Shown here: positions 1 through 64,000 of the stretch, piece by piece
How positions within the stretch are numbered: position 1 is the first letter of the stretch
Layout: each line of letters starts with the position of its first letter
NCBI RefSeq assembly: GCF_023161965.1
Contig: NZ_JALNTY010000002.1
Location: 336,552 to 400,551 of the forward strand
Direction: 5' to 3'
Length of the DNA: 64,000 nucleotides
DNA from: Anaerosoma tenue
GTDB taxonomy: Bacteria > Actinomycetota > Coriobacteriia > Anaerosomatales > Anaerosomataceae
Program-made: the position numbers and the translations under genes
The notes under the pieces: model-generated
Told to the model about the DNA's origin: nothing
Databases searched by the model: none
Seen by the model: the letters and a program-made list of their open reading frames with translations, nothing else

Positions 1-1055
1 TCCTTCGAGCTCTCTCCAGAGAGGGCACTCACCGTGTTGGTTGGACCGAACGGTGCAGGGAAGACGAACACGATCGAAGCGATACAGATACTGTGCACAG
101 GTTCGTCGTTCCGAAACCCTGTCTGGGAGGACTTGGTCCGGTGGGGGAGTGATATCACGAACGCGAACATGGTGGTGGAGGGTGAATCCCCACCCCTCGC
201 GGTGAATCTACGCATCGGCAGATCCGGATCCCGGATATGGAAAGTCAACGACGTCACGAAACGACGCTTGTCGGACGCCACCCGATTCGTCCCTGTCGTA
301 GCCTTCACCCCGGACGACCTATCGATGGTGAAAGGGTCCGCAGAACAGCGTCGAGCGAGCATCGATGCGCTCGGTGAACAGTTGTCGGTGGTCTACGGTT
401 CACTGCGAAGAGACTACGCCCGGGTCGTGCGTCAACGGAACAGACTACTGCGTGATGGGACGACACCCGAGGTCCTGAGACCGTGGAGCGCACAACTCGT
501 GGCCCTTGGAGCGCGTCTCCACACCCACCGCAGGAGGCTCCTTAGACGAGTGGCGGATAGCATGCGCCCGGCGTACGCGCGCCTTTCGGGGGGCGAGGAG
601 CTTGAAGTACGGATGGAGGACCGGTGTGGGGTAGGGGTTTCTGTGGTCGATACGGATATCGATCACGAGACCGTTGCCGGATGCATGGACGAGCAGATAC
701 GCACCCGGTCAACACAGGAGATCGACCGGAGAGTCAGTCTCGTCGGCCCGCACCGGGATGATGTCGTCTTCACCATCGAAGGACGGGACGCGCGGTCGTT
801 CGCGAGCCAGGGTCAGCAACGGACCCTCGCCCTCGCGTGGAAGCTCGCCGAGGTCGAGGTTGTGCGCTCGGTGTTGTCGAAGACCCCGGTCCTGCTCCTT
901 GATGACGTCATGTCCGAGCTTGACCAGGACCGGAGGGCCGCGCTCACGGCGGTCATGCAGCAGGACATCCAGACCTTCGTGACAACGACCAACACCGGAT
1001 ACTTCGACCCGGCGCTGCTCAGATCCGCCGCTGTCGTGGACATGGGGGAGCGCTG

Positions 1056-1056
<1 letters not shown>
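1..1056 (+). CDS. recF: DNA replication/repair protein RecF (5' truncated)
   Basis: SMC-like ATPase of the RecFOR pathway that loads RecA at single-strand gaps. The reading frame is open from base 1, so the N-terminus lies outside the window. Visible are the Walker A loop GPNGAGKTN near the start, a Q-loop-like region, the signature region around SQGQQRTLALAWKLAE and Walker B LLLDDVMSELD followed by the D-loop. The stop TGA overlaps the ATG of the next gene by one base (TGATG), which implies translational coupling. The position before dciA and gyrB is the standard origin-proximal order dnaA-dnaN-recF-(dciA)-gyrB-gyrA; the first two would lie upstream of the window. Confidence 0.96.
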
Positions 1057-3636
<2,580 letters not shown>

Positions 3637-3661
3637 CACGGAGTGCTAGTGGAGATAGCGG

Positions 3662-4129
3662 ATGGCGCCCGAGGAGAGACCCAGATCACGGTTCGAGCCC
3701 CCGCCCTGGGAGGCGGAGGCTTTCGAGAGGTTCCGGCAGGAACGGGAGCGCGACCAGGCGGCGCGCGAGTTGGAGGATGCACTCACCCGGGTGAAGCAAC
3801 CGCCCGCACCGCAAGAGGCGGAAGCGGCACCGGAGGACACGGCCGCAGACCCCGTATCGGACGAGCGGGTGGAAGCGATGCTTGCGGAGCTGCGAAGCCA
3901 GGAGCACACGCCCCCGGGCGCGAGCAAGCCCCTCGTGAACGCGGCGATCGCCATCCTCGGCTCGATAGGCGCCTTCGTTGTGATCGAGGCGTTCGTGTTG
4001 TTCGGCAGGACACGCGGTGCGGATCAGTCAGCCGTACTGTTGGCGGCGATGGCGTCGCTCATCATGCTGGCGATCGGGGCCGGATGTATCGCGGGTGCCG
4101 TCGTGCTGTACCGAAAGCACCATCAGTGA
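3662..4129 (+). CDS. Small membrane protein of unknown function between gyrB and gyrA
   Basis: 155 residues with no family I recognise. The first ~95 residues are strongly charged (repeated E/R stretches, probably helical or coiled-coil), with Pro-rich patches. Two hydrophobic helices follow at about 100-120 and 128-148, joined by a short loop, and the protein ends in RKHH. This predicts a cytoplasmic N-terminal region anchored by a hairpin of two membrane helices. A GGAG about 7 bp before the ATG supports the start. It lies 25 bp after gyrB and 16 bp before gyrA, so it is probably co-transcribed with both. Actinobacteria often carry a membrane protein (DUF3566) just after gyrA; this one is in a different place and does not look like it. 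Confidence 0.7.
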   Translation: MAPEERPRSRFEPPPWEAEAFERFRQERERDQAARELEDALTRVKQPPAPQEAEAAPEDTAADPVSDERVEAMLAELRSQEHTPPGASKPLVNAAIAILGSIGAFVVIEAFVLFGRTRGADQSAVLLAAMASLIMLAIGAGCIAGAVVLYRKHHQ

Positions 4130-4145
4130 CGAGGAGTGACACCAG

Positions 4146-6704
4146 GTGACAGAACCGGAAATCGCATCGAGCGTTACGCCGATCGACATAGAGGACGAAC
4201 TACGGAAGTCATTCCTCGAATACTCGATGAGCGTCATCGTCGCACGAGCGCTTCCCGACGTGCGGGACGGCTTGAAGCCGGTCCATCGACGCATCCTCTA
4301 CGCGATGAGCGAGTCGGGACTGACGCCGAACCGTGCTTACAAGAAGTCGGCGTGGACCGTGGGAGAGGTCATCGGCAAGTACCACCCGCACGGTGACTCG
4401 GCTGTCTACGACACGATGGTCCGCATGGCCCAGAACTGGGCTATGCGCGCCCCGCTTGTCGATGGCCACGGCAACTTCGGCTCGGTCGATGGCGACTCGG
4501 CGGCCGCGATGCGATACACGGAGTCGCGCCTCGCGCGACCCGCCATGGAGCTCCTGCGTGATCTTGAGAAAGAGACCGTGGACTTCGGGCCCAACTACGA
4601 CGAGTCCCTCAAGGAACCGCTGGTGCTGCCGGCGCGCTACCCCAACCTGCTGGTGAACGGGTCGGCGGGTATCGCGGTGGGAATGGCAACCAACATCCCG
4701 CCCCACAACCTCCGTGAGGTCGTCGATGCCGCGTGCGCGTTGATAGACGACCCCGAGATCACACTCGACGGACTCATGCAGCACATCCACGGCCCCGACT
4801 TCCCCACAGGCGGGATGATCATGGGGCGCGAAGGGATCGTCTCGGCCTACGAGACCGGTCGCGGCTCGATCAAGATCCGCGGCAAAGCGCACGTCGAGCA
4901 GACATCCACCGGCCGCATGCGGATCATCATCACCGAGATCCCGTACACGGTGAACAAGTCGAAGCTCGTGAGCAAGATCGCCGAACTGGTGCGCGAGAAG
5001 AAGCTGCCGGAGATATCGGACCTCCGGGACGAGTCGGACCGCAAAGGCATGCGAGTCGTGGTGGAACTCAAACAGACCGCGATACCGCAGGTCGTGCTGA
5101 ACAAACTCTTCAAGCACACCCCTCTCGAGACGGGCCAGGGCATCATCCAGCTCGCGTTGGTGGACGGCGTTCCCAAAGAGCTTTCGCTCAAGCAGATGCT
5201 CTTCCACTACGTAGAGCACCAGAAGGACGTCATCGTGCGGCGTACGCGCTATGACCTGCGCAAGGCCGAGGAGCGGGCCCATATACTTGAGGGCTACATG
5301 ATCGCGCTCGACAACATCGACGAGGTCATCAAGATCATCCGCGGCAGCCAGGATGACGCCGAGGCCAAGGCGCGGTTGATCGAGCGGTTCGGTCTCTCCG
5401 AGGCCCAGACAGACGCGATCCTCGAGATGCGGCTCCGCCGCCTTACCGGACTCGAGCGCTCGAAGATCGAGGATGAACTCGCCGAGCTTCGCGAGCGCAT
5501 CGCGTGGTTCAAGAAGGTCCTCGCGGACGAGTCGCTCGTGCTGCAGATCATCAAGGACGAGATGTGTGAGATCAAGGAGAAGTACGGCGACAAGCGGCGC
5601 ACCGAGATATCGGGCACGGCCCGCGACCTCGACGTCGAGGACCTTATCGCCGAGGAGGACATGGTCGTCACCATCACGAAGGCCGGCTACGTCAAGCGGC
5701 TCCCGGTGGCCACGTACCGGCAGCAGCGCCGTGGTGGCAAGGGTATCTCGGGCGTGAACCTCAAGGACAGCGACTTCGTGGAGCAGCTCTTCATCAGCTC
5801 CACGCACGATTACGTGCTCTTCTTCTCCACCAAGGGCAAGGTGTACCGCCTGAAGGTGCACGAGCTTCCTGTGGGCTCCCGGCACGCGCGCGGCACAGCC
5901 GTGGTGAACCTGCTGCCCTTCGAGCAAGACGAAAGGATCGCCGCAGCGATCACCACCAGAGAGTTCAGCGCTGATGAGCACCTGCTGTTCGCCACCTCGC
6001 ACGGCATGGTGAAGAAGACGGCGATACAGGCGTACGACCGGTCGCGCCGGGATGGTATCATCGCCATCAACCTGCGCGACGGGGACGAGCTGATCGCCGT
6101 GCGCCGGGTCAAGGAAGGCCAGGAGGTCATGATGGTCTCCTCCCAGGGCAAGGCCATCAAGTGGAGCGAGACCGACGCACGCCCGATGGGCCGCGACACC
6201 ATGGGTGTGCGCGGCATGAACGTGCAGGACGACGATCGCGTGCTCGGCATGGAGATCGCATATCCCGGCTCGGAGCTCTTCGTGGTCACGGAGCGCGGCT
6301 ACGGTAAGCGCACGCCGGTCGACCAGTACCCCACCCAGAAGCGCGGGGGCATGGGCGTCAAGACGATCCAGGTGACCGAGAAGAAGGGCCGCCTCGCCGG
6401 CATGAAGATCGTCATGCCAGGGCACGAGTTGATGCTCATCTCGGAGGAGGGCGTGGTCATCAGGGTGCGCGCCGAGGACATCAGCCAACTGGGACGTTCC
6501 ACCCAGGGGGTCAAGGTCATGAACGTGGCCGGTTCCGACCGCGTCTCGGCCATCGCCCGGGTGAGCGCGAAGAAGAAGCGTCCCGCTGCCGCTGAGGGCC
6601 AGCAGGCATTGCTCGAAGAAGCGGTCGACCAGGTACCCGGTCTCACCGATCGTGAGGCCGAAGCGGAAGAGCTCGTGAGCGAGGACTTCGGCGAAGAGGA
6701 GTAG
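4146..6704 (+). CDS. gyrA: DNA gyrase subunit A
   Basis: Breakage-reunion subunit of gyrase, 852 residues from a GTG start. The catalytic tyrosine is Tyr124 in AAMRYTE. The quinolone-determining stretch GDSAVYD keeps Ser85 and Asp89, the sensitive-type residues. The GyrA box QRRGGKG, at about residues 525-531, is present and separates it from ParC, which normally lacks it. Six beta-pinwheel repeats follow (for example the RDTMGVRGM and KRGGMGVKT blades). The tail is acidic ([16 protein letters not shown]), as in many gyrases. Last gene of the recF-gyrA block. Confidence 0.97.
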
Positions 6705-6740
6705 GACCTTCGGGAGCCTCGACGCGGGTCCACCTGGCAG

Positions 6741-8024
6741 ATGACACGAGTAAGGATGCGCATACCCGGCCGGCGGGTGCCGGTCGGTCGCCGGCCGGGC
6801 GTGCGCGTGTTCGGGCCGAACGCCCGCAACTACCTCATGGTCGCGGTGCTGCAGAACATGGGGTACGGCGTCATCGGCACCGCCTTCGCCATCTACCTCA
6901 AGGACCGGGGCTTCAGCGAGGCGGTCGTGGGCGACGTCGAGGGCGCCCTGGCGCTTGCGGCGGCGGCCGTCTGTCTCGTGCTTCCGCCACTCGTCACGTC
7001 GCTCGGGTACCGGCGGCTCATGGTGTTCGCCGGCCTGGCGCTCGGTCTCTCCAGGTTGGGACAGGCATACGCTCCGTCCGCCATCGCTATCGTGACGCTC
7101 GGACTCCTCTACGGTGTGGGTGACGGAGCGATGCAGACGCTCTCGATCTCCTTCCTCTCGGAGAACGCGGAGCGCGGAAAACGGACCCACCTCTTCACCG
7201 CCGACTTCGTGGCACGCACCGGGGCCATGGTGGCCGGCTCGCTCATCGGTGGCGTGGTCCCCGTGCTGCTGCGGCCGACGATAGGCGAGCTCGATGCGTA
7301 TCGGGCCACGATCGTGCTCGCAGCGCTCATCATGATGGCGAGCGGGGTGTTCGCCTCGCACATCAGTGACCCTCCGACGACCGGGCGCACCCGACCGGTG
7401 GCCGCATGGATCGCGTCTCTGAAGGGCTTCCGGTCGTGGGGCCGCGTCGCTCGGCTGCTCGTGCCGGAGATGCTGCTCTCGCTTGGCGCCGGACTCGTGA
7501 TGCCGTTCGTCGCCCTCTTCCTCAAGCACCGGCTGGGCGCCACGGTCACCGAGGTGGGAGTGATCCAGGCGGTCAGTTCCGTTGCCATGGCGATCGCGGC
7601 GCTCAGCACCCCGCGCCTTGCGCGTCGGCTCGGTCTCGCCGGCACCATCGTGGTGACAGAGCTGGCCTCGCTCCCGTTCCTGCTCGCCATCCCGTTCACC
7701 CAGAGCCTGCCCGTGGCAGCCTCTCTCTTCTGGTTCCGGGGGATGCTGATGAACATGTCCTGGCCGATCTACAACCAGTTGTCCATGGCCGGTCTGCCGC
7801 CATCGGACAAACCGTTGGTCGCGGGCTGGATGCGGTTCGGCTGGAGCATGGCCTGGCTCGCGGGTAGCGCGATCGGCGGGAGGCTCATGGAGCAGTCGTA
7901 CACCACACCCTACTTCTACACAGCCGCGCTGTACGCACTCGGCGCCATCGCGACGTTCGTGCTGTTGCGCGGGATCCGTGACGATGAGGAGAACATCGCC
8001 GACGCCGCCGGGGCCGCTGCGTGA
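6741..8024 (+). CDS. Major facilitator superfamily transporter
   Basis: 427 residues with about 12 hydrophobic helices after a basic N-terminal tail of ~25 residues. The loop after TM2 has GYRRLMVFAGLALGLSRL, a loose version of the MFS A motif, and the central cytoplasmic loop separates two six-helix halves. The C-terminal half contains FRGMLMNMSWPIYNQL, seen in MFS efflux-type carriers. The substrate cannot be read from sequence. It starts 36 bp after gyrA and is probably read through from it. The ATG at 6741 is used; a second ATG at 6756 is possible because the basic leader is not needed for the fold. Confidence 0.8.
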   Translation: MTRVRMRIPGRRVPVGRRPGVRVFGPNARNYLMVAVLQNMGYGVIGTAFAIYLKDRGFSEAVVGDVEGALALAAAAVCLVLPPLVTSLGYRRLMVFAGLALGLSRLGQAYAPSAIAIVTLGLLYGVGDGAMQTLSISFLSENAERGKRTHLFTADFVARTGAMVAGSLIGGVVPVLLRPTIGELDAYRATIVLAALIMMASGVFASHISDPPTTGRTRPVAAWIASLKGFRSWGRVARLLVPEMLLSLGAGLVMPFVALFLKHRLGATVTEVGVIQAVSSVAMAIAALSTPRLARRLGLAGTIVVTELASLPFLLAIPFTQSLPVAASLFWFRGMLMNMSWPIYNQLSMAGLPPSDKPLVAGWMRFGWSMAWLAGSAIGGRLMEQSYTTPYFYTAALYALGAIATFVLLRGIRDDEENIADAAGAAA

Positions 8025-8066
8025 GCCTTTGCAGACGCGTCCCCCTCGCGGCCGGCTGATGGTAGG

Positions 8067-8750
8067 ATGATGCACGTGAAAACCCTCATCTCGCGGCTCT
8101 CGACCACGCAAGCGGTGCTCTTCGACCTCGACGGCACGGTCGTTGACACCCTGCCCCACATCCTGGCCTCGTTCCGTCACGCGACCGCCGACGTTCTTGG
8201 CGCGTCGTTGCCCGATGACGAGCTCATGCACTACGTAGGCATACCCCTTGCCGAGCAGATGCGCCACTTCACCGGAGACGAGGACACCGCCGGCCGCCTT
8301 CTGGCGTCGTACCGGGAGTTCAACCACCGGACCCACGACGATATGGCGCGGCTGTACCCCAACACGATCGCCACGCTCCGGACTCTCACGGGAGCTGCTC
8401 TACCGCTGGGTATCGTGACCTCGAAGAGCCGCCACATGGCGCATCGCGCGATCGCCCTCTTCGAACTCGGCCACTACTTCGGGGCGGTGGTGACTGCGGA
8501 TGATACGCCGGTCCACAAGCCCGACCCCTTGCCGGTGCTGACGGGCGCCCGTCTGCTCGGGGTGGATCCCACACGCGCGATCTATGTGGGCGACAGCCCG
8601 ATGGACATCCAGGCAGGCAACGCCGCCGGGGCCGCGACCATCGCGGCCACGTGGGGTGTGGCTTCGCGGGACCGGCTGGAGGCCGCAGAGCCCGATGCGG
8701 TCATCGATGACATCAGCGAGCTGCCGGCTCTGCTCGGCATAGAGGACTGA
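8067..8750 (+). CDS. HAD-superfamily phosphatase (PpaX/Gph-like)
   Basis: 227-residue subfamily IA HAD hydrolase. Motif I is FDLDGTVVDT, with the nucleophile and acid Asp in DxDGT; motif II is the Ser of GIVTSKSR; motif III/IV are KPDPLPVL and YVGDSPMDIQAGNAAG. The helical cap is inserted after motif I at about residues 30-100. The layout is that of phosphoglycolate phosphatase and pyrophosphatase PpaX, but members act on many small phosphoesters and the exact substrate is open. It lies 42 bp downstream of the MFS gene in the same direction. Confidence 0.88.
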   Translation: MMHVKTLISRLSTTQAVLFDLDGTVVDTLPHILASFRHATADVLGASLPDDELMHYVGIPLAEQMRHFTGDEDTAGRLLASYREFNHRTHDDMARLYPNTIATLRTLTGAALPLGIVTSKSRHMAHRAIALFELGHYFGAVVTADDTPVHKPDPLPVLTGARLLGVDPTRAIYVGDSPMDIQAGNAAGAATIAATWGVASRDRLEAAEPDAVIDDISELPALLGIED

Positions 8751-8824
8751 ACCCTTCGCGACCGGTAGGTTCGCGCGGCACGCGAAGACCCGGCGTATGA
8801 GCGACAGCGGCCCGCGCTGGCGCC

Positions 8825-9322
8825 TCAGGACATGAAGTCGCTCGGGTCTACGTGGTCGAGGAAGTCGCGGAACCGCTGCACTTCTTCCTCCTCGTCGACC
8901 TCGGTGATCTCCACGGCCGCTTCCGAGAAGACATCGTCGGCCACGAGTATCGGACACCGCACGCGCACGGCAAGCGCCACGGAGTCGGACGGCCTGGCGT
9001 CTATCGCGATCTCGCCTGACGGTCCGTCGAGGAGGATCTCGGCGTAGAACGTGCCTGCGTCGAGCCGGTTGATCTCGATGCGGTCCACACGATAGCCGAG
9101 TTCGACGATCGTACTGGCGAGCAGGTCGTGCGTCATCGGTCGTGGCGCGACGATGCCCTGCACGGCGAGCAAGATGGCGCCGGCCTCGGCCGTGCCGATC
9201 CATATCGGCAGCGCGATGTGGGGCCCGCCGGAGCTCTCCGGACCGCCCTCGGGCACGAGCAGCAGGACCGGCTGCTCACTCACCGGGTCGAGGCTCAGTC
9301 CCCCTATGCGCACCTTGATCAC
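8825..9322 (-). CDS. BFN-domain (DUF151) bifunctional nuclease family protein
   Basis: 165 residues. The DUF151/BFN core covers about residues 1-130, with the conserved LPIWIGTAEAGAILLAVQG, RPMTHDLL and SDSVALAVRVRCPILVADDVF elements. Family members have been reported to have DNase/RNase activity in plants and bacteria, and are very common next to unrelated genes in actinobacteria and Thermotogae; the cellular role is not settled. The C-terminal 30 residues are acidic (EVDEEEEVQRF). A GTG start has GGAG about 8 bp upstream. It is transcribed divergently from yjbQ. Confidence 0.88.
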   Translation of the reverse strand: MIKVRIGGLSLDPVSEQPVLLLVPEGGPESSGGPHIALPIWIGTAEAGAILLAVQGIVAPRPMTHDLLASTIVELGYRVDRIEINRLDAGTFYAEILLDGPSGEIAIDARPSDSVALAVRVRCPILVADDVFSEAAVEITEVDEEEEVQRFRDFLDHVDPSDFMS

Positions 9323-9428
9323 GACGACTCCTTACGACCTGTGTCCGATAACCGTATCACGTGGAGCGGGCACGCGTTACGGGCATACTCCCTGAGGTAC
9401 CGGAGGAATGCCGAGGGGCGGGGGCGGG

Positions 9429-9821
9429 ATGCGCTTCGAGATCCAAACGCAGCGTAGGGAGCAGATGGTGGAGATCACCCGTGAGGTGGCCGGGGTGGTG
9501 ACCGGCTCGGGCGTGACCGACGGGCGGGTGATGGTCTTCTGCCAACACACCACGGCGGCGGTGACGATCAACGAGGCCGCCGACCCCGACGTCCAGGTCG
9601 ACATGCTGGCGGGGCTCTCCCGGCTCGTGCCCGAGGACGGCGGCTGGCGACACATCGAAGGGAACTCGGACGCGCATATCAAGTCGTCGCTGGTAGGCGT
9701 GAGCGTAGACATCCCGATCGTGGGCGGCCGCATGGCCCTCGGCTCCTGGCAGGGCGTGTACCTCTGCGAGTTCGACGGACCCCGACGGCGGTCGCTGGCT
9801 GTGGTCGTGAGCGGTGTGTGA
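9429..9821 (+). CDS. yjbQ: YjbQ-family (UPF0047) protein
   Basis: About 130-residue YjbQ/UPF0047 protein. The signature is unmistakable: FCQHTTAAVTINEAADPDVQ, then HIEGNSDAHIKSS and GSWQGVYLCEFDGPRRR. The three His residues are the likely metal/phosphate site. Members have been linked to a weak thiamin-phosphate synthase activity that can rescue thiE mutants, but the physiological role is unclear. The frame also offers an ATG at 9408, but its GGAGG lies only one base away. The ATG at 9429, giving MRFEIQT as in homologues, is preceded by a G-rich stretch and is more likely. Confidence 0.88.
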   Translation: MRFEIQTQRREQMVEITREVAGVVTGSGVTDGRVMVFCQHTTAAVTINEAADPDVQVDMLAGLSRLVPEDGGWRHIEGNSDAHIKSSLVGVSVDIPIVGGRMALGSWQGVYLCEFDGPRRRSLAVVVSGV

Positions 9822-9827
9822 GTCTTC

Positions 9828-9857
9828 TTGACGCTGGTTCGAGCCGTGGGCTATTGT
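9828..9857 (+). promoter_or_regulatory. Promoter for tRNA-Ile
   Basis: TTGACG (9828-9833) and TATTGT (9852-9857) are separated by 18 bp, matching sigma-70-type -35 and -10 boxes. Transcription would start about 9864, 14 bases before the mature tRNA end. It begins six bases after the yjbQ stop. Confidence 0.6.
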
Positions 9858-9877
9858 AACCAGGCTGTTCGCAGCAT

Positions 9878-9954
9878 GGGCCCGTAGCTCAGTTGGTTAG
9901 AGCGCACGGCTGATAACCGTGAGGTCAGTGGTTCGAATCCACTCGGGCCCACCA
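9878..9954 (+). tRNA. tRNA-Ile (GAU)
   Basis: Full cloverleaf. Acceptor GGGCCCG (9878-9884) pairs with CGGGCCC (9944-9950), followed by discriminator A and an encoded CCA (9952-9954). The anticodon loop CTGATAA is closed by CACGG/CCGTG and gives anticodon GAT at 9912-9914. The T-loop is GGTTCGAATCC. In actinobacteria this tRNA usually sits directly beside tRNA-Ala after gyrA; here tRNA-Ala is at 22148. Confidence 0.97.
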
Positions 9955-9964
9955 CAGAGAGATT

Positions 9965-9992
9965 CGAAGGCCCCGGGTACCCGGGGCCTTCG
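9965..9992. terminator. Perfect 14-bp palindrome, bidirectional terminator candidate
   Basis: A 28-base perfect palindrome (arms 9965-9978 and 9979-9992) built around CCCCGGGTACCCGGGG lies 10 bases after tRNA-Ile and 9 bases before the stop of the convergent gene at 10002. There is no long T tract on either side, so termination would depend on hairpin strength or Rho. Its position between convergent transcripts supports the call. Confidence 0.7.
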
Positions 9993-10001
9993 CTCGCCCT
10001 A

Positions 10002-11150
10002 TCAGTAGCGCAGCATCGTCACCACGCGGGCGCCGTGCGGCATCTTGTCGGCGGGTACTGTCAGCACATCACCGCCGTTGGCGAGCGTGTCGAGCGCCGC
10101 CCTCTCCAGGAGGTCCTCGTCACCCTCGGGGTAGCCGTCGCGCACCGTGATCTCCGCCGCGCCCTCCTTCGGCGACCACCAGCCCGCCGACTCGGAGACC
10201 AGGAGCGAGCCCACCCTTCCGTTCGCCGACGCCTCCAGGATCTGCTGCGGGTCGGTGACGACACGCTGCGATGCCCACGCCTCGACGATCGCGGTCACCG
10301 CCTCCTCCACGGGCTTACTGAACTCTCTGGCCGCGATCTCCCAGGAGCGCTCGTGGAGCACCTGCTCACCGAGGGAGTCGGGGTTGCCCGTGACGGCGTC
10401 GGCGAGCAGCGATGGACACGTGCTGACCTCACGGTACAGGGGTATGAGGTAGTCCACCCCCGCAAGCACCAACGGCGCGTGATCCTTGCCGAGATGCTCG
10501 TGGAGCCCGCGGTGTATCTCGCGGAAGAAGCGGACCAGCTCGTTCTTCGTGTCGGGCTCTCCCGTTCCGTGGAAGACGGCAGGGCGCTTCCCGTGCGACC
10601 CGCTCGTGCCCGTGTGGAACTGCAGGGACGCCTTCTCGAAGTCCTCCCACTGCAGCGCATCGCTCAGGCTCTCCGGGATACGCTCGGCAGGGACCTCCAC
10701 AAGCGACGAGGGGCCGCCCTCCAGCAGCCGGACCCTCTTCTGGCTGAGAGCCAGCACCCAGTACGATTCGTCGCGGCCGAGGAGCGGAAGCAGCGGCCGT
10801 ATCCAGAACCGGTGATCCACATGGACGTGCTCGGGTACCGGCATCGCGATCTGGAGCACATGATGAGAACTCTCGCCGAGAAGCACCGCGAGGCCGTCGC
10901 GTGAGCGAAGCCAGAACGGCCGGTCGTCCAGCAGCGCCCGCCCGGGAGCCAGCAGCGCCTGCGCGTCCGCGGTACGCATGCCGGCTCCGACAAGAGCCGC
11001 TTCGGCGTCGCGGAGCAGGTTCTTCAGGCGTGTGGAGTCCTTCTCCTGGTTGTTCGGGCTGAACCGGCTCGTGGGCATGTAGATCGACACCCGATGGCCA
11101 TCGGCCGGTTGCGCCAACTGCATGATCGTCTCGAGCGAGAGGGATTCCAT
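10002..11150 (-). CDS. baeRF family 3-like protein (eRF1-related)
   Basis: 382 residues resembling the bacterial archaeo-eukaryotic release factor family (baeRF3 type): N-terminal VSIYMPTSRFSPNNQEKDSTRLKNLL, central FWLRSRDGLAVLLGE and YWVLALSQKRVRLLEGG, and C-terminal PLVLAGVDYLIPLYREVS followed by the alpha/beta domain with GRVGSLLVSESAGWW. The family was described by comparative genomics as homologues of eRF1 domains 2-3, thought to act in ribosome rescue or hibernation; this is not proven for this branch. The final GARVVTMLRY is typical. The ATG at 11150 is used; GGGAGGTAGC lies just upstream on the minus strand. Confidence 0.8.
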   Translation of the reverse strand: MESLSLETIMQLAQPADGHRVSIYMPTSRFSPNNQEKDSTRLKNLLRDAEAALVGAGMRTADAQALLAPGRALLDDRPFWLRSRDGLAVLLGESSHHVLQIAMPVPEHVHVDHRFWIRPLLPLLGRDESYWVLALSQKRVRLLEGGPSSLVEVPAERIPESLSDALQWEDFEKASLQFHTGTSGSHGKRPAVFHGTGEPDTKNELVRFFREIHRGLHEHLGKDHAPLVLAGVDYLIPLYREVSTCPSLLADAVTGNPDSLGEQVLHERSWEIAAREFSKPVEEAVTAIVEAWASQRVVTDPQQILEASANGRVGSLLVSESAGWWSPKEGAAEITVRDGYPEGDEDLLERAALDTLANGGDVLTVPADKMPHGARVVTMLRY

Positions 11151-11308
11151 GCTACCTCCCTAGATCGGGGACACGGGTCGCCGGGGCCCGGTGCGAGGAT
11201 GTGTCTCTGAACCCGCCGGGCGCGATACCGGTGACACTGGTGGATATACCCACCACCGCGCAGCGAAGACCCCCGGCCGTGCGAGGCGGTCGTGTCACGC
11301 CGTGCGTA

Positions 11309-11968
11309 TCACCGGCCGTCGGTGCGGCCGGGGACCACCCCGTGCGGGTCTGCGATCCCCTTCACGCGCCAGAGCCGTTCTCCGTCCACCGTCTCCAGGC
11401 GCATTTCCACGACGTAGCGGACCTCGCGGTTCTCGTCACGTCCCGTGAGCACGACTTCCGCCGCATCACCGTCGATCTCGGACGACGCCACCGAGCAGTC
11501 CGCGAAAAGCGGTCCCGCGATGCCCGATCCGCCCGCATCAAGATTCCCGTCGAAGCTCTTCACGAACGCTTCTTCTCGGAGCGCCTCCTCACGGAGGATC
11601 CGGTCCGCTTCCGTTTCACCCACGGCGTCGGCCAGAGCCAGATAATCGGGCGTCTCCTTCATCCGTTCGATCATCGCCGGATAGACCGAATGCGCCACGG
11701 CCTCGGTGTCGAGATACCGCTGAAGGACTGTCCGGTCGCCCATCTGAGCCGCCTGGCTGATCGCCCGGATCGAGGCGGTGGGGCCGGACGGAGCGCCTAT
11801 GGCCGTCGGGGATACGAGCGAGCCGGCCACCGCCCAGAGGAGCAGCGCCGCAACGATGCCGTTGGCGGTCCTCACGCGTTTCGTCCGCGGGGACATGCGG
11901 AAGGCCGCGGTCGCGCGTGGTCGTTGTGGCGCACGGTCTCCGCGCAGGCAGAGATCGCCATCGTGCAT
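11309..11968 (-). CDS. Small exported or membrane-anchored protein, DUF2939-like
   Basis: 219 residues from the ATG at 11968, which has GGGGGG six bases upstream; the frame is open to 12046 but that part is not protein-like. After a basic N-terminal stretch there is one hydrophobic segment (IVAALLLWAVAGSLVSPTAIGA, about residues 38-59), suggesting a signal or anchor. The remaining ~150 residues read ISQAAQMGDRTVLQRYLDTEAVAHSVYPAM..., recalling DUF2939-type proteins (helical element followed by a beta-rich domain: VVLTGRDENREVRYVVEMRLETVDGERLWRV). No enzymatic motif is visible. It lies just downstream of the glucan synthase-like gene on the same strand (85 bp). Confidence 0.65.
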   Translation of the reverse strand: MHDGDLCLRGDRAPQRPRATAAFRMSPRTKRVRTANGIVAALLLWAVAGSLVSPTAIGAPSGPTASIRAISQAAQMGDRTVLQRYLDTEAVAHSVYPAMIERMKETPDYLALADAVGETEADRILREEALREEAFVKSFDGNLDAGGSGIAGPLFADCSVASSEIDGDAAEVVLTGRDENREVRYVVEMRLETVDGERLWRVKGIADPHGVVPGRTDGR

Positions 11969-12053
11969 CGGATTCCCCCCGGTCGACACGGTGTGTGACG
12001 TGACGCTATTGTCTCCGCGACGCGCCGGGTCGTCAAAGGGCCCCAACGCCCCC

Positions 12054-15000
12054 TCACCCGCCGAGCATCGCCACCGTCACGTGGTGGACCGCGCCATCGT
12101 CCACCAGCGGTACACGGAGGTCGGGCAGGTCGACCCCATCGGCGCTCATGCGGGCGACACCCCTGTTCACGCCCCGCGGATTCTCGACGGAGATCTCGTA
12201 GCGTGACCCCCCGTAGCGGAACGTGGCGGAGAAGCCGGGCCACGACTTGGGGATGCACGGGTCGATCACGAGGAGCCGGCTATCGCCGTCGGCCACGGTC
12301 CTGAGTCCGAGGATCTCGCGCACTGCCGTGCGGTAGAACCACGCTGCGGATCCCGTGTACCATGTCCACCCGCCCCTGCCCGTGTGCGGGTCCGCCGCAT
12401 ACACGTCGGCAGCCAGCACGTACGGCTCCACCTTGTAGCGCTCCACCCCGTCACGCTCCCTCGTGTGCGTGATGGGGTTGATCAGGTCGAGCAGAGAGAC
12501 CGCCTCGTCGCCATCGCCCAGCCGGGCATACGCGAGCGCGACCCACAGTGCGGCATGCGTGTACTGTCCGCCGTTCTCACGTACACCCGGAACGTATCCC
12601 TTGATGTAGCCGGGGTCGTTCTCGATCCGGTCGAACGGCGGCGTAAGCAGCATGACGATGCCGTCGTCCCAGCGGACGAGCTCGCTCTCCACCGACTCCA
12701 TCGCCCTGCGCGCCCTGTCCGGATCTCCTTCTCCCGACAAGACCGACCACGCCTGGGCGATCGCGTCGATCCGGCACTCGGCGGCACGCGAGGTCCCGAG
12801 CGGTGTGCCGTCGTCGAAGTACGCTCTCCGATACCAGGCGCCGTCCCACGCGGAAGCGTCAGCCGCTGCCACGAACGACGCGGCTCGCTCGCGTAGGAGA
12901 GCGGCGGATCCCGCATCGCCGCGCACGTCGCAGACCTCGGCGAAAGCACGCATCGTCACGTCGAGGAACCATGCGAGCCACACGCTCTCTCCCTGGCCGC
13001 CTACGCCCACCCGGTTCATGCCATCGTTCCAGTCGCCGCCACCCATCAGCGGCAGGCCATGCTCGCCCGTGGGTGACAGCCGGAGCGCGGCGAGGCAGTG
13101 CTCGTAGACGCTGGCCACACGAAGTGACGACACGGGCTGCAGGTAGAGATCCTCACGGCCTTCCGGTACCGGCGGACCCTCCAGGTAAGGGGTCTCTACG
13201 TCGAGCACCGAGAGGTCGCCGGTCGCCCGTACGTAGTCCGCTACCACGAGCGGCAGCCAGTGGCGGTCGTCAGAGAAGTGCGTGCGGACCCCTCTGCCCG
13301 AGACCGGTTGCCACCAATGGAGCACGTCACCTTCGGGGAACTGACGCCGCGACGCCTCGACGATATGCTCCCGCACCATCTCAGGGCGGACGTCCATGAG
13401 CGCGAGGCAGTCCTGGAGCTGGTCTCGGAAGCCGAAGGCGCCGGATGACTGGTACGTGGCTGTCCGCCCCCAGGTGCGGCATGAGAGCGACTGGTACAGC
13501 GATGCGGTGACCATGGCGTCCAGCGCCGGGTCGGGCGTACTCACCCGCACCGTGTCGAGGATGGAGCGCCACGCGCCCTTCACCGACTCGAGCTCCGCAT
13601 CGACCGCGCCGGGTGCGCGCAGCCTCGCGATCGACGCGTGCGCCTCCTCCACCGTAGCGGTCTGGCCGAGGAGGAACACGACCTCGGCGCTCTCGCCGGG
13701 CCCGAGCTCCACCGGGCGCATCAACGCGCCGCAGTTGTCGTGGAAACGGCCGGTGAGGCCCCCGAGGAACGCCCTTCGCATCGCCGCCGGGAACCGGGGG
13801 TCGCCGTTGCGGCCGATGAACTCGGTGCGACTTGCGGTGAACGAGCCCACCTCGCCTGTGCAGGCGACGAACGCGGGCCGTCCCGGGAAGTCGAGGTTGA
13901 ACCAGCTGTGCGCCATGAGGGCGTTCGCAGTGTCGTCCCACCACGTGACCACGCGCTTCTGAGCGGCGCTCCGCGAGTCGCCCAGGCTCCACTCCACGAA
14001 GTGGGTGACCGAAAGCCTCCGCGGCGAATCGCCAAGGTTGGTCAGACGCAGCCTGGCCACACGCACGGGATCGCCGCTCGCGATGAACCAGTCGAGCGAG
14101 TGCTCGACCCCACGGGTCGTGTGCTCGAACCGTGAGTACCCGCGGCCATGCCGGATCACGTACGGGTCACGGTCCCGGACCGGGAGAGGGGTGGGGCTCC
14201 AGAACTCGCCCGTCTCCTCGTCTCTCACGTAGAGGCACTCGCCGGTCCCGTCGGAGACCGGATCGTTGTTCCAGGTCGTGATGCGGTTCTCGTGGCTGTT
14301 CTCGGCCCATGTGCAGCCGATGCCGGCCCCGGAGATGAGCGTACCGAAGTGCGGCCCCGCGATCACGTTCACCCACGGGGCGGGTGTGTTCTCGTCATCC
14401 TGGAGCACGATCACGTATTCGTCGCGATCGAGATCGAAGCCGCCGTAGCCGTTATCGAACGCGAGCGACGGCCGCTCGAACACCGGTGTGGGATGGGGCG
14501 CCGGGTCCGCCGACGCGTGAAAGTCGGGCGGCGGGTCGGGTCGCTGCGCACGCCTATCCAACTGGAGGCCGATCGGCCCCCGGTCACCTTCGATGACGAC
14601 GCGAGCGACACTCTCGAGCAGGTTGAGGACCTCCGGGCGCATCTGGTCGGCCGTGCGAAGGAAGACACCACCGGGGCGGTCGGTCAGTTGCAGCGCGTGC
14701 CCGGTGCGGAAGAGCGTACGCAGGCGTCCGTCGAGATCGGATGCGTAGCCGGTGGGTCGCGTGTTGAGTATCACGAGGTCGGTCTCGAACCCCTGGCTCC
14801 GCCAGTACTGATGGGCGAGCAACGCCTGTCGCGCGAGAGGGGTCTGGTCCACCTGCTCGATCTTCAGCAGCAGGATCGGATAGTCGCCCGATATGCCTAT
14901 CTCCCAGAGCCCCGATATGGGGAGGCGGTTCTCGACCTCCGTATGCACCTTGAGGGTCGAGTACGGATCGGTGAGCAGCATGCGGGAGGCCAGGCGCAGG

Positions 15001-18000
15001 AAGGTGACCGACTCCTCGGGCGTGATCCCCAGGTCGCGCAGTTCGATCCGGCTCGTGGACCACGCAAGGTCTGCCGCGCGCTGCGCGTTGCCGATGTCGT
15101 GGTACTTCTCGGCGAGATACACCACGCGTTCGCGCGAGTCGGCGGCGCCGGTGATGAACGCGAGGTGCGCGGACTCACCCGGCGGCACCACCAGGGGCTG
15201 CCGGATGGCGCAGATGGGGTCGAGCACCGGGCCGGTCGTCGCGGTCAGGCGGCCGCCGTCGTAGACCGCCTGAGCGCTCGCCGGGGTCCGGAGCCGACCG
15301 AGGAAACGGGCCCGGTCGGTCTCGTACGACCACGAACACGCGTCGTGGGCGTCACACGCCAACGCGTGGAGGCCCCAGTACCGCGGCTCCTCTGAGGACC
15401 GCGGACGGCGGGAGAACAGGAGCGCGGTCTGCTCGTCCAGCGCCTCGGTCTCCACGAACAGGTTGCTGTACGCCTTGTGCGCGTGATCGGCCCCGCGCGG
15501 CGCCAGGGTGACCTCCAGGTACGACGTCACCTCGAGCGAAAGCGTCTCGCGTCCGTGGTTCGTGACCGTCACCCGCCGCACTTCCACATCGTCCTCGGGC
15601 GAGACGATCACCTCGGTGTGCGTCTCGACGTTCCCATCGAGGCGGCGGAACTCGGCCTTGTCGGCTGAGAAGGTCACGTGGTAGTCGTCCGGCGTGGCCA
15701 GTGTCGGCTGGAACGCCGCGGACCAGATGGCCCCTGACTCGACGTCCTTGATGTAGATGAAGCTTCCCCAGCAGTCGCGGGTGATGTCCTCGCGGTAGCG
15801 TGTGACGGTACGGTCGCCCCACCTGCTGTAGCCGCCACCGGCGTTGGTGACCATCACCGAGTACAACCCGTTGGACAGGAAATGGGTCGAGGGCACCGGG
15901 GTGCCGGCGAGCGGGTAGGCGCGTGCCACCGGCGCGGGCACCTCCCGCACCGAACGCACGAACTCCACCTCTTCGGCCCTGGGCTGCGCTGCCTGGATGC
16001 GGCGGGGGACACGCTCCTGGAGCAAGAGCTCGGCCGAGGAGACCAGGGGGTCGGCATGGAACCGCTCCTGCATCCTCGACGCGGTGAGCATGTTGCCGAG
16101 CGCCAGCATACTCATGCCCTGGTGATGCGCCATGTATGCCTTCACGATGGCGCGCTCGGCCCCTGCGGGGACCCGGCCCGGGGTGTAGTCGACCGCCTCG
16201 TAGTAGCCGAACCGTCCCTCGGCTCCCTGACGGGTGAGCGCGACCAGGTTGTCGAGGCTCTCCCGCGGCGCCACCATCAGCGCGAGCACGGTGGCGTAGG
16301 GCGCGACCACCACATCGTCGGAGAGCCCCCGCTTGAGGCCCAGGCCGGGCACGCCGAACGCCTGGTACTGGTAGGTGAGCTCCACGTCTTTGGCGTTGAA
16401 CGCCGACTCCGAGACGCCCCACGGGACGCCTCGCTGGCGTCCGTACTGGATCTGTCTGCGCACGACACCTTCGTAGGTGCGGTCGAGCAACGTCCCCGGC
16501 CAGCTCTTCATCACCAGGAGCGGCATGAGGTACTCGAACATGCTTGCGCTCCAACTCACGAGCGCCGCACCGCCGTCGGTGCGCGTTATCGCACGCCCAA
16601 GCCTGAACCAGTGCTCCTGCGGTACGTCGCCCTTGGCGATCGCAAGGAAGCTCGCGAGGCGGCACTCGCTCGCAAGCATGTCGTAGTAGGAGTCGTCGAG
16701 CTTGCCCTCGGCGGTGTTGAACCCGATGGAGAAGAGCAGGCGGCGCTCGTCGAAGAGCATCGCGAAGTCGGTGTGCTCCCACATCTCCCGCGCGATGTCG
16801 GCCGAGAGCCTCATGCGGGCGAGCAGCTCGGTCGCCGCCGGCCGGGCGCCTCGGATGGCGGCAGCCACACGCGTCGCCCACGCCGCGTCCGCGTCGCCGG
16901 AGGCGGCAACACGGTCGAGCTCGGCAAGAGCGATCTCGAGTCCCTCGGCAAGCCCCACGAGACTCGGCACGTGATCGAGGAGGGGCGTCAGCTCCGCCGA
17001 GCGGACACCCGCGTGCGAGCCGTTGGAGGCGAGGACTTCGCGGGCCCATGGGGCGTAGGCATCCACCAGTCCGCGTGCCTTGTCCACGGCACCGGCCACT
17101 GCGAGCGTCGATTCCACCGCGCAGCCCACATCTTCCGTCATGCCGGGGGTCACGACCTCATCGAGGCGCGAGCGGAGAGGTCCGGTAAGGGCGTGCAGGC
17201 CGTCGAGGAGGATGAGCCATTGGCCGAGGTTGGTGGGAGCGTCGTCGAGCCTGATGCGGCGTATCACCTCTTCGAGTGCGGTGCGCGTCTCGGCTATCGC
17301 CGGATGCGCCCGGACAGCGCCGGTGGCCGCCGCGAGGTCCTCCAGCGCGAGGCGCGCGGTGTCGGTGATGCCCGAGAGGATCTCGACGGACAACAGCGGT
17401 CGTTCGGTGGCCTCGAGCAGCGCTACACGGAGGACCAGGAGATGGCCGGCGAGGTTCCCGGAGTCGACCGTTGAGACGTAGGTGGGCCGGAGCGGCTCCA
17501 GCGTCGTGGTGTCGTACCAGTTGTAGAAGTGGCCCCTGAAGCGCTCCATGCCGACCATGGTGGTGAGCGTGCTGGCGACGTGCTCCGACAGCTCGCGCAC
17601 GGTGATATAGCCGAGGTCGTACGCGGTGACCTCCGAGAGCAGCTGCAGCCCGATGTTGGTGGGTGAGGTCCGATGCGCGACCTCGCCCTTGGGATCCTCC
17701 TGGAAGTTGTCGGGCGCCAGGTGGTTGTCCTCCGCGGTCACGAAGGTCTCGAAGAAGCGCCACGTCTTGCGTGCGGCATGGCGCATCGCGGTCACGTCGT
17801 CGTCGGTGATCTCCGGCGATGGCGGCGGGGAGGGGCGGCTGGCGAGCCAGGCGGAGACGGGAGACGCCACCCAGAGAGCCAGCACGGGCACGACCGGGAG
17901 CGGTGCGAGGGGGCTGCCGGCGGCCGCCGACGCGGCGACGACTGCGGACGTGCCGACCGCAGCCGAAGGCCACATCCGGGACACGAAGGCGTGGACCGAG

Positions 18001-20777
18001 CCGGAACCGAGCCGGCGCTCGGCCTCGGCGGCGGTCTCCCACTCGAGGAGGTTCCGCTTGCTCACCGCCATCCGCCAGAGCGCACGCGCGATCGCGTCGG
18101 TCATCAGTTGTGCCTGGTGGGGTATCACCGCCACGTCGAGCGCGGTCCTGAGCACGTCGCGACGGAGGTCCGAGAGAAGCGCCGCGCGGTCGCTCCGTGT
18201 CTCGGCGGGGGCCCGCCGCGTGAGCGAGTCGAGCAGCCCGAACAACAGAGGGAAGAGCAGTATCACCGCCACCACGCCCAGCCACCACCACGAGGGCGCC
18301 GGGAGGACGGCGACGCCGGCCACCACGAACGCCACCGTGGCCATGGGCCGCAGCGAGCGCCGCAGGTTGTCGACGATCTTCCAGCGGTGCAGGAGCGTGA
18401 GGGGGTTCCGCTCCCTTCCTTCAGGGGTGGGCACCCGCGGCATGAGCCACGGCACGGTCTGCCAGTCGCCCCGGATCCAGCGATGCAGCCGCGCGCAGTG
18501 GGATATGTAGCTCGCGGGCTGGTCGTCGTAGACCTCGATATCCGAGGCGAGGCCCGTGCGCAGGTAGGATCCCTCGAGCAGGTCGTGGGAGAGGAGCGTG
18601 TTCTCCGGGAAGCGGTCCTCGAGCACCGCGTTGAAGACGTCCACCTCGAATATCCCCTTGCCGGTGAACGAGCCTTCGCCGAAGACGTCCTGGTAGGTGT
18701 CCGAAACGGCGCCCGCATACGGATCGACCCCTGTGACCCCCGAGTAGAGCCATGCGAACAGGCTGCCTGCCGAACCCTCGATCGACATGGCCACCCGCGG
18801 CTGGATGAGCCCATAGCCGGTGCGCACCGTCCGCGTCACGGGGTCCACGACGGCGCGGTTGAGCGGGTGGGCGATCGTTGAGATGAGCTTGCGCGCACCG
18901 TCCCGCGGCAGGACCGTATCGGTATCGAGCGTGATGACGAACGTGACGCCCGCATACTCGTCCGGGTCTGCATCCACCACGGTGAACGAGGTGTCGCTCG
19001 CGCCTCTCAACAGGCGGCAGAACTCGCTCAGCGCGCCTCGTTTGCGCTCCCAGCCCATCCATGTCCGGTCGGCCTCGCTCCATGTGCGCCCACGCACGAA
19101 CAGGGCGAACGGGCGGTCATGCGGCCCCCCGTATCGGTCATTGAGCAGGCTGACGCCCTGTCGGGCAGCCTCGATGACGGCGTCGTCGCCGGCCGCCTGC
19201 TGTTCGGGGCCGCCGCGGAGATCCGCGAGGATTGCGAAGCGCACGTTGGGGTCGCGGTTCGCGAGGTAGCCGACCTCCATGTTGTCGATCACGTGCTGGG
19301 CGGCCTTGGCGGACGTGAGAAGAGCCGTATACACGACCATGGTGCTGTGGGCCCGGGCGACCGGTCGCCGGTGATCGATCTTCGCGAGCCTGCGGGGCGG
19401 CCACAGCCATGCGGCCAGCCGGTTCGCGATAGTCATCCCCACCTCGGAGACGGGCAGGAGCGCAAGGACGCCGAGGAGGATCGCCGTCCACGCCGTGCCT
19501 GTCCGCGTCCAGGCGAACACGGCGATCGAGGAAGCGAGCGCCAACGTGGTGCCGCCGAGCACGCCCCAGTAGATGGCGCCGCGGGCCGACAGCGGCCCAC
19601 GATGTATGCGCTCGCGCAGGCGCGGTCGATAGCCTACGGAGCGCTCGAAACCGTAGCGCCCGCGGCTTATGAGGTAGTGGCCGACATGGCTCCCGAGGGT
19701 GTCGGCGGGGTCCGCCGCCAGCGCTTCGAGACAGTGGCTGATAACGGCCTCGGCGACACCGGCCTCGGTGAGGGCGCTGCGCTGCGAGAGCTCCTCCACG
19801 GTGTGCCGGTATCTGTCGCGGCTTGCGAACTCCATGCGCGGGTACACACCGGCGGGGTCTTCCCGGAGGATCTGCTCCACAACGCTGACGCGCTCGAAGA
19901 ACTCACGCCACTCCAGGGCATCGAGCAGGCGGATGCTGGTGATCGCGTTGGCGATCGACACCTGATCGGCGGCCTGCTGCTGATGCTCGGCCGTCGTGAG
20001 ACGCTCGAGGTCGGCGTCCCGCTTCCGGAACTCGGTCTCCAGCCAGTCGGCGATCGGGCCGAGATCGCCCTCGATGCCCGTGAGCCGCTGCGAGAGACGG
20101 AGCAGGAACGCGGGCGGCGCGTCAGCGTGGGCGGCCTCGAGTTCCGCTATCCGCGCCGCCAGGGCATCCGGCCCCTCATCGGCGGCCACCACGAGCCGAT
20201 CGGCGAAGCGCTCTCCACCCACGATAGCCTGGTGGCTCTGCAGGATCCGCAGTGACAGCCGCCTCAGGTTCTCGATGAGGGCTGTCCGCACCATGATCGG
20301 CACCGCCCAGACCTCGCCGATCGAGAGGTCCGTGACCTGCTGGTACGCGGTGACGACACCCGTGAGCGACTCCTCATCGACCCGTGAGTCGGTGTGGGCG
20401 AGCAGGAACGCCATCAGCTCCATCACGCGCGGGTACCCCGCGAACGATCCCTCGGTCAGTCGCGGCAGGCGGGCGCCGTAGCGCGCGGGGAGATCGTCCA
20501 CGACGAGGCGCACCTGCTCCTCGACAAGGTAGTAGTTGTCCAGCAGCCACTCGGCGGCGGGCGCTACGGGTATGTCCTCTCGCACGTCGGCGGCCAGCGT
20601 GCGATAGACGGCGGCGATCTCGTCGGATGCGCGTTCCAGCAGGCCGAGGACAGGCGTGCGGGCGCTCGTGGGGCCGGAGGCCCAGCGCTGCCCGCGCGCG
20701 AGCGTGCGCGCGGCCGCGGCTATACGGTCGGCGCCGAGCAGCTCCCCGCGGAACGGCTCATCGTCGCGCGGGCGCAA
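12054..20777 (-). CDS. ndvB: Cyclic beta-1,2-glucan synthase-like protein (GT84 + GH94)
   Basis: At 2907 residues this is the largest gene here and matches NdvB/ChvB/Cgs in size and domain order. Two or more membrane helices lie at about 400-470. A GT84 glycosyltransferase follows, with the LDTDT (DxD-like) motif near 612 and HRWIRGDWQ (Q/RxxRW-like) near 766, then more membrane helices (about 810-845 and 935-975). A glycoamylase-like domain covers about 1010-1560. Two glycosyltransferase-36 beta-sandwich units begin near 1620 and 2100. Last is the GH94 phosphorylase barrel, with its catalytic GGGDWNDGM near 2581 and GGWTWYTGSAAWFYR near 2810. Such enzymes polymerise UDP-glucose on themselves and trim chain length by phosphorolysis. 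The start is TTG without a good Shine-Dalgarno, so the N-terminus is uncertain. No NdvA-type exporter is adjacent. Confidence 0.9.
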   Translation of the reverse strand: MRPRDDEPFRGELLGADRIAAAARTLARGQRWASGPTSARTPVLGLLERASDEIAAVYRTLAADVREDIPVAPAAEWLLDNYYLVEEQVRLVVDDLPARYGARLPRLTEGSFAGYPRVMELMAFLLAHTDSRVDEESLTGVVTAYQQVTDLSIGEVWAVPIMVRTALIENLRRLSLRILQSHQAIVGGERFADRLVVAADEGPDALAARIAELEAAHADAPPAFLLRLSQRLTGIEGDLGPIADWLETEFRKRDADLERLTTAEHQQQAADQVSIANAITSIRLLDALEWREFFERVSVVEQILREDPAGVYPRMEFASRDRYRHTVEELSQRSALTEAGVAEAVISHCLEALAADPADTLGSHVGHYLISRGRYGFERSVGYRPRLRERIHRGPLSARGAIYWGVLGGTTLALASSIAVFAWTRTGTAWTAILLGVLALLPVSEVGMTIANRLAAWLWPPRRLAKIDHRRPVARAHSTMVVYTALLTSAKAAQHVIDNMEVGYLANRDPNVRFAILADLRGGPEQQAAGDDAVIEAARQGVSLLNDRYGGPHDRPFALFVRGRTWSEADRTWMGWERKRGALSEFCRLLRGASDTSFTVVDADPDEYAGVTFVITLDTDTVLPRDGARKLISTIAHPLNRAVVDPVTRTVRTGYGLIQPRVAMSIEGSAGSLFAWLYSGVTGVDPYAGAVSDTYQDVFGEGSFTGKGIFEVDVFNAVLEDRFPENTLLSHDLLEGSYLRTGLASDIEVYDDQPASYISHCARLHRWIRGDWQTVPWLMPRVPTPEGRERNPLTLLHRWKIVDNLRRSLRPMATVAFVVAGVAVLPAPSWWWLGVVAVILLFPLLFGLLDSLTRRAPAETRSDRAALLSDLRRDVLRTALDVAVIPHQAQLMTDAIARALWRMAVSKRNLLEWETAAEAERRLGSGSVHAFVSRMWPSAAVGTSAVVAASAAAGSPLAPLPVVPVLALWVASPVSAWLASRPSPPPSPEITDDDVTAMRHAARKTWRFFETFVTAEDNHLAPDNFQEDPKGEVAHRTSPTNIGLQLLSEVTAYDLGYITVRELSEHVASTLTTMVGMERFRGHFYNWYDTTTLEPLRPTYVSTVDSGNLAGHLLVLRVALLEATERPLLSVEILSGITDTARLALEDLAAATGAVRAHPAIAETRTALEEVIRRIRLDDAPTNLGQWLILLDGLHALTGPLRSRLDEVVTPGMTEDVGCAVESTLAVAGAVDKARGLVDAYAPWAREVLASNGSHAGVRSAELTPLLDHVPSLVGLAEGLEIALAELDRVAASGDADAAWATRVAAAIRGARPAATELLARMRLSADIAREMWEHTDFAMLFDERRLLFSIGFNTAEGKLDDSYYDMLASECRLASFLAIAKGDVPQEHWFRLGRAITRTDGGAALVSWSASMFEYLMPLLVMKSWPGTLLDRTYEGVVRRQIQYGRQRGVPWGVSESAFNAKDVELTYQYQAFGVPGLGLKRGLSDDVVVAPYATVLALMVAPRESLDNLVALTRQGAEGRFGYYEAVDYTPGRVPAGAERAIVKAYMAHHQGMSMLALGNMLTASRMQERFHADPLVSSAELLLQERVPRRIQAAQPRAEEVEFVRSVREVPAPVARAYPLAGTPVPSTHFLSNGLYSVMVTNAGGGYSRWGDRTVTRYREDITRDCWGSFIYIKDVESGAIWSAAFQPTLATPDDYHVTFSADKAEFRRLDGNVETHTEVIVSPEDDVEVRRVTVTNHGRETLSLEVTSYLEVTLAPRGADHAHKAYSNLFVETEALDEQTALLFSRRPRSSEEPRYWGLHALACDAHDACSWSYETDRARFLGRLRTPASAQAVYDGGRLTATTGPVLDPICAIRQPLVVPPGESAHLAFITGAADSRERVVYLAEKYHDIGNAQRAADLAWSTSRIELRDLGITPEESVTFLRLASRMLLTDPYSTLKVHTEVENRLPISGLWEIGISGDYPILLLKIEQVDQTPLARQALLAHQYWRSQGFETDLVILNTRPTGYASDLDGRLRTLFRTGHALQLTDRPGGVFLRTADQMRPEVLNLLESVARVVIEGDRGPIGLQLDRRAQRPDPPPDFHASADPAPHPTPVFERPSLAFDNGYGGFDLDRDEYVIVLQDDENTPAPWVNVIAGPHFGTLISGAGIGCTWAENSHENRITTWNNDPVSDGTGECLYVRDEETGEFWSPTPLPVRDRDPYVIRHGRGYSRFEHTTRGVEHSLDWFIASGDPVRVARLRLTNLGDSPRRLSVTHFVEWSLGDSRSAAQKRVVTWWDDTANALMAHSWFNLDFPGRPAFVACTGEVGSFTASRTEFIGRNGDPRFPAAMRRAFLGGLTGRFHDNCGALMRPVELGPGESAEVVFLLGQTATVEEAHASIARLRAPGAVDAELESVKGAWRSILDTVRVSTPDPALDAMVTASLYQSLSCRTWGRTATYQSSGAFGFRDQLQDCLALMDVRPEMVREHIVEASRRQFPEGDVLHWWQPVSGRGVRTHFSDDRHWLPLVVADYVRATGDLSVLDVETPYLEGPPVPEGREDLYLQPVSSLRVASVYEHCLAALRLSPTGEHGLPLMGGGDWNDGMNRVGVGGQGESVWLAWFLDVTMRAFAEVCDVRGDAGSAALLRERAASFVAAADASAWDGAWYRRAYFDDGTPLGTSRAAECRIDAIAQAWSVLSGEGDPDRARRAMESVESELVRWDDGIVMLLTPPFDRIENDPGYIKGYVPGVRENGGQYTHAALWVALAYARLGDGDEAVSLLDLINPITHTRERDGVERYKVEPYVLAADVYAADPHTGRGGWTWYTGSAAWFYRTAVREILGLRTVADGDSRLLVIDPCIPKSWPGFSATFRYGGSRYEISVENPRGVNRGVARMSADGVDLPDLRVPLVDDGAVHHVTVAMLGG

Positions 20778-20903
20778 CGTGTCAACGACATCGCTGTTGA
20801 TTCGATCACCTCATGTGCGGCCGTAAGGACGTGGTGGCGCCGGTCGCGCCCATCCTATTGTGCCACGTCACGAACGGCGGACGCGCCGGGTCCGGCACGT
20901 TCG

Positions 20904-20933
20904 TTGCTGGAGAGATACCCACAGGGGTATATT
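20904..20933 (+). promoter_or_regulatory. Promoter of the rhodanese-selenothioredoxin gene
   Basis: TTGCTG (20904-20909) and TATATT (20928-20933) are spaced by 18 bp, giving a start about 20940, some 22 bases before the ATG at 20962. A palindrome (next entry) fills the spacer and overlaps the -10. Confidence 0.5.
20915..20930. promoter_or_regulatory. CsoR/CstR-like operator palindrome ATACCC-N4-GGGTAT
   Basis: A perfect inverted repeat ATACCC (20915-20920), ACAG, GGGTAT (20925-20930) covers the spacer and first half of the -10. Operators of the CsoR/RcnR/CstR repressor family are G-tract palindromes of this kind flanked by AT. CstR represses persulfide-handling operons containing rhodaneses, which fits the gene controlled here. 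No CsoR-family gene is present in the window, so the regulator is inferred only. Confidence 0.45.
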
Positions 20934-20961
20934 GTGCATCCACCGATCCTCCGGAGGTCTG

Positions 20962-21663
20962 ATGAGTCGCGCCAAGTGGATACTTCTTGCAGTGGGGGCC
21001 GTCGTCGTCGCGGCCGTCGCCATCGCCCTGTCGTCGGGGTCTCCGCAACCCGGCCTGGTGGGGAACCGCGATGTCGAGAAGCTGCGCGCTGAGGGTGCGC
21101 GCATCGTCGATGTGCGCACAGCGGCGGAGTTCACCGGCGCCCACATAGAGGGTGCCGAGAACGTTCCGCTGAGCGACATCGCGGCAGTGGCTTCGAGTTG
21201 GGACCGGAGCATCCCGGTGGTGTTGTACTGTGCCGTGGGTGACCGGAGCGACACCGCAGCGGAGATCCTCGCTTCGATGGGCTTCGAGCGCGTCTACGAC
21301 CTGGGCGGAGGCATAGTCCAGTGGGATGGCGCGCTGGCCGGGGGCGCCGGCGCCACGGTGGCGTCCGCCGACGTGGAGACGAACGGCATGCCCGTGATGT
21401 ACGAGTTCTACACTGATTGGTGACCCAGCTGCACCGCTATGGAGCCTGTGGTCGACAGGCTGCGCACCGAGTACGAGGGAGTCGTCGAGTTCCGCCTCGT
21501 GAACGCCGAGACCGATGCCGAGAGCCAGGCGCTCGCGACGCGGTTCGGGCTGCAGTACGTGCCGTCGTTCGTGTTCCTCGACAGCGATGGCACCCAGCGC
21601 GATCTGGTGGTGGGCGAGGTGAGCGAAGAGGATCTGCGGGCGGTCCTGGACTCGCTGCAGTGA
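20962..21663 (+). CDS. Membrane-anchored rhodanese-thioredoxin selenoprotein (in-frame TGA = Sec)
   Basis: Read through the TGA at 21421-21423 this is one 233-residue protein. Residues 5-24 form an N-terminal membrane anchor. Residues 35-125 are a rhodanese domain with active-site Cys90 in YCAVGDRS. Residues 145-233 are a thioredoxin fold whose active site reads DW-U154-PSC157, with cis-proline at VP201SF. If TGA stopped translation, the first product would end at the tryptophan before the active site and the second half (same frame, 21424-21663) would lack it. A hairpin 19 nt past the TGA resembles a bacterial SECIS. The ATG at 20962 has GGAGG 4 bp upstream. Predicted role: persulfide handling on a periplasm-side membrane face, with the thioredoxin domain reducing the rhodanese persulfide. 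Trans-acting sel genes are outside the window. A simple Cys-to-TGA nonsense mutation is the main alternative. Confidence 0.85.
21443..21461 (+). promoter_or_regulatory. Candidate bacterial SECIS hairpin
   Basis: AGCCTGT (21443-21449), loop GGTCG (21450-21454) and ACAGGCT (21455-21461) form a perfect 7-bp stem. The loop starts 27 nt after the TGA, inside the 16-37 nt range usually accepted for bacterial SECIS elements. It presents G then GU in the apical loop, as in the fdhF element whose loop also contains GGUC. Confidence 0.65.
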
Positions 21664-21688
21664 GGCGGTGCTGCGAGTAGGGCCTCAC
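21660..21688 (+). terminator. Weak hairpin at the selenoprotein stop codon
   Basis: GTGAGGC (21660-21666) pairs with GCCTCAC (21682-21688) around a 15-nt loop, starting on the TGA stop. There is no T tract. It could slow or end the transcript but is not a standard intrinsic terminator. Confidence 0.3.
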
Positions 21689-22047
21689 CGAGGTGGGTAC
21701 AGACTTTGTGAAGGCGTATCGTATCCCCAGGGATCGAGGTGACGCCATCGACAGGAGCAGTGAAGCGGGTTTTCCACCGGGGTGGCCGATGAAGGGTCCC
21801 GCCGACCATGCGTGGGTGTGTAGCCATATCCACGAGATCGAATGGTTCGGTACGTGTGTTCTTCCTGTCCGGTCGACAACGCAAGTGCAGGACCGCGCGA
21901 TGGAAGCGGGATACCGGGCATAAGCCTTTGAAGCCTGTGAGGGTGCGGCCAACGGGCGGCAGCGTCCTTTGGACCAAGAGCTCTCAAGGATGGCCCTTTG
22001 GAGGGGCGTCTCGGGCGGTGCGACTGCCACCCCGGTGCGTGATATCT

Positions 22048-22079
22048 GCGGCGGACACGCGGGAACGCGCGTCCGCCGC
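22048..22079. repeat. Very stable GC hairpin capped by GGAA
   Basis: GCGGCGGAC (22048-22056) pairs with GTCCGCCGC (22071-22079). After one A/C mismatch a further CGCG/CGCG stem closes a GGAA (GNRA-type) tetraloop. No T tract follows. It could end a transcript from the gene-less stretch upstream, or be the 3' end of a structured RNA. The tRNA-Ala -10 lies 33 bases downstream. Confidence 0.5.
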
Positions 22080-22111
22080 TCGTGTCCCGTGTGGAGGGCG
22101 CGGTGAGGTGC

Positions 22112-22117
22112 TATACT
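22112..22117 (+). promoter_or_regulatory. -10 box for tRNA-Ala
   Basis: TATACT at 22112-22117, about 30 bases before the tRNA, is a near-consensus -10. No good -35 at 16-18 bp spacing was found. Confidence 0.4.
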
Positions 22118-22147
22118 CTGCCTCTGCCAGCCCCTGAGGGCACATCC

Positions 22148-22222
22148 GGGCGAGTGGCGCAACGGGAGCGCACCTGCTTTGCACGCAGGGGGTTGTCGGT
22201 TCGAATCCGATCTCGTCCACCA
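22148..22222 (+). tRNA. tRNA-Ala (UGC)
   Basis: Acceptor GGGCGAG (22148-22154) pairs with CTCGTCC (22212-22218, one G-U), then A and encoded CCA (22220-22222). The anticodon stem CCTGC/GCAGG closes loop TTTGCAC, giving TGC at 22180-22182. The T-loop is GGTTCGAATCC. Confidence 0.97.
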
Positions 22223-22233
22223 AGGCATATCGC

Positions 22234-22261
22234 GGCCGGTCGTCGATACAGACGGCCGGCC
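22234..22261 (+). terminator. 11-bp stem-loop after tRNA-Ala
   Basis: Arms 22234-22244 and 22251-22261 pair over 11 positions (one G-U) around the loop GATACA, 11 bases after the tRNA. AATCTC follows rather than a T run. Position and strength suggest a terminator. Confidence 0.55.
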
Positions 22262-22426
22262 AATCTCATCCCGGACCGGCGGTCGGCTCACCCGGACACG
22301 ACGTGTTACGTGACAGAGCGCCCCGGGTAGCGTATCCCTACTATGTGTGGCGCATACCGGCGCCCTGGTGTGCCGGTGGGCTCGCGGTACGTTGGCGGAT
22401 ATCCCGCGCATGCAGGGGAGGGGCAC

Positions 22427-23365
22427 ATGGGTACGGTCGTCGAGGTCCGGGGATTGGTCAAGCGCTTCGGCGCGCTCACCGCCGTGGACGACGTCTCGTT
22501 CGCGATCGAGGAGGGCGAGGTGTTCGGACTCCTCGGTCCCAACGGAGCGGGCAAGACGACGACGATATCGATGATCTCCTGCCTGATCGAGCCGACGGAT
22601 GGGCGCATCTCCGTGAGCGGTCACGATGCCGCCCGGGAGCCGATGGCGGTCAAGTCGTCACTCGGCGTGGTCCCGCAGGAGGTCGCACTGTACCCCACCC
22701 TCACCGCTGCGGAGAACCTGCAGTTCTGGGGCCGCATGTACGGCCTGCGGGGGGCCGAGCTCAAGCGTGCAGTGGACGCCGCACTGGAGCTCGCCGGTCT
22801 GGCGGACCGGGCGAAGGAGCGCGTGGAGAAGTACTCGGGAGGGATGAAGCGCCGGATCAACATCGCCGCAGGCATCCTGCACGGACCGAAGGTCCTGCTG
22901 ATGGATGAGCCCACCGTGGGCATCGATCCGCAGAGCCGCAACCATATCCTCGAGACGGTGAAGGACCTGAACGACTCGGGCATGACGGTCCTGTACACCA
23001 GCCACTACATGGAGGAGGTCGAGTACCTCTGCGACCGTATCGCGATCATGGACCACGGCAAGGTCATCGCATCGGGCACGCTCAACGAGTTGCGTGACGT
23101 GGTCGGGGGCATGGATATCGTGGCCGTGAAGGTGTCAGGGGCCGGGGAGGCCGTCCTTGAGAGGGTCGCCGCGATCGAGGGAGTGGAGGGCGTGAACGCC
23201 TCCGAAGGGGCGCTCGAGGTGCTCACCAGGAGCAGCGGTTCCATCATGGGGCGCCTGGTCACGACGCTCGAGTCCGACGGGGCGCACGTCACGTCGGTCT
23301 CGGTCACCGAACCCAACCTCGAGAGCGTGTTCCTGCACCTCACCGGCAAGAGCCTGCGAGACTGA
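22427..23365 (+). CDS. ABC-2 type transporter, ATP-binding subunit
   Basis: 312 residues from the ATG at 22427, which has AGGGGAGGGG just upstream; the frame is open from 22343 but that leader is not conserved. Motifs: Walker A GPNGAGKTT, Q-loop VVPQEVALYP, signature YSGGMKRRINIA, Walker B VLLMDEPTVGID, H-loop TSHYMEE. The C-terminal 90 residues form the small regulatory domain seen in DrrA/NatA-type ATPases, ending EPNLESVFLHLTGKSLRD. It drives the two permeases that follow; cargo is probably a lipid, antibiotic or ion but cannot be told. Confidence 0.93.
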   Translation: MGTVVEVRGLVKRFGALTAVDDVSFAIEEGEVFGLLGPNGAGKTTTISMISCLIEPTDGRISVSGHDAAREPMAVKSSLGVVPQEVALYPTLTAAENLQFWGRMYGLRGAELKRAVDAALELAGLADRAKERVEKYSGGMKRRINIAAGILHGPKVLLMDEPTVGIDPQSRNHILETVKDLNDSGMTVLYTSHYMEEVEYLCDRIAIMDHGKVIASGTLNELRDVVGGMDIVAVKVSGAGEAVLERVAAIEGVEGVNASEGALEVLTRSSGSIMGRLVTTLESDGAHVTSVSVTEPNLESVFLHLTGKSLRD

Positions 23366-23366
23366 T

Positions 23367-24530
23367 ATGGACCGGCTCCTCACCATCGCCGGCAAGGACA
23401 TGAAGCTCATCGTGCGCGACAGGGGAGCGCTCCTCGTGATGCTTGCGATGCCGTTCGCGCTCATCTTCATCCTCGGCTCTGCGCTAGGCGGCATCGGTCA
23501 GGGCGACTCGCTCGACGTGGACGTGGCAATCGTGAACAACGACACCGGCGGTACAGGCGAGCACTTCGTCGAGGGGCTCACGTCATCGCCGGAGGTGGAC
23601 GAGCTCTTCAACATCGCAGTGCGCGATGACGCGGACGAGGTGCGTGCCGACGTGGAGAGGGGCGACCTCACGGCTGCGCTCATCATCCCGGCGGACCTCT
23701 CCGAGAGGATAATGGCCGGAGAGCCGGTGGCCCTTGAGGTGTTGCAGGACCCGGGGTCGGAGATGGCGGCTGGCATCTGGGCCGGCGTCGTTCGCGCAGG
23801 CGTGGCGCAGGCTTCGGCGGAGATCATCGCTGCCCGGACGCTGCCGGCGATGCCCGGAGCGCCGCAAGGGCCTCCGCAAGGCGGCATCACGCTCGATGCG
23901 GTCACGGTGCGCGATGCCGAGGCCGATGTCGAAGAGGCCATCTCGATGATCTCGTACTACTCGGCGGGCATGACCGCCATGTTCCTGCTGTTCGGCAGCA
24001 TGTTCGGCGCCTTCTCCTTCGTGAAGGAGCGGCGGGAGCAGACGCTGGCCAGGATGCTGTCCGCTCCGGCGGGCAAGCCGGCGATCGTGGGGGGCAAGGC
24101 GGCAGGGGTGTTCCTGGTGGCGGTGGGTCAGTTCGTGATCCTCCTCCTCGGCACCAGTCTCGTGTTCGGCGTGGACTGGGGCGACAACCTCGCCGGTACG
24201 CTGCTCGTAGGTCTGGCCGAGGCCTTCGCGGCCGCCGGGCTTGCGATGATGCTCGCCGCCCTCGGGAAGACGGAGCGCGCGATCGGGGGCATCGGCCCTG
24301 CCGCGATCATGCTCTTCTCCGCCACCGGTGGCTCGATGATCCCTTCGGAACAGCTTCCATCGTGGTTGCTGCCGGTGCAGGTGGTCTCTCCCATCTACTG
24401 GAGCCTGAACGGCTTCATCGACCTGATGCAGGGCGCTTCGTTGTCAGAGGTGTTACCCGGGGTCGCGGGCGTGCTCGCTCTGGGTGTCGGATTCCTCGCG
24501 TTCGGCATATGGCGGCTGAGGTACGAATGA
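23367..24530 (+). CDS. ABC-2 type transporter, permease subunit 1
   Basis: 387 residues. One N-terminal helix (LLVMLAMPFALIFILGSALGG) is followed by an extracellular domain of about 150 residues, then five C-terminal helices: the YhgE/DrrB/ABC-2 layout. The cytoplasmic coupling loop FVKERREQTLARMLSAPAGK is diagnostic. It begins one base after the ATPase stop and overlaps the next gene by four bases (ATGA). Confidence 0.9.
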   Translation: MDRLLTIAGKDMKLIVRDRGALLVMLAMPFALIFILGSALGGIGQGDSLDVDVAIVNNDTGGTGEHFVEGLTSSPEVDELFNIAVRDDADEVRADVERGDLTAALIIPADLSERIMAGEPVALEVLQDPGSEMAAGIWAGVVRAGVAQASAEIIAARTLPAMPGAPQGPPQGGITLDAVTVRDAEADVEEAISMISYYSAGMTAMFLLFGSMFGAFSFVKERREQTLARMLSAPAGKPAIVGGKAAGVFLVAVGQFVILLLGTSLVFGVDWGDNLAGTLLVGLAEAFAAAGLAMMLAALGKTERAIGGIGPAAIMLFSATGGSMIPSEQLPSWLLPVQVVSPIYWSLNGFIDLMQGASLSEVLPGVAGVLALGVGFLAFGIWRLRYE

Positions 24531-25708
24531 TGCGCAAGATACTCGCCCTCGCGTGGTTGAACACGATACAGCTCCTGAGGAACCCCGCCGAGGTGGTCGG
24601 TGTGGTCGTGCTCCCGCTCGTCCTCACCATGCTGTTCGGCTCGGTGTTCGGGGCGGGGGCCGGCACTGCGGTGCGCGTGTTCTTCGTCGACGAGGACGCC
24701 AGCGTGTACTCGGCTCGCGTGGGTGCGCTCATGGACGCCGAGGAGTCGTTCGCGGTGGAGGAGATGACGCGATCCGAAGCAGAGGAGACGATCGCCTCAG
24801 GCGACGGGTCGGTCGCGGTGATCGTGCCCGATGGTTTCGGAGACGACCTCGCGGGCGGGGAGGCTGCGATCCACGTGCTGCGCCATCCGGCCTCCGAGAG
24901 CGCGTTCGCTGTGCAGTCCGTCGTCCAGGGCATCGCAACGCGGATGTCCGGGAGCGCGGCGATCGCAAGCATCGCCGCCGCCGCGTCGTCGGAGACCGGG
25001 TCGGGTTTCGATGACTGGTACCGCCGGGTCGATGCCGAGTGGGAGCCAGAGCCACCCGTCTATACCGAGGGGAAGATGGTCGTCGCCTCCGAGGTGCGCG
25101 GCGACTCGGTGCTTGCCGAGGGTTCGGCGCAGAGCTCCATCGGGTTCACGGTGTGGTTCATCCTGTTCATGACGTTCGGTAGCGCAGGCGGCATCCTCGA
25201 GGAGCGTGAGCAGGGAACGCTGCGACGGCTTCTGGTGGCGCCCGTCGGGCGCGCCACCGTGCTCACCGGCAAGGTGGCCGGGACGGTCCTCGCCGCCACG
25301 GTCCAGGCGCTGGTGCTCGTCACCGTGGGCGCCCTGGCGTTCGGCGTCCCCTGGGGGCGCGACCCCGCGGGTGTGGCGTTGCTGCTTGGATCGTACATCC
25401 TTGCAGGGACCGGCCTGGCGGTGATGGTCTCGGCGCTCGTACGTACGCGCGACCAGATGAGCGGGGCCAGCCCGCTCATCTCCACAGGACTGGCGATGCT
25501 CGGCGGCTGTCTGTGGCCGATCGAGGTCGTGTCACCCACGATGCAGACGATCGCGAAGCTCACCCCCACGGGATGGGCCGTGATGGGACTCACCGACGTG
25601 GTGGTGCGGAACCAGGGCCTCCAGGCGGCGGTGACGCCCTCGTTGGTCCTGTTGGCGTTCGCGGCGGTCACCCTGGGCATCGGGGCGAAGATGCTGCGGT
25701 TCGAATGA
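24527..25708 (+). CDS. ABC-2 type transporter, permease subunit 2
   Basis: 393 residues from the ATG at 24527, which overlaps the stop of the previous permease. Same layout as its neighbour: an N-terminal helix (VVVLPLVLTMLFGSVFGAG), an extracellular domain with ESFAVEEMTRSEAEETIASGDGSVAVIVPDGF, and five C-terminal helices after the loop ILEEREQGTLRRLLVAPVGR. It pairs with permease 1 as a heterodimer. The frame continues upstream to 24362 inside the neighbour, but that extension is a shadow. Confidence 0.9.
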   Translation: MMRKILALAWLNTIQLLRNPAEVVGVVVLPLVLTMLFGSVFGAGAGTAVRVFFVDEDASVYSARVGALMDAEESFAVEEMTRSEAEETIASGDGSVAVIVPDGFGDDLAGGEAAIHVLRHPASESAFAVQSVVQGIATRMSGSAAIASIAAAASSETGSGFDDWYRRVDAEWEPEPPVYTEGKMVVASEVRGDSVLAEGSAQSSIGFTVWFILFMTFGSAGGILEEREQGTLRRLLVAPVGRATVLTGKVAGTVLAATVQALVLVTVGALAFGVPWGRDPAGVALLLGSYILAGTGLAVMVSALVRTRDQMSGASPLISTGLAMLGGCLWPIEVVSPTMQTIAKLTPTGWAVMGLTDVVVRNQGLQAAVTPSLVLLAFAAVTLGIGAKMLRFE

Positions 25709-26592
25709 GACGCGCGCTCGATGCGAAGACGGCGGTCGCGATAGGGGTCACGATCCTGCTCTGGTCGTCGGCGTTCGCGGCGATCAAGGTTGGCCTCACC
25801 GACTACGGGCCGGGTGAGGTGGCGCTGCTGCGCTTCGGCACCGCATCGGCGGTGCTGGGGATCTACGCGATCGCCAAGCGGATGCGGCTGCCGGCGAAGC
25901 GTGACGTGGGCCGGATCGCGCTCGCCGGACTGCTGGGGATCACCACGTACCACGTCGCGTTGAACTTCGGTGAGCAGACGGTGAGCGCGGGCGCGGCAAG
26001 CCTCATCATCGCGTCGGGCCCGGTCTTCACGGCGGCTCTCGCCTCTGTATTCCTCGGCGAGCGTCTGAACACCTGGGGGTGGGCTGGCATCGGCGTCGCC
26101 TTCGCCGGGGTGGCCCTCATCGCGTTCGGGGAAGGCGGTGACGGGCTGAGGATCGAGGCCGGTGCGCTCCTCGTGCTGATATCCGCGCTCTCCACCGCAG
26201 CCTACTCGATCATCTCCAAACCGATGCTCCGCCGGTATCGGCCGCTCGAGTTCACCACGTACGTGATCTGGGCCGGAACCGTGCCGATGCTGCTCTGGGT
26301 GCCGGGCCTGGTGAGCCAGATGGCGCACGCATCGCCCGGCGCCACGGCGGCGGTCGTGTATCTTGGCGTCTTCCCGGCGGCGCTGGCGTATCTCACGTGG
26401 TCGTACGCGCTTGCGCGCATGCCCGCATCGGCGCTCGCCACGTTCCTCTATCTCTCTCCCGTCTCGGCGATCGTGATCGCGTTCCTGTGGATCGGCGAGG
26501 TGCCGGGGGTCCTTGCGTTGGTGGGTGGCGGCGTGGCCATCGCCGGAGTGGCCATCACGAACACCCGGGGCCGCCGCGTGCTATCGTCATGA
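25705..26592 (+). CDS. EamA/DMT-family permease
   Basis: 295 residues, ten hydrophobic helices in two EamA repeats. The first has [14 protein letters not shown], followed by [37 protein letters not shown]-like helices; the second has [23 protein letters not shown]. The ATG at 25705 overlaps the preceding permease stop (ATGA), so it is translated from the same mRNA as the ABC exporter. Family members move amino acids, nucleosides or other metabolites; the substrate is not readable. Confidence 0.9.
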   Translation: [295 protein letters not shown]

Positions 26593-26621
26593 ATCGATAG
26601 CGGTGTGAGGGAGGAGGCCTG

Positions 26622-28658
26622 ATGCACGAAGGCACGCGACACATCGACTCCGGCGAGTCGGCATCCAGCGGCCCCCATGTCACCCGGGGGGCGCTGCGGG
26701 CGCTGCTCCGATCGATGGCGCTGCCGGCGGTGATGCTCCTGAATGACGGTACCGTCGCGGTCCACAACACGGCCGCCGCCGCGTTCCTCACGCCGGGTCC
26801 GCAGGGCATCGACAGGATGTACCTTCACGACGGCACCGACCTGTGGACGGTCATCAGCGCCCGGGCCGACGAGGCCGCTCCGTTCTTCGATGTACGCACC
26901 AGGATGCGTGTCGCCGACGGACAGGTCGTCGATATCACCTTCGTGGTCGCTCCGCTCCGAGGGGCCCAGGGCGCGCTGGCGGGCGCCATGGTGCTCGCCC
27001 TCGATGCGTTAGGCACACGCGTGCGGGAGCTCGCGGTCGTCGATGTCGATTCTGCCGAGGGCGCACTCGAATCGCTCGTCGAGCGGCTCGGGCGACTCAC
27101 GTCTGCCGCACACACCTACGTGATCGAGCTCGAGCCCGGGTTCGGCGCCGAGGCCGAGGTTCTCGCATCGTGGAGCAGTTCGGGGACGCCTGTCCCGCTC
27201 GGCCCGTTCGATGCGCGGAACACGCCCTCGGAGTCGTTCACAGGGAGGCGGTTCCTATGCGTGCCCGAAGGACTCAGGGATGCGTATCCCGATGAGCCGT
27301 TCTTCGAGGAGAACGCCTGCGTGGCGTATGCAGGAACCGTGCTTCTCGATCCCGCCGGTGAACAGATCGGTATACTCGCCGGACTCTGGAGGCAGCCCCT
27401 GGATGACGTGGCCGGGGTCTCCGCGGCATTCGCGGTCACAGCGGTGGCGGCATCCAGGATGCTGGTCGCGCGTCTTGCACAGCGGGATCTCCGGGAGAGC
27501 GAGCAGCGCTACAGCGCCGTTTTCGAGGGCAGCGCCGTGCCGATCGTGCTCATCGACCCCGACACCACGCAGATCATCGACGCCAACCCGGCGGCGTGTG
27601 AGTTCTACGGATATGCGCGTGACGACCTCATGGCGATGAGCGTCCTTCAAACGGATGCGCTATCGGCGGAGATGGTGCGGACGGAGATCGAGCGTGCTGC
27701 CACCGGTCAGCGCGTCCACTTCGCGAGCAAGCACCTGCTCTCTGGCGGCAGGGTGCGCGACGTAGATGTGAACATAGGTCCGGTGCGGGTGGGCGGCCGA
27801 CCCATCCTCTACTCGATGATCCACGACATCACTGAGCGCAAGCGCATGGAGTCGGAACTTGAGCGCGCCAAGCGGAACCTCGAGATAGTCGTGGGCAGGC
27901 GTACCGAGGACCTCCTGAGGACCAACGCCGAGTTGCAGCAGGCCTCTGTTGCGCGCGACATGGTGTTCGCGAGCCTGGCACGGGAGATGCGCACATCCCT
28001 GCAGACCATCACGGGGTTCTCGGATCTGCTCCTCGGCGGCATGGCCGGCCCGCTCTCAGATGAGCAGCGCAGGCAGGTGGAGATGATAAGGGAGGCCGGC
28101 CGTCAGTTGTCGGGCTTCTCGGCAAGCCTTCTGGAGTCAAGGAGATCCACCGATGGAGACACGCGCTTCGAAGCGGAGCCGTTCGACCTGGTGGACCTGG
28201 TCGAGTCGGTCGTGTTCGGCCTGGCGTCGTTCGCCGAGGAGAAGGGCCTGACGCTGGATCTCGTGGCCGAGGACAGGCCGCTTGAGATCGAGACCGACCG
28301 TTTCATGGTGCAACAGGTGCTGTTGAACCTGCTTTCCAACGCCATCAGATACACCCGGGCGGGCGGTGTGACGGTCACCGTGCGGCGGGTCGGCGAGGAC
28401 CACTGCTCCGTGGCGGTGGCCGATACGGGTCCGGGACTGCCCCCGCAGCAGATCGAGACGGTGTTCCAGGGTCCGGAGGTCCATGAGCCCGCAGCAGGTA
28501 TCGGTCTCCCTGCGAGCGGCCGTATCGCCTCGGTTCTGAGAGGCGCCATAGACGTGCAAAGCGTCGTAGGGGAGGGCTCGGTCTTCACCCTCATGCTTCC
28601 GATCTCGGTCACGTCACCCGGCGAGGTCGCCGATCCCGAGGCGGATGCGAACGCCTGA
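26622..28658 (+). CDS. PAS/HATPase sensor protein lacking the phospho-acceptor His
   Basis: 678 residues, soluble. A PAS-like region covers about 30-125, a GAF-like stretch about 130-285, a clear PAS domain about 290-410 (YSAVFEGSAVPIVLIDPDTTQ, FYGYARDDLMAMSV), then a coiled coil and a HisKA-like dimerisation helix. The H-box, normally S-H-E-L-R-T-P, reads A-R454-E-M-R-T-S, so the phosphorylated His is an Arg. The HATPase_c domain keeps its N box (NLLSNAIRYT) and G1 box (DTGPGLP); the G2 region is shortened to GIGLPASG. It may bind ATP but should not autophosphorylate in the usual way. No response regulator is adjacent. It follows the EamA gene by 29 bp. Confidence 0.88.
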   Translation: MHEGTRHIDSGESASSGPHVTRGALRALLRSMALPAVMLLNDGTVAVHNTAAAAFLTPGPQGIDRMYLHDGTDLWTVISARADEAAPFFDVRTRMRVADGQVVDITFVVAPLRGAQGALAGAMVLALDALGTRVRELAVVDVDSAEGALESLVERLGRLTSAAHTYVIELEPGFGAEAEVLASWSSSGTPVPLGPFDARNTPSESFTGRRFLCVPEGLRDAYPDEPFFEENACVAYAGTVLLDPAGEQIGILAGLWRQPLDDVAGVSAAFAVTAVAASRMLVARLAQRDLRESEQRYSAVFEGSAVPIVLIDPDTTQIIDANPAACEFYGYARDDLMAMSVLQTDALSAEMVRTEIERAATGQRVHFASKHLLSGGRVRDVDVNIGPVRVGGRPILYSMIHDITERKRMESELERAKRNLEIVVGRRTEDLLRTNAELQQASVARDMVFASLAREMRTSLQTITGFSDLLLGGMAGPLSDEQRRQVEMIREAGRQLSGFSASLLESRRSTDGDTRFEAEPFDLVDLVESVVFGLASFAEEKGLTLDLVAEDRPLEIETDRFMVQQVLLNLLSNAIRYTRAGGVTVTVRRVGEDHCSVAVADTGPGLPPQQIETVFQGPEVHEPAAGIGLPASGRIASVLRGAIDVQSVVGEGSVFTLMLPISVTSPGEVADPEADANA

Positions 28659-28680
28659 TCGGGCACGGGGTCGCGGTGTG

Positions 28681-29505
28681 TCAGGTGACCGCTTCTCTTG
28701 GGCGCGACTCCAGCGAGATCGCGTCAGCTCCACACGATGAGCGGCAGATGCCGCAGCCGAAGCATGCGTCGCCATCGACCACCGCAACGGCGCGATCATC
28801 GAGCGCGAGGGCGTCGAACGGACACCGCTCTACGCAGGCGCCACAGCCCGCGCAGGCGGTCTCGTCGACGATCGCCAGGTACTCGCCCTTCCACATCGTC
28901 TGGAAACCAAGATCGAGCGTGGTCTTCATGGCCATACACCCGCTCGCCCTGTTGCAGTTGCAGATCGCGGCGATGAACGGGCTCTTGAACGTCCAGACCG
29001 AGTGCATGAGGCCTTCCTGCTCGGCTCTCCTGAGGACTGCCAGGGCTTGATCACGTGAGAGCCGCTGGAAGGCTGCGGTGTCGGGGCCGCTGTCGTAGTC
29101 ACGGAACGCCTCGGCGAACAGGTCGTCGTGAGGGGTCACGGTCACCGCCAGGCAGTAGCCCCGCTCGGGCGTGCCGGCAAAGTGGCGGCAGACACAGGGC
29201 AGTTGGGTGATGGACGTGGCGATGTCGAAGATGCGCTCGCACTCCTCGATCGGCACGGGCTGCCCCCAGTGCTCCCTCATCTGGCGTGGGCGCGCGTAGG
29301 CGTCGAACGCATGTCGAAGCGGCGCAGGTGCAGCCTTCACTGCTTTGAGCAGCGGTATGTTGCGGCGCATCCGGCGGTCGAACCCGGTGACGAAGTCCAC
29401 GACGAACTCGCGGCGCTCGAGGTCGTGGGTGAGGTCTGCGGCGTAGTTCTGCGCCTCGAGATACCACGTCTTGCCGTCGCCGTGCTGCACGCAGAACTCG
29501 CACAT
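28681..29505 (-). CDS. 4Fe-4S dicluster ferredoxin-like protein with extra cysteine motifs
   Basis: 274 residues. The C-terminal 60 hold two bacterial-ferredoxin motifs, CAGCGACVERCP and CFGCGICRSSC, predicted to bind two 4Fe-4S clusters. The N-terminal 210 residues have four further cysteine groups: CEFC at residues 2-5, CVC, a Cys near GYCLAV, and CNCNRASGC. These may hold another cofactor. The motif-rich N-terminus is a conserved companion domain in anaerobes, but its function is unknown to me. It lies 80 bp downstream of the antiporter cluster on the same strand and may be its last gene, possibly feeding electrons or acting independently. Confidence 0.82.
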   Translation of the reverse strand: MCEFCVQHGDGKTWYLEAQNYAADLTHDLERREFVVDFVTGFDRRMRRNIPLLKAVKAAPAPLRHAFDAYARPRQMREHWGQPVPIEECERIFDIATSITQLPCVCRHFAGTPERGYCLAVTVTPHDDLFAEAFRDYDSGPDTAAFQRLSRDQALAVLRRAEQEGLMHSVWTFKSPFIAAICNCNRASGCMAMKTTLDLGFQTMWKGEYLAIVDETACAGCGACVERCPFDALALDDRAVAVVDGDACFGCGICRSSCGADAISLESRPREAVT

Positions 29506-29585
29506 GGCATCCTCCGCCCCTGGAATCGGAACAGGTCAAGTATCCCAGGAATCCCGGATGCGTGCCGTGGTATCGCTTGGACTCC

Positions 29586-32252
29586 TCAGGATGCGAGGGC
29601 AGCCACGAACATGAGCAGCACGACGAACAGGATCGCGACGTTCAGGCCGATATCGCGTGCATATCGCTGGATGCCAAGGCGGGTCCGCAGGATCGTCGTC
29701 TCCTCGAATCTGCTTTCGGGCAGCCACTGGGAGCGTTCGCGGGTGAGCGCGTCCACGGCGAGCCGGAGCATCTCGACGCTCCAAGCCGCGAACCGTTCGA
29801 GGCGGGTGAGGCCGCTGGCGCCGGCGCTCGCGAGGCGGTCGCCGCTCGGCAACGTGTGCCGTGCCATGTCCAGGACCCCCGCCGTCCGCCCGAGCGCGAC
29901 CCGTGCCGCAGAGGTCCTCGGCGCCACCATGAGGTCGAACCGCTCGCCGCTCAGAGCGGTGTTCACCGCCGCCCCGATCTCGCGGGTGACCGAGTCGCCG
30001 CGCATCCGTTGCGGGGCGAGGTCCAGGGCCGTCGTGGCTATGAACGAGCGCGCTCGCGCGATCTCATCGCCGGATGCCATGAGCACGGCCACGGCACCCT
30101 CGAGGCCTCCGGTCCGCATCATATCGGTGAGAACGCCCATGCGCTCATGCATGAGGCGCCCCGCCATGTAACCCGCGATATCGCGAACGGCATCGATCGT
30201 CGCCTGATCGGGCGGTGTGCCGGGATCGCTTGTAGAACGGAGATGCGTCGTGGCGCGCATCACCGCAATCCGTACCGTGTCCTGCCTTTCGCGCTCGAGT
30301 ATCACGTACGCATCCTGGATCAGCCGCTGGTCTCGTGGGCCTGGCGCACCGGTGAGCAGCGTCGAGACCACGAGCCGCCGCCGCCGCGCGATCCGTGTCA
30401 CGAGCATGCCGTACGAGTGACGCGTACGTCGCAACACCCCCGACGTCCATCGCCTGCCGGCCTCGTACGACCGGTCGACGAGCCCGCATGCCGCCACGAG
30501 CCCGCCTGCCGCCTGCCGATACCACCAGTCGATGCTGAAGCACTGAGGCGCGTGCAGATGGAAGAGGTGGAACCTCATGCCCACGAAGAAGAACGCGAAT
30601 CCGAGCGCGAAGGCGGTGACCACGCTCATGAGATCGGGCCCGGAAAGGAACGAGTGCTCAAGATAGTGGTCGAGGATGTCGCTATGCAGGCCCCATGTGT
30701 GTAGTCCGGGCTGGAACACGCCCTTGATGAGGACCTGAGGGAACCACCCCAACGCCACGATAGCCGCTGCCAGTGCTCCCATCGCGACGAGCATCCTCGG
30801 CGGGGCGTCTGTCACCTCGGGGCCGTACTCCATCTTCGGTTTGCCGAGGAACATCAGCCCGATGAGCTTGATGAACGAACACGCGGTGCCGCCGCAAGTG
30901 ACGATGTAGATCTTCTCGGCGATACCGAGCGAGGCGAGCTCGTGGTACTCCCATGCCTCCACGATCGCGTGGTGGATGAGGCACTTGCTCACGAACCCGT
31001 TGAAGAGCGGCACGCCGGTGATGCCCGCCGCCGCGATGCACATGAACACGAACGTGACCGGCATCTTCTTCCACAGGCCGCCCGTGTGATACAGGTCGAG
31101 CGAGTGCGTACGGAAGTACACCGCGCCCACGCCGAGGAAGAGGCAGGCCTTGAACAGCGCGTGGTTCACCACGTGGTAGAGACCGCCCGCCACGCCCATC
31201 GCTCCGTGCGCGCCGAGGTATCCCGCTGCGCCGATCCCTGCGAGGATGAACCCCATCTGGCTCACGCTGTGGTAGGCGAGCATCCGCTTGGCATTGGATT
31301 GCTGAAGCGCAAGGAAGACGCCGATGAACATCGTGGCGATGCCGATCCAGAGAACCACGAGCCCGAGCTGCTCGGAGAAGTGCCACAGGCTCTCCTCCAC
31401 GTGCTCGGCCACCCCGGGGCGGAAGAGCGCCGTCACCACACGGAAGATGCCGTACGCCCCGGCTTTGATCATCACGCCGGAGAGCAGCGCGCTTGCTGGC
31501 GCGGGCGCCACGGGGTGCGCGTCGGGGAGCCACACGTGTACGGGCACCATGCCGGCCTTCACGCCAAAGCCGATGATGAGCAGTATCGCCGCCGCCCAGC
31601 GCAGGACTTCGTCTCCGTGTCCGGCGGGCAGCGGCTCCAGCGCGCCGCTCCCCCCGAGAGCGAAGGTGAGGAAGATGCCCCCCACAAGCGCGAAGCCGCC
31701 GATCACGGTCATCCAGAAGTACTTGCCGGCAGCCTTCTTGGCTTCGTCCGTCTCCGTGTGGATCACGAGAAGGAACGCTACCAGCCCCAGCGCTTCGAAG
31801 AACAAGTAGAGCGTGACGAGGTCGCCCGCGAGAACCACGCCAAGGTTCGCCGCGAGCACCACGAGCGTGGTGGCGTGATAGCGATCGTGCTTCTTCTCGT
31901 GGTGCAGGTAGTCGAGTGAGTGGACGGTGGCGGCGAGCCACACGAACGAGGTGAAGATGGCGAAGAGCATCGAGAACGAGTCCACGGTGAACGTGAGCTC
32001 ACCGAGAAGCGCCGGGATGACGCTCTGGATGCGGTGGTGCTCGGCGACGAGCGGTATCAGGGCCGTCGCCCCAAGCAGCGTGAGCGCCATCACCACGACC
32101 ACGTAGGCGTTCCGCACGCCCGGCCAACGCTTGCCAAGTGGACGGACGAGGGCCGCGGCGGCGAGCGGCAAGAGCACGATGGCCGCCGGCAGCGGACTCG
32201 ACGCCAGGTGCGCTACCTGGGAGGCGATCTCTGTCGCGTGTCCGGCGTCCAT
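29586..32252 (-). CDS. NuoL/MrpA-like antiporter subunit with long C-terminal extension
   Basis: 888 residues. About 1-570 is a proton-pumping antiporter unit of 14-16 helices: DSFSMLFAIFTSFVW, the Glu of FFEALGLVAFLLV, VKAGMVPVHVWLPDAHPVAPAPASALLSGVMIKAGAYG with the TM7 and TM8 lysines, HALFKACLFLG and FVSKCLIHH. From about 580 a charged extension of some 290 residues (RQDTVRIAVMRATTHLRS..., HERMGVLTDMMRTGG...) follows and ends in one more helix (NVAILFVVLLMFVAALAS). Nothing in the extension is recognisable. Start ATG 32252 has AGGAG upstream. It is the final large subunit of the Mrp/Mbh-type cluster. Confidence 0.88.
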   Translation of the reverse strand: MDAGHATEIASQVAHLASSPLPAAIVLLPLAAAALVRPLGKRWPGVRNAYVVVVMALTLLGATALIPLVAEHHRIQSVIPALLGELTFTVDSFSMLFAIFTSFVWLAATVHSLDYLHHEKKHDRYHATTLVVLAANLGVVLAGDLVTLYLFFEALGLVAFLLVIHTETDEAKKAAGKYFWMTVIGGFALVGGIFLTFALGGSGALEPLPAGHGDEVLRWAAAILLIIGFGVKAGMVPVHVWLPDAHPVAPAPASALLSGVMIKAGAYGIFRVVTALFRPGVAEHVEESLWHFSEQLGLVVLWIGIATMFIGVFLALQQSNAKRMLAYHSVSQMGFILAGIGAAGYLGAHGAMGVAGGLYHVVNHALFKACLFLGVGAVYFRTHSLDLYHTGGLWKKMPVTFVFMCIAAAGITGVPLFNGFVSKCLIHHAIVEAWEYHELASLGIAEKIYIVTCGGTACSFIKLIGLMFLGKPKMEYGPEVTDAPPRMLVAMGALAAAIVALGWFPQVLIKGVFQPGLHTWGLHSDILDHYLEHSFLSGPDLMSVVTAFALGFAFFFVGMRFHLFHLHAPQCFSIDWWYRQAAGGLVAACGLVDRSYEAGRRWTSGVLRRTRHSYGMLVTRIARRRRLVVSTLLTGAPGPRDQRLIQDAYVILERERQDTVRIAVMRATTHLRSTSDPGTPPDQATIDAVRDIAGYMAGRLMHERMGVLTDMMRTGGLEGAVAVLMASGDEIARARSFIATTALDLAPQRMRGDSVTREIGAAVNTALSGERFDLMVAPRTSAARVALGRTAGVLDMARHTLPSGDRLASAGASGLTRLERFAAWSVEMLRLAVDALTRERSQWLPESRFEETTILRTRLGIQRYARDIGLNVAILFVVLLMFVAALAS

Positions 32253-32261
32253 GGTCCGCTC

Positions 32262-33761
32262 CTAATGGAAGAACGACTCGGCGGCCATGCGCGCCAACGC
32301 GACCGGCATGCCGGGGAGCGACGCTCCGAGACCCAGGACGAAGGTGAGGATGGTGGCGACCACGAGCGGCGCGAGCATCGCCCCGGGCGCCTCCCGGCCC
32401 TCGGCTGTCGCCTTGTCTTCGGGTGTCAGGGCCGGCTCACGGAAGTACATGCGGTACACGATCGGCAGCAGGTAGACCGCAGCCATGAGCGCTCCGCCCA
32501 GGAGCACGGCGAGCAGCCACGGGTTGCCCGTCTCGAGCATCCCGATCCCCAGATACCACTTGCTCACGAACCCGGAGAGGGGCGGGGTTCCGATCATCGC
32601 GAGGGAGGCGATCGCAAAGCCTGCCGCCGTCACCGGCATGCGCTTGGCGGCCCCGTCCAGTTGGCTCACGCGCGCGGCTCCGAGCCGGCGGATGAACAGT
32701 CCGGCACACAGGAACAGCGCACCCTTCATGAACGCGTGATTGGTGATGTGCACGAGCGCGCCGATGGTCGCCTCCGTGCCTAGCAGAGACACGCCGAGCA
32801 CCACATACGCCATCTGGCTGATGGTCGAGTACGCCAGGCGCCGCTTCAGGTTGTCCTGGTTCACCGCAAGCACCGCAGCGAACAGCACCGTGAATCCCGC
32901 GATCCAGGTGAGGTACCGCATCACGCCCAGGTAGCCCAACAGGTCAGCGCCGAACACATAGAACATCACACGCATGATGCCGAAGCTGCCCGCAGCCACC
33001 ATCACGCCAGAGAGGACGGCGGAGAACGGGGCTGGAGCCGCGGGATGTGCGTCGGGCACCCAGCCGTGCAACGGTACGAGTGCGGCCTTGACGCCGAAGC
33101 CGATCAGGAAGCACCAGAAGATGGCGAGCAGCCGGCCCCTGCCGATCTCCGCGGACAGGATCCCGCCCGCCGTGAGCGTCTGGTCGCCGGCAGCGAAGAA
33201 GGTCAACACGATCGCGAGCAGGACGAGCGTCCCTCCCACGAGGATGTAGATGATGTACTTGGTCCCCGCCGCCATCGCCTCGGGCGTCTCTTCGTGGACG
33301 ACGAGCGGGTAGGTGAGGATGCTGAAGAGTTCGTAGAAGATCAGGAACGTGAGCAGATTGCCGGCATAGGCGACCCCCATCGTCCAGGCGAGGCAGAGGA
33401 TGAAGAAGCTGTAGTAGCGTCCGAGCCGGTGCTCTCCGTGCATGTAGCCCCACGAGTAGACCAGAGCGAGGGTCCACAGTACCGCTGCGGTCATGCCGAA
33501 GAGCGCGCCCATGGCGTCCACCCGCAGGTACATCCATATCTGCGGAGTGAGCTGCAGGATGAACAGCTCGTACACCGAGCCGGAGGCCACTCCTGCGCCC
33601 AGGACGATCGCGATTACGGCCACGGTAGCGGCGATCGCGGCGAGCACCAGGTTCCGTGTCTGATCCGACGCACGCTGCAGCGGCACCGCGATCACGGCTC
33701 CTGCCATCGGCAGCAGGAACGCCAGCAGGGGGAGGAGCGAGCGGGTCGCTTCGGTATCCAT
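32262..33761 (-). CDS. NuoM/MrpD-like antiporter subunit (TM8 lysine missing)
   Basis: 499 residues from the ATG at 33761, preceded by GAGGTGG; the longer frame to 33899 is not membrane-like. The fold is that of the complex I antiporter subunits: Glu in LIFYELFSILTYPLV, TM7 Lys in GFGVKAALVPLHGWVPDAHPAAPAPFSA, HAFMKGALFLCAG and FVSKWYLG. At the place where its three paralogues have V-x-K-x-G in TM8 it reads VMVAAGSFG, so that lysine is an alanine, at about residue 256. Its coupling may therefore differ. Gene spacing to neighbours is 9-11 bp. Confidence 0.88.
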   Translation of the reverse strand: MDTEATRSLLPLLAFLLPMAGAVIAVPLQRASDQTRNLVLAAIAATVAVIAIVLGAGVASGSVYELFILQLTPQIWMYLRVDAMGALFGMTAAVLWTLALVYSWGYMHGEHRLGRYYSFFILCLAWTMGVAYAGNLLTFLIFYELFSILTYPLVVHEETPEAMAAGTKYIIYILVGGTLVLLAIVLTFFAAGDQTLTAGGILSAEIGRGRLLAIFWCFLIGFGVKAALVPLHGWVPDAHPAAPAPFSAVLSGVMVAAGSFGIMRVMFYVFGADLLGYLGVMRYLTWIAGFTVLFAAVLAVNQDNLKRRLAYSTISQMAYVVLGVSLLGTEATIGALVHITNHAFMKGALFLCAGLFIRRLGAARVSQLDGAAKRMPVTAAGFAIASLAMIGTPPLSGFVSKWYLGIGMLETGNPWLLAVLLGGALMAAVYLLPIVYRMYFREPALTPEDKATAEGREAPGAMLAPLVVATILTFVLGLGASLPGMPVALARMAAESFFH

Positions 33762-33772
33762 ACCGACCACCT

Positions 33773-35245
33773 CTACATCCCGAAGACGAACTGGACTGCG
33801 GCCTGGGCGAGCGCGAAGGGCATGCCCGGCACAGAGACCGTCATTCCGAGCAACAGCACGTACCCTGCGCACAGGAGAGCGGGTCCGAGCATCGTCCAAT
33901 GCGCCTCATGGACCTCGACCGCGTCGTGTGACCCTCTGAAGAACGCCGTGTATATCACCGGCATCCAGTAAGCGGCGTTGAGGAGCGCACTGGCGAGCAT
34001 CGCGATCACGTACCACCACTGGCCGCTCTCCATGGCGCCGAGCGAGAGATACCACTTGGTCACGAATCCGGCGAACAGCGGGACACCGATGAAGCTCAGC
34101 GCGGCCACGGTGAACGCTCCCATCGTGTACGGCATGCGGTAGCCGATGCCCGCGAGCTCGTGGATCGACGTCTTCCCCGTGGTGCGTTGTATCGAGCCTG
34201 CCACGAAGAACATCGTGATCTTCGCGAACGCCTGATTGGCGATATGCACGATGGCAGCGGTCGCCGCCAGCGGGGTGAGCAAGGATGCGCCGAGGACGAT
34301 GTACGACAGCTGGCTGACGGTGGAGAACGCGAGCCGCCGTTTGAAGTTGTCCTGAAAGACGGCGATGACCGAGGCCGCGATGATCGTGAACGCCGCAAGC
34401 CCGGCCAGCCAGTCGCAGACGCCGAGCTCTTTGAGCAGCCCCACCCCGAACACGTTGTAGATCGTACGCAGCACACCGAACGCGCCGACCTTCACAACGG
34501 CAACGGCATGCAGCAGCGCGCTCACCGGCGTGGGGGCCACCATCGCGCTCGGGAGCCAGCCATGCAGCGGCATGATCGCCGCCTTCACCCCGAAGCCCGC
34601 GATGAGGCAGACGAACAGAAGCGTCAGCGCGCCACGCCCGGATTCCAATGAGAGTATCCCCGGCTGGCTGAGCGTCATGGTCCCGGCCATCTGATAGGTG
34701 ACGATGGAACCCAGCAGCACGAACGCTCCTCCGGTGAGCGTGTAGGCCAGGTACTTGCGGCCGGCCTTCATCGCCTCCGGCGTCTCCTCGTGTATGACAA
34801 GCGGATAGGTGCAGATGGTAAGCGTCTCGTAGAACAGGAAGAGAGTGAGAAGGTTCTCGGCGAACGCCACTCCCACCGTGGTGGAGACACAGAGTGCGAA
34901 GAAGCCGAAGAAGCGACGGCGGTTGGGCTCCTGCTCCATGTAGCCGATCGCGTAGATCGTCGTTATGAGCCATAGGGTCGATGACACGACCGAGAAGAAC
35001 ATGCCGAGGGCGTCCGCCCGGAACGCAAGCCCCACTCCGGGCGTGAACTCCACGAGGTCGAAGGTGTACACGATGCCGCGGAGCGATCCCGGAAGCATGG
35101 ACATCACGATCACGAGTTTGGCGAGCGCCGCGGAGAGGCTGAGGAACCGCCTCCAGAACGTGTGCTCGGCGGCGGCGAACACGAGCCCCGCGCAGATCAG
35201 AGAGATGGCGGGCGCGAGTACGACGCGTGCGTCGGTGACTTCCAC
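33773..35245 (-). CDS. NuoM/MrpD-like antiporter subunit
   Basis: 490 residues. Key features: FLFYETLTICTYPLVIHEETPEAMKAG with the TM5 Glu, GVKAAIMPLHGWLPSAMVAPTPVSALLHAVAVVKVGAFG with both TM7 and TM8 lysines, QAFAKITMFFVAG and FVTKWYLS. The PSAMVAPTPVSALLHA loop differs from the PDAHxxAPxPxSA of the other three subunits. A GTG start directly follows the stop of the upstream gene, with GGGAGGTGG before it. It should carry one proton or sodium channel of the complex. Confidence 0.9.
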   Translation of the reverse strand: MEVTDARVVLAPAISLICAGLVFAAAEHTFWRRFLSLSAALAKLVIVMSMLPGSLRGIVYTFDLVEFTPGVGLAFRADALGMFFSVVSSTLWLITTIYAIGYMEQEPNRRRFFGFFALCVSTTVGVAFAENLLTLFLFYETLTICTYPLVIHEETPEAMKAGRKYLAYTLTGGAFVLLGSIVTYQMAGTMTLSQPGILSLESGRGALTLLFVCLIAGFGVKAAIMPLHGWLPSAMVAPTPVSALLHAVAVVKVGAFGVLRTIYNVFGVGLLKELGVCDWLAGLAAFTIIAASVIAVFQDNFKRRLAFSTVSQLSYIVLGASLLTPLAATAAIVHIANQAFAKITMFFVAGSIQRTTGKTSIHELAGIGYRMPYTMGAFTVAALSFIGVPLFAGFVTKWYLSLGAMESGQWWYVIAMLASALLNAAYWMPVIYTAFFRGSHDAVEVHEAHWTMLGPALLCAGYVLLLGMTVSVPGMPFALAQAAVQFVFGM

Positions 35246-36736
35246 CTATCCACCTCCCACCGGCATGAGGAGCCGCTCCACCGCAGGCTCGATGAACGTG
35301 AGCGGTAGCCTACCGAGCACACCCATCACGAGGCATAGCGTCGCCAGGACGAGCACCGGTATCAGCATCGTCGCGGGAGCCTCCTGGACATCCACGGCGG
35401 CTCGGTCCCGCGGCTCGCGGAAGTAGAACGCGTTCACCATCCGGATGTAGTAGATGAAGATGAGCAGTGCCCCAAAGACCAGGGCGAATCCGAAGAACGG
35501 ATGGCCCGCCTGCATAGCGCCGAGGGCGATGTACCACTTGCACAGGAAGCCCGCGGTAGGGGGTATGCCCACGATCGATATCGCGCCGATGGAGATCGCG
35601 GCCACCGTGAACGGCATCGCCTTGCCGATTCCCGCGAGGTCTGTGAGCGTGCGCTTACCGGTCTGGTGTATCAGCGCTCCGGCGCCCAGGAACAGGGTCG
35701 CCTTGATCAGCGCGTGGTTGAAGACATGGACGCTTGCGCCGATGACCGAGTAGGTCGAGGCGAGCCCGAGACCCATCACGATGTACCCGATGTTGGATAT
35801 CGTCGAGTACGCCAACATCATCTTGATGTCGTCCTGGAACACGGCGAAGAAGGCCCCCATGACGATGGCGAGGGCCCCCAGCCAGGTCAGCACCAGGTTC
35901 AGCCCTGCGAGGTCGACGGCGCCCGATCCGTATGCGATCTGATACAGGCGCAGCATCCCGATGATCCCCACCTTGACCACGAGGCCGGAAAGGATGGCCG
36001 ATACCGGGCTGGGGGCGATGGCGTGCGCATCAGGAAGCCAGACGTGGAGAGGGAAGAGGGCGGCCTTCACCATGAAGCCGAGTGTCATGGCTCCGAGCGC
36101 CACGATGAGGGGCGTCTGTGCGGCGCCGGCCAGGCGGGAGGTGATGTCAGCCATATTGAGGCTGCCGGTCAGGGCGTACAGCATCCCCGTTCCGAAGAGC
36201 ACCATGAGGGATGAGATGGCGCCCATCACGAGGTACTTGAACGCAGCCATCTCGGCGATCTTCTCTCCGCTGATGGCCACGAGGGCATAACCGGACAGCG
36301 ACAGAATCTCGAGGAAGACGAAGAGGTTGAACAGGTCGCCGGTCACCGTGAACCCGAGCATCCCTGTGAGATTCAGCAGCAGGAGCGCGTAGTAGTACGG
36401 TATCCGCTCGGCCTGGAGCGCGCGCTCCGCATACCGTCGCGAGAAGACTATGGCGAGCACACCCAGGAGGCAGATGATCGCCACCGCCGCGCTGAACTCG
36501 TCGAATCGGAGCTCGATGCCGTAGGGTGCGGTCCAGCCACCCACGACATAGGAGAACGGACCCCGGGTGGCCACGCGCGCGATGAGGACGCCGCCGATCA
36601 CGCTGGTCACCAGCATCGTGACGAGCGCCCATGCCCAGCCTCGTGTGGAAGATGATCGGCAAACGGCCGGTGTGAGCACGGCCGCGGTGAGCGGGAGCGC
36701 CAGGAACACGGCGAGCAGCGGCGGCCAGTCGCTCAT
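35246..36736 (-). CDS. mnhD: Na+/H+ antiporter subunit D (MnhD/MrpD)
   Basis: 496 residues, the most typical MrpD of the four: DLFNLFVFLEILSLSGYALVAISG with the TM5 Glu, MVKAALFPLHVWLPDAHAIAPSPVSAILSGLVVKVGIIGMLR with the two lysines, HALIKATLFLGAGAL and FLCKWYIAL. It directly follows mnhC (1 bp gap), the conserved Mrp order C-D. In Mrp and Mbh complexes MrpD holds one ion path and works together with MrpA. Confidence 0.93.
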   Translation of the reverse strand: MSDWPPLLAVFLALPLTAAVLTPAVCRSSSTRGWAWALVTMLVTSVIGGVLIARVATRGPFSYVVGGWTAPYGIELRFDEFSAAVAIICLLGVLAIVFSRRYAERALQAERIPYYYALLLLNLTGMLGFTVTGDLFNLFVFLEILSLSGYALVAISGEKIAEMAAFKYLVMGAISSLMVLFGTGMLYALTGSLNMADITSRLAGAAQTPLIVALGAMTLGFMVKAALFPLHVWLPDAHAIAPSPVSAILSGLVVKVGIIGMLRLYQIAYGSGAVDLAGLNLVLTWLGALAIVMGAFFAVFQDDIKMMLAYSTISNIGYIVMGLGLASTYSVIGASVHVFNHALIKATLFLGAGALIHQTGKRTLTDLAGIGKAMPFTVAAISIGAISIVGIPPTAGFLCKWYIALGAMQAGHPFFGFALVFGALLIFIYYIRMVNAFYFREPRDRAAVDVQEAPATMLIPVLVLATLCLVMGVLGRLPLTFIEPAVERLLMPVGGG

Positions 36737-36737
36737 C

Positions 36738-37091
36738 TCACTCGGCCTCCCGCAACTCGTCAGCCTCGATGGTGCCGCACTGGCGCCAGATGCGTATGAT
36801 CAGGCTCAGTGCGAGCGCCGTCGTGCTCACGGCGACCACGATGCCGGTGAGGATCAGCGCTTGTGGCAGGGGATTGATGAACGGCGGCGCGGCGCCGCTT
36901 CCCGCGATCGGGGCGTCGCCGCCTTCCACGACGCCGAGCGCGACGATGAACGCGAAGACAGCCGTTTCCATGATGTTGAGGCCCATGAACTTCTTGATGA
37001 GGTTCTCACGTGTGATCACCGTGTACAGGCCGATGCAGAACAGCACGACCGACGCCGCATAGTCCAGGTTCTGCCAGAGCGCGTCGATCAT
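36738..37091 (-). CDS. mnhC: Antiporter subunit MnhC (NuoK-like)
   Basis: 117 residues, three membrane helices: YAASVVLFCIGLYTVI, NLIKKFMGLNIMETAVFAFIVALGV and PLPQALILTGIVVAVSTTALALSLII. The Glu of LNIMETAVF and the PLPQALILTGIVV block are the hallmarks of NuoK/MrpC, which form part of the central proton wire. The first four bases overlap the end of the MbhE/MnhB fusion gene. Confidence 0.93.
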   Translation of the reverse strand: MIDALWQNLDYAASVVLFCIGLYTVITRENLIKKFMGLNIMETAVFAFIVALGVVEGGDAPIAGSGAAPPFINPLPQALILTGIVVAVSTTALALSLIIRIWRQCGTIEADELREAE

Positions 37092-37807
37092 CGCTGCGCT
37101 CCCATCACTCGGAAGATCGTGGCGATCACGATCGCCCCGCCAAGCCCGATGCCGGCCTCGACCACCAGGAGCAGGAGCTCCGTGATCCAGAGCGACGAAG
37201 GGTCCCTCGGGTAATACAGGTACTCACCCCAGAGCACGAGACCGATGACCCCCACGCCGAAGAACGTGAGTGGCGCCGCCACCTGGAGGAGCCGTGCGGG
37301 TCTTCGGGGCAGCAGCGCTGCCGAGCGCGTGTCCTCCAGTACCAGGGTGAGCGCGATCACCAGCGCTCCGATCATGGTCCCGCCCTGGAAGCCGCCACCC
37401 GGAGTGACGTGGCCGTGCAGGATCACGTAGATCCCGAACACCGCGATGAACGGCGCCATCACGCGAACGATGAAGCGGACCACCAGACTCGAGCCGGTCG
37501 CGGCCGGTGCGGGCCCAGGCTGGTCCCCCTCAGCCTGTCCGGTCCACAGCAGGACCGCCAGGACGGCGAGCATGGCCGTGACGATCACGGTCACCTCGCC
37601 CTGAGTATCGAACCCCCGGTAGTTGAGTATCACGTTGGTGACCATGTTCTCGGCCCCTGCCTCATCAGGACCGTGTTCGAGGTAGTACGCAGAGACATGG
37701 GTGTATGGCGGCGAGTCGGGTGACCCATGCGGGGGAAGTTCGGCCACTGCTGCGAGGAGGAGTGCCGCGACCGCAACGAGCAGCGCCGCTGTGAGTGCGC
37801 GCTTCAC
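37088..37807 (-). CDS. Fused MbhE-like and MnhB-like antiporter subunit
   Basis: 239 residues. Residues ~1-95 match MbhE or the C-terminal part of MrpA (MVTNVILNYRGFDTQGEVTVIVTAMLAVLAVLLW). From about 110 onward is MnhB/MbhF (APFIAVFGIYVILHGHVTPGGGFQGGTMIGALVIALTLVLE, with the HGHxTPGGGFQGG signature). The pieces are separate in Mbh and most Mrp systems. Start ATG is 1 bp after the mbhD-like stop and the end overlaps mnhC. Confidence 0.9.
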   Translation of the reverse strand: MKRALTAALLVAVAALLLAAVAELPPHGSPDSPPYTHVSAYYLEHGPDEAGAENMVTNVILNYRGFDTQGEVTVIVTAMLAVLAVLLWTGQAEGDQPGPAPAATGSSLVVRFIVRVMAPFIAVFGIYVILHGHVTPGGGFQGGTMIGALVIALTLVLEDTRSAALLPRRPARLLQVAAPLTFFGVGVIGLVLWGEYLYYPRDPSSLWITELLLLVVEAGIGLGGAIVIATIFRVMGAQR

Positions 37808-37808
37808 A

Positions 37809-38051
37809 TCAACGCTCCTTCCGCGTGGTTCGGCTGATAGCCACGAGGAAGAGCACGGTCGTCACACCGGCGCCGACCGCGGCCTCCGTCATGGCGACAT
37901 CAGGGGCACCGCGATGGAGCCAGAGCAGGCACATCATGAGCGAGTAGCTCGAGAACACGATGGCCGCTGCGAGCAGGTCCTTGAGCCGCACCACCGAGAC
38001 GGCCGCCGCGATAAGCAGCAGTATGAGCACGATGTCGAACGCCTGGCTCAT
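37809..38051 (-). CDS. DUF4040 / MbhD-like antiporter subunit
   Basis: 80 residues, two to three helices, DUF4040 type. The motif WLHRGAPDVAMTEAAVGAGVTTVLFLVAI is the conserved core corresponding to the C-terminal part of MrpA, here free-standing as in Mbh hydrogenases. The four-base overlap with mnhG indicates coupled translation. Confidence 0.88.
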   Translation of the reverse strand: MSQAFDIVLILLLIAAAVSVVRLKDLLAAAIVFSSYSLMMCLLWLHRGAPDVAMTEAAVGAGVTTVLFLVAISRTTRKER

Positions 38052-38374
38052 CGGGACTCCCCCGTTCCCGTATGGGGGGTCAATCCCGTGCGGTAGGCGG
38101 CGCGGGCGAGCGCATGCGCGACGGTGGGACTCGTCAGCAACACGAGGCCGCCCAGGACGATGAGCTTGAGGGCGTCCGGCTCAGGAGCCCGCAGCACCGC
38201 GAGCGCGAGGAGGATGGAACCGGCTCCGACGGTGTCGCACTTGGTGGCAGCGTGCGTACGGGCGTAGAAGTCCGGGAAACGCAGCAGACCGAGGGTGCCC
38301 ACGAAGAAGAAGAAAGCACCCGCTCCGCCAAGGGCGACCGCGATCGCGTTGCGCGTGGCTTCGAGCGCGCTCAC
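38048..38374 (-). CDS. mnhG: Antiporter subunit MnhG
   Basis: 108 residues with three helices. FFFVGTLGLLRFPDFYARTHAATKCDTVGAGSILLALAV is the MnhG/PhaG signature (LRFPDFYARxHAATKxDTxG). Four-base overlaps on both sides (with mnhF and the MbhD-like gene) show a tightly coupled operon. Confidence 0.93.
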   Translation of the reverse strand: MSALEATRNAIAVALGGAGAFFFFVGTLGLLRFPDFYARTHAATKCDTVGAGSILLALAVLRAPEPDALKLIVLGGLVLLTSPTVAHALARAAYRTGLTPHTGTGESR

Positions 38375-38646
38375 TGCCAGTCACCCCGCAGGTGCCCCGT
38401 CTCGACCAGCCGGCTGGCAGCGATGGTCACGATGAAGTTGAGGAGGCCGTACACGAGTGCGACATCCACGAACAGGCTGCGGTGGAACACGAAGGCGAGC
38501 AGTGAGAGCACCACGAGCGTCTTGGTGCCGACGACGTTGATGGCAAGCAGCCGGTCGGCAGCTGTGGGCCCGAGATAGGCCCGGACAAGACAGAGCGATG
38601 CGTTCACGAGGAGGAAGACCGCGAGACCCCAGAGGAACGGTGTCAT
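38371..38646 (-). CDS. mnhF: Antiporter subunit MnhF
   Basis: 91 residues from the ATG at 38646 (the open frame to 38763 lacks membrane character). Three helices: FLWGLAVFLLVNASLCLVRAYLGPTAADRLLAINVVGTKTLVVLSLLAFV. The GPTAADRLLAINVVGTK stretch is the MnhF hallmark. It starts 10 bp after the mnhE stop. Confidence 0.92.
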   Translation of the reverse strand: MTPFLWGLAVFLLVNASLCLVRAYLGPTAADRLLAINVVGTKTLVVLSLLAFVFHRSLFVDVALVYGLLNFIVTIAASRLVETGHLRGDWQ

Positions 38647-38656
38647 GTGGGTCCAC

Positions 38657-39130
38657 CTACCCGTCGAACGTCCGGGCGACCCGACGCTCGAGGTCGCCGC
38701 TCGATATCGTGTCGGTGAACGACTCATGGAGGCAGTGGATGGTGTAGGTGTCCCCCTCGACATCCACGGTCAGGGTTCCAGGGGTCAGGGTGATGGAGTT
38801 GGCGAAGGCTACCCTGGCGGTGTCGGAATCGAAGTGGACGCGGTGGGTGTGCATGGTCGGCGCGATGCGTAGCGCCGGGTCGAGCACGCGCTCTGCGACA
38901 TACAGGGCAGCGACCACGATCTCCTTGATCAGATATCCGAGGTAGATGGGTACGCGCCGCCACGTGCGCAGCGGCATAGGTTCGGGTTCGCCAGGCCACA
39001 AGACACGGTCCGCCCACCATCCAACGAGGACACTCACCACAACGCCGATGGCCAGCTCCAGCGGTTCGACCGAGGCGGTGATAAGAAGCCAGAAGGCGAA
39101 CAAGACCACGATGGATGTCAGGCGCCTCAT
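38657..39130 (-). CDS. mnhE: Antiporter subunit MnhE
   Basis: 157 residues. Two N-terminal helices (LTSIVVLFAFWLLITASVEPLELAIGVVVSVLVGW) precede the cytoplasmic domain with YLIKEIVVAALYVAERVLDPALRIAPTMH and FANSITLTPGTLTVDVEGDTYTIHCL, as in MnhE/MbhA. Its ATG overlaps the TGA of the GGDEF-like gene (ATGA), so mnhE is the second cistron of the operon. Confidence 0.93.
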   Translation of the reverse strand: MRRLTSIVVLFAFWLLITASVEPLELAIGVVVSVLVGWWADRVLWPGEPEPMPLRTWRRVPIYLGYLIKEIVVAALYVAERVLDPALRIAPTMHTHRVHFDSDTARVAFANSITLTPGTLTVDVEGDTYTIHCLHESFTDTISSGDLERRVARTFDG

Positions 39131-40002
39131 GAAGCGCTCGCCTCCGGACCGATTCCAGCGGGATCGCCGCTGGTGTCCGGAAGCCTGTCCCTCGCGACAG
39201 CGAGGAGGTCTGCATGGCCGGTCGCATCGTCGGGATAGGCGGCGGATGCCGCCACGGTGACGCAGGCCGTGACCGGCTCAAGGGCGTCGCCCTCGAATCC
39301 GGTCTCCGCCACGACCGCCGTTATGCGTTGCGCTACCGATCGGGCCTCGTCGGATCGCGCATATGGCAACACCACGCCGAACTCCGTGGGGCCGAGCCGT
39401 CCCACCGTGTCAGTGGACCTGACTGAGAGCCGGATCACGTCTGCAAGGTGCTCCAGCATCGCATCGGCCTTGTACCTGCCGAACACCCGCGTGAACTCGT
39501 CGAAGCCCTCCACCCGCACGACGACGAGACCGGTACCGTGGCCGTAACGGTCGGCTCGCGCGGTCTCCGAGGACAGCCTTGAGGTGAACCGCTCCCTCTT
39601 GTATGCGCCCGTGAGGGGGTCGAAAGGGGAGCTGGCCTCCAGAACGGTGGCATGCGCGCGGAGTCGATGCGACTGCACACCCGTGACGATGCCGCTTGCC
39701 AGGAAAACGCAGAAGCCGGTGGCGAACATCGGCCAGTCGTCTCCAAGGGTCCCGGCGGGGGCGGCCAGCACGAGCACCCCGCCGCTGATGGCCCAGACGG
39801 CCACGCTTCCGGCCACGCCGTAGGCGAGCGCGCCGATGATGATCGGTATGAGATAGAGGAACCACGCCGGAGACGGCTCACCTGAGAAGAGGATGAGCGC
39901 TGTGACGAACGCCTCCGTACCAGCCACGAACAGGACGCCTGGAAGGCTGAGTGTGCGTTGCGAGCTGCGCCCCTCGGTGGCCACAGCTGTCGTCTCAGAC
40001 AC
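39127..40002 (-). CDS. Membrane protein with degenerate GGDEF domain
   Basis: 291 residues from the GTG at 40002; a GTG at 40011 exists, but GAGGGG directly abuts it, whereas the same Shine-Dalgarno is well spaced for 40002. Four or five helices occupy residues 20-110. A GGDEF fold follows (DPLTGAYKRERFTSRL, then FGRYKADAMLEHLADVIRLSVRSTDTVGRLGPTEFGVVLPYARSDEA). The signature GG[DE]EF is GPTEF (about 204-208), and the metal-binding Asp of the usual DxDxFK is missing (VRVEGFDEF). Catalysis to c-di-GMP is therefore unlikely. As first gene it overlaps mnhE by four bases and may regulate the antiporter. Confidence 0.82.
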   Translation of the reverse strand: MSETTAVATEGRSSQRTLSLPGVLFVAGTEAFVTALILFSGEPSPAWFLYLIPIIIGALAYGVAGSVAVWAISGGVLVLAAPAGTLGDDWPMFATGFCVFLASGIVTGVQSHRLRAHATVLEASSPFDPLTGAYKRERFTSRLSSETARADRYGHGTGLVVVRVEGFDEFTRVFGRYKADAMLEHLADVIRLSVRSTDTVGRLGPTEFGVVLPYARSDEARSVAQRITAVVAETGFEGDALEPVTACVTVAASAAYPDDATGHADLLAVARDRLPDTSGDPAGIGPEASAS

Positions 40003-40278
40003 GAGACACACCCCTCGCTGAAGCCTCGAAGCTCACACATGCACGTGGTGCCCCCGCGAACACCCCGCATCGGCGCCGGCGGCAGGACGGTGTCGCTGGT
40101 TGATTTCGGCGCCAGCCTCTATATGCCACTTCGAGGACGAAGCTACACACCGATTCGTGAAATGAGAACGAACGCTTCACGTCGGTGCTCGGCCGTAGGC
40201 GTAGCGCAGACGCCTGTCGTGCGGTGGCGCCTGGCGCGATATAGTGGGCAGTGCTCCCATAAGGGCTGGAGGTCGTGG

Positions 40279-40977
40279 ATGTCCGAGGAAGACGTACCCT
40301 ACGTGCGGCAGAGTGGCGCTTCGCGCGCCGAAGACGAGCACTGCTCGTACTCGCTGGGCGAGGAGATCGCCAACGCGGTGACGCACGGGATCGGGGCGGC
40401 ACTCAGCGTCGCGGCGCTCGTCATCCTCATAGCGATCGCCGCGCTGTGGGGTGACGGCTGGCATCTTGCCAGCGCGATCGTGTACGGCATCACGATGTTC
40501 CTTCTCTACACGGCCTCCACGCTCTATCACGCGATCACGCACCCCAAGGCACGCCACGTGTTCAAGATCATCGACCACGCCGGCATCTACCTGCTCATCG
40601 CGGGCACGTACACTCCGTTCACGCTGGTGACGATACGCAACGATGGCGGGTGGTGGCTCTTTGCGGTGGTCTGGGCGCTCGCCATCGCCGGTATCTCCCT
40701 CGAAGCGGCCTGGGTCTACCGGCCCAAGTGGGTCTCGGCCGTGGTGTATCTCTCGATGGGCTGGCTTGCGATCGCCGCGATTCGACCCATCACGGAGAAC
40801 CTCGAGCCGGCTGGTGTCTGGCTGCTGATCGGGGGAGGGGTCGCCTACACGCTCGGCACGATCTTCTACGTGCTCAAACGCGTACGGTTCATGCATGCCG
40901 TGTGGCATCTGTGGGTGCTCGCCGGAAGCGTGCTGCACTTCCTCGGCGTGATGCTCTACGTGTTCCCCACGCCCTGA
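40279..40977 (+). CDS. Hemolysin III / PAQR-family (YqfA-like) membrane protein
   Basis: 232 residues, seven membrane helices. The PAQR/HlyIII signature residues are present: EEIANAVTHGIGAALS, TMFLLYTASTLYHAIT, FKIIDHAGIYLLIAGTYTPFTL and MHAVWHLWVLAGSVLHFLGV, with the Ser, His and Asp of the zinc site. The family is related to ceramidase-like adiponectin receptors; its role in bacteria is unknown. The ATG at 40279 has GGAGG 6 bp upstream, and TATAGT at 40240 is a possible -10. The 3' end overlaps the convergent Usp gene by 22 bp. Confidence 0.92.
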   Translation: MSEEDVPYVRQSGASRAEDEHCSYSLGEEIANAVTHGIGAALSVAALVILIAIAALWGDGWHLASAIVYGITMFLLYTASTLYHAITHPKARHVFKIIDHAGIYLLIAGTYTPFTLVTIRNDGGWWLFAVVWALAIAGISLEAAWVYRPKWVSAVVYLSMGWLAIAAIRPITENLEPAGVWLLIGGGVAYTLGTIFYVLKRVRFMHAVWHLWVLAGSVLHFLGVMLYVFPTP

Positions 40978-41819
40978 AGGCCGTCAGGCGGGCACTCCAC
41001 CGGTGCGAGCAGCAGTGGTATCTGAGACGCCCGCAGCACGGCGCTTGCGACAGACCCGAACTCCCGCTCGATGACGTCCCGGCACCGTGGCGCGAGCACC
41101 ACCAGCGAGTAGTCTCCTGAGCCGACCCGCTCAGGTACGAGCTCGGCGGCCTGGCCGCGCAGCACCGTCGTCGTCACGTGCCGCACGCCATGCCCGCGCG
41201 CCCGGTCGGCGAGCGCTTCGAGCTTCCTGCGCGCCTCCTCCTCGCGTCCTTCCCTGGCGGCCTCGAACGTGAACGGCGTCACGTTGAGCATCTCGAGCCT
41301 CCCGACACCCCTTGGGGCGAGACCGCATGCGAGCGCGCAGAGCTTGTCGGAGGACTCCGCAACGTCTATCGGCACCAGTACCGACGACAGCATCTGTGAG
41401 CATGCGCGGGTTCCCGCGTCCGCGCCGCGGTGGTCATCGGCGGGCATGAGCAGTACCGGTACGCTGCTGAGGCGAACGACGTCAGAGCTGATGCTGCCCG
41501 AGAAGCCGGTCTGGAACAGCCCCTGCCCGCGGGTGCCCATCACGATCACGCCGACGCCGTGCTGCTCGGCCAGCGCCGTGATCGCGTGGGGGGGATATCC
41601 CAGCGGAGTCTCCACGTGTACGCGGATGCCTGCGCGCTCGAGCGACTCGATCTGGTGAGCGAAGGTGGCGTCGTCGGCCGAGGATGGTCCGCGGTCGATG
41701 TCGATGGCATGGACGAGCACGACGTCGCGCACACCGAGCACACCCAGCTCGCCCGCACAGGCGACGATGGCTTCGGAGGAGGGCCCCAGGTCTGTTGCCA
41801 CGAGCGCATGCGAGAACAT
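40956..41819 (-). CDS. Tandem universal stress protein
   Basis: 287 residues with two Usp domains (about 1-130 and 140-280). The first has ALVATDLGPSSEAIV and the nucleotide-binding pattern MGTRGQGLFQTGFSGSISSDVV. The second starts VLVPIDVAESSDKLCALA and has a degenerate binding loop (LAPRCRDVIEREFGSVASAVL), so only the first is likely to bind ATP. A possible -10 TATACT lies on the minus strand at 41879-41874. It converges on the HlyIII gene. Confidence 0.9.
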   Translation of the reverse strand: MFSHALVATDLGPSSEAIVACAGELGVLGVRDVVLVHAIDIDRGPSSADDATFAHQIESLERAGIRVHVETPLGYPPHAITALAEQHGVGVIVMGTRGQGLFQTGFSGSISSDVVRLSSVPVLLMPADDHRGADAGTRACSQMLSSVLVPIDVAESSDKLCALACGLAPRGVGRLEMLNVTPFTFEAAREGREEEARRKLEALADRARGHGVRHVTTTVLRGQAAELVPERVGSGDYSLVVLAPRCRDVIEREFGSVASAVLRASQIPLLLAPVECPPDGLQGVGNT

Positions 41820-42053
41820 CGATCGGCCCTTCGTCCGGCCACACGGCCCATAAGTGTCGGCCGCCTGGAATCAAGTATAGTCATGTGTACGGGAGATGCT
41901 CCACCCTGGCAGCTGCGGCATCACACCGTGCCGCCTGCCGATGTGTTGGCACGAAACATGCCGGATGCTCTACCATGATGGGGTGGGAGTGCCGGTATCA
42001 CACCCGCCTGAAATAACGTAAGATGGCTACGCTACCGAGGCGGAAGGCCTGAG

Positions 42054-42404
42054 TTGTACGATCTCGAAGGAGTACTCGGCCCGGCTGTCATGGGGTTCGT
42101 GGACCAGCATGTCCGATCGCTTCTCACCTGGGACATCCTGGTCTTCTTCCACCGGAACCCCGATGCCGTGCTGGATACCGAGGGCCTGGCTTCACGCCTT
42201 GGGCGTCGTGCCGAGGAGTTGGAACCGGAGGTCGCCGCGTTGTGCGACAGCCGGATCCTCGCGATCGCCGGCGGGCTCATCCGCTACAAGCCCTCTCCCG
42301 AGATGCGTGACACGATCGGACGCTTTGTGGAGAGCTGCCAGGACAGGGGGCGCAGGCTCGCGCTTATCGCGCTCGTCCTCCACAAGATCAACCCGGGGTA
42401 CTGA
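42054..42404 (+). CDS. Small winged-helix-like protein
   Basis: 116 residues with a TTG start and GAGGCGGAAGG upstream. LLTWDILVFFHRNPDAVLDTEGLASRLGRRAEELEPEVAALCDSRILAIAGGLIRYKPS looks like a winged helix (three helices then a beta wing) of the type that reads DNA or acts as a partner protein. The remaining 40 residues form a helix ending RLALIALVLHKINPGY. I do not recognise a named family. It is 60 bp upstream of the CNNM/CBS gene and could be co-expressed. Confidence 0.6.
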   Translation: MYDLEGVLGPAVMGFVDQHVRSLLTWDILVFFHRNPDAVLDTEGLASRLGRRAEELEPEVAALCDSRILAIAGGLIRYKPSPEMRDTIGRFVESCQDRGRRLALIALVLHKINPGY

Positions 42405-42464
42405 GGCGCCGATCGTAGTGGGCCGTGCAGTGCCGCCGAGGCGCTGTCCTGCTAGTCTTGTCGC

Positions 42465-43787
42465 ATGAGTGATGTCATCCGACAGATCGCGTTGATCCTC
42501 GTCCTGGTCGTTCTCAACGGCTTCCTTGCCGCTGCGGAGATCGCGCTGGTCAGCGCGCGCAGGGCCGTCATCAAGATGGAGGCGGAGAGCGGCTCCAAGA
42601 GCGCGCAGACGGTGCTCCGTCTCACGGAGGACCCGTCACGCTTCATGGCCGCCATCCAGATCGGGATCACGCTCGTCGGTTTCGGCGCCTCCGCCACGGC
42701 TGCAGTGACGTTGGCCGACCCGGTGGCCGGCTGGCTCTCATCGCTCGGCGTGCCATGGGTGAGCAGCGTGGCCGCAGGGCTCGCGGTGTTCCTCGTCACG
42801 CTGATGATCTCGTACGTCACGCTCGTGGTCGGAGAGCTGGCTCCAAAGCGGCTGGGCCTTCAACGCGCCGAGAGCGTGGCCAAAGTGGTCGCTGGTCCGA
42901 TCAGCCTGCTGCAGGCGGTGGCCGCTCCTCTCATCTGGATCCTCACACGCTCTACGGACGTGGTCGCGCGACTTCTCGGCGTCCGTCCGGGGTGTGGCCG
43001 CCCGGGTGTGACCGAGGAGGAGATCAAGCTTCTCGTGACCGAGCAGGGGACGCTCCTTCCCGACGAGAAGCGCATGATCCATGAGATCTTCGAACTCGGA
43101 GACATGGTCGCCAAGGAGATCATGGTCCCCCGTGTGGATATGAGGATGCTCGAGGACACGGTCTCTGTGGGAGACGCCATCGAGGTGTTCAAGGAGTCGG
43201 GGTTCTCACGGCTGCCGGTGTTCACCGGTGACGCCGACACCGTCGTGGGCATCGCGATGCTGAAGGATCTCGTGGGTCCCGTCTCGGCGGGGAAGATGGA
43301 CGAACAGGTCGGCCGTTTCGTTCGCCCCGCGGTGTTCGTTCCCGAGACGAAGTCGATCCTCGTGATGCTCAAGGACATGCAAGCCGCCCACAACCATCTT
43401 GCCATCGTCGTGGATGAGTATGGCGGCACGGCAGGACTCGTGACCATCGAAGACATCGTCGAGGAGATCATCGGCGAAGTGGTGGACGAGTTCGATCGCG
43501 AGCGGCGCTACATCACCACCATCGGCCCCGATGAGTGGATGATCGACGGTCTGCTCTCGGTGCACGAAGCCAACGAGACACTGGGGTGGGACCTTCCCGG
43601 ATCCGACGAGTACGAGACGGTTGCCGGGTGGCTGCTCGTCGAGCTCGGCCATATACCGTCTGGTGGAGAGGTCGTACGGTACGGAGGCCTCACGTTCCAC
43701 GTGGATGCGGTGCGGAGGAGAAGGATCGCCCGTCTGAGGGTATCTAGGACTGCGGATGCAGACAGCGATGGGTGCGCCTCCTCCTGA
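42465..43787 (+). CDS. CNNM/CorC-type transporter (DUF21-CBS-CorC_HlyC)
   Basis: 440 residues. An N-terminal DUF21 (CNNM) membrane domain (about 1-195; FLAAAEIALVSARRAVI, ITLVGFGASATAAVTLADPVAGWL) is followed by two CBS domains (about 215-340; VPRVDMRMLEDTVSVGDAIEVFKESGFSRLPVF, LVMLKDMQAAHNHLAIVVDEYGGTAGLVTIEDIVEEIIGEV). Last is a CorC_HlyC domain (DEWMIDGLLSVHEANETLGWDLPGSDEYETVAGWL). Homologues export or gate Mg2+ and Co2+. Related to the MgtE and NRAMP genes at the other end of the window only in theme. Confidence 0.93.
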   Translation: MSDVIRQIALILVLVVLNGFLAAAEIALVSARRAVIKMEAESGSKSAQTVLRLTEDPSRFMAAIQIGITLVGFGASATAAVTLADPVAGWLSSLGVPWVSSVAAGLAVFLVTLMISYVTLVVGELAPKRLGLQRAESVAKVVAGPISLLQAVAAPLIWILTRSTDVVARLLGVRPGCGRPGVTEEEIKLLVTEQGTLLPDEKRMIHEIFELGDMVAKEIMVPRVDMRMLEDTVSVGDAIEVFKESGFSRLPVFTGDADTVVGIAMLKDLVGPVSAGKMDEQVGRFVRPAVFVPETKSILVMLKDMQAAHNHLAIVVDEYGGTAGLVTIEDIVEEIIGEVVDEFDRERRYITTIGPDEWMIDGLLSVHEANETLGWDLPGSDEYETVAGWLLVELGHIPSGGEVVRYGGLTFHVDAVRRRRIARLRVSRTADADSDGCASS

Positions 43788-43833
43788 AGCAGATGCCGGA
43801 CGAAGCGAGCCCTCGGCGCCGATGGGAGCCTCT

Positions 43834-45009
43834 ATGAACGACGACCCGAACACTCACACGGGCGAAGCGCCCGCCGCCCCTCAGCAGTCGGTCCAACCTG
43901 CAGCACCGGCGGAGCCGCCACCCGGACGTGCGGGATCGCGCTTTGCGCTGTGGGCCGGCGTCGGCCTGATCCTGCTCGGCGGGCTGTTGCTTGTGAGCCA
44001 GTTCGTGCCGGAGGTCGGTCTATGGCGCTGGTGGCCTCTCATCGTGGTGGCTGTCGGGATACGGCAGCTATTCGGCCCTGTGCGCGGCGGCTGGACGCTT
44101 CGCAACCTCGGCGAAGGGCTCACGACCATCACGCTGGGTGTCGTGTTGCTTGCCCAGATGCTCGGATTCGTGCGATGGGACGTCTGGCTCTCGATCCTGA
44201 GACTCTGGCCGGCGCTCATCGTGGCGCTCGGCTTCGAGCTGCTGGGCAAAGGCACGAGGAGCGAGCTGGTGCGCTTCATGGGAAGCCTGGTCGTGATCGC
44301 GGCGCTGGTCTACGGCGCATTCGTGATGACTCCTACCCGTGGCTGGCCCCCGGTGTTCTCAAGCGCCGAGGCGACCGCGTTCGACCATACGGCGCCCCAT
44401 GTGAACCGGATCGTGGAAGGCACGGCAGAGATCACCGGCGCCGCCGGTGACCTGACGGTGGCCGCCGGACGCGATCTTGTGAGGGTGGAGGGCCGTTCAC
44501 CGTTCACACCTGAGTACGACGTGGACATGGATGGTCGTACGGCGGTCGTGAGGATCGGCGCCGGGGAAGGCGTCTGGGGTCCGATGACGCCGGCTTCGGA
44601 ACTCGACGTCAGGCTGGATCGCTCGGTGGCATGGGATCTTGATGTGAACGCCGGCGTGTCGGGGTACGAGCTCGACCTGCGTGATCTCACGCTCACGGCG
44701 CTGGAACTCGATTCCGGAGTCTCTGACGGCGCCCTGATCCTCGGTGAGCCGGGACCCGGTGGCGGCGACGGGGCCCCGGTGGACATCAAGGCGGGTGTCT
44801 CCGCGCTCGAGGTACGTGTCCCGCGAGGCGCGAACGCGCGTGTGGTGATGAGCGACGGCCTGTCGGGCATCGAGACCGAAGGGGAGTGGGAGATGCAGCG
44901 GGAGGACGGCCGCCGCATCTACCATAGCGAGGGTTTCTCGGACCGAGGTCCGTTCTGGGACATCCGGATAGAGTCCGGGATCAGCGGCATCACACTCTCA
45001 TATCATTAG
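43834..45009 (+). CDS. LiaF-like membrane protein with toastrack domain
   Basis: 391 residues from the ATG at 43834 (GGGAG seven bases upstream); the frame is open from 43756, inside the preceding gene. A Pro/Ala-rich leader is followed by four helices of the LiaI-LiaF transmembrane type (ALWAGVGLILLGGLLLVSQF, GLWRWWPLIVVAVGIRQLF, LGEGLTTITLGVVLLAQML, VRFMGSLVVIAALVYGAF). From about 190 there is a beta-rich toastrack/DUF2154-like domain (AEITGAAGDLTVAAG, DLDVNAGVSGYELDLRDL, ISGITLSYH). Such proteins sense or damp envelope stress, usually with a PspC domain protein, as found next door. Confidence 0.8.
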   Translation: MNDDPNTHTGEAPAAPQQSVQPAAPAEPPPGRAGSRFALWAGVGLILLGGLLLVSQFVPEVGLWRWWPLIVVAVGIRQLFGPVRGGWTLRNLGEGLTTITLGVVLLAQMLGFVRWDVWLSILRLWPALIVALGFELLGKGTRSELVRFMGSLVVIAALVYGAFVMTPTRGWPPVFSSAEATAFDHTAPHVNRIVEGTAEITGAAGDLTVAAGRDLVRVEGRSPFTPEYDVDMDGRTAVVRIGAGEGVWGPMTPASELDVRLDRSVAWDLDVNAGVSGYELDLRDLTLTALELDSGVSDGALILGEPGPGGGDGAPVDIKAGVSALEVRVPRGANARVVMSDGLSGIETEGEWEMQREDGRRIYHSEGFSDRGPFWDIRIESGISGITLSYH

Positions 45010-45038
45010 CGGTCCAGAGCAACGAGGAGGTCATCAGA

Positions 45039-45572
45039 GTGTCCGAGACACAGCAGCCTGGCGGTCAGCCGTCGGGCCAGAACGACAACAGCGGGTGGAT
45101 CATCCTGGGCGTCATCCTGGTGGTAGCGGGGTTCTTCCTGGGTGCACAGAGCCTGGGTCTCGTTCCGTGGCCGCTCACGGAGATGTGGCGATTCGTCGGC
45201 AAGGCCCGCGGCGGTCTGGGGATCGTCCTGCTCGGGATCGCTCTGATCATGTGGGCGCAGTCGGGGCGCCGCATCGAGATCAAGCGCACCGGCGGCAAGC
45301 TCACGCGCTCGCGCTCAGAGAAGTGGATCGCAGGTGTGCTCGGCGGCCTCTCGCAGTACTTCGGCGTGGACGTCACGCTGTTGCGGCTTGCCTTCATCGG
45401 CCTGGTCGTGCTGCTCGACGTGGGCGGGCTCATCCTCGCCTACATCGTGATGGCGATCGTCGTACCGCTCGAGCCTGAGCCGACAGCGCCGCAGGTGGCG
45501 GCGCCGCCCGCCCCGCCGATCCCGCCTGCGCCGGAAGCGCAGGACGGCGGCACGCCGCCCGCCGGCTCGTGA
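45039..45572 (+). CDS. PspC-domain membrane protein
   Basis: 177 residues. Two N-terminal helices (WIILGVILVVAGFFLGAQSLG and ARGGLGIVLLGIALIMWAQ) precede a PspC domain (KLTRSRSEKWIAGVLGGLSQYFGVDVTLLRLAFIGLVVLLDVGGLILAYIVMAIVVP). The C-terminal 40 residues are Pro/Ala-rich. Domains of this type act in envelope-stress responses (Psp and Lia systems). It begins 29 bp after the LiaF-like gene with an AACGAGGAGG start region, and overlaps the following gene by four bases. Confidence 0.88.
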   Translation: MSETQQPGGQPSGQNDNSGWIILGVILVVAGFFLGAQSLGLVPWPLTEMWRFVGKARGGLGIVLLGIALIMWAQSGRRIEIKRTGGKLTRSRSEKWIAGVLGGLSQYFGVDVTLLRLAFIGLVVLLDVGGLILAYIVMAIVVPLEPEPTAPQVAAPPAPPIPPAPEAQDGGTPPAGS

Positions 45573-46504
45573 TCGTGGAGCGAGCGGACTCCAGAGCACC
45601 CGCGCCTCCCACCAGGCCCGGCGACATCGTCGATGCGCACGTGCATCTCTTCTCCCTTCCGCTCTTCAGGGAGTTCGTCGAGCGCACCCCCGACGTGCCT
45701 GCCCGATGGCGCGCGGCTCTCGAGAAGGGGCGCTGGGGCCGCCGCAACGAGGTGTTGCCGGACCTCGACGCAGAGAGCATGGCCGAGTGGTACGCGGAGC
45801 GCCTCGACCACGCAGGCATCGCCAAGGCGCTCGTGGTGTCCGTCTGGCCCGACTCGCAGTACACACGCGACTTCGTCGCGGCGTCGGCAGGCCGCGTCTC
45901 GGCGCTCTGCAACATAGACCCCCGGACGCCCGACGCATCCGAGCTCCTCGAGCGCGAGATGGCGGCGGGCTTCAAGGGCGTGAAGCTGTACCCGGTCAAC
46001 CGCCGCTTCCATCTCTCCGACCCGGCGTGCCGCCCGTTCTTCGAGAAGGCCGCCGAGCTCGGCGCGGCGTTCACCATCCACTACGGGGTGACGGTCGATC
46101 CCGCCGGCGACCTGCGCTACGCGGATCCCACGGACCTCTCACCCGTCGCGCGAGACTACCCCGACACGCCCTTCGTGATCGCGCACTTCGGAGCCGGGTA
46201 CCTCTCCGAGGCGCTGCGTCTCGGATACCAGTGCAAGAACGTGTGCCTCGACTCGTCCGGCACCAACAACTGGATGGACTACGATCCCCACGGCTACACG
46301 CTGGCGCAGGTCTTCGACCGGACCCTCACGGCGTTCGGCCCGGAGCGCGTGCTGTTCGGCACCGACTCGGGGACGACGGGGCCGTACCGGGAGTGGATCG
46401 CGTTCCAGCAGCGCCGTACGCTTGAGGAACTGGGTCTCTCGGCACGCGACCGGGACCTCGTTCTGCGGGCCAACGCGGTGCGCATCTTCCATCTCGATGG
46501 ATAG
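45569..46504 (+). CDS. Amidohydrolase-family (metal-dependent TIM-barrel) hydrolase
   Basis: 311 residues. The barrel begins IVDAHVHLFSLPLFREF, giving the H-x-H metal motif. Further metal ligands are the His of FTIHYG and FVIAHFG, and the Asp of LFGTDSGTTGPYREW. The conserved GFKGVKLYPVNR strand is characteristic of the amidohydrolase-2/decarboxylase-like class. Substrate unknown. The GTG start overlaps the PspC stop by four bases (GTGA), so it is probably translated by coupling, though no functional link is obvious. Confidence 0.85.
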   Translation: MIVERADSRAPAPPTRPGDIVDAHVHLFSLPLFREFVERTPDVPARWRAALEKGRWGRRNEVLPDLDAESMAEWYAERLDHAGIAKALVVSVWPDSQYTRDFVAASAGRVSALCNIDPRTPDASELLEREMAAGFKGVKLYPVNRRFHLSDPACRPFFEKAAELGAAFTIHYGVTVDPAGDLRYADPTDLSPVARDYPDTPFVIAHFGAGYLSEALRLGYQCKNVCLDSSGTNNWMDYDPHGYTLAQVFDRTLTAFGPERVLFGTDSGTTGPYREWIAFQQRRTLEELGLSARDRDLVLRANAVRIFHLDG

Positions 46505-46513
46505 GAGCAGGCG

Positions 46514-47347
46514 GTGAGCTTCGGCACCCACAACGAGGAGCGCGAATACGACGAGCTGGTGAACTGGGACGCGCGGCTCACCCGTGAAGGACCCTTCTTC
46601 AGACGCCTCTTCGAGGAGCGCGGCGTGCGTTCCGTGGCCGATGTGGGTGCGGGCAGCGCGCGTCACTCGATCATGTACCGCTCGTGGGGGCTGGATGTCA
46701 CGGCCATCGACCCGAGCCCGCAGATGCTCGAACTCGCGCGGGAGAACGCCGCCAGGCTCGGAAGCGACGTCCGCATCGTCGAAGGGGGCTTCGGTGAGGT
46801 GGCGCGCATCGCGGGTCCATCCGTCGACGCCATCACCTGTACGGGCAACGCGCTACCCCACGTGAGGTCCATAGAAGGACTCCGGGAGGCGCTTGGCGAC
46901 TTCGCCACAGCTCTCGTGCCCGGCGGTGTGCTCGTGCTTCACTACCTCAACCACGAGCGGCTCCTCAAGAAGAGGATCAGGACGATGTCTCCCGTGTTCA
47001 GGGAGACGCCGAGCGGAGACAAGTTCTTCATCAGGTTGCTCGACTACACGCCCACGGGCGACGGCATCCTGTTCGACTTCGTCACGCTCGTGCGCGACTC
47101 GAGCGTCCGCGAGACGCCACACACCATCGAGAGCTGGCCCAAGACGCTCGAGGCCGACCCCGGTGGCGGATGGAGCGTCCGCTCCCGGCGCTCCCTCCAC
47201 TTCGCGATCCCCGGCGGGCTGATCATCGCCGAACTCGAGCGCGCGGGTTTCGGCGATATACGCCTCCTGGGCGATCACGAGGGCCGGCCGCTCGACGCCG
47301 ACGCCGATGAGAGCCTGATCGTCGTGGCCCGACTCGCAGGCTCCTGA
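46514..47347 (+). CDS. Class I SAM-dependent methyltransferase
   Basis: 277 residues with a Rossmann methyltransferase domain at about 30-160: motif I SVADVGAGSARHSIMYRSWGLDVTAID, motif II region SVDAITCTGNALPHV, then LVPGGVLVLHYLNHERLL. The remaining 110 residues form a beta domain (FIRLLDYTPTGDGILFDFVTLVRD) and end FGDIRLLGDHEGRPLDADADESLIVVARL. The target is unknown. It follows the amidohydrolase by 9 bp. Confidence 0.87.
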   Translation: MSFGTHNEEREYDELVNWDARLTREGPFFRRLFEERGVRSVADVGAGSARHSIMYRSWGLDVTAIDPSPQMLELARENAARLGSDVRIVEGGFGEVARIAGPSVDAITCTGNALPHVRSIEGLREALGDFATALVPGGVLVLHYLNHERLLKKRIRTMSPVFRETPSGDKFFIRLLDYTPTGDGILFDFVTLVRDSSVRETPHTIESWPKTLEADPGGGWSVRSRRSLHFAIPGGLIIAELERAGFGDIRLLGDHEGRPLDADADESLIVVARLAGS

Positions 47348-47370
47348 GTCCTTCGGGCGCGTCGGACGCG

Positions 47371-48036
47371 TCAGCGTTCGATGGCACAGACCACGGGGCC
47401 GAGCCGGCACCGCCTGCCGAGCGCCGCGTCGCATGCCTCCACCGGCGGGGTGAGCGCCTCCGGAGGTGCGCCCGCATCACCCGATGCGAGCATGCGATAC
47501 AGGTGACAGAGCGGGAGCCCCGCTACGTTCTGGAAGCACTCGTCATCGGCCACGCTGGCGAGATGGTGCTCGATGTTGTATGCGCCCGCACAGCCGAGCG
47601 CCTCTCCGCTTGCGAGCCACGTCTCCCGCATATCGGCGTCCAGCATCCGCATCCGGACGTCCGTTGTGACAGGATGGGTGATCGGCGTGTCGGCGTCGGG
47701 ACCGAGGATGGCGACGCCCGTGATCACCTGGTGCGTCCGCCCGGAGAGCGCGTCGAGCATGCGTCGCGCCTCGGCCATGTCGGCGGGCTTCCCCAGCACG
47801 GCTCCGTCGAGGACCACGATGGTGTCGAACGCGAGCAGCGTGCCGGTCTCGCCGCTGGCGCGCGCCTCTGACGCCTTGTCGGCAGCCAGGCTGGTTGCGA
47901 GGTGGGCCGGCTCGAGGGGCCGGGCGAGGTCTTCGTGCGTGTCGGTCGACATGGAGCGGACGTCGAGGCCCAGCCACGCGATGAGCCGGCGCCGGCGAGG
48001 CGATGCGGATGCGAGGACGATCGGGGAGCCGCTCAT
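47371..48036 (-). CDS. maf: Maf-family nucleotide pyrophosphatase
   Basis: 221 residues from the ATG at 48036. The Maf core covers residues 1-190: VLASASPRRRRLIAWLG, AFDTIVVLDGAVLGKPADMAEARRMLDALSGRTHQVITGVAIL and EALGCAGAYNIEHH. Maf enzymes hydrolyse (deoxy)nucleoside triphosphates, often modified or m5UTP/UTP-like, and inhibit septation when overproduced. The C-terminal tail, about 25 residues with three cysteines (CDAALGRRCRLGPVVCAIE), is unusual. Convergent with the methyltransferase, 24 bp apart. Confidence 0.9.
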   Translation of the reverse strand: MSGSPIVLASASPRRRRLIAWLGLDVRSMSTDTHEDLARPLEPAHLATSLAADKASEARASGETGTLLAFDTIVVLDGAVLGKPADMAEARRMLDALSGRTHQVITGVAILGPDADTPITHPVTTDVRMRMLDADMRETWLASGEALGCAGAYNIEHHLASVADDECFQNVAGLPLCHLYRMLASGDAGAPPEALTPPVEACDAALGRRCRLGPVVCAIER

Positions 48037-48083
48037 GCGGCGATGATAGCACTGCGGAATAGGAAGCGGCATAATCGGAACCA

Positions 48084-50258
48084 GTGCAGTCGCCTGGAGA
48101 GAAGATGCCCACGAGACCTCTCGAACCAGAGCGAGCGCCCGAACAGGTCGAGCGCTTCGTCAAACAGCTCCTGGTCGTCTACAAGGCGGCCAAACTCTAT
48201 CCTCCGGCGAGCGAGATCCCCGGCGAGAGCGCCTCGGCGCTGCTGAAGCTGTTGCATGCGCTGCTCCGGGAGTCTCCCGATCTCGTGTTCCAGGTCACCA
48301 AGGACGGGCTGCTTTACAACGCCCTGCCGGTCCTGCCCGATCTCAAGCCGTTTCGGCAGTTCGCCCGCGAGTGCTACAACCGCCATCTCTCGGAGATCCG
48401 TTTCCACTCAGGAGCCAGCACCCGCGACGTCATCGGTCTGTGCAGGGTCCTGTTCGAGCCACCCGAGCAGGTGGCGGCGGCGGGTGGCGTTGAGCAGCGG
48501 TTGTGGGATCTGCAGGTCGACGGTATCACCGTTCGCACCGCCTCGACGAAGATCGTGGATACCGAACTCGATGAAGCCGAGCCGGACCTGGACCCCGACG
48601 AGCAGTGGCCTCCCAGTTTCCAGCGGATCGATGAACTGGTGGACGCCGCGTACGGTGCGCGACCGCGCGATCAGCGGATGCTCGTCCGCTTCGTCCAGAA
48701 CCCCCGCCTGGTCGCCAAGTACCTTGGTGAGCTGGCCTCCTCCGGGCGCGGCGGACGCCCGCTCACGAACCTGATCGCCGGCAGGGTGGTCTCGATGGCG
48801 CACGCCGCCTCGGCCGAACTCGCAGAGGATCAGCCGGCCATCTACCGGGCGATCGCGGAGGCGCTCCTCGGCCTCGAGCCGGAGACCCGTCGAGGCGTGC
48901 TCGCGGAACGGCTGCTCCCCGACTCCCGGGTGGATCAGACGGTAGCGGCGGTGATGCGTCAGTTCGAGATAGGCGAGCTGTGCAAGGCGCTTGTGGAGGG
49001 CCTGAGCCCCGATCCCGTTTCCCGTGATGGCCTGTCGCGGGCGCTCCGCAATCTCGCGGTGATCAGCATGCAGCCCAAGGAGCTGATACTGGAGGCGGCG
49101 GGCGAGGCGCTTGCCGAGTCGGGGATTGACGGCGATTCGATCGCGACGATACTTGACAACGCCGCACCGACCCAGATCCGTAGGCCGGGAAGCACCGACC
49201 GGCAGGACCTTGAGAGCATCATCCGCCTTGTGGACCTCGCGCCGGTGGCGTCGGAGTCGGAGTCGGCCGAGACGGCGGCGCTGAGAGCCGAGGTCGCCGA
49301 TGGCATCTCCGACAGCGACGTGCTCCTGACGCTCGTGACCCTCGTCTCCATCGAGCGTCGGCCGGAGATGTTCGCATCGCTGATGGGGATGCTCGAGGAT
49401 GGGCTCACCCTTCTGCTGGAGTGGGGCGAGTTCGGCGAAGCCGCCGATGCCGCCGCCATGCTTGCGGCGGTGCGTACCGATCCTACCGTTGAGCAGGAGC
49501 AGCGAACACGTGTGGACGTGGCGCTTCGCACGATGGCGCAGCCTAAGGCGATGCGCGAGGTGGTCATGGCGCTGCGTTTCCACCACCACGAAAGCCCGGA
49601 GGTCGAGTCGTGTCGCCGCTTGCTCTCGGTGCTCGGTGGCCACTCGATCGCGCCGCTCCTCGAGGTCCTGGCCGATGAGCCCGACATGGCTGCACGCAAG
49701 AGCCTCGTGGACCTGATCTCGATGCTCGCTCCCGGGCACGTGGACGAGCTTGCGGCCAAGATCACCGACCCGCGCTGGTACTTCGTCCGCAACGTCGTCG
49801 CCATCCTCGGCGCAACGCGCGAGCGCTCCGCGCTACCCCCGCTCGCGCGCACGCTCAGGCACGGCGACCCCCGTGTGCGCCGGGAGACGATCCGCGCGGC
49901 AGCGGGCATCAAGGACAAGCTTGCCGAGGAGATGCTCGTCGCAGCCCTTTCAGACGACGATCCGCAGAACGTCGCGTTGGCCGCCCGGTACCTGGGTACG
50001 TTCGGGCTCGACAGCGCGGTGCCGCATCTGGCGGCTCTCGCGCTCGATGAGGGTCGGGGCAACACCGATCCGGCCGTGCGCATAGAGGCCGTGGAGGCGC
50101 TCGGCCGCCTCGGTACGCCGGCCGCCGCCGATGCGCTGCGCAGGGTGCTGAAGCAGCGGAACTTCCTCGGGGGTGGACGCACGCGGGAGATCCGCACGGC
50201 TGCGGAGTCGGCGCTCGCCGGGATCGAGCGTTCGAGCGGGACAGGGGGCCGGCGATGA
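48084..50258 (+). CDS. HEAT-repeat protein with N-terminal domain shared with the HD-GYP neighbour
   Basis: 724 residues from a GTG. The N-terminal ~130 residues (FVKQLLVVYKAAKLYPPASEIP, LLYNALPVLPDL, IRFHSGASTRDVIGLCRVLF) resemble the N-terminal domain of the next gene product. The central part is helical. The C-terminal third is HEAT-like repeats (LEVLADEPDMAARKSLVDLISMLAPGHVDELAAKI, ILGATRERSALPPLARTLRHGDPRVRRETIRAAAGI, VRIEAVEALGRLGTPAAADALRRVL). No catalytic motif. Overlap of four bases with the HD-GYP gene suggests a two-protein signalling unit. Confidence 0.85.
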   Translation: MQSPGEKMPTRPLEPERAPEQVERFVKQLLVVYKAAKLYPPASEIPGESASALLKLLHALLRESPDLVFQVTKDGLLYNALPVLPDLKPFRQFARECYNRHLSEIRFHSGASTRDVIGLCRVLFEPPEQVAAAGGVEQRLWDLQVDGITVRTASTKIVDTELDEAEPDLDPDEQWPPSFQRIDELVDAAYGARPRDQRMLVRFVQNPRLVAKYLGELASSGRGGRPLTNLIAGRVVSMAHAASAELAEDQPAIYRAIAEALLGLEPETRRGVLAERLLPDSRVDQTVAAVMRQFEIGELCKALVEGLSPDPVSRDGLSRALRNLAVISMQPKELILEAAGEALAESGIDGDSIATILDNAAPTQIRRPGSTDRQDLESIIRLVDLAPVASESESAETAALRAEVADGISDSDVLLTLVTLVSIERRPEMFASLMGMLEDGLTLLLEWGEFGEAADAAAMLAAVRTDPTVEQEQRTRVDVALRTMAQPKAMREVVMALRFHHHESPEVESCRRLLSVLGGHSIAPLLEVLADEPDMAARKSLVDLISMLAPGHVDELAAKITDPRWYFVRNVVAILGATRERSALPPLARTLRHGDPRVRRETIRAAAGIKDKLAEEMLVAALSDDDPQNVALAARYLGTFGLDSAVPHLAALALDEGRGNTDPAVRIEAVEALGRLGTPAAADALRRVLKQRNFLGGGRTREIRTAAESALAGIERSSGTGGRR

Positions 50259-51778
50259 CCGACGATACGAACCAGCCTCGCCGCGCCGACGAGGTCCGCG
50301 CTCCATACAGCGTCGGCGAGGGCGCCGAAGGTCCCGCGCGATACGAAGCGGATCGCATAACCGCGGAGGTCCGTGAGACCGCTCAGGGCGTTCGCACGTT
50401 CTCGAGCGCCCAGGTCGCGCGCGCCCGTGACCTGCTGGCGCGCCTCTACGCGCTGCGCCGCGCCATGCGGCTCTACCCGGACGACCATCCTGCGGTAGGC
50501 CAGGCATGCCGCGGACTGTTCGACGTGATCGCCGCATTCCACGCCGAGGGTGCGGACGTGCCCCTCACCTTCTTCGAGGACGAGGTATTGCTGGGAGAGC
50601 AGGTGCTTGCCGAAGACAGCCTCCTGTTCGATCAACTCATCCGTGACATGGAGTCGATCGGAGCGGGCAGCATCACCTTCATGCGGGGCACGACACCGGA
50701 CGAGGTCGAACGGTTCGCGATCGTCGTGGGAGCCAGGGTCGATGAGGTGCAGGCTCTCGAGGGCGGCATGGCGACCCTGGTCGAGCGCGTTCGCTGCCCG
50801 CACATCCTCGTCAGCACGGTGAGCGTCGTCCGTGACGACGTAGAGGTCGACGAGGGTGATGCGCGCGAGCTCGCCAAGACGACATACACCGGGACGCTCG
50901 GACTCCTTCGCGAACTCGAGCGGCTCATACGGGGCAACCGCGAGCTCAACGCGGCACAGATCAAGAGCACGGCGCGCAGCCTCGTGGACAGCATCCTTCG
51001 CAACCGATACGCGATGCTCGAGCTCTCGGGCCTCAAGAGCTTCGACGAGTACACGTTCTATCACTCCGTGAACGTGGCGATCCTGTCCCTTGCGCTTGGC
51101 TCCGCGCTCACCCGCGACTACCGCTTCCTCTCGGCGCTTGGCGTGGGCGCCATCCTCCACGACGTGGGCAAGATGTCCGTCGACCTGTCGGTCTTGAACA
51201 AGACCGGGCCGCTCACGAGCGACGAGTGGGCCGAGATGCGGCACCATCCCGTACGGGGCGCCGAGGTCGTTGCGATGACGTCCGGTATCGACCGCGCCTC
51301 GCTCGTATGCGTGCTCGAGCATCACATGCGGTACGACCTCGGTGGTTACCCCCGACGACAACCCGAGCGTCCGCAGCACATCGCGAGCAGGATCGTCGCG
51401 GTGGCCGACGCCTACGACGCGATGACGTCGCAGCGGCCATACAGCGCGCCGCGCATGCAGGATGAGGCCATGGGCATCCTGGTGAAAAACGCCGGCTCTG
51501 CGCTCGACCCCGCGCTGGTGCGCCAGTTCGTGGACATGCTCGGGTACTTCCCTCCGCGATCGTTGGTGTTGCTGGACACCGGGGAGACGGCCATCGTGGT
51601 CAGCCCCAGCCCGAGCGACCCGGCGCGCCCCGCGGTTCGGATCATCGCCGGTCCCGACGGCACGGTCATCGATCCCGTGGACCTCGATCTGAGCGATGTG
51701 AAGGACGCGGGTGGCCGCTCGGTGGTACGGTGTCTGGACCCCGCCGGCATGAACGTGGATATCGCCGAGTTCCTGTAG
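50255..51778 (+). CDS. HD-GYP domain phosphodiesterase-like protein
   Basis: 507 residues. The N-terminal 60 are disordered, and residues ~60-200 are the domain shared with the HEAT protein. The HD-GYP core at about 265-425 contains FYHSVNVAILSLALGS, GAILHDVGKMS with the HD motif, MRHHPVRGAEVV, VLEHHMRYDLGGYP as the GYP element (LGGYP instead of GxGYP) and SRIVAVADAYDAMTSQRPY. The metal ligands are complete, so c-di-GMP (or cGAMP-like) hydrolysis is plausible. The C-terminal region is a small beta domain (VLLDTGETAIVVSPS). It is coupled to the HEAT gene by ATGA. Confidence 0.9.
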   Translation: MTDDTNQPRRADEVRAPYSVGEGAEGPARYEADRITAEVRETAQGVRTFSSAQVARARDLLARLYALRRAMRLYPDDHPAVGQACRGLFDVIAAFHAEGADVPLTFFEDEVLLGEQVLAEDSLLFDQLIRDMESIGAGSITFMRGTTPDEVERFAIVVGARVDEVQALEGGMATLVERVRCPHILVSTVSVVRDDVEVDEGDARELAKTTYTGTLGLLRELERLIRGNRELNAAQIKSTARSLVDSILRNRYAMLELSGLKSFDEYTFYHSVNVAILSLALGSALTRDYRFLSALGVGAILHDVGKMSVDLSVLNKTGPLTSDEWAEMRHHPVRGAEVVAMTSGIDRASLVCVLEHHMRYDLGGYPRRQPERPQHIASRIVAVADAYDAMTSQRPYSAPRMQDEAMGILVKNAGSALDPALVRQFVDMLGYFPPRSLVLLDTGETAIVVSPSPSDPARPAVRIIAGPDGTVIDPVDLDLSDVKDAGGRSVVRCLDPAGMNVDIAEFL

Positions 51779-51838
51779 CCGGCCCATCGGCCTGGTGGGG
51801 AACATACGCGTAAGACCCCCGACGGGAGGGAACGCCTC

Positions 51839-54544
51839 ATGCCCACGACCCGCCCAAGCCGCACCACGGTCATCGCGATAGCGGTCATCGCGCTGTTCAT
51901 GCTCTCCGGCATCGCCGCAGAGTTCTACACCGACGCCCTCTGGTTCGGAGAGCTCGGGCAGGAGGGCGTGTTCTGGCGGACGCTCGCCTGGCGGTGGGGG
52001 GTCGGGGCGGTCTCCGCGGTGGCCTTCCTCGGCGTGCTGTGGTCGAACCTCATGATTGCCCGCAGGATCGCTCCTCTCAGGCCGACACGGGTGGTGGACA
52101 GCAGTGCGCTGCGGTGGGAAGAGACCATCGCCCGGATGCGGGAGGTCGTCGGCCGTCACACCAATACCGTCGCGCTGGGTGTCGCCGTGTTCGCTGCGTT
52201 CGTTGCGGGGACCGCCGCAGCGCAGTCGTGGGAAGCCTTCGCGCTGGCGCTCAACGGTGGTTCGTTCGGTATCGCCGACGCGCAGTTCGGCCGTGACGTG
52301 GGCTTTTTCTTCTTCACACTGCCTGCATTCCGCGCCATTCAGCAGTGGCTCACTGGCGCGCTCGTGGTCACGTTGCTCCTCACTGCGTTCGTATACCTTC
52401 TCACCGGCTCGATCAGGCCGTGGGACCGGTGGCGCGGCTTCGACCCTCACGTGAAGGCGCATCTCTCTGTGATCGGTGGACTCGCCGTGGTCGTCCAGGC
52501 CTTCGGCTACTGGCTCGACATCTTCGAGCTCGACTTCTCGCCCCGCGGGCAGGTGGTCGGCGCCTCGTTCACCGACATCAACGCGCAGATCCCCGCGTAT
52601 TACATCCTGATCGCGATAGCGCTGCTCTCAGGTGTGGCGCTGATCGTGAACATCAAGGTGCGCGGTTGGAGGCTGCCGGCGATCGCGCTGGGCACGTGGG
52701 TGGCGGCCGCCATCCTCGTAGGAGGTGTGTATCCCGCGCTCGTCCAGCAGTTCCGGGTGGCGCCCAACGAGGTCGAAGCTGAATCGCCGTACATCGAGCG
52801 GAACATCGAGGCTACCCGCAAGGCGTTCGGTCTCGACGAGATCGACACTCGCGCGTTCCCTGCCGATGAGAGCCTGACCGCCGATGACCTCGTCGACAAC
52901 CAGCGCACCATCGAGAACGTGCGCGTGTGGGACCCGTCGGTGGTGGCCGATACATACCGGCAGCTCCAGGGCATGAGACCGTACTATGAGTTCTACGACG
53001 TGGACATCGATCGATACACCCTCGACGGCGAGCGTCGTCAGGTGCTGGTATCCGCGCGCGAGCTGGATGTCACGCGGCTGGCGAGCCAGGCGCAGACGTG
53101 GGTGAATCAGCATCTCGTGTACACCCATGGGTACGGCGTGGTGTTGAGCCCGGTGAATGAGAGCAGCGGGCAAGGTTACCCGCAGTTCCTCGTCAAGGAC
53201 ATCCCGCCGGTCTCCGACACCGACCTTGCGATCGAGCAGCCAGCGCTCTACTACGGCGAGCGCACCACCAACTACGTCATCGCCGGTACGGGTCTGGCCG
53301 AGTTCGACTACCCGGTGGGCGACTCCAACGCCGAGACCAGCTACTCGGGCAGCGGAGGAGTCGAGGTGGGAGGGTTCGTGCGACGTGCGGCCTTCGCCAT
53401 CCGCCTTTCAGCGCCTCAGATACTGTTCAGCGGTTACATCACGCCCGAGAGCAAGGTGATGTTCCGCCGGGACATCTCGGCGCGGGTGAGCGAGGTCGCT
53501 CCCTGGCTCTATCAGGATTCCGACCCCTATCCCGTCGTCGCCGACGGGCGGATCGTCTGGGTCGTCGACTGCTACACGGCCTCGGACAGGTATCCCTACT
53601 CGGAGCGGTACAACGGTATCAGCTACATCCGCAATTCCGTGAAGGTGACGATCGACGCCTACGACGGCACCACCACCCTGTACGCGTTCGATCCGGACGA
53701 CCCGCTGATGGAGGCGTGGGGCGCCGTGTTCCCCGGGCTCCTCACCGATGCGGCGGAGATGCCCGATGAGGTGGCGGAGCACCTGCGATATCCGGCCGAT
53801 CTGTTCTCGCTCCAGGCCGACGTGTACAAGACCTATCACATGCTGAACGCCAAGGTCTTCTACAACAAGGAGGACCAGTGGTCGCTGCCGGGAGAGAGCG
53901 CCGATGGCTCGGGCACGCCGATGGATCCATTCTATGTGCTGATGGAGCTCCCCCAGGAGGACCAGGAAGACTTCATGCTGATGATGCCATTCACGCCACG
54001 CACGAAGGCGAACATGATCGGCTGGATGGCCGCCAAGTCCGATCCCGGTTCGTATGGTGAGCGGGTGGTCTACACGTTCCCGAAGCAGCGGCTCGTCCTC
54101 GGTCCCGAGCAGGTCGAGGCGCGGGTGAACCAGGACCCGGTCATCTCGCAGCAGCTCACTCTGTGGAGCCAGCGGGGCAGCGGCGTCGTCTGGGGCAACC
54201 TGCTCGTCATACCGATGGACGACTCCATCGTGTACATCCAGCCGCTCTACCTCCAGTCCGAACAGACAGCGATGCCGCAACTGACACGCGTGGTAGTGGC
54301 ATACGGCGACAAGGTGGCGATGGAGCCGGACCTGGCCACCGCCCTGCTGAGCGTGTTCGGCGAGGCGGAGCGCGGTGACGAGGGCCAGGGTGTCGCCGAC
54401 GCGGCCACGGCCTGGAGCCTGTACGAGAAGGCCGTGGAGGCCCAGCAGGCGGGCGACTGGGGAGCCTACGGACGTTACCTGGAGCAGCTCGGTGACGTGC
54501 TGCTCGAGCTGAGCGGAGAGGCTTCAGTCACCGTCGAGCCGTAG
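51839..54544 (+). CDS. UPF0182 (COG1615) large membrane protein
   Basis: 901 residues. Seven helices lie in the first ~320 residues: VIAIAVIALFMLSGIAAEFY, AVSAVAFLGVLWSNLMIA, VALGVAVFAAFVAGTAAA, LVVTLLLTAFVYLL, IGGLAVVVQAFGYWL, ILIAIALLSGVALIV and WVAAAILVGGVYPALV. A large extracytoplasmic domain follows. UPF0182 motifs such as FYTDALWFGELGQEGVFW, NRDVGFFFF-like GRDVGFFFFTLPAF and RDISARVSEVAPWLYQDSDPYPV are seen. The family is near universal in actinobacteria and cyanobacteria and its function is unknown. ATG with GACGGGAGG upstream. Confidence 0.93.
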   Translation: MPTTRPSRTTVIAIAVIALFMLSGIAAEFYTDALWFGELGQEGVFWRTLAWRWGVGAVSAVAFLGVLWSNLMIARRIAPLRPTRVVDSSALRWEETIARMREVVGRHTNTVALGVAVFAAFVAGTAAAQSWEAFALALNGGSFGIADAQFGRDVGFFFFTLPAFRAIQQWLTGALVVTLLLTAFVYLLTGSIRPWDRWRGFDPHVKAHLSVIGGLAVVVQAFGYWLDIFELDFSPRGQVVGASFTDINAQIPAYYILIAIALLSGVALIVNIKVRGWRLPAIALGTWVAAAILVGGVYPALVQQFRVAPNEVEAESPYIERNIEATRKAFGLDEIDTRAFPADESLTADDLVDNQRTIENVRVWDPSVVADTYRQLQGMRPYYEFYDVDIDRYTLDGERRQVLVSARELDVTRLASQAQTWVNQHLVYTHGYGVVLSPVNESSGQGYPQFLVKDIPPVSDTDLAIEQPALYYGERTTNYVIAGTGLAEFDYPVGDSNAETSYSGSGGVEVGGFVRRAAFAIRLSAPQILFSGYITPESKVMFRRDISARVSEVAPWLYQDSDPYPVVADGRIVWVVDCYTASDRYPYSERYNGISYIRNSVKVTIDAYDGTTTLYAFDPDDPLMEAWGAVFPGLLTDAAEMPDEVAEHLRYPADLFSLQADVYKTYHMLNAKVFYNKEDQWSLPGESADGSGTPMDPFYVLMELPQEDQEDFMLMMPFTPRTKANMIGWMAAKSDPGSYGERVVYTFPKQRLVLGPEQVEARVNQDPVISQQLTLWSQRGSGVVWGNLLVIPMDDSIVYIQPLYLQSEQTAMPQLTRVVVAYGDKVAMEPDLATALLSVFGEAERGDEGQGVADAATAWSLYEKAVEAQQAGDWGAYGRYLEQLGDVLLELSGEASVTVEP

Positions 54545-54909
54545 AGATCGGATCCGCGCTTCGCCACCTGCACGACCGCGATGGTTCCCAAAGAGCCGTT
54601 CGTGTGGTATCGTCACTGCTCGTTTGCTGGATAGCGGAGTCAGTGTGGCGTGCGTGAGACGGCCGAAGGGCCGCTGCGCGGGACCGGCGACACGCGGCTC
54701 ACCGGTAAGAAGACGCAGGACCGACAGCGCAAGGGCGCGCGGGTCCGGAGGATCACGGTCCATACCACGAACAGCAGAGCACGTGCTGGGTGGCCAAGAC
54801 GGCGGGTACGTCCGATCCGCGTGGCCAGGAGCACGGCGACATGCTTCTCTCTCCACTCCTTACTTTGGTCGTCGTATGCCCTGGGCTGCCGTCTGTCCTG
54901 TAGCCGTAC
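54545..54909 (+). other. 365-bp leader upstream of the RlpA-like gene
   Basis: No supported ORF or tRNA. It contains several GC hairpins (for example GGCC-gaag-GGCC near 54663). RlpA- and NlpC-type cell-wall enzymes in actinobacteria are often preceded by c-di-AMP (ydaO) riboswitches. I see short partial similarities to that consensus (a CCGACAGC element, and GCCGTC followed by CCTGTAG near 54888), but not a full match. The sequence is best treated as a structured leader of unknown type. Confidence 0.3.
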
Positions 54910-55530
54910 ATGGAGGACAGTGTGAAGGTACGACAGAGTGGTGGCTCCGCACGCCTGTCATCGAGGTCCGCGTTCGTTGCAGCGGCACTCGTGGTGATGA
55001 CGCTTGCGGGAGCAGGAATCGTTCCGATGCTTGCGGCCTCGGCCCAGATCGTTGCTGAACAGGCGACCGAGACAGGCCTCGGCAAAGGACTCGCTCCGGC
55101 TTCAGGAAAGCCGGATCCCGACCAGTTGCGCACACCCTCGGGCCTTGTGGCCGAGGGTGAGCCGGTAAGCGCGACCCGGAAAGCGACCGCGATCCGCAGG
55201 TCCGCGCCCGCCAGGCCGGCGGCCTCCGGCGGCAGCACGGCTCCCACGGGCAGCGGGTGGAGGTCGGCCAGGGTCTCGTGGTACGGACCCGGCTTCTATG
55301 GCAACACCATGGCGGGGGGCGGCACGCTTCAGCCCAACAGCATGGTGGTGGCCCATCGCAGCCTTCCGTTCGGCACGCGCATCGAGTTCTCCTACAAGGG
55401 GCGCACGTGTGTGGCGGTCGTGCAGGACAGGGGTCCGTTCGTAGGTGGCCGCACATTCGATCTCGGGCCGGGCACGGCCAAGGCGCTCGGCTTCGGCGGC
55501 GTTGGAACGGTCGACTACCGTATCCTCTGA
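54910..55530 (+). CDS. RlpA-like (double-psi beta-barrel) exported protein
   Basis: 206 residues. An N-terminal basic stretch and hydrophobic segment (AFVAAALVVMTLAGAGIVPMLAASAQ) act as a signal or anchor. A Gly/Ala-rich linker follows. The C-terminal ~90 residues are a double-psi beta-barrel: ARVSWYGPGFYGNTMAGGG, VVAHRSLPFGTRIEF, VVQDRGPFVGGRTFDLGPGTAKALGF. The catalytic-type Asp of DRGPF is kept, as in lytic transglycosylase RlpA. ATG at 54910; a GTG at 54922 is an alternative. A long leader precedes it and a strong terminator follows. Confidence 0.85.
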   Translation: MEDSVKVRQSGGSARLSSRSAFVAAALVVMTLAGAGIVPMLAASAQIVAEQATETGLGKGLAPASGKPDPDQLRTPSGLVAEGEPVSATRKATAIRRSAPARPAASGGSTAPTGSGWRSARVSWYGPGFYGNTMAGGGTLQPNSMVVAHRSLPFGTRIEFSYKGRTCVAVVQDRGPFVGGRTFDLGPGTAKALGFGGVGTVDYRIL

Positions 55531-55550
55531 CGGCTCGTCGTCGTGAACCT

Positions 55551-55583
55551 CGAGCGGCGCCCCCATCGCGGGGGCGCCGCTCG
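55551..55583 (+). terminator. Strong stem-loop after rlpA-like gene
   Basis: A 14-bp perfect stem (55551-55564 / 55570-55583), rich in GC with loop ATCGC, begins 21 bases after the stop. The bases that follow are CGCTTTC, only weakly T-rich. Confidence 0.75.
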
Positions 55584-55651
55584 CGCTTTCATCCCCGCGT
55601 GCTGTTTGGGGTATCTTCGATACAGGCGCTATCGTTCTCGAGGAGGCGACT

Positions 55652-55999
55652 ATGGCTGGACCGGAAGAGAGATCCACAGGCGGCATGACGGGGTTCGAGG
55701 CCGTCATCGACGCGGTGGCCGACCTGCTGCAGACAGCCGTGGACTGGCTCCGTCAGGAGGCCGCCGGGCTCGTTCAGGACAAGATCGTCGCGCCCGTGCA
55801 ACGGCTCGGGCTCACGCTGGCATCGGCAAGCGCAGCCGCCGCCTTGCTCGCCCTTGGCCTGACGTTCATCTCCGTGGCGCTCTTCCTGCTGCTTGCGCAG
55901 TGGGTGGGCTATCCCGGCGCCTTGCTCATCATAGGAGGAGTGCTGGTGCTCGGCTCCGCCGTGTTCCTCGTCATCAAAGTGAGGTTGATGCAGAAGTGA
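55652..55999 (+). CDS. Phage holin-like (DUF1469/holin_3_6) membrane protein
   Basis: 115 residues. An amphipathic N-terminal helix (AVDWLRQEAAGLVQDKIVAPVQRLGLTLASASAAAA) leads into two hydrophobic helices (LLALGLTFISVALFLLLAQWVGYPGALLIIGGVLVLGSAVFLVI). Similar proteins sit in short operons with an 80-residue partner and are annotated as holin superfamily proteins without proof of lysis function. Its stop overlaps the next start (GTGA). Confidence 0.72.
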   Translation: MAGPEERSTGGMTGFEAVIDAVADLLQTAVDWLRQEAAGLVQDKIVAPVQRLGLTLASASAAAALLALGLTFISVALFLLLAQWVGYPGALLIIGGVLVLGSAVFLVIKVRLMQK

Positions 56000-56238
56000 G
56001 CGGATCGATGCAGAATGCAGCGGACGACAAGCGCATAACCGTGGACGATCTCAAGCAGAAGACGATGCAGGTCCGGGACCTCGCCGAGGCGGAGACCCGT
56101 GCGGTCACCCGCACGGTGCTCGAGCGCGATGTCACCAAGATGGTCGCGGTGGGCGTGGTGGCGGTGGTCGCAGCGCTGTCGCTCGCGTACTACCTCGGTA
56201 CCCGGAGCGCCCGGGACGGCCTGCGCGACCTCGCCTGA
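55996..56238 (+). CDS. Small single-pass membrane protein, partner of the holin-like protein
   Basis: 80 residues from the GTG at 55996, which overlaps the previous stop by four bases. An in-frame ATG at 56008 is the alternative. A soluble helical N-terminus (DLKQKTMQVRDLAEAETRAVTRTVLERDVTKMVAV) precedes one helix (VVAVVAALSLAYYLGT), a layout like DUF3618-type proteins. Function unknown. Confidence 0.65.
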   Translation: MSGSMQNAADDKRITVDDLKQKTMQVRDLAEAETRAVTRTVLERDVTKMVAVGVVAVVAALSLAYYLGTRSARDGLRDLA

Positions 56239-56241
56239 ACC

Positions 56242-56775
56242 GTGAGGCTCCGATGCGTCAGAGTGCTCGAAGACCGCGTCGACTTCGTGCTGGAAGTCGG
56301 TGTGGCGGGATCGGCGGATGCCCGCGCTTCGGCTGCGGCGGCTCTGTTGGAGCGGCTTCCCGGCCTCTCCGATCATCGCTGCTCCACAGGGTGTGACCAC
56401 CCCTTCGCCGAGGAGTTGGCCATCACCGAGCCAGCGCACCTGTTCGAGCACCTCGTGCTCGAGATCATGAGCTGCGCGGGGTCGCCGCGCAGCGTCCACG
56501 GCGAGACGAGGTGGCGCAAGGGAGACGATGCGTTCCGCGTGTCCGTCTACGACGACGACGACGCCGTCTGTGTCGGCGCCGCTCGTCTCGCGTTGTGCAT
56601 GATCGACGACGCGTTCGCAGGTCGTGCCGTACGCGATCCCCGGGACGCGATAGAGCGCCTCCGGTCGCTGAGAGCGGAGCCGAGCCGTAAGAGAGGCGTG
56701 ATTGACCCTGCGCGAGCCGCGGTGCTAAGGTACCCTGCAACCCCCGAACCAGGGGCGCACACGATGTGGACGTGA
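56242..56775 (+). CDS. Lone domain resembling the cyanophycin-synthetase N-terminus
   Basis: 177 residues from a GTG. The central sequence LLERLPGLSDHRCSTGCDHPFAEELAITEPAHLFEHLVLEIMSCAGS matches the pattern HxCSxGxxGGFxxRLxxGTxxxHxxEHxxLELQ of the N-terminal domain of cyanophycin synthetase CphA. Here the Gly-Gly is replaced by His-Pro and the domain stands alone, without the ATP-grasp or Mur-ligase parts. The last third is a helix (RDAIERLRSLRAE) and a tail. The promoter for the T-box transcript lies within its 3' end. No function can be assigned beyond substrate-binding likeness. Confidence 0.55.
   Translation: MRLRCVRVLEDRVDFVLEVGVAGSADARASAAAALLERLPGLSDHRCSTGCDHPFAEELAITEPAHLFEHLVLEIMSCAGSPRSVHGETRWRKGDDAFRVSVYDDDDAVCVGAARLALCMIDDAFAGRAVRDPRDAIERLRSLRAEPSRKRGVIDPARAAVLRYPATPEPGAHTMWT
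56702..56731 (+). promoter_or_regulatory. Promoter of the T-box transcript
   Basis: TTGACC (56702-56707) and TAAGGT (56726-56731) at 18 bp spacing lie inside the 3' end of the preceding gene. Transcription would begin about 56738, giving a leader of about 265 nt before the aminotransferase ATG. Confidence 0.5.
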
Positions 56776-56963
56776 GGGAAGAGGGCGTCATCGGCCCGGC
56801 CACCCCTCCATAGGTCCCCCGCCAGCACGCTCGGCAGGAGCGGAGGAAGCGGGCGGTCGACCCGGGCCGTTATCCCGGGACCGAGGTCCGGCGAGCACCA
56901 CCGAACGCCGGACGAAGACAGGTGGTACCGCGACGACCCTCGCCCTGTCGGCAGGGTCGTTTT
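56765..56963 (+). promoter_or_regulatory. T-box riboswitch with intrinsic terminator
   Basis: The T-box core AGGTGGTACCGCG (56920-56932) is near-identical to the family consensus. Its TGGT would pair with a tRNA 3' end ACCA, so a discriminator A tRNA is expected. A stem III (56886-56893 / 56906-56913, 8 bp perfect) and a stem II-like CCCGGG hairpin (56861-56866 / 56874-56879) precede it. Distal stem I shows GACGTGAGGGAAGAG (56769-56783), close to the usual GAYG..GGAAGAG. A terminator (56933-56940 / 56953-56960, then TTTT) follows and competes with the antiterminator. I could not fix the specifier codon by hand. Confidence 0.9.
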
Positions 56964-57003
56964 CTGTTGTCTGGGGACGCATCTGCGTCTTTGAGGAGCA
57001 GCG

Positions 57004-58284
57004 ATGGGTACCGCACGAGTGGTGTTCGACAGGTGGAGCGACCGGTATGCGGAGCGGATGGCCGACGTGCGGTCGAGCGCCGTGCGCGACCTCTTCGCAG
57101 CGGCTACCCGTCCCGACATGATCTCCTTCTCGGGGGGCATGCCGGAGATCCGGCGCGTTCCCATCGAGGCGGTCATCGGCGCCACCACCGCGGCACTGAG
57201 GGATTCAGGCACCGAGGCGCTCCAGTACGGTTCCTCCGAGGGACGCCCTGCCATCAGGCAGGTGGTGGTCGACCTGATGGCCGAGATAGGCGTCCGCGTG
57301 AAGCCCGACGACCTCGCCATCACCGCGGGGGCGCAGCAGGCGCTCGACCTCATCGCCAAGATATTCATCGACCCCGGGGACACCATCATCACCGAGGGGC
57401 CCACCTACCTCGGCGCCTTGCAGGCGTTCTCCGCGTACCAGCCCAACGTGGTGTGCATCCCGATGGACGAGCACGGTATGCGTACCGACCTGCTCGCCGA
57501 GGAGCTGAAGCGCCTTGGCCCGCAGGGCGCCAAGTTCATCTACACGATCCCCAACTTCCAGAACCCGGCCGGCGTGACGCTCACGCCGTCGCGGCGGCGT
57601 GAGCTGCTCGAGCTTGCGCGGGAGTACGACATCCCCGTCATCGAGGACGATCCGTACGGACGCCTGCGCTTCGAGGGCGGGCATTGTCTGCCGCTGCGCG
57701 CGCTCGATGACGAGGTGATCTACCTCGGCACCTTCTCCAAGATCTTCGCCCCGGGGCTGCGTCTCGGTTGGGTCATCGCACCGCATCCGATCATGGCCAG
57801 GTTCATGCTCGCGAAGCAGGCGGCCGATCTGTGCGGCAGCGCGTTCGCGCAGACCACCGCGGAGCGGTACTTCGCCGATACCCGATGGCGCCGGGTCCTG
57901 CAGGACCTCACTCGGGCATATGCCGAGCGGCGCGACACGATGGTCGCCTCGCTGGCGGAACACTTTCCCGCAGAGGCGCGATGGACGGTGCCCGAGGGCG
58001 GCTTCTTCGTGTGGGTGGAGATGCCTTCGTTCCTCGATCTGAAGTCGATCCTGGCCGAGGCCGTCGAGCGGGGCGTCACGTACGTTCCAGGGGATGCGTT
58101 CTTCCCCGACGGGCGCGGTCGAAACTGCATGCGTCTCGGCTTCTGTTACGCCGAGCCGGACGCCATCCGTGAGGGCGTCAGACGGCTTGCCGAGGTGCTC
58201 GAGGACAGGCTGGAGCTGTATCGCGCGTTCGCCGCGGCGGGAGCGCTGCCGGCCGTGGACGACCCAACCGATGAGAGGGGCTGA
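57004..58284 (+). CDS. PLP-dependent class I/II aminotransferase (LysN/AAT-like)
   Basis: 426 residues, fold type I, without the winged-helix domain of MocR regulators. The PLP lysine is in YLGTFSKIFAPGLRLGW. The substrate carboxylate Arg is in NCMRLGFCY. Asp and Tyr of the cofactor site are in IPVIEDDPYGRLRF, and the start carries MISFSGGMPEIRRVP and LQYGSSEGRPAIRQVV. The closest type is the 2-aminoadipate/aromatic/branched-chain (LysN-like) subgroup; which amino acid it makes is unclear. It is first in a T-box-regulated operon with ddl. AGGAG ahead of the ATG at 57004. Confidence 0.92.
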   Translation: MGTARVVFDRWSDRYAERMADVRSSAVRDLFAAATRPDMISFSGGMPEIRRVPIEAVIGATTAALRDSGTEALQYGSSEGRPAIRQVVVDLMAEIGVRVKPDDLAITAGAQQALDLIAKIFIDPGDTIITEGPTYLGALQAFSAYQPNVVCIPMDEHGMRTDLLAEELKRLGPQGAKFIYTIPNFQNPAGVTLTPSRRRELLELAREYDIPVIEDDPYGRLRFEGGHCLPLRALDDEVIYLGTFSKIFAPGLRLGWVIAPHPIMARFMLAKQAADLCGSAFAQTTAERYFADTRWRRVLQDLTRAYAERRDTMVASLAEHFPAEARWTVPEGGFFVWVEMPSFLDLKSILAEAVERGVTYVPGDAFFPDGRGRNCMRLGFCYAEPDAIREGVRRLAEVLEDRLELYRAFAAAGALPAVDDPTDERG

Positions 58285-58289
58285 TCCGG

Positions 58290-59243
58290 GTGCAGGAGAA
58301 GATCGCCGTGCTGATGGGGGGACAGTCGCTGGAGCGTGACGTATCACTCATCAGCGGTAAACGCGTCTGTGACGCGCTCGAGGCGCAGGGCTACCGTGTG
58401 CTCGCTCTCGATGTGACCCCCGACCTGGTCACGACCCTGCGGAGTGAGCGGCCCGACGCGGTGTACATCGCGCTGCACGGCAAGTATGGCGAAGACGGCA
58501 CGGTTCAGGAACTGCTGGAGTTCCTCGGGATACCCTATACGGGACCCGGTGTAACCGCCTCGGCATTGGCCTGGGACAAGGCGCTCAGCAAGCGTCTGTT
58601 CCGCGCTGAGGGCATTCCCACGCCCGCCTGGGTCACGTTCACCGCAGCCGCCTTCAAGCAGATGGGGGCGGCCACCGCGCTGGATCTCGTGCCCGGGGCG
58701 GTGGGAGGGTTCCCGGTGGTCGTGAAACCGGCGAAGCAGGGCTCCGCGCTCGGACTCACGAAGGTGGACGGACCCGAGGGCCTGGCGGAGGCGTTGCTCA
58801 CGGCCCTGTCCTACGGTGACACGGCGATCGTGGAGAAGTGGATCGATGGCCGGGAGCTCGCGGTCTCGGTCGTTGACGGGCCGTCGGGCGAGGCGCGCGT
58901 GTTCCCTCCCGTGGAGATGGAGCCCAAGAGCGGGCTGTTCGACTTCTCGGCGATGTACACGCCCGGTGAGACCGACTACTACGTGCCCGCGCGGCTCGAC
59001 GAGCCCACCATGGCCGAGGTGACCCGGATGGCCGAGCGCGTGCATAGGCTGCTCGGCTGTGAGCGGGTCAGCAGAGTGGACATGGTGGTGGGCGGCGACG
59101 GCGTGCCGTATGTGCTCGAAGTGAACACCTCCCCGGGCATGACCGAGACCTCGCTGCTGCCTATGGCCGCCGCGTCGGCCGGGCTGGATTTCCAGGAGTT
59201 GGTGGGTCATCTGGTACGCTCTACACTGGATGCAGCGCGGTGA
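58290..59243 (+). CDS. ddl: D-alanine--D-alanine ligase
   Basis: 317 residues from a GTG. ATP-grasp enzyme joining two D-Ala residues for peptidoglycan. N-terminal IAVLMGGQSLERDVSLISGKRV, then AVYIALHGKYGEDGTVQELLEFLGIPYTGPGV, FPVVVKPAKQGSALGLTKV, IVEKWIDGRELAVSVVDG and YVLEVNTSPGMTETSLLP are classic Ddl motifs. It begins 5 bp after the aminotransferase stop, so it sits under the same T-box. Confidence 0.95.
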   Translation: MQEKIAVLMGGQSLERDVSLISGKRVCDALEAQGYRVLALDVTPDLVTTLRSERPDAVYIALHGKYGEDGTVQELLEFLGIPYTGPGVTASALAWDKALSKRLFRAEGIPTPAWVTFTAAAFKQMGAATALDLVPGAVGGFPVVVKPAKQGSALGLTKVDGPEGLAEALLTALSYGDTAIVEKWIDGRELAVSVVDGPSGEARVFPPVEMEPKSGLFDFSAMYTPGETDYYVPARLDEPTMAEVTRMAERVHRLLGCERVSRVDMVVGGDGVPYVLEVNTSPGMTETSLLPMAAASAGLDFQELVGHLVRSTLDAAR

Positions 59244-59312
59244 TTGGGTACATACATCACTGTCGTCAGACATCAGTATCGGTCCGCTTGCGACTTCGGA
59301 GGTGTGTTCCCG

Positions 59313-59759
59313 ATGTACGACTATCGCAGAGGTGAAAGCATACTCGGTGCGTTCCTGCTCGGCGGCATCATCGGCGCCGTGCTCGGCCTTCTCTTCTCCC
59401 CCCGCTCCGGCAGGGAGAACCGTGACTTCATCGCCGCAAAGGCCGATGAGTACTGGGGAGAGGGCAAGCAGTTCTACGAGACAAGCCGCGCCAAGGTGCT
59501 CGATGAGACCGAGGAGATGCGCGTGAAGATCGACTCGGCGCGCGATCGGCTCAAGGAGCAGGTGGGCACCGTCACACAGCAGGCCAAGGACAAGGTCCAG
59601 CAGATCGCCCCGGCGGCCAAGGACGCGCTCGGCAAGGCTGGCGAGTCGGTCAAGTCGGGGATCGATGCTGCGGAGTCCAAGGCGCAGGGCGCGCTCGACA
59701 AGGTAGCCGAGAAGACAACCGCCGCCGAGGGTGGGGCTGGCGCGGCCACCACGGAGTAG
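59313..59759 (+). CDS. YtxH-domain protein
   Basis: 148 residues from the ATG at 59313 (GGAGGT nine bases upstream); the open frame to 59244 is not conserved. One helix (ILGAFLLGGIIGAVLGLLFSPRSG), the YtxH signature, anchors a long coiled-coil/amphipathic tail of Ala/Lys/Glu repeats (LKEQVGTVTQQAKDKVQQIAPAAKDALGKAGESVKSGIDAAESKAQGALDKV-type) resembling late-embryogenesis-like repeats. Such proteins are linked to envelope or desiccation stress. Confidence 0.8.
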   Translation: MYDYRRGESILGAFLLGGIIGAVLGLLFSPRSGRENRDFIAAKADEYWGEGKQFYETSRAKVLDETEEMRVKIDSARDRLKEQVGTVTQQAKDKVQQIAPAAKDALGKAGESVKSGIDAAESKAQGALDKVAEKTTAAEGGAGAATTE

Positions 59760-59785
59760 CCACGCTCGCTATCGCGGTATGATAG

Positions 59786-59815
59786 AAGGGCCGGTCGCCG
59801 TCGCGGCCGGCCCTT
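59786..59815 (+). terminator. Intrinsic terminator after the ytxH-like gene
   Basis: AAGGGCCGG (59786-59794) pairs with CCGGCCCTT (59807-59815), and TTTCGC follows from inside the arm. A CCG-TCG-CGG inner stem may extend it. It separates the T-box operon from the PRC-barrel gene. Confidence 0.7.
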
Positions 59816-59864
59816 TCGCTATCGAGCGACCGTGAACGATCGAGCGGTGTATGGAGTGAAGCAC

Positions 59865-60554
59865 ATGCCGAGTCTGTCTGGGTACGAGCGCCTGTCCGTG
59901 GTGGGCTCAAGCGGCCGGCATCTGGGTCGCGTCTCCGCGGTGCTCTTCCACCCGGGCGAGCCGAGGGTCGTGGGCTTGCAGGTGGACCGGGGCTCCATCA
60001 TGGGCGTCATAGACCAGCGGCCGCGCTTCCTGCGGTTCGACGCCGTGCGCGAGGTCGATGAAGCGACGCTCGCCATCGACGGGGACTCGCTGCCCGGTGA
60101 CAGCGCAGGGGAGCGCGCACTCGGCTTCTCATGGGATGACACCATCATCTGGCACCGGATGCCGGTACACACCCCCGACGGAGACGAGGTCGGCACCGTC
60201 CATGACGTGGTGTTCGACGGCGATTCCGGGGTCATCGAGGAGGTGCAGGTCTCGACCGGGGCTGTGGGTGACATGGCCGTGGGGCGGCTTGAGGTCCCGG
60301 CGAGCCTCGTCCGCGGCTTCGACGGCGAGTCCGTCGTGGTGGAGGCCGGCTACGCGGAGCTCCAGGCCACCGGTGGCGCCGCGAAGGCGGCGGCCAGCGG
60401 GGTGACCGCCCTCAAAGAGCGCGGCGAGCAGGTGGCAGACGGTATGCTCGAGGTGGGAGTAGCGGCGTCACGCGCCCTGGGCCGCTCGTTCAAGAGCGGG
60501 ATGGGGCGCAAGGCCATCGATAAGATGAAGGCGCTCATGGACGACGAGGAGTAG
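59865..60554 (+). CDS. PRC-barrel domain protein
   Basis: 229 residues from the ATG at 59865 (GGAG eight bases upstream); a GTG at 59832 is less likely. Two PRC-barrel units: GRHLGRVSAVLFHPGEPRVVGLQVDRG (about 12-75) and MPVHTPDGDEVGTVHDVVFDGDSGVIEEVQVSTG (about 95-160). The C-terminal part is Ala-rich helix with GVTALKERGEQVADGMLEVGVAASRALG. PRC barrels are small binding modules; function here is unknown. The GNAT gene follows after 9 bp. Confidence 0.8.
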   Translation: MPSLSGYERLSVVGSSGRHLGRVSAVLFHPGEPRVVGLQVDRGSIMGVIDQRPRFLRFDAVREVDEATLAIDGDSLPGDSAGERALGFSWDDTIIWHRMPVHTPDGDEVGTVHDVVFDGDSGVIEEVQVSTGAVGDMAVGRLEVPASLVRGFDGESVVVEAGYAELQATGGAAKAAASGVTALKERGEQVADGMLEVGVAASRALGRSFKSGMGRKAIDKMKALMDDEE

Positions 60555-60563
60555 CGGAAGACC

Positions 60564-61199
60564 GTGCGCAAGATCATCGGCCTAAGCATGCTTGACCGGG
60601 AGTCCTTGCCCGTCGACTGTGCGGGATGCGTGTTCTGGGAGACGACGACGCGTCTTCCGTTCGAGTGCGGCTCGCGTTGTGACGACGAGCAGGCATTGGA
60701 ATGGGTGCGCACCGTTTCCGCCGAGTGGGGGGAGTGCGGCAGGGCGGTAGTGGAAGACGGCGAGACGATGGGGTTCATCAAGTACGCCCCACCTGTCCAT
60801 CTTCCACAGGCCCGTCACCTCCCGGCGGGACCACCCGAGGCGGGCGTGCCCCTCATCGCGTGCATGCACATCGCGCCTAACGCGCGTCGCGCTGGAGTCG
60901 GTGGCCTTCTGCTGAGGGCGGCGATGCGCGACCTCGCCATGCGTGGAGAGCGCTCGGTGCAGGCGTACGCCGTCACCGGTTCCAGGGACCTCTCGCACAT
61001 GCCGGTGGTCGGAGTGGAATTCCTGCTCCGCCACGGCTTCACCGTGTCGCGCCCGCACCCGGAGACGCCGCTGCTCCGCGTGGACCTGAAGACGCTTGCG
61101 TCATGGACGGAGAACCTTGAGGCGGTCCTCGAGTCGCTGAAGATCCCCCTTCGGGCGCCCCGCGGTGAGCCGGTGACGCTCGCACGAGGAGATCGCTAG
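60564..61199 (+). CDS. GNAT-family N-acetyltransferase
   Basis: 211 residues from a GTG. The N-terminal VDCAGCVFWE is the CxxCVFWE signature of an actinobacterial GNAT subgroup. The acetyl-CoA loop is in IAPNARRAGVGGLLLRAAMRDL (R/Q-x-x-G-x-G/A). The C-terminal part, VEFLLRHGFTVSRPHPETPLLRVDLKTLASW, contains beta-bulge and helix elements. Substrate unknown. It converges on the 5-formyl-THF cyclo-ligase gene, 17 bp apart. Confidence 0.85.
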   Translation: MRKIIGLSMLDRESLPVDCAGCVFWETTTRLPFECGSRCDDEQALEWVRTVSAEWGECGRAVVEDGETMGFIKYAPPVHLPQARHLPAGPPEAGVPLIACMHIAPNARRAGVGGLLLRAAMRDLAMRGERSVQAYAVTGSRDLSHMPVVGVEFLLRHGFTVSRPHPETPLLRVDLKTLASWTENLEAVLESLKIPLRAPRGEPVTLARGDR

Positions 61200-61216
61200 T
61201 CGTCAGCAACCGGGCG

Positions 61217-61834
61217 TCAGTACGACGCCGGGCTCCGCCTGAAGACCCGCGTGGGAGTGACCACGACGTCGGTGGGACGGTCGCGCTCGTCGTGGGGAAC
61301 CGCATCGACGATCTGCTCGTCGTAAGCGACACCGATGGTCGGCGGCACGGGATCGGGGCCGCCGAGCAGGGCGTCGTAGTAGCCGCCTCCGAACCCGAGC
61401 CTGTTCCCTTCACGGTCGAACGCGACGCCGGGGACGATGATGGCGGAGAGGCGGGAGACCTCGGCTGGCGGTGTCGTCTCGGGGGGCTCAAGCAGTCCGA
61501 ACGTTCCGCGCAGCAGCACGTCGGGATCGTCGACCCAGTGCACCGTCAGGGTCCGGGATCCGGCCACGCGGGGATACGCGATGCGGACCCCTCGCTCGCG
61601 GAGCGCGAACTCCAGAACGCTCACGTCGACCTCTTCGGGAGCAGCGCCGTAGAGCATCACGTTAGCGGCGGAGACGACCTCGGGAAGGCTCAGGACCCGT
61701 TCGGCGACGGCATATGCGCGTGCAGTGCGATACTCGGGAAGCACGGAGCGCCGCGCCGCACGCGCGCGGAGGCGCAGCGCGGCTTTGGCGCGATCGAGGT
61801 CCTGGTCAGAGAGGTGTGCTGCGGAGGCGACCAT
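61217..61834 (-). CDS. 5-formyltetrahydrofolate cyclo-ligase
   Basis: 205 residues from the ATG at 61834; the open frame to 62149 is shadow. ATP-dependent ligase of folate one-carbon metabolism, converting 5-formyl-THF to 5,10-methenyl-THF. Conserved: MLYGAAPEEVDVSVLEFALRERGVRIAYPRV, then AIIVPGVAFDREGNRLGFGGGYYDALLG, which holds the nucleotide-binding GxGxGYYD motif. The C-terminal half ends VVVTPTRVFRR as in the YgfA family. Confidence 0.92.
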   Translation of the reverse strand: MVASAAHLSDQDLDRAKAALRLRARAARRSVLPEYRTARAYAVAERVLSLPEVVSAANVMLYGAAPEEVDVSVLEFALRERGVRIAYPRVAGSRTLTVHWVDDPDVLLRGTFGLLEPPETTPPAEVSRLSAIIVPGVAFDREGNRLGFGGGYYDALLGGPDPVPPTIGVAYDEQIVDAVPHDERDRPTDVVVTPTRVFRRSPASY

Positions 61835-61854
61835 ACATGAAGGATAGCATCGGT

Positions 61855-63114
61855 TCAGCCCACGCCCAGGATCGTCATCCCCAGGAGCACGGCCGTCAGC
61901 GCGATCACGACAAGGATCGTGCCCCATGCAAGCACGTTGTGCGCCCGGCCGTTCACGTGGCGCCCCATCACCGCGCGATCGTTGACGATCCGCATCATGA
62001 AGACGAGAAGGAACGGCAAGAGGACCCCGTTGATCACCTGGGACACCAGCATGATGCCGATGAGGTCGATCCCGGGCACCAGGATCACCGCGGCCGAGGA
62101 GAGGATCACCCCGGTGTACAGGCCGTTGAACAGGGGCGCCTCCGACCACGACCGGTCGATGCCCGACTCCCAGCCGAACGCTTCGCAGATGGCGTAAGCG
62201 GCTGTCAGCGGCAGCACGGCCGCAGCGAGCAGGGACGCGGAGAGCAGTCCCACCGAGAAGAGCAGTTCCGCGTACGGGCCCGCCAGGGGAGCGAGTGCGC
62301 TCGCCGCGTCATCCGCGCTCTCGATGACCGCTCCGGCCGGATGCAGCACCGTGGCGGTGGTGATGATGATGAAGCAGGCGATGACGTTGGCGGCCACAGC
62401 GCCCGCCATCACGTCCCATCGGGCGAGGATCCACTCCTTGACCGTGGTCCCCTTGTCCACGATGTTGCTCTGCACCAGGAACTGCATCCACGGTGCGATC
62501 GTGGTGCCGGTCAGTCCGATCGCGAGCGCGATGAAGGCACGGTCGGGGACGATGCGGGGCGTCACCATGGCGTGGCCGACCTCCAGCCAGTCGGGCCGCG
62601 CGAGGAACGCGGCGACGACGTAGGCGATGAAGACCGACGAGAGCGCCAGGAACACCTTCTCCACGTTGCGGTAGCTGCCTCTCACCACGAGGAGCCATAC
62701 CACGAGCGCCGCCACAGGGACCGAGAGGTATCTGGTCACGCCGAAGATCTCCATCGCCGCCGCGATGCCCGCGAACTCGGCGATGGTGGTGGCGGCGTTG
62801 CTCGCCAGCAGCATGAGCATCGCCAGGAACGTTGGCCGGACGCCGAAGCGCTCGCGGATGAGAGCCGCGAAGCCCTTGCCCGTGACGGCGCCCATCCTGC
62901 CGGCCATCTCCTGGATGATCACGAAGCTGGGTGTCATGGCGAGCATCATCCACAGCATCGTGTAGCCGTATCGTGCGCCCGCCACGGAGTACGTCGAGAT
63001 GCCGCCGGAGTCGTTCCCGGCGGAGGCTGCGATGACGCCGGGACCGATCACGCCCAGCACCGCCAGCAGCGGCAACCTCCTCTTCATGTGGTTCGTGGAG
63101 ATCACGCCGGGCAT
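61855..63114 (-). CDS. NRAMP-related divalent metal transporter
   Basis: 419 residues, 11 helices. NRAMP fold with AVLGVIGPGVIAASAGNDSGGISTYSVAGARYGYTMLW, QEMAGRMGAVTGKGFAALIRERFG, AEFAGIAAAMEIFG and IGLTGTTIAPWMQFLVQSNIVDKG. The canonical helix-1 metal motif DPGN is replaced by AGND-type sequence and the helix-6 MPH by APW, so selectivity differs from Mn2+/Fe2+ NRAMPs. Distant members of this fold transport Mg2+ or other ligands. The start directly follows the stop of the MgtE-like gene. Confidence 0.85.
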   Translation of the reverse strand: MPGVISTNHMKRRLPLLAVLGVIGPGVIAASAGNDSGGISTYSVAGARYGYTMLWMMLAMTPSFVIIQEMAGRMGAVTGKGFAALIRERFGVRPTFLAMLMLLASNAATTIAEFAGIAAAMEIFGVTRYLSVPVAALVVWLLVVRGSYRNVEKVFLALSSVFIAYVVAAFLARPDWLEVGHAMVTPRIVPDRAFIALAIGLTGTTIAPWMQFLVQSNIVDKGTTVKEWILARWDVMAGAVAANVIACFIIITTATVLHPAGAVIESADDAASALAPLAGPYAELLFSVGLLSASLLAAAVLPLTAAYAICEAFGWESGIDRSWSEAPLFNGLYTGVILSSAAVILVPGIDLIGIMLVSQVINGVLLPFLLVFMMRIVNDRAVMGRHVNGRAHNVLAWGTILVVIALTAVLLGMTILGVG

Positions 63115-64000
63115 CTACGCGCCGGTACCCGGCACGCTCCCGAGCGAGCCCGCCACGTACGCGAGCGTAAGGTAGACGACGGCGCTCAGGAGCATCGTCA
63201 TGACCGATAGGCCGGTGCCGGAGACCGTCTTGCCGGCGGCGCTCCGCCGCAGTGCGAGATGGCCGAGCAGCCCCCCCGCCAGTGCCGTCAGCAGCGCGGC
63301 CACCGCCGTGGACACCGCGAACGGCGTGGCGGCGGGGTCGATGTCCCCTAGCAGCAGGAACGCGAGCCCGAACGCGACCAGGGCGCTCAAGGCGGCGGTC
63401 ACCAGACCGATCCCGCCCTCACGCAGCAGGCGCGATCCCAGCGACGGGCGTTCTTCGCCGGCATCGCCTTCGATCAGCTCGGCGAGCGTGCGCGACGACA
63501 GGTCCTCGGCTGTGCGCAAGAGCAGCGGCAGGATCACCACGGCCCAGCCCATGAGGAGCGTCCCCGCCCGTGCGGAGGATCCGGTGCCCTCGACAAGGCC
63601 GGCGAGCGGTACCCGCAACGATATATAGGCGAGGAAGGCAACGGCCCAGACGAGCAGCCACGCGTTGCGGCGCACCAGCCACCACCACCATCCCGCGATG
63701 CGACCGTGCTCCGCGGCGGCGCCGGTGGCGATCGCGAGGTCCTCGGCAGACTCCTCCTCGAGCACGTCCAGGGCATCGTCGACGGTGACGATACCCAGGA
63801 GGACCCCGGTCTCGTCGATGACGGGAAGGGCGAGCAGGTCGTACTTGCTCATCATCTCCGCCACGAGCTCCTGGTCGTCATCGGGATTCACGGTGATGAC
63901 CTCCCGCTGGATGAGCTCGGTCACCGGCGTATCCGGCTCCGACATCACCAGGTCGCGCAGCGACACGACACCTTCGAGGCGGCGGTCGTCATCGACCACG
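63115..64000 (-). CDS. MgtE-like protein, CBS and membrane domains (N-terminus outside window)
   Basis: The frame is open to the window edge, so the upstream part, expected to be the MgtE N-domain, is cut off. Visible: CBS domains (LEGVVSLRDLVMSEPDTPVTELIQREVITVNPDDDQELVAEMMSKYDLLALPVIDETGVLLGIVTVDDALDVLEEE, residues 1-90) and about five helices (NAWLLVWAVAFLAYISLRVPLAGL, TLLMGWAVVILPLLL, GLVTAALSALVAFGLAFLLLG, AVAALLTALAGGLLGHLALR, VMTMLLSAVVYLTLAYVAG). The GGNxGTQ-type metal-path motif of MgtE is not seen (LPLLLRTAEDLSSRTLAEL instead). Ends flush with the NRAMP gene. Confidence 0.85.
   Translation of the reverse strand, partial: VVDDDRRLEGVVSLRDLVMSEPDTPVTELIQREVITVNPDDDQELVAEMMSKYDLLALPVIDETGVLLGIVTVDDALDVLEEESAEDLAIATGAAAEHGRIAGWWWWLVRRNAWLLVWAVAFLAYISLRVPLAGLVEGTGSSARAGTLLMGWAVVILPLLLRTAEDLSSRTLAELIEGDAGEERPSLGSRLLREGGIGLVTAALSALVAFGLAFLLLGDIDPAATPFAVSTAVAALLTALAGGLLGHLALRRSAAGKTVSGTGLSVMTMLLSAVVYLTLAYVAGSLGSVPGTGA

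Follow-up and report, generated by a model that had tools for sequence, protein, structure and literature searches.

The window, which is the whole 64,000-nucleotide stretch of Anaerosoma tenue DNA that was analyzed, carried two open reading frames that shared one frame and were separated solely by the TGA codon at 21421-21423. A first-pass annotation had noted this pair and proposed that the TGA was read as selenocysteine (Sec); the pair proved to be a single 233-codon gene with an internal TGA at the first Cys of its thioredoxin part. The gene and the features around it were as follows.

12054-20777, reverse strand: divergent neighbor encoding a 2907-residue protein, found at this position in 20 of 20 loci, which we take to be cyclic-glucan-synthase-like (called from its sequence, not by profile search)
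20950-20957, forward strand: Shine-Dalgarno-like stretch around GGAGG, 5' of ATG 20962; the same motif occurs in many homologues
20962-21663, forward strand: predicted selenoprotein gene (N-terminal helix, rhodanese and Sec-thioredoxin, 233 residues), with its stop TGA at 21661-21663
20968-21033, forward strand: N-terminal hydrophobic helix (residues 3-24), a membrane anchor or uncleaved signal
21076-21327, forward strand: rhodanese domain (residues 39-122), active-site Cys90 in YCAVGDRS
21370-21651, forward strand: thioredoxin domain (residues 137-230), WUPSC site and cis-Pro 201
21421-21423, forward strand: TGA predicted to be read as selenocysteine (residue 154)
21444-21460, forward strand: putative bacterial SECIS hairpin, 6-bp stem GCCTGT/ACAGGC, loop GGTCG at 21450-21454
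22148-22222, forward strand: tRNA-Ala(TGC), found 3' of the fusion gene in 19 of 19 homologous loci scanned, at a varying distance

The TGA codon occupied the position that the first Cys holds in a thioredoxin site of the form WCPSC (MYEFYTDW-U-PSCTAMEPVV). When the read-through product was searched with Pfam profiles, the rhodanese (PF00581) and thioredoxin (PF00085) parts scored 62.4 and 50 bits, against cut-offs of 22.2 and 23.5, respectively. The structure model had a mean pLDDT of 89 and placed two folded domains after the helix of residues 3-24, with an uncertain inter-domain arrangement (pTM 0.57); the second domain matched thioredoxins in Foldseek with a TMt of about 0.80. A lipobox rather than a plain helix was read from the sequences of 10 of 34 homologues, which makes an outward-facing position of the domains the most likely one. 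The helix and the lipoboxes thus agree with the membrane anchor proposed in the first pass and refine the predicted location: the protein is most likely membrane-anchored and its domains extracytoplasmic. Two PF02683 (DsbD/CcdA) proteins scored above the cut-off in the genome and could be the electron source for the thioredoxin domain. A CcdA-like protein is encoded at 44922-45569 of contig 1.

Of the 69 genomes of the order that were searched, 51 carried the full-length fusion; each of the 53 copies had a single in-frame TGA and was otherwise free of internal stops. The presence of this codon in 53/53 homologues showed that it was not there by chance, and none of the 53 carried Cys in place of Sec. 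When 34 homologues were inspected singly, the TGA site was constant and was followed in all of them by 79 codons, ending in TGA, TAG or TAA. These 79 codons were under purifying selection, with dN/dS values of 0.06-0.28 in ten pairs of relatives and 0.24-0.31 in three pairs that included the window gene. In an alignment of 30 distinct fusions, positions 154, 157 and cis-Pro 201 were invariant, UPxC was present in all 30, and the rhodanese Cys was kept in 29; the catalytic loop of the window gene conformed to CxxGxRS. The remaining fusion (L047, genome G083) had Tyr instead of the rhodanese Cys (YYATGSRS) and still carried the Sec TGA. The linked architecture spanned about 14 families of the order; this persistence, together with the retention of Cys in 29/30 fusions, suggests that the rhodanese-thioredoxin pairing is used.

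Searches through 298 genomes belonging to the class and 396 belonging to the phylum turned up no complete fusion with Cys at the Sec position. A peptide-pattern scan of 84,980 species genomes, whose reach was confined to close relatives, returned matches only in records labelled Actinomycetota. For the thioredoxin half, Cys at the Sec position was found in a CPFC paralogue of the same genome and in thioredoxins in the PDB. The first-pass annotation had called for Cys homologues as a check; Sec homologues did span the TGA and Cys homologues of the thioredoxin half were recovered, but a Cys counterpart of the complete fusion was not. Two partial, TGA-less matches (L091 and L092) were considered as Cys versions and rejected, since they are degenerate fusions whose active sites contain no Cys and no Sec. 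These lipoprotein fusions (L091:3415-3969 in G101 and L092:4097-4711 in G099), without rhodanese Cys or thioredoxin CxxC, are possible pseudo-enzymes.

The putative SECIS hairpin began 20 nt past the TGA and placed its apical loop 26 nt past it. The stem had a minimum free energy of -8.9 kcal/mol and the loop was 5 nt long with G as its first base; loop, spacing and energy were all within the rules for bacterial SECIS elements (PMC13188914). The six pairs were intact in 30/30 distinct fusions (180/180 cells paired), and 15 double-sided changes were counted in the stem, compared with 4.7 in shuffles. When held-out stand-alone genes were added, 98% of the cells were paired and the double-sided changes numbered 26 versus 7.7, with double-sided change at three of the pairs. 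Where a Pro codon ended in T, C or G, the codon three residues later began with A, G or C, respectively; since the Pro-codon change is silent and is paired with a changed base, this is evidence for the hairpin at the RNA level. A covariance model was built from the 30 distinct fusions only. In the organism's own genome its two best matches were this gene (54.7 bits) and the TGA of a stand-alone paralogue, also a selenothioredoxin (49 bits); the match ranked after these had an E value of 0.27. It also matched the TGA of stand-alone selenothioredoxin genes at further loci that were absent from the training set. An Rfam search returned no family matching the hairpin.

Two arrangements of further TGA-containing genes were seen in other genomes. 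In G395, two selenothioredoxin lipoprotein genes (L101:3467 and 5239) lay less than 2 kb apart, both with matches to the SECIS model. In G521 (L100:5629), a glutaredoxin-like frame with a TGA in UPYC (KIFTTSTUPYC) lay about 320 nt past a selenothioredoxin TGA, a possible selenoprotein tandem.

The genome encoded the machinery for selenocysteine. A profile search found selB on contig 4 with 380 bits, above the cut-off, and the tRNA-Sec gene (selC) just 3' of it reached 72.5 bits, where the gathering score is 47. Directly 5' of selB lay selD (L009 5527-6477) and selA (L009 6558-7961), both assigned from the translated sequence rather than by profile search, giving a compact selD-selA-selB-selC cluster. 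The first-pass annotation had made its reading depend on selB and selC in particular, and all four genes were thus present. SelB exceeded the cut-off in 38 of the 51 fusion-bearing genomes, and six more had clear selB pieces or selA. SelA and SelB were both undetected in seven of the 51, two of which were 96-98% complete MAGs; in such genomes the machinery may be absent or the operon missing. G045 (L065) and G049 (L069) were near-complete MAGs that carried a TGA fusion and no detectable selA or selB, reflecting either a missing operon or real loss. SelB was also present in 13 of 18 order members without the fusion, compared with 38/51 with it, so that the gene is common in the order regardless of the fusion and its co-occurrence carries no weight.

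If the TGA were an ordinary stop, the gene product would be a rhodanese of 153 residues, with the thioredoxin part either a relic or a separate product translated from ATG 21439. Standard gene calling gives this same reading and an open reading frame does begin at ATG 21439; however, that start would lie 3' of the active site, neither TAA nor TAG occupied the TGA site in any of the 53 full-length homologues, and the purifying selection past the TGA and the covariation of the SECIS both argue against termination, which we regard as highly improbable. Some homologues have Val or Ile in place of the ATG 21439 codon, and for this lack of conservation re-initiation there was rejected. Insertion of another amino acid at the TGA (through a code change or Trp or Cys suppression), or a sequencing error, found nothing in the data in its favor except the TGA itself, whereas the same gene terminates in TGA, 53 copies carry TGA at one catalytic Cys position, tRNA-Sec, selA, selB and selD are in the genome, and a SECIS-like hairpin lies 3' of the codon; we give this explanation hardly any credence. 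The Sec machinery, the conserved TGA, the covarying SECIS and the purifying selection past the TGA strongly support the reading as selenocysteine that the first pass had put forward, with selB and selC present and Sec homologues spanning the codon. As judged from these sequence data, the gene very probably encodes a fusion of a rhodanese with a Sec-thioredoxin in which TGA specifies selenocysteine (probability about 0.95, a figure for the identity of the fusion and not for the relay considered below).

Apart from the tRNA-Ala gene, no conserved downstream genes were found at the fusion loci, and no sulfur-metabolism gene was linked to the fusion gene. Some members of the order carry the glucan-synthase-like gene and no fusion, and we therefore do not claim a functional link between the two. 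A rhodanese-free selenothioredoxin occupied the same divergent locus in three genomes (G016, G025 and G085). When a tree was built from the thioredoxin part, two of the three nested among the fusions with moderate support, suggesting that they have lost the rhodanese. Given the absence of the rhodanese at the locus in three genomes and the loss of its Cys in one fusion, the selenothioredoxin looks like the core of the protein and the rhodanese like a substrate-delivery module, missing from some lineages.

With Sec at residue 154, the internal UGA would be decoded by SelB-tRNA(Sec), guided by the hairpin just 3' of it, and the product would be anchored in the membrane and face outward. The Sec154-Pro-Ser-Cys157 redox pair would make the thioredoxin domain an extracytoplasmic reductase, presumably recharged through a CcdA/DsbD-type membrane protein. 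Cys90 of the GlpE/PspE-type rhodanese may take sulfane sulfur from thiosulfate, polysulfide or persulfides, and the Sec-Cys pair may then reduce the Cys90 persulfide, with release of sulfide. Thioredoxin has been reported as an acceptor or reductant of a rhodanese persulfide (PMC11957799), and PspE is a periplasmic rhodanese that uses thiosulfate (PMC10215317).

Provided that the Sec reading is right, reduction of the Cys90 persulfide by Sec154-Cys157 has a little less than an even chance in our estimate. Such a relay had been proposed in the first pass, and it fared unevenly: the chemistry and the parallel with TsoB favor it, the missing rhodanese at the locus in three genomes and the loss of the Cys in one fusion count against it, and it is a step that we infer. 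About equally likely is that the Sec protein serves general extracytoplasmic disulfide or peroxide reduction, like the DsbD c-domain, ResA and TlpA, with the rhodanese in a regulatory or accessory role; on its own this too falls just short of even odds. Stand-alone lipoprotein selenothioredoxins of this kind are encoded in the same genome, in other members of the order and in Actinomycetota outside it, and they point to such general reduction, as do the rhodanese-free orthologous locus in three genomes and L047 with its missing rhodanese Cys. The active-site Cys kept in 29/30 fusions and the linked architecture across about 14 families count against a purely general reductase. Carried further, the persulfide relay would make the protein a single-chain cell-surface sulfane-sulfur reductase in which the selenothioredoxin discharges its own rhodanese persulfide, a stripped-down cousin of TsoB with a separate CcdA; Sec would be obligatory in it because no Cys version was seen across the order. 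We hold this fuller version more tentatively than the relay itself. Among OPB41/Anaerosomatales cultures, thiosulfate and sulfur are reduced by one but not by another (PMC9686372), indicating that the role of the protein need not be respiratory.

The fusion is an addition to the selenoprotein architectures, one that would come out of routine gene calling split or truncated. Its hosts form a little-studied order of anaerobes whose few cultured members probably include a thiosulfate and sulfur reducer. As both halves lie on one chain, the protein could be used to test whether selenium makes the reduction of persulfides outside the membrane faster, and the well-covarying Actinomycetota SECIS can be used to find more genes.

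Judged only against the inventory of a 2026 review and NCBIfam, this is a new selenoprotein architecture. The entries consulted in the table of the review include a thioredoxin with UxxC and rhodanese forms 1-5, and none of them joins a rhodanese to a UxxC thioredoxin; the main text of deep-Sep 2025 mentions neither rhodanese nor thioredoxin; and among the matches listed, no NCBIfam model was matched above its cut-off. The novelty suspected in the first pass therefore holds against these review entries and NCBIfam, with the addition that TsoB, which it had not named, is close in design.

The bacterial Sec thioredoxin (PF00085, UxxC) shares the thioredoxin fold and Sec in place of the first Cys of CxxC. 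To our knowledge, the cytosolic-type form has neither a membrane anchor nor a rhodanese fusion, whereas the present protein is predicted to be membrane-anchored, outward-facing and rhodanese-fused. Rhodanese-like selenoproteins of forms 1-4 (UxxS, UxxG, CxU) likewise contain a rhodanese domain; in these the Sec motif lies in the rhodanese-family protein, whereas here the rhodanese has Cys and Sec would lie in the attached thioredoxin. E. coli PspE and GlpE have a single rhodanese domain, and PspE is likewise extracytoplasmic, but they carry no thioredoxin on the chain and this protein scored below the cut-offs of both. TlpA/ResA-type proteins resemble it as anchored, outward-facing thioredoxin folds, presumably recharged by CcdA or DsbD; however, the ResA model gave 21.9 bits against a cut-off of 170, and the present protein would have Sec instead of Cys, plus a rhodanese. 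TsoB (NF045694, rhodanese/DsbD fusion-like selenoprotein) also combines a rhodanese on the N-terminal side with a thioredoxin on the C-terminal side in one membrane-bound selenoprotein. Its profile was matched at both ends in the same order (rhodanese 61-150 and thioredoxin 470-550 of 572), with 49.2 bits against a cut-off of 805, which places this protein outside the family. TsoB has a DsbD membrane core and two Sec residues (UxxxxU), whereas the present fusion lacks that core and combines one predicted Sec (UxxC) with a rhodanese Cys.

Follow-up and report, generated by a model that had tools for sequence, protein, structure and literature searches.

A hairpin behind an in-frame UGA, probably a bacterial SECIS element, in a rhodanese-thioredoxin gene conserved across one order of Coriobacteriia

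In a 64,000-nucleotide stretch of the Anaerosoma tenue genome, referred to here as the window, the reading frame 20962–21663 contains an in-frame TGA (21421–21423) with a short hairpin just downstream. The locus thus raises the question of whether this codon ends translation or is read as selenocysteine (Sec), and whether the hairpin is the bacterial SECIS (bSECIS) element that would direct such a reading. As described in an excerpt of PMC13188914, the bSECIS model comprises an apical loop of 3–9 nt on an upper stem of 4–16 bp, with G in one or both of the first two loop positions, often with G or U next to it, a UGA-to-apical-loop distance of 16–37 nt and an MFE of at most −7.5 kcal/mol.

The start codon (ATG 20962) is preceded by GGAGG, and the encoded protein combines a rhodanese and a thioredoxin domain behind a probable membrane anchor (Table 1). 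Both domain matches pass their gathering cut-offs, with 62.4 versus 22.2 bits for PF00581 and 50.0 versus 23.5 bits for PF00085. The rhodanese active-site loop takes the form C-x-x-G-x-x-S, with its active-site Cys90 kept in 10/10 aligned homologues, and the UGA stands where the thioredoxin motif has its first Cys. An AF2 model of the fusion protein gave a pLDDT of 81 and a pTM of 0.51, on the basis of which its domain arrangement was set aside. A promoter/terminator scan predicted no sigma-70 promoter or terminator within 20780–21760. The neighbour of the gene is a single 2907-aa ORF on the minus strand (window 12054–20777), which we take to resemble a cyclic beta-glucan synthase, and a tRNA-Ala (TGC) gene lies downstream on the plus strand (window 22148–22222).

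Table 1. Features of the locus, in window coordinates.
Feature	Position	Strand	Remarks
Inverted repeat TACCC-ACAG-GGGTA, CsoR/CstR-type operator-like	20916–20929	+	32 nt before the start codon; putative role
Predicted selenoprotein gene, rhodanese-thioredoxin fusion	20962–21663	+	233 aa; Sec would be residue 154; own stop TGA 21661–21663
N-terminal hydrophobic segment, residues 1–24, probable membrane anchor	20962–21033	+	From sequence; AF2 helix 3–24, pLDDT <60
Rhodanese domain, residues 39–122	21076–21327	+	Pfam PF00581, E = 6e-17
Rhodanese active-site loop C90-A-V-G-D-R-S	21229–21249	+	Cys90, Gly93 and Ser96 invariant in 10 aligned homologues
Thioredoxin domain, residues 137–230	21370–21651	+	Pfam PF00085, E = 3.2e-13, with UGA translated as C
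In-frame UGA, U154, opening the redox motif W-U-P-S-C	21421–21423	+	TGA in 76/76 covering matches
Probable bSECIS hairpin	21443–21461	+	Core 21444–21449 with 21455–21460; outer A21443-U21461 pair unconserved
Apical loop GGUCG	21450–21454	+	Loop positions 2–3 are GU in 69/69 distinct sequences

If the UGA were a true stop, the gene would end at 21423 and the thioredoxin half would be either a separate gene or a dead remnant. An ATG at 21439 does open a 74-aa ORF, and a table 11 reading splits the gene at this point; however, the thioredoxin domain already starts before the UGA, at residue 137, and the UGA sits at the catalytic Cys. Comparison with relatives bears directly on this reading. Homologues were found in 59/69 genomes of the host's order (E = 1e-20 or better), and the 69 genomes gave 77 matches. 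All 76 matches that span the site carry TGA, and none has TAA, TAG or a sense codon, the site being read directly in 74 of them (G039:C55 and G049:C106 were left out). Of these matches, 53 are the rhodanese-thioredoxin fusion and the others thioredoxin-only or partial. Past the UGA, 52 of the 53 full-length homologues are open over 77–80 codons, and the remaining one runs into a contig end. Both the invariant UGA and the conserved downstream frame argue against termination, which we regard as a very unlikely reading.

Eight thioredoxins of the genus carry Cys (TGT/TGC) at the same site. Since the UGA is in frame, falls on a conserved redox position and aligns with Cys in homologues, the product is a predicted selenoprotein. 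Of 346 genomes drawn at class level, 54 gave a match at 1e-25, and 54/54 belong to the same order; a scan of GTDB species genomes, which reaches close relatives only, returned 13 loci filed under Coriobacteriia, Actinobacteria, Actinomycetes and Actinomycetota MAGs, including two filed as Slackia and Aeromicrobium. Together, these sequence comparisons indicate that the selenoprotein design is very probably a conserved feature of one order of uncultured Coriobacteriia.

The host genome (G000; 2.1 Mb, 99% complete) carries selD, selA, selB and tRNASec in one cluster (C4:155460–160440), the tRNASec match scoring 72.5 bits, above its cut-off. This complete Sec machinery argues against a code change by which the genome would read UGA generally as an amino acid, as do the Cys codons that other thioredoxins have at this site and the use of UGA as apparent stop in 11/53 homologues, the window gene included. 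Apart from the in-frame UGA itself, nothing speaks for a code change, and we consider it extremely improbable. Over the 69 genomes of the order, 47 have both the gene and selA, 12 the gene only, seven selA only and three neither; no association emerges from this set, in which both are near-universal and many genomes are fragmentary. Most of the 12 genomes with the gene but no selA match are incomplete; three of them (G024, G027 and G037) do have selB or a C-terminal piece of it. Neither selA nor full selB was detected above cut-off in G004 (96% complete) and G025 (98%), which we tentatively read as assembly gaps. The UGA gene is retained with an intact hairpin in both genomes.

The hairpin is formed by seven Watson-Crick pairs between AGCCTGT (21443–21449) and ACAGGCT (21455–21461) around the loop GGTCG (21450–21454). 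The gap between the TGA and the stem is 19 nt and that between the TGA and the loop 26 nt, the 27th nucleotide being the loop start; the 7-bp stem, the loop, the 19-nt distance and the loop at 27 nt lie exactly where a preliminary description had placed them. Folded in isolation, the 19-nt hairpin reaches −10.5 kcal/mol, and the 17-nt core alone −8.9. The same description had argued that seven perfect pairs at this place would be a strong coincidence in a coding region. This argument turned out to be weak, because the surrounding 58-nt region is no more stable than its dinucleotide shuffles (z = −0.18), because a Watson-Crick stem of at least 7 bp, at a SECIS-like distance and with a G in its loop, follows 15 of the 1653 window TGAs on both strands (49 of 1653 at a threshold of at least 6 bp), and because 12.1% of 20,000 synonymous recodings yield a SECIS-like hairpin of at least 7 bp. 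In these recodings, 20 downstream codons were swapped for synonymous ones according to local codon usage. Given the z score, single-sequence folding was rejected as support for the element. It is conservation and covariation among homologous sequences that raise the hairpin far above chance, and this comparative evidence decides.

Covariation was analyzed in an ungapped alignment of 74 loci (69 distinct sequences), from which the more distant L022 was excluded and read by hand. The six core base pairs are formed in 99.5% of 414 cells, and pairing falls to 25–52% when the partner is slid by 1–3 columns. Both sides are changed in 48 cells, versus 12.8 in shuffles. RNAalifold, run unaided, returned exactly these six pairs and none else. 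Ranked by pairing, the helix comes first among 1605 placements of 6 bp over −60..+120 (a 180-nt alignment), with shifted registers of the same hairpin as runners-up and the best independent helix 73% paired. A ranking by double changes alone was uninformative, as it was led by variable, mostly unpaired upstream columns (36–43% of cells). The outer A21443–T21461 pair is present in only 40 of the 69 distinct sequences; the conserved helix is the six pairs 21444–21449/21455–21460, and the seventh lies outside this core. The claim of seven perfect pairs therefore holds for the window sequence and narrows to six across homologues. A lower stem (UGGUG/CACCG) of the predicted fold was dropped from the element, its pairs surviving in just 16–71% of sequences.

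The hairpin might instead be a by-product of coding for Pro-Val-Val-Asp-Arg/Gly-Leu with GC-rich codons, the UGA being handled by some other recoding or by a SECIS elsewhere. The frequency of comparable hairpins among synonymous recodings and the unexceptional folding of the region speak for such an origin. However, all six pairs are intact in 67/69 distinct sequences, and two protein-preserving nulls of 1000 trials each stay below this number: a synonymous codon redraw gave a mean of 4.4 such sequences (maximum 13), and a permutation of codons among sequences sharing the column's amino acid gave a mean of 40.6 (maximum 47). The hairpin exists in 24 distinct sequences, including GCCUGU-GGUCG-ACAGGC, GCCCGU-GGUCG-ACGGGC, GCCGGU-GGUCG-ACCGGC, GCCCCU-GGUCG-AGGGGC and ACCCAU-CGUGG-AUGGGU. 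On a FastTree phylogeny of the 53 fusion proteins, inferred with the hairpin-coding residues removed, parsimony counted 11 double changes that restore a pair, three single changes after which a standard pair remains, and none that breaks a pair (counts from one tree and one parsimony tracing). The stem covariation proposed as a check in the preliminary description is thus present among the homologues that keep the TGA. As a control, the eight Cys-coding thioredoxins of the genus keep just 2–4 of the 6 pairs, and nowhere else in −60..+120 is a helix conserved to a similar degree. The loop GU, on the other hand, coincides with the first two letters of an invariant Val codon, so that its invariance is confounded and no proof by itself. 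Taken together, the compensatory changes, the nulls and the Cys control leave very little probability for a coding by-product.

The hairpin agrees with all four criteria of the bSECIS model (a loop of 5 nt, a stem of 7 bp of which 6 are conserved, GG at the loop start and a distance of 26 nt, at −10.5 kcal/mol), and the SECIS-like spacing and loop G/GU earlier ascribed to it likewise fit the published model (26 nt; GGUCG). Because the UGA is conserved, the Sec machinery is present, the stem has evolved by compensatory changes, the null results fall short of the observation and the Cys thioredoxins lack the hairpin, we assign a probability of about 0.95 to the interpretation that the hairpin is a genuine bacterial SECIS and that the internal UGA would be read as selenocysteine in a rhodanese-thioredoxin protein. 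The SECIS of E. coli fdhF, which has a bulged U in its stem and a GGUC loop, is similar in lying behind the UGA within the ORF, with an upper stem of 6–7 bp, a 5-nt loop with GGUC, a 26-nt UGA-loop spacing and an energy under −7.5 kcal/mol. The window hairpin differs from it in having no bulged U.

Further UGA-containing genes were observed in the host genome. The thioredoxin-like gene L015 (G000:C3:59419–59739) has UGA in UxxC and a SECIS-like hairpin, GCCCAU-CGUGA-AUGGGC; L022, likewise thioredoxin-like (G000:C2:5781–6188, minus strand), has UGA in UxxC and the hairpin CGCGGC-GGUC-GCCGCG 23 nt past the UGA. Judging from these motifs, both are predicted to be additional thioredoxin-like selenoprotein genes. 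A covariance-model search of the host's own genome recovered the gene and a paralogue at C3 (E = 4e-15), the remainder being weak. One weak match (L128; E = 0.09) is L022 itself; two others were rejected, L126 being the Cys thioredoxin L018, picked up by sequence, and L127 having no in-frame UGA in any thioredoxin motif. The host selD also contains an in-frame TGA (AGUAAK; residue 11 of the matched stretch), with a candidate SECIS, GGGGUC-CGGGA-GACCUC, 16 nt after the UGA, at the lower spacing limit (L067 1501–1570). The host selenophosphate synthetase, the selD product, is likely a selenoprotein itself.

SECIS elements, Sec-thioredoxins and rhodanese selenoproteins are already known. Like the Sec-thioredoxins (UxxC, PF00085) in the excerpt of PMC13188914, the window protein has Sec predicted at the first position of a CxxC-type motif in a thioredoxin fold; it differs in the membrane anchor and rhodanese domain added in front and in its motif, W-U-P-S-C. 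The nearest named fusion is TsoB (NF045694), a rhodanese/DsbD fusion-like protein that also joins rhodanese and thioredoxin-like modules in one selenoprotein. TsoB, however, has a UxxxxU motif with two Sec (same excerpt), whereas the window protein has no DsbD membrane domain; membership in this family was rejected at a score of 49.3 against a cut-off of 805 bits. Rhodanese selenoproteins of forms 1–4 share the rhodanese domain, but the Sec motif given for them in that excerpt is the rhodanese family's, whereas the window rhodanese keeps Cys90 and Sec would lie in the thioredoxin part. A fusion of rhodanese and thioredoxin that has Sec in the latter was not found in searches among open-licence PMC papers or in excerpts of PMC13188914 and PMC9312934.

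Following the E. coli model, the apical loop would be bound at its G-U core by SelB loaded with Sec-tRNASec, which would supply Sec for the UGA at 21421 upon arrival of the ribosome. Another 79 codons would then be translated before the true stop at 21661, and the product would be a rhodanese-thioredoxin protein, anchored in the membrane, whose thioredoxin motif, U-P-S-C, contains Sec. Because Cys90 is kept in the C-x-x-G-x-x-S loop, the sequence suggests that the rhodanese handles sulfane sulfur. Cys90 may accept sulfane sulfur to form a persulfide, which the Sec/Cys pair may then reduce; alternatively, this pair may act on a neighbouring persulfide or disulfide.

The upstream box may be the site through which a CstR-like repressor controls transcription. 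The exact sequence TACCCN4GGGTA precedes 37/52 full-length homologues, and 8 more have it with one mismatch; the scan covered a 130-nt stretch 490–620 nt before the UGA, where the shuffled expectation is 0.00015 per locus (n = 52 of 53, as L085 has too little upstream sequence). Excerpts of PMC10318464 report that CsoR-family repressors bind pseudo-palindromes with C and G runs and that rhodaneses are often under CstR repressor control, and an excerpt of PMC9774590 names Cys31/Cys60 as the sensing pair of the persulfide sensor CstR. The conserved TACCC-N4-GGGTA box is probably an operator of the CsoR/CstR type. The sole PF02583 (CsoR-family) protein of the genome has Cys43 and Cys72, 29 residues apart like the CstR pair, and a Ser at the expected position of the copper-binding His of CsoR. 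Its gene (L139; G000:C1 1474–1812, minus strand) is flanked by a thioredoxin gene on one side and a divergent cation-efflux gene on the other. The L139 locus contains two TACCC/GGGTA boxes, one at 483, which precedes the thioredoxin gene, and one at 1839 with a 5-nt spacer, between the repressor and cation-efflux genes. Since the box is conserved, the Cys pair is CstR-like and boxes occur at the repressor locus, control of the selenoprotein by sulfane sulfur via a CstR-like repressor is plausible. Genome-wide, the exact box occurs at 5 sites, versus 0 for a reversed control; its other neighbours are the thioredoxin beside the CsoR-family gene, an SBF-family transporter, a chemotaxis receptor and a MobA-FdhD fusion. 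A genome-wide regulon was rejected, as 5 sites are too few and the neighbours too mixed.

In this reading, a gene that the standard code splits in two becomes a full selenoprotein gene in 59/69 genomes of the order, and, with 24 distinct hairpins and 11 double changes, the locus offers a cleanly covarying SECIS within coding sequence. The predicted architecture, rhodanese followed by a Sec-containing thioredoxin, would connect the use of selenium with the chemistry of sulfane sulfur in a group that has received little study. More tentatively, this uncultured order of Coriobacteriia might have evolved a dedicated sulfur-selenium device, a membrane-anchored rhodanese fused to a Sec-thioredoxin and switched on by a persulfide-sensing, CstR-like repressor. 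Sulfane sulfur would be collected by the Cys of the rhodanese and reduced by Sec. If true, selenium supply would set the cell's capacity for handling reactive sulfur outside the membrane.
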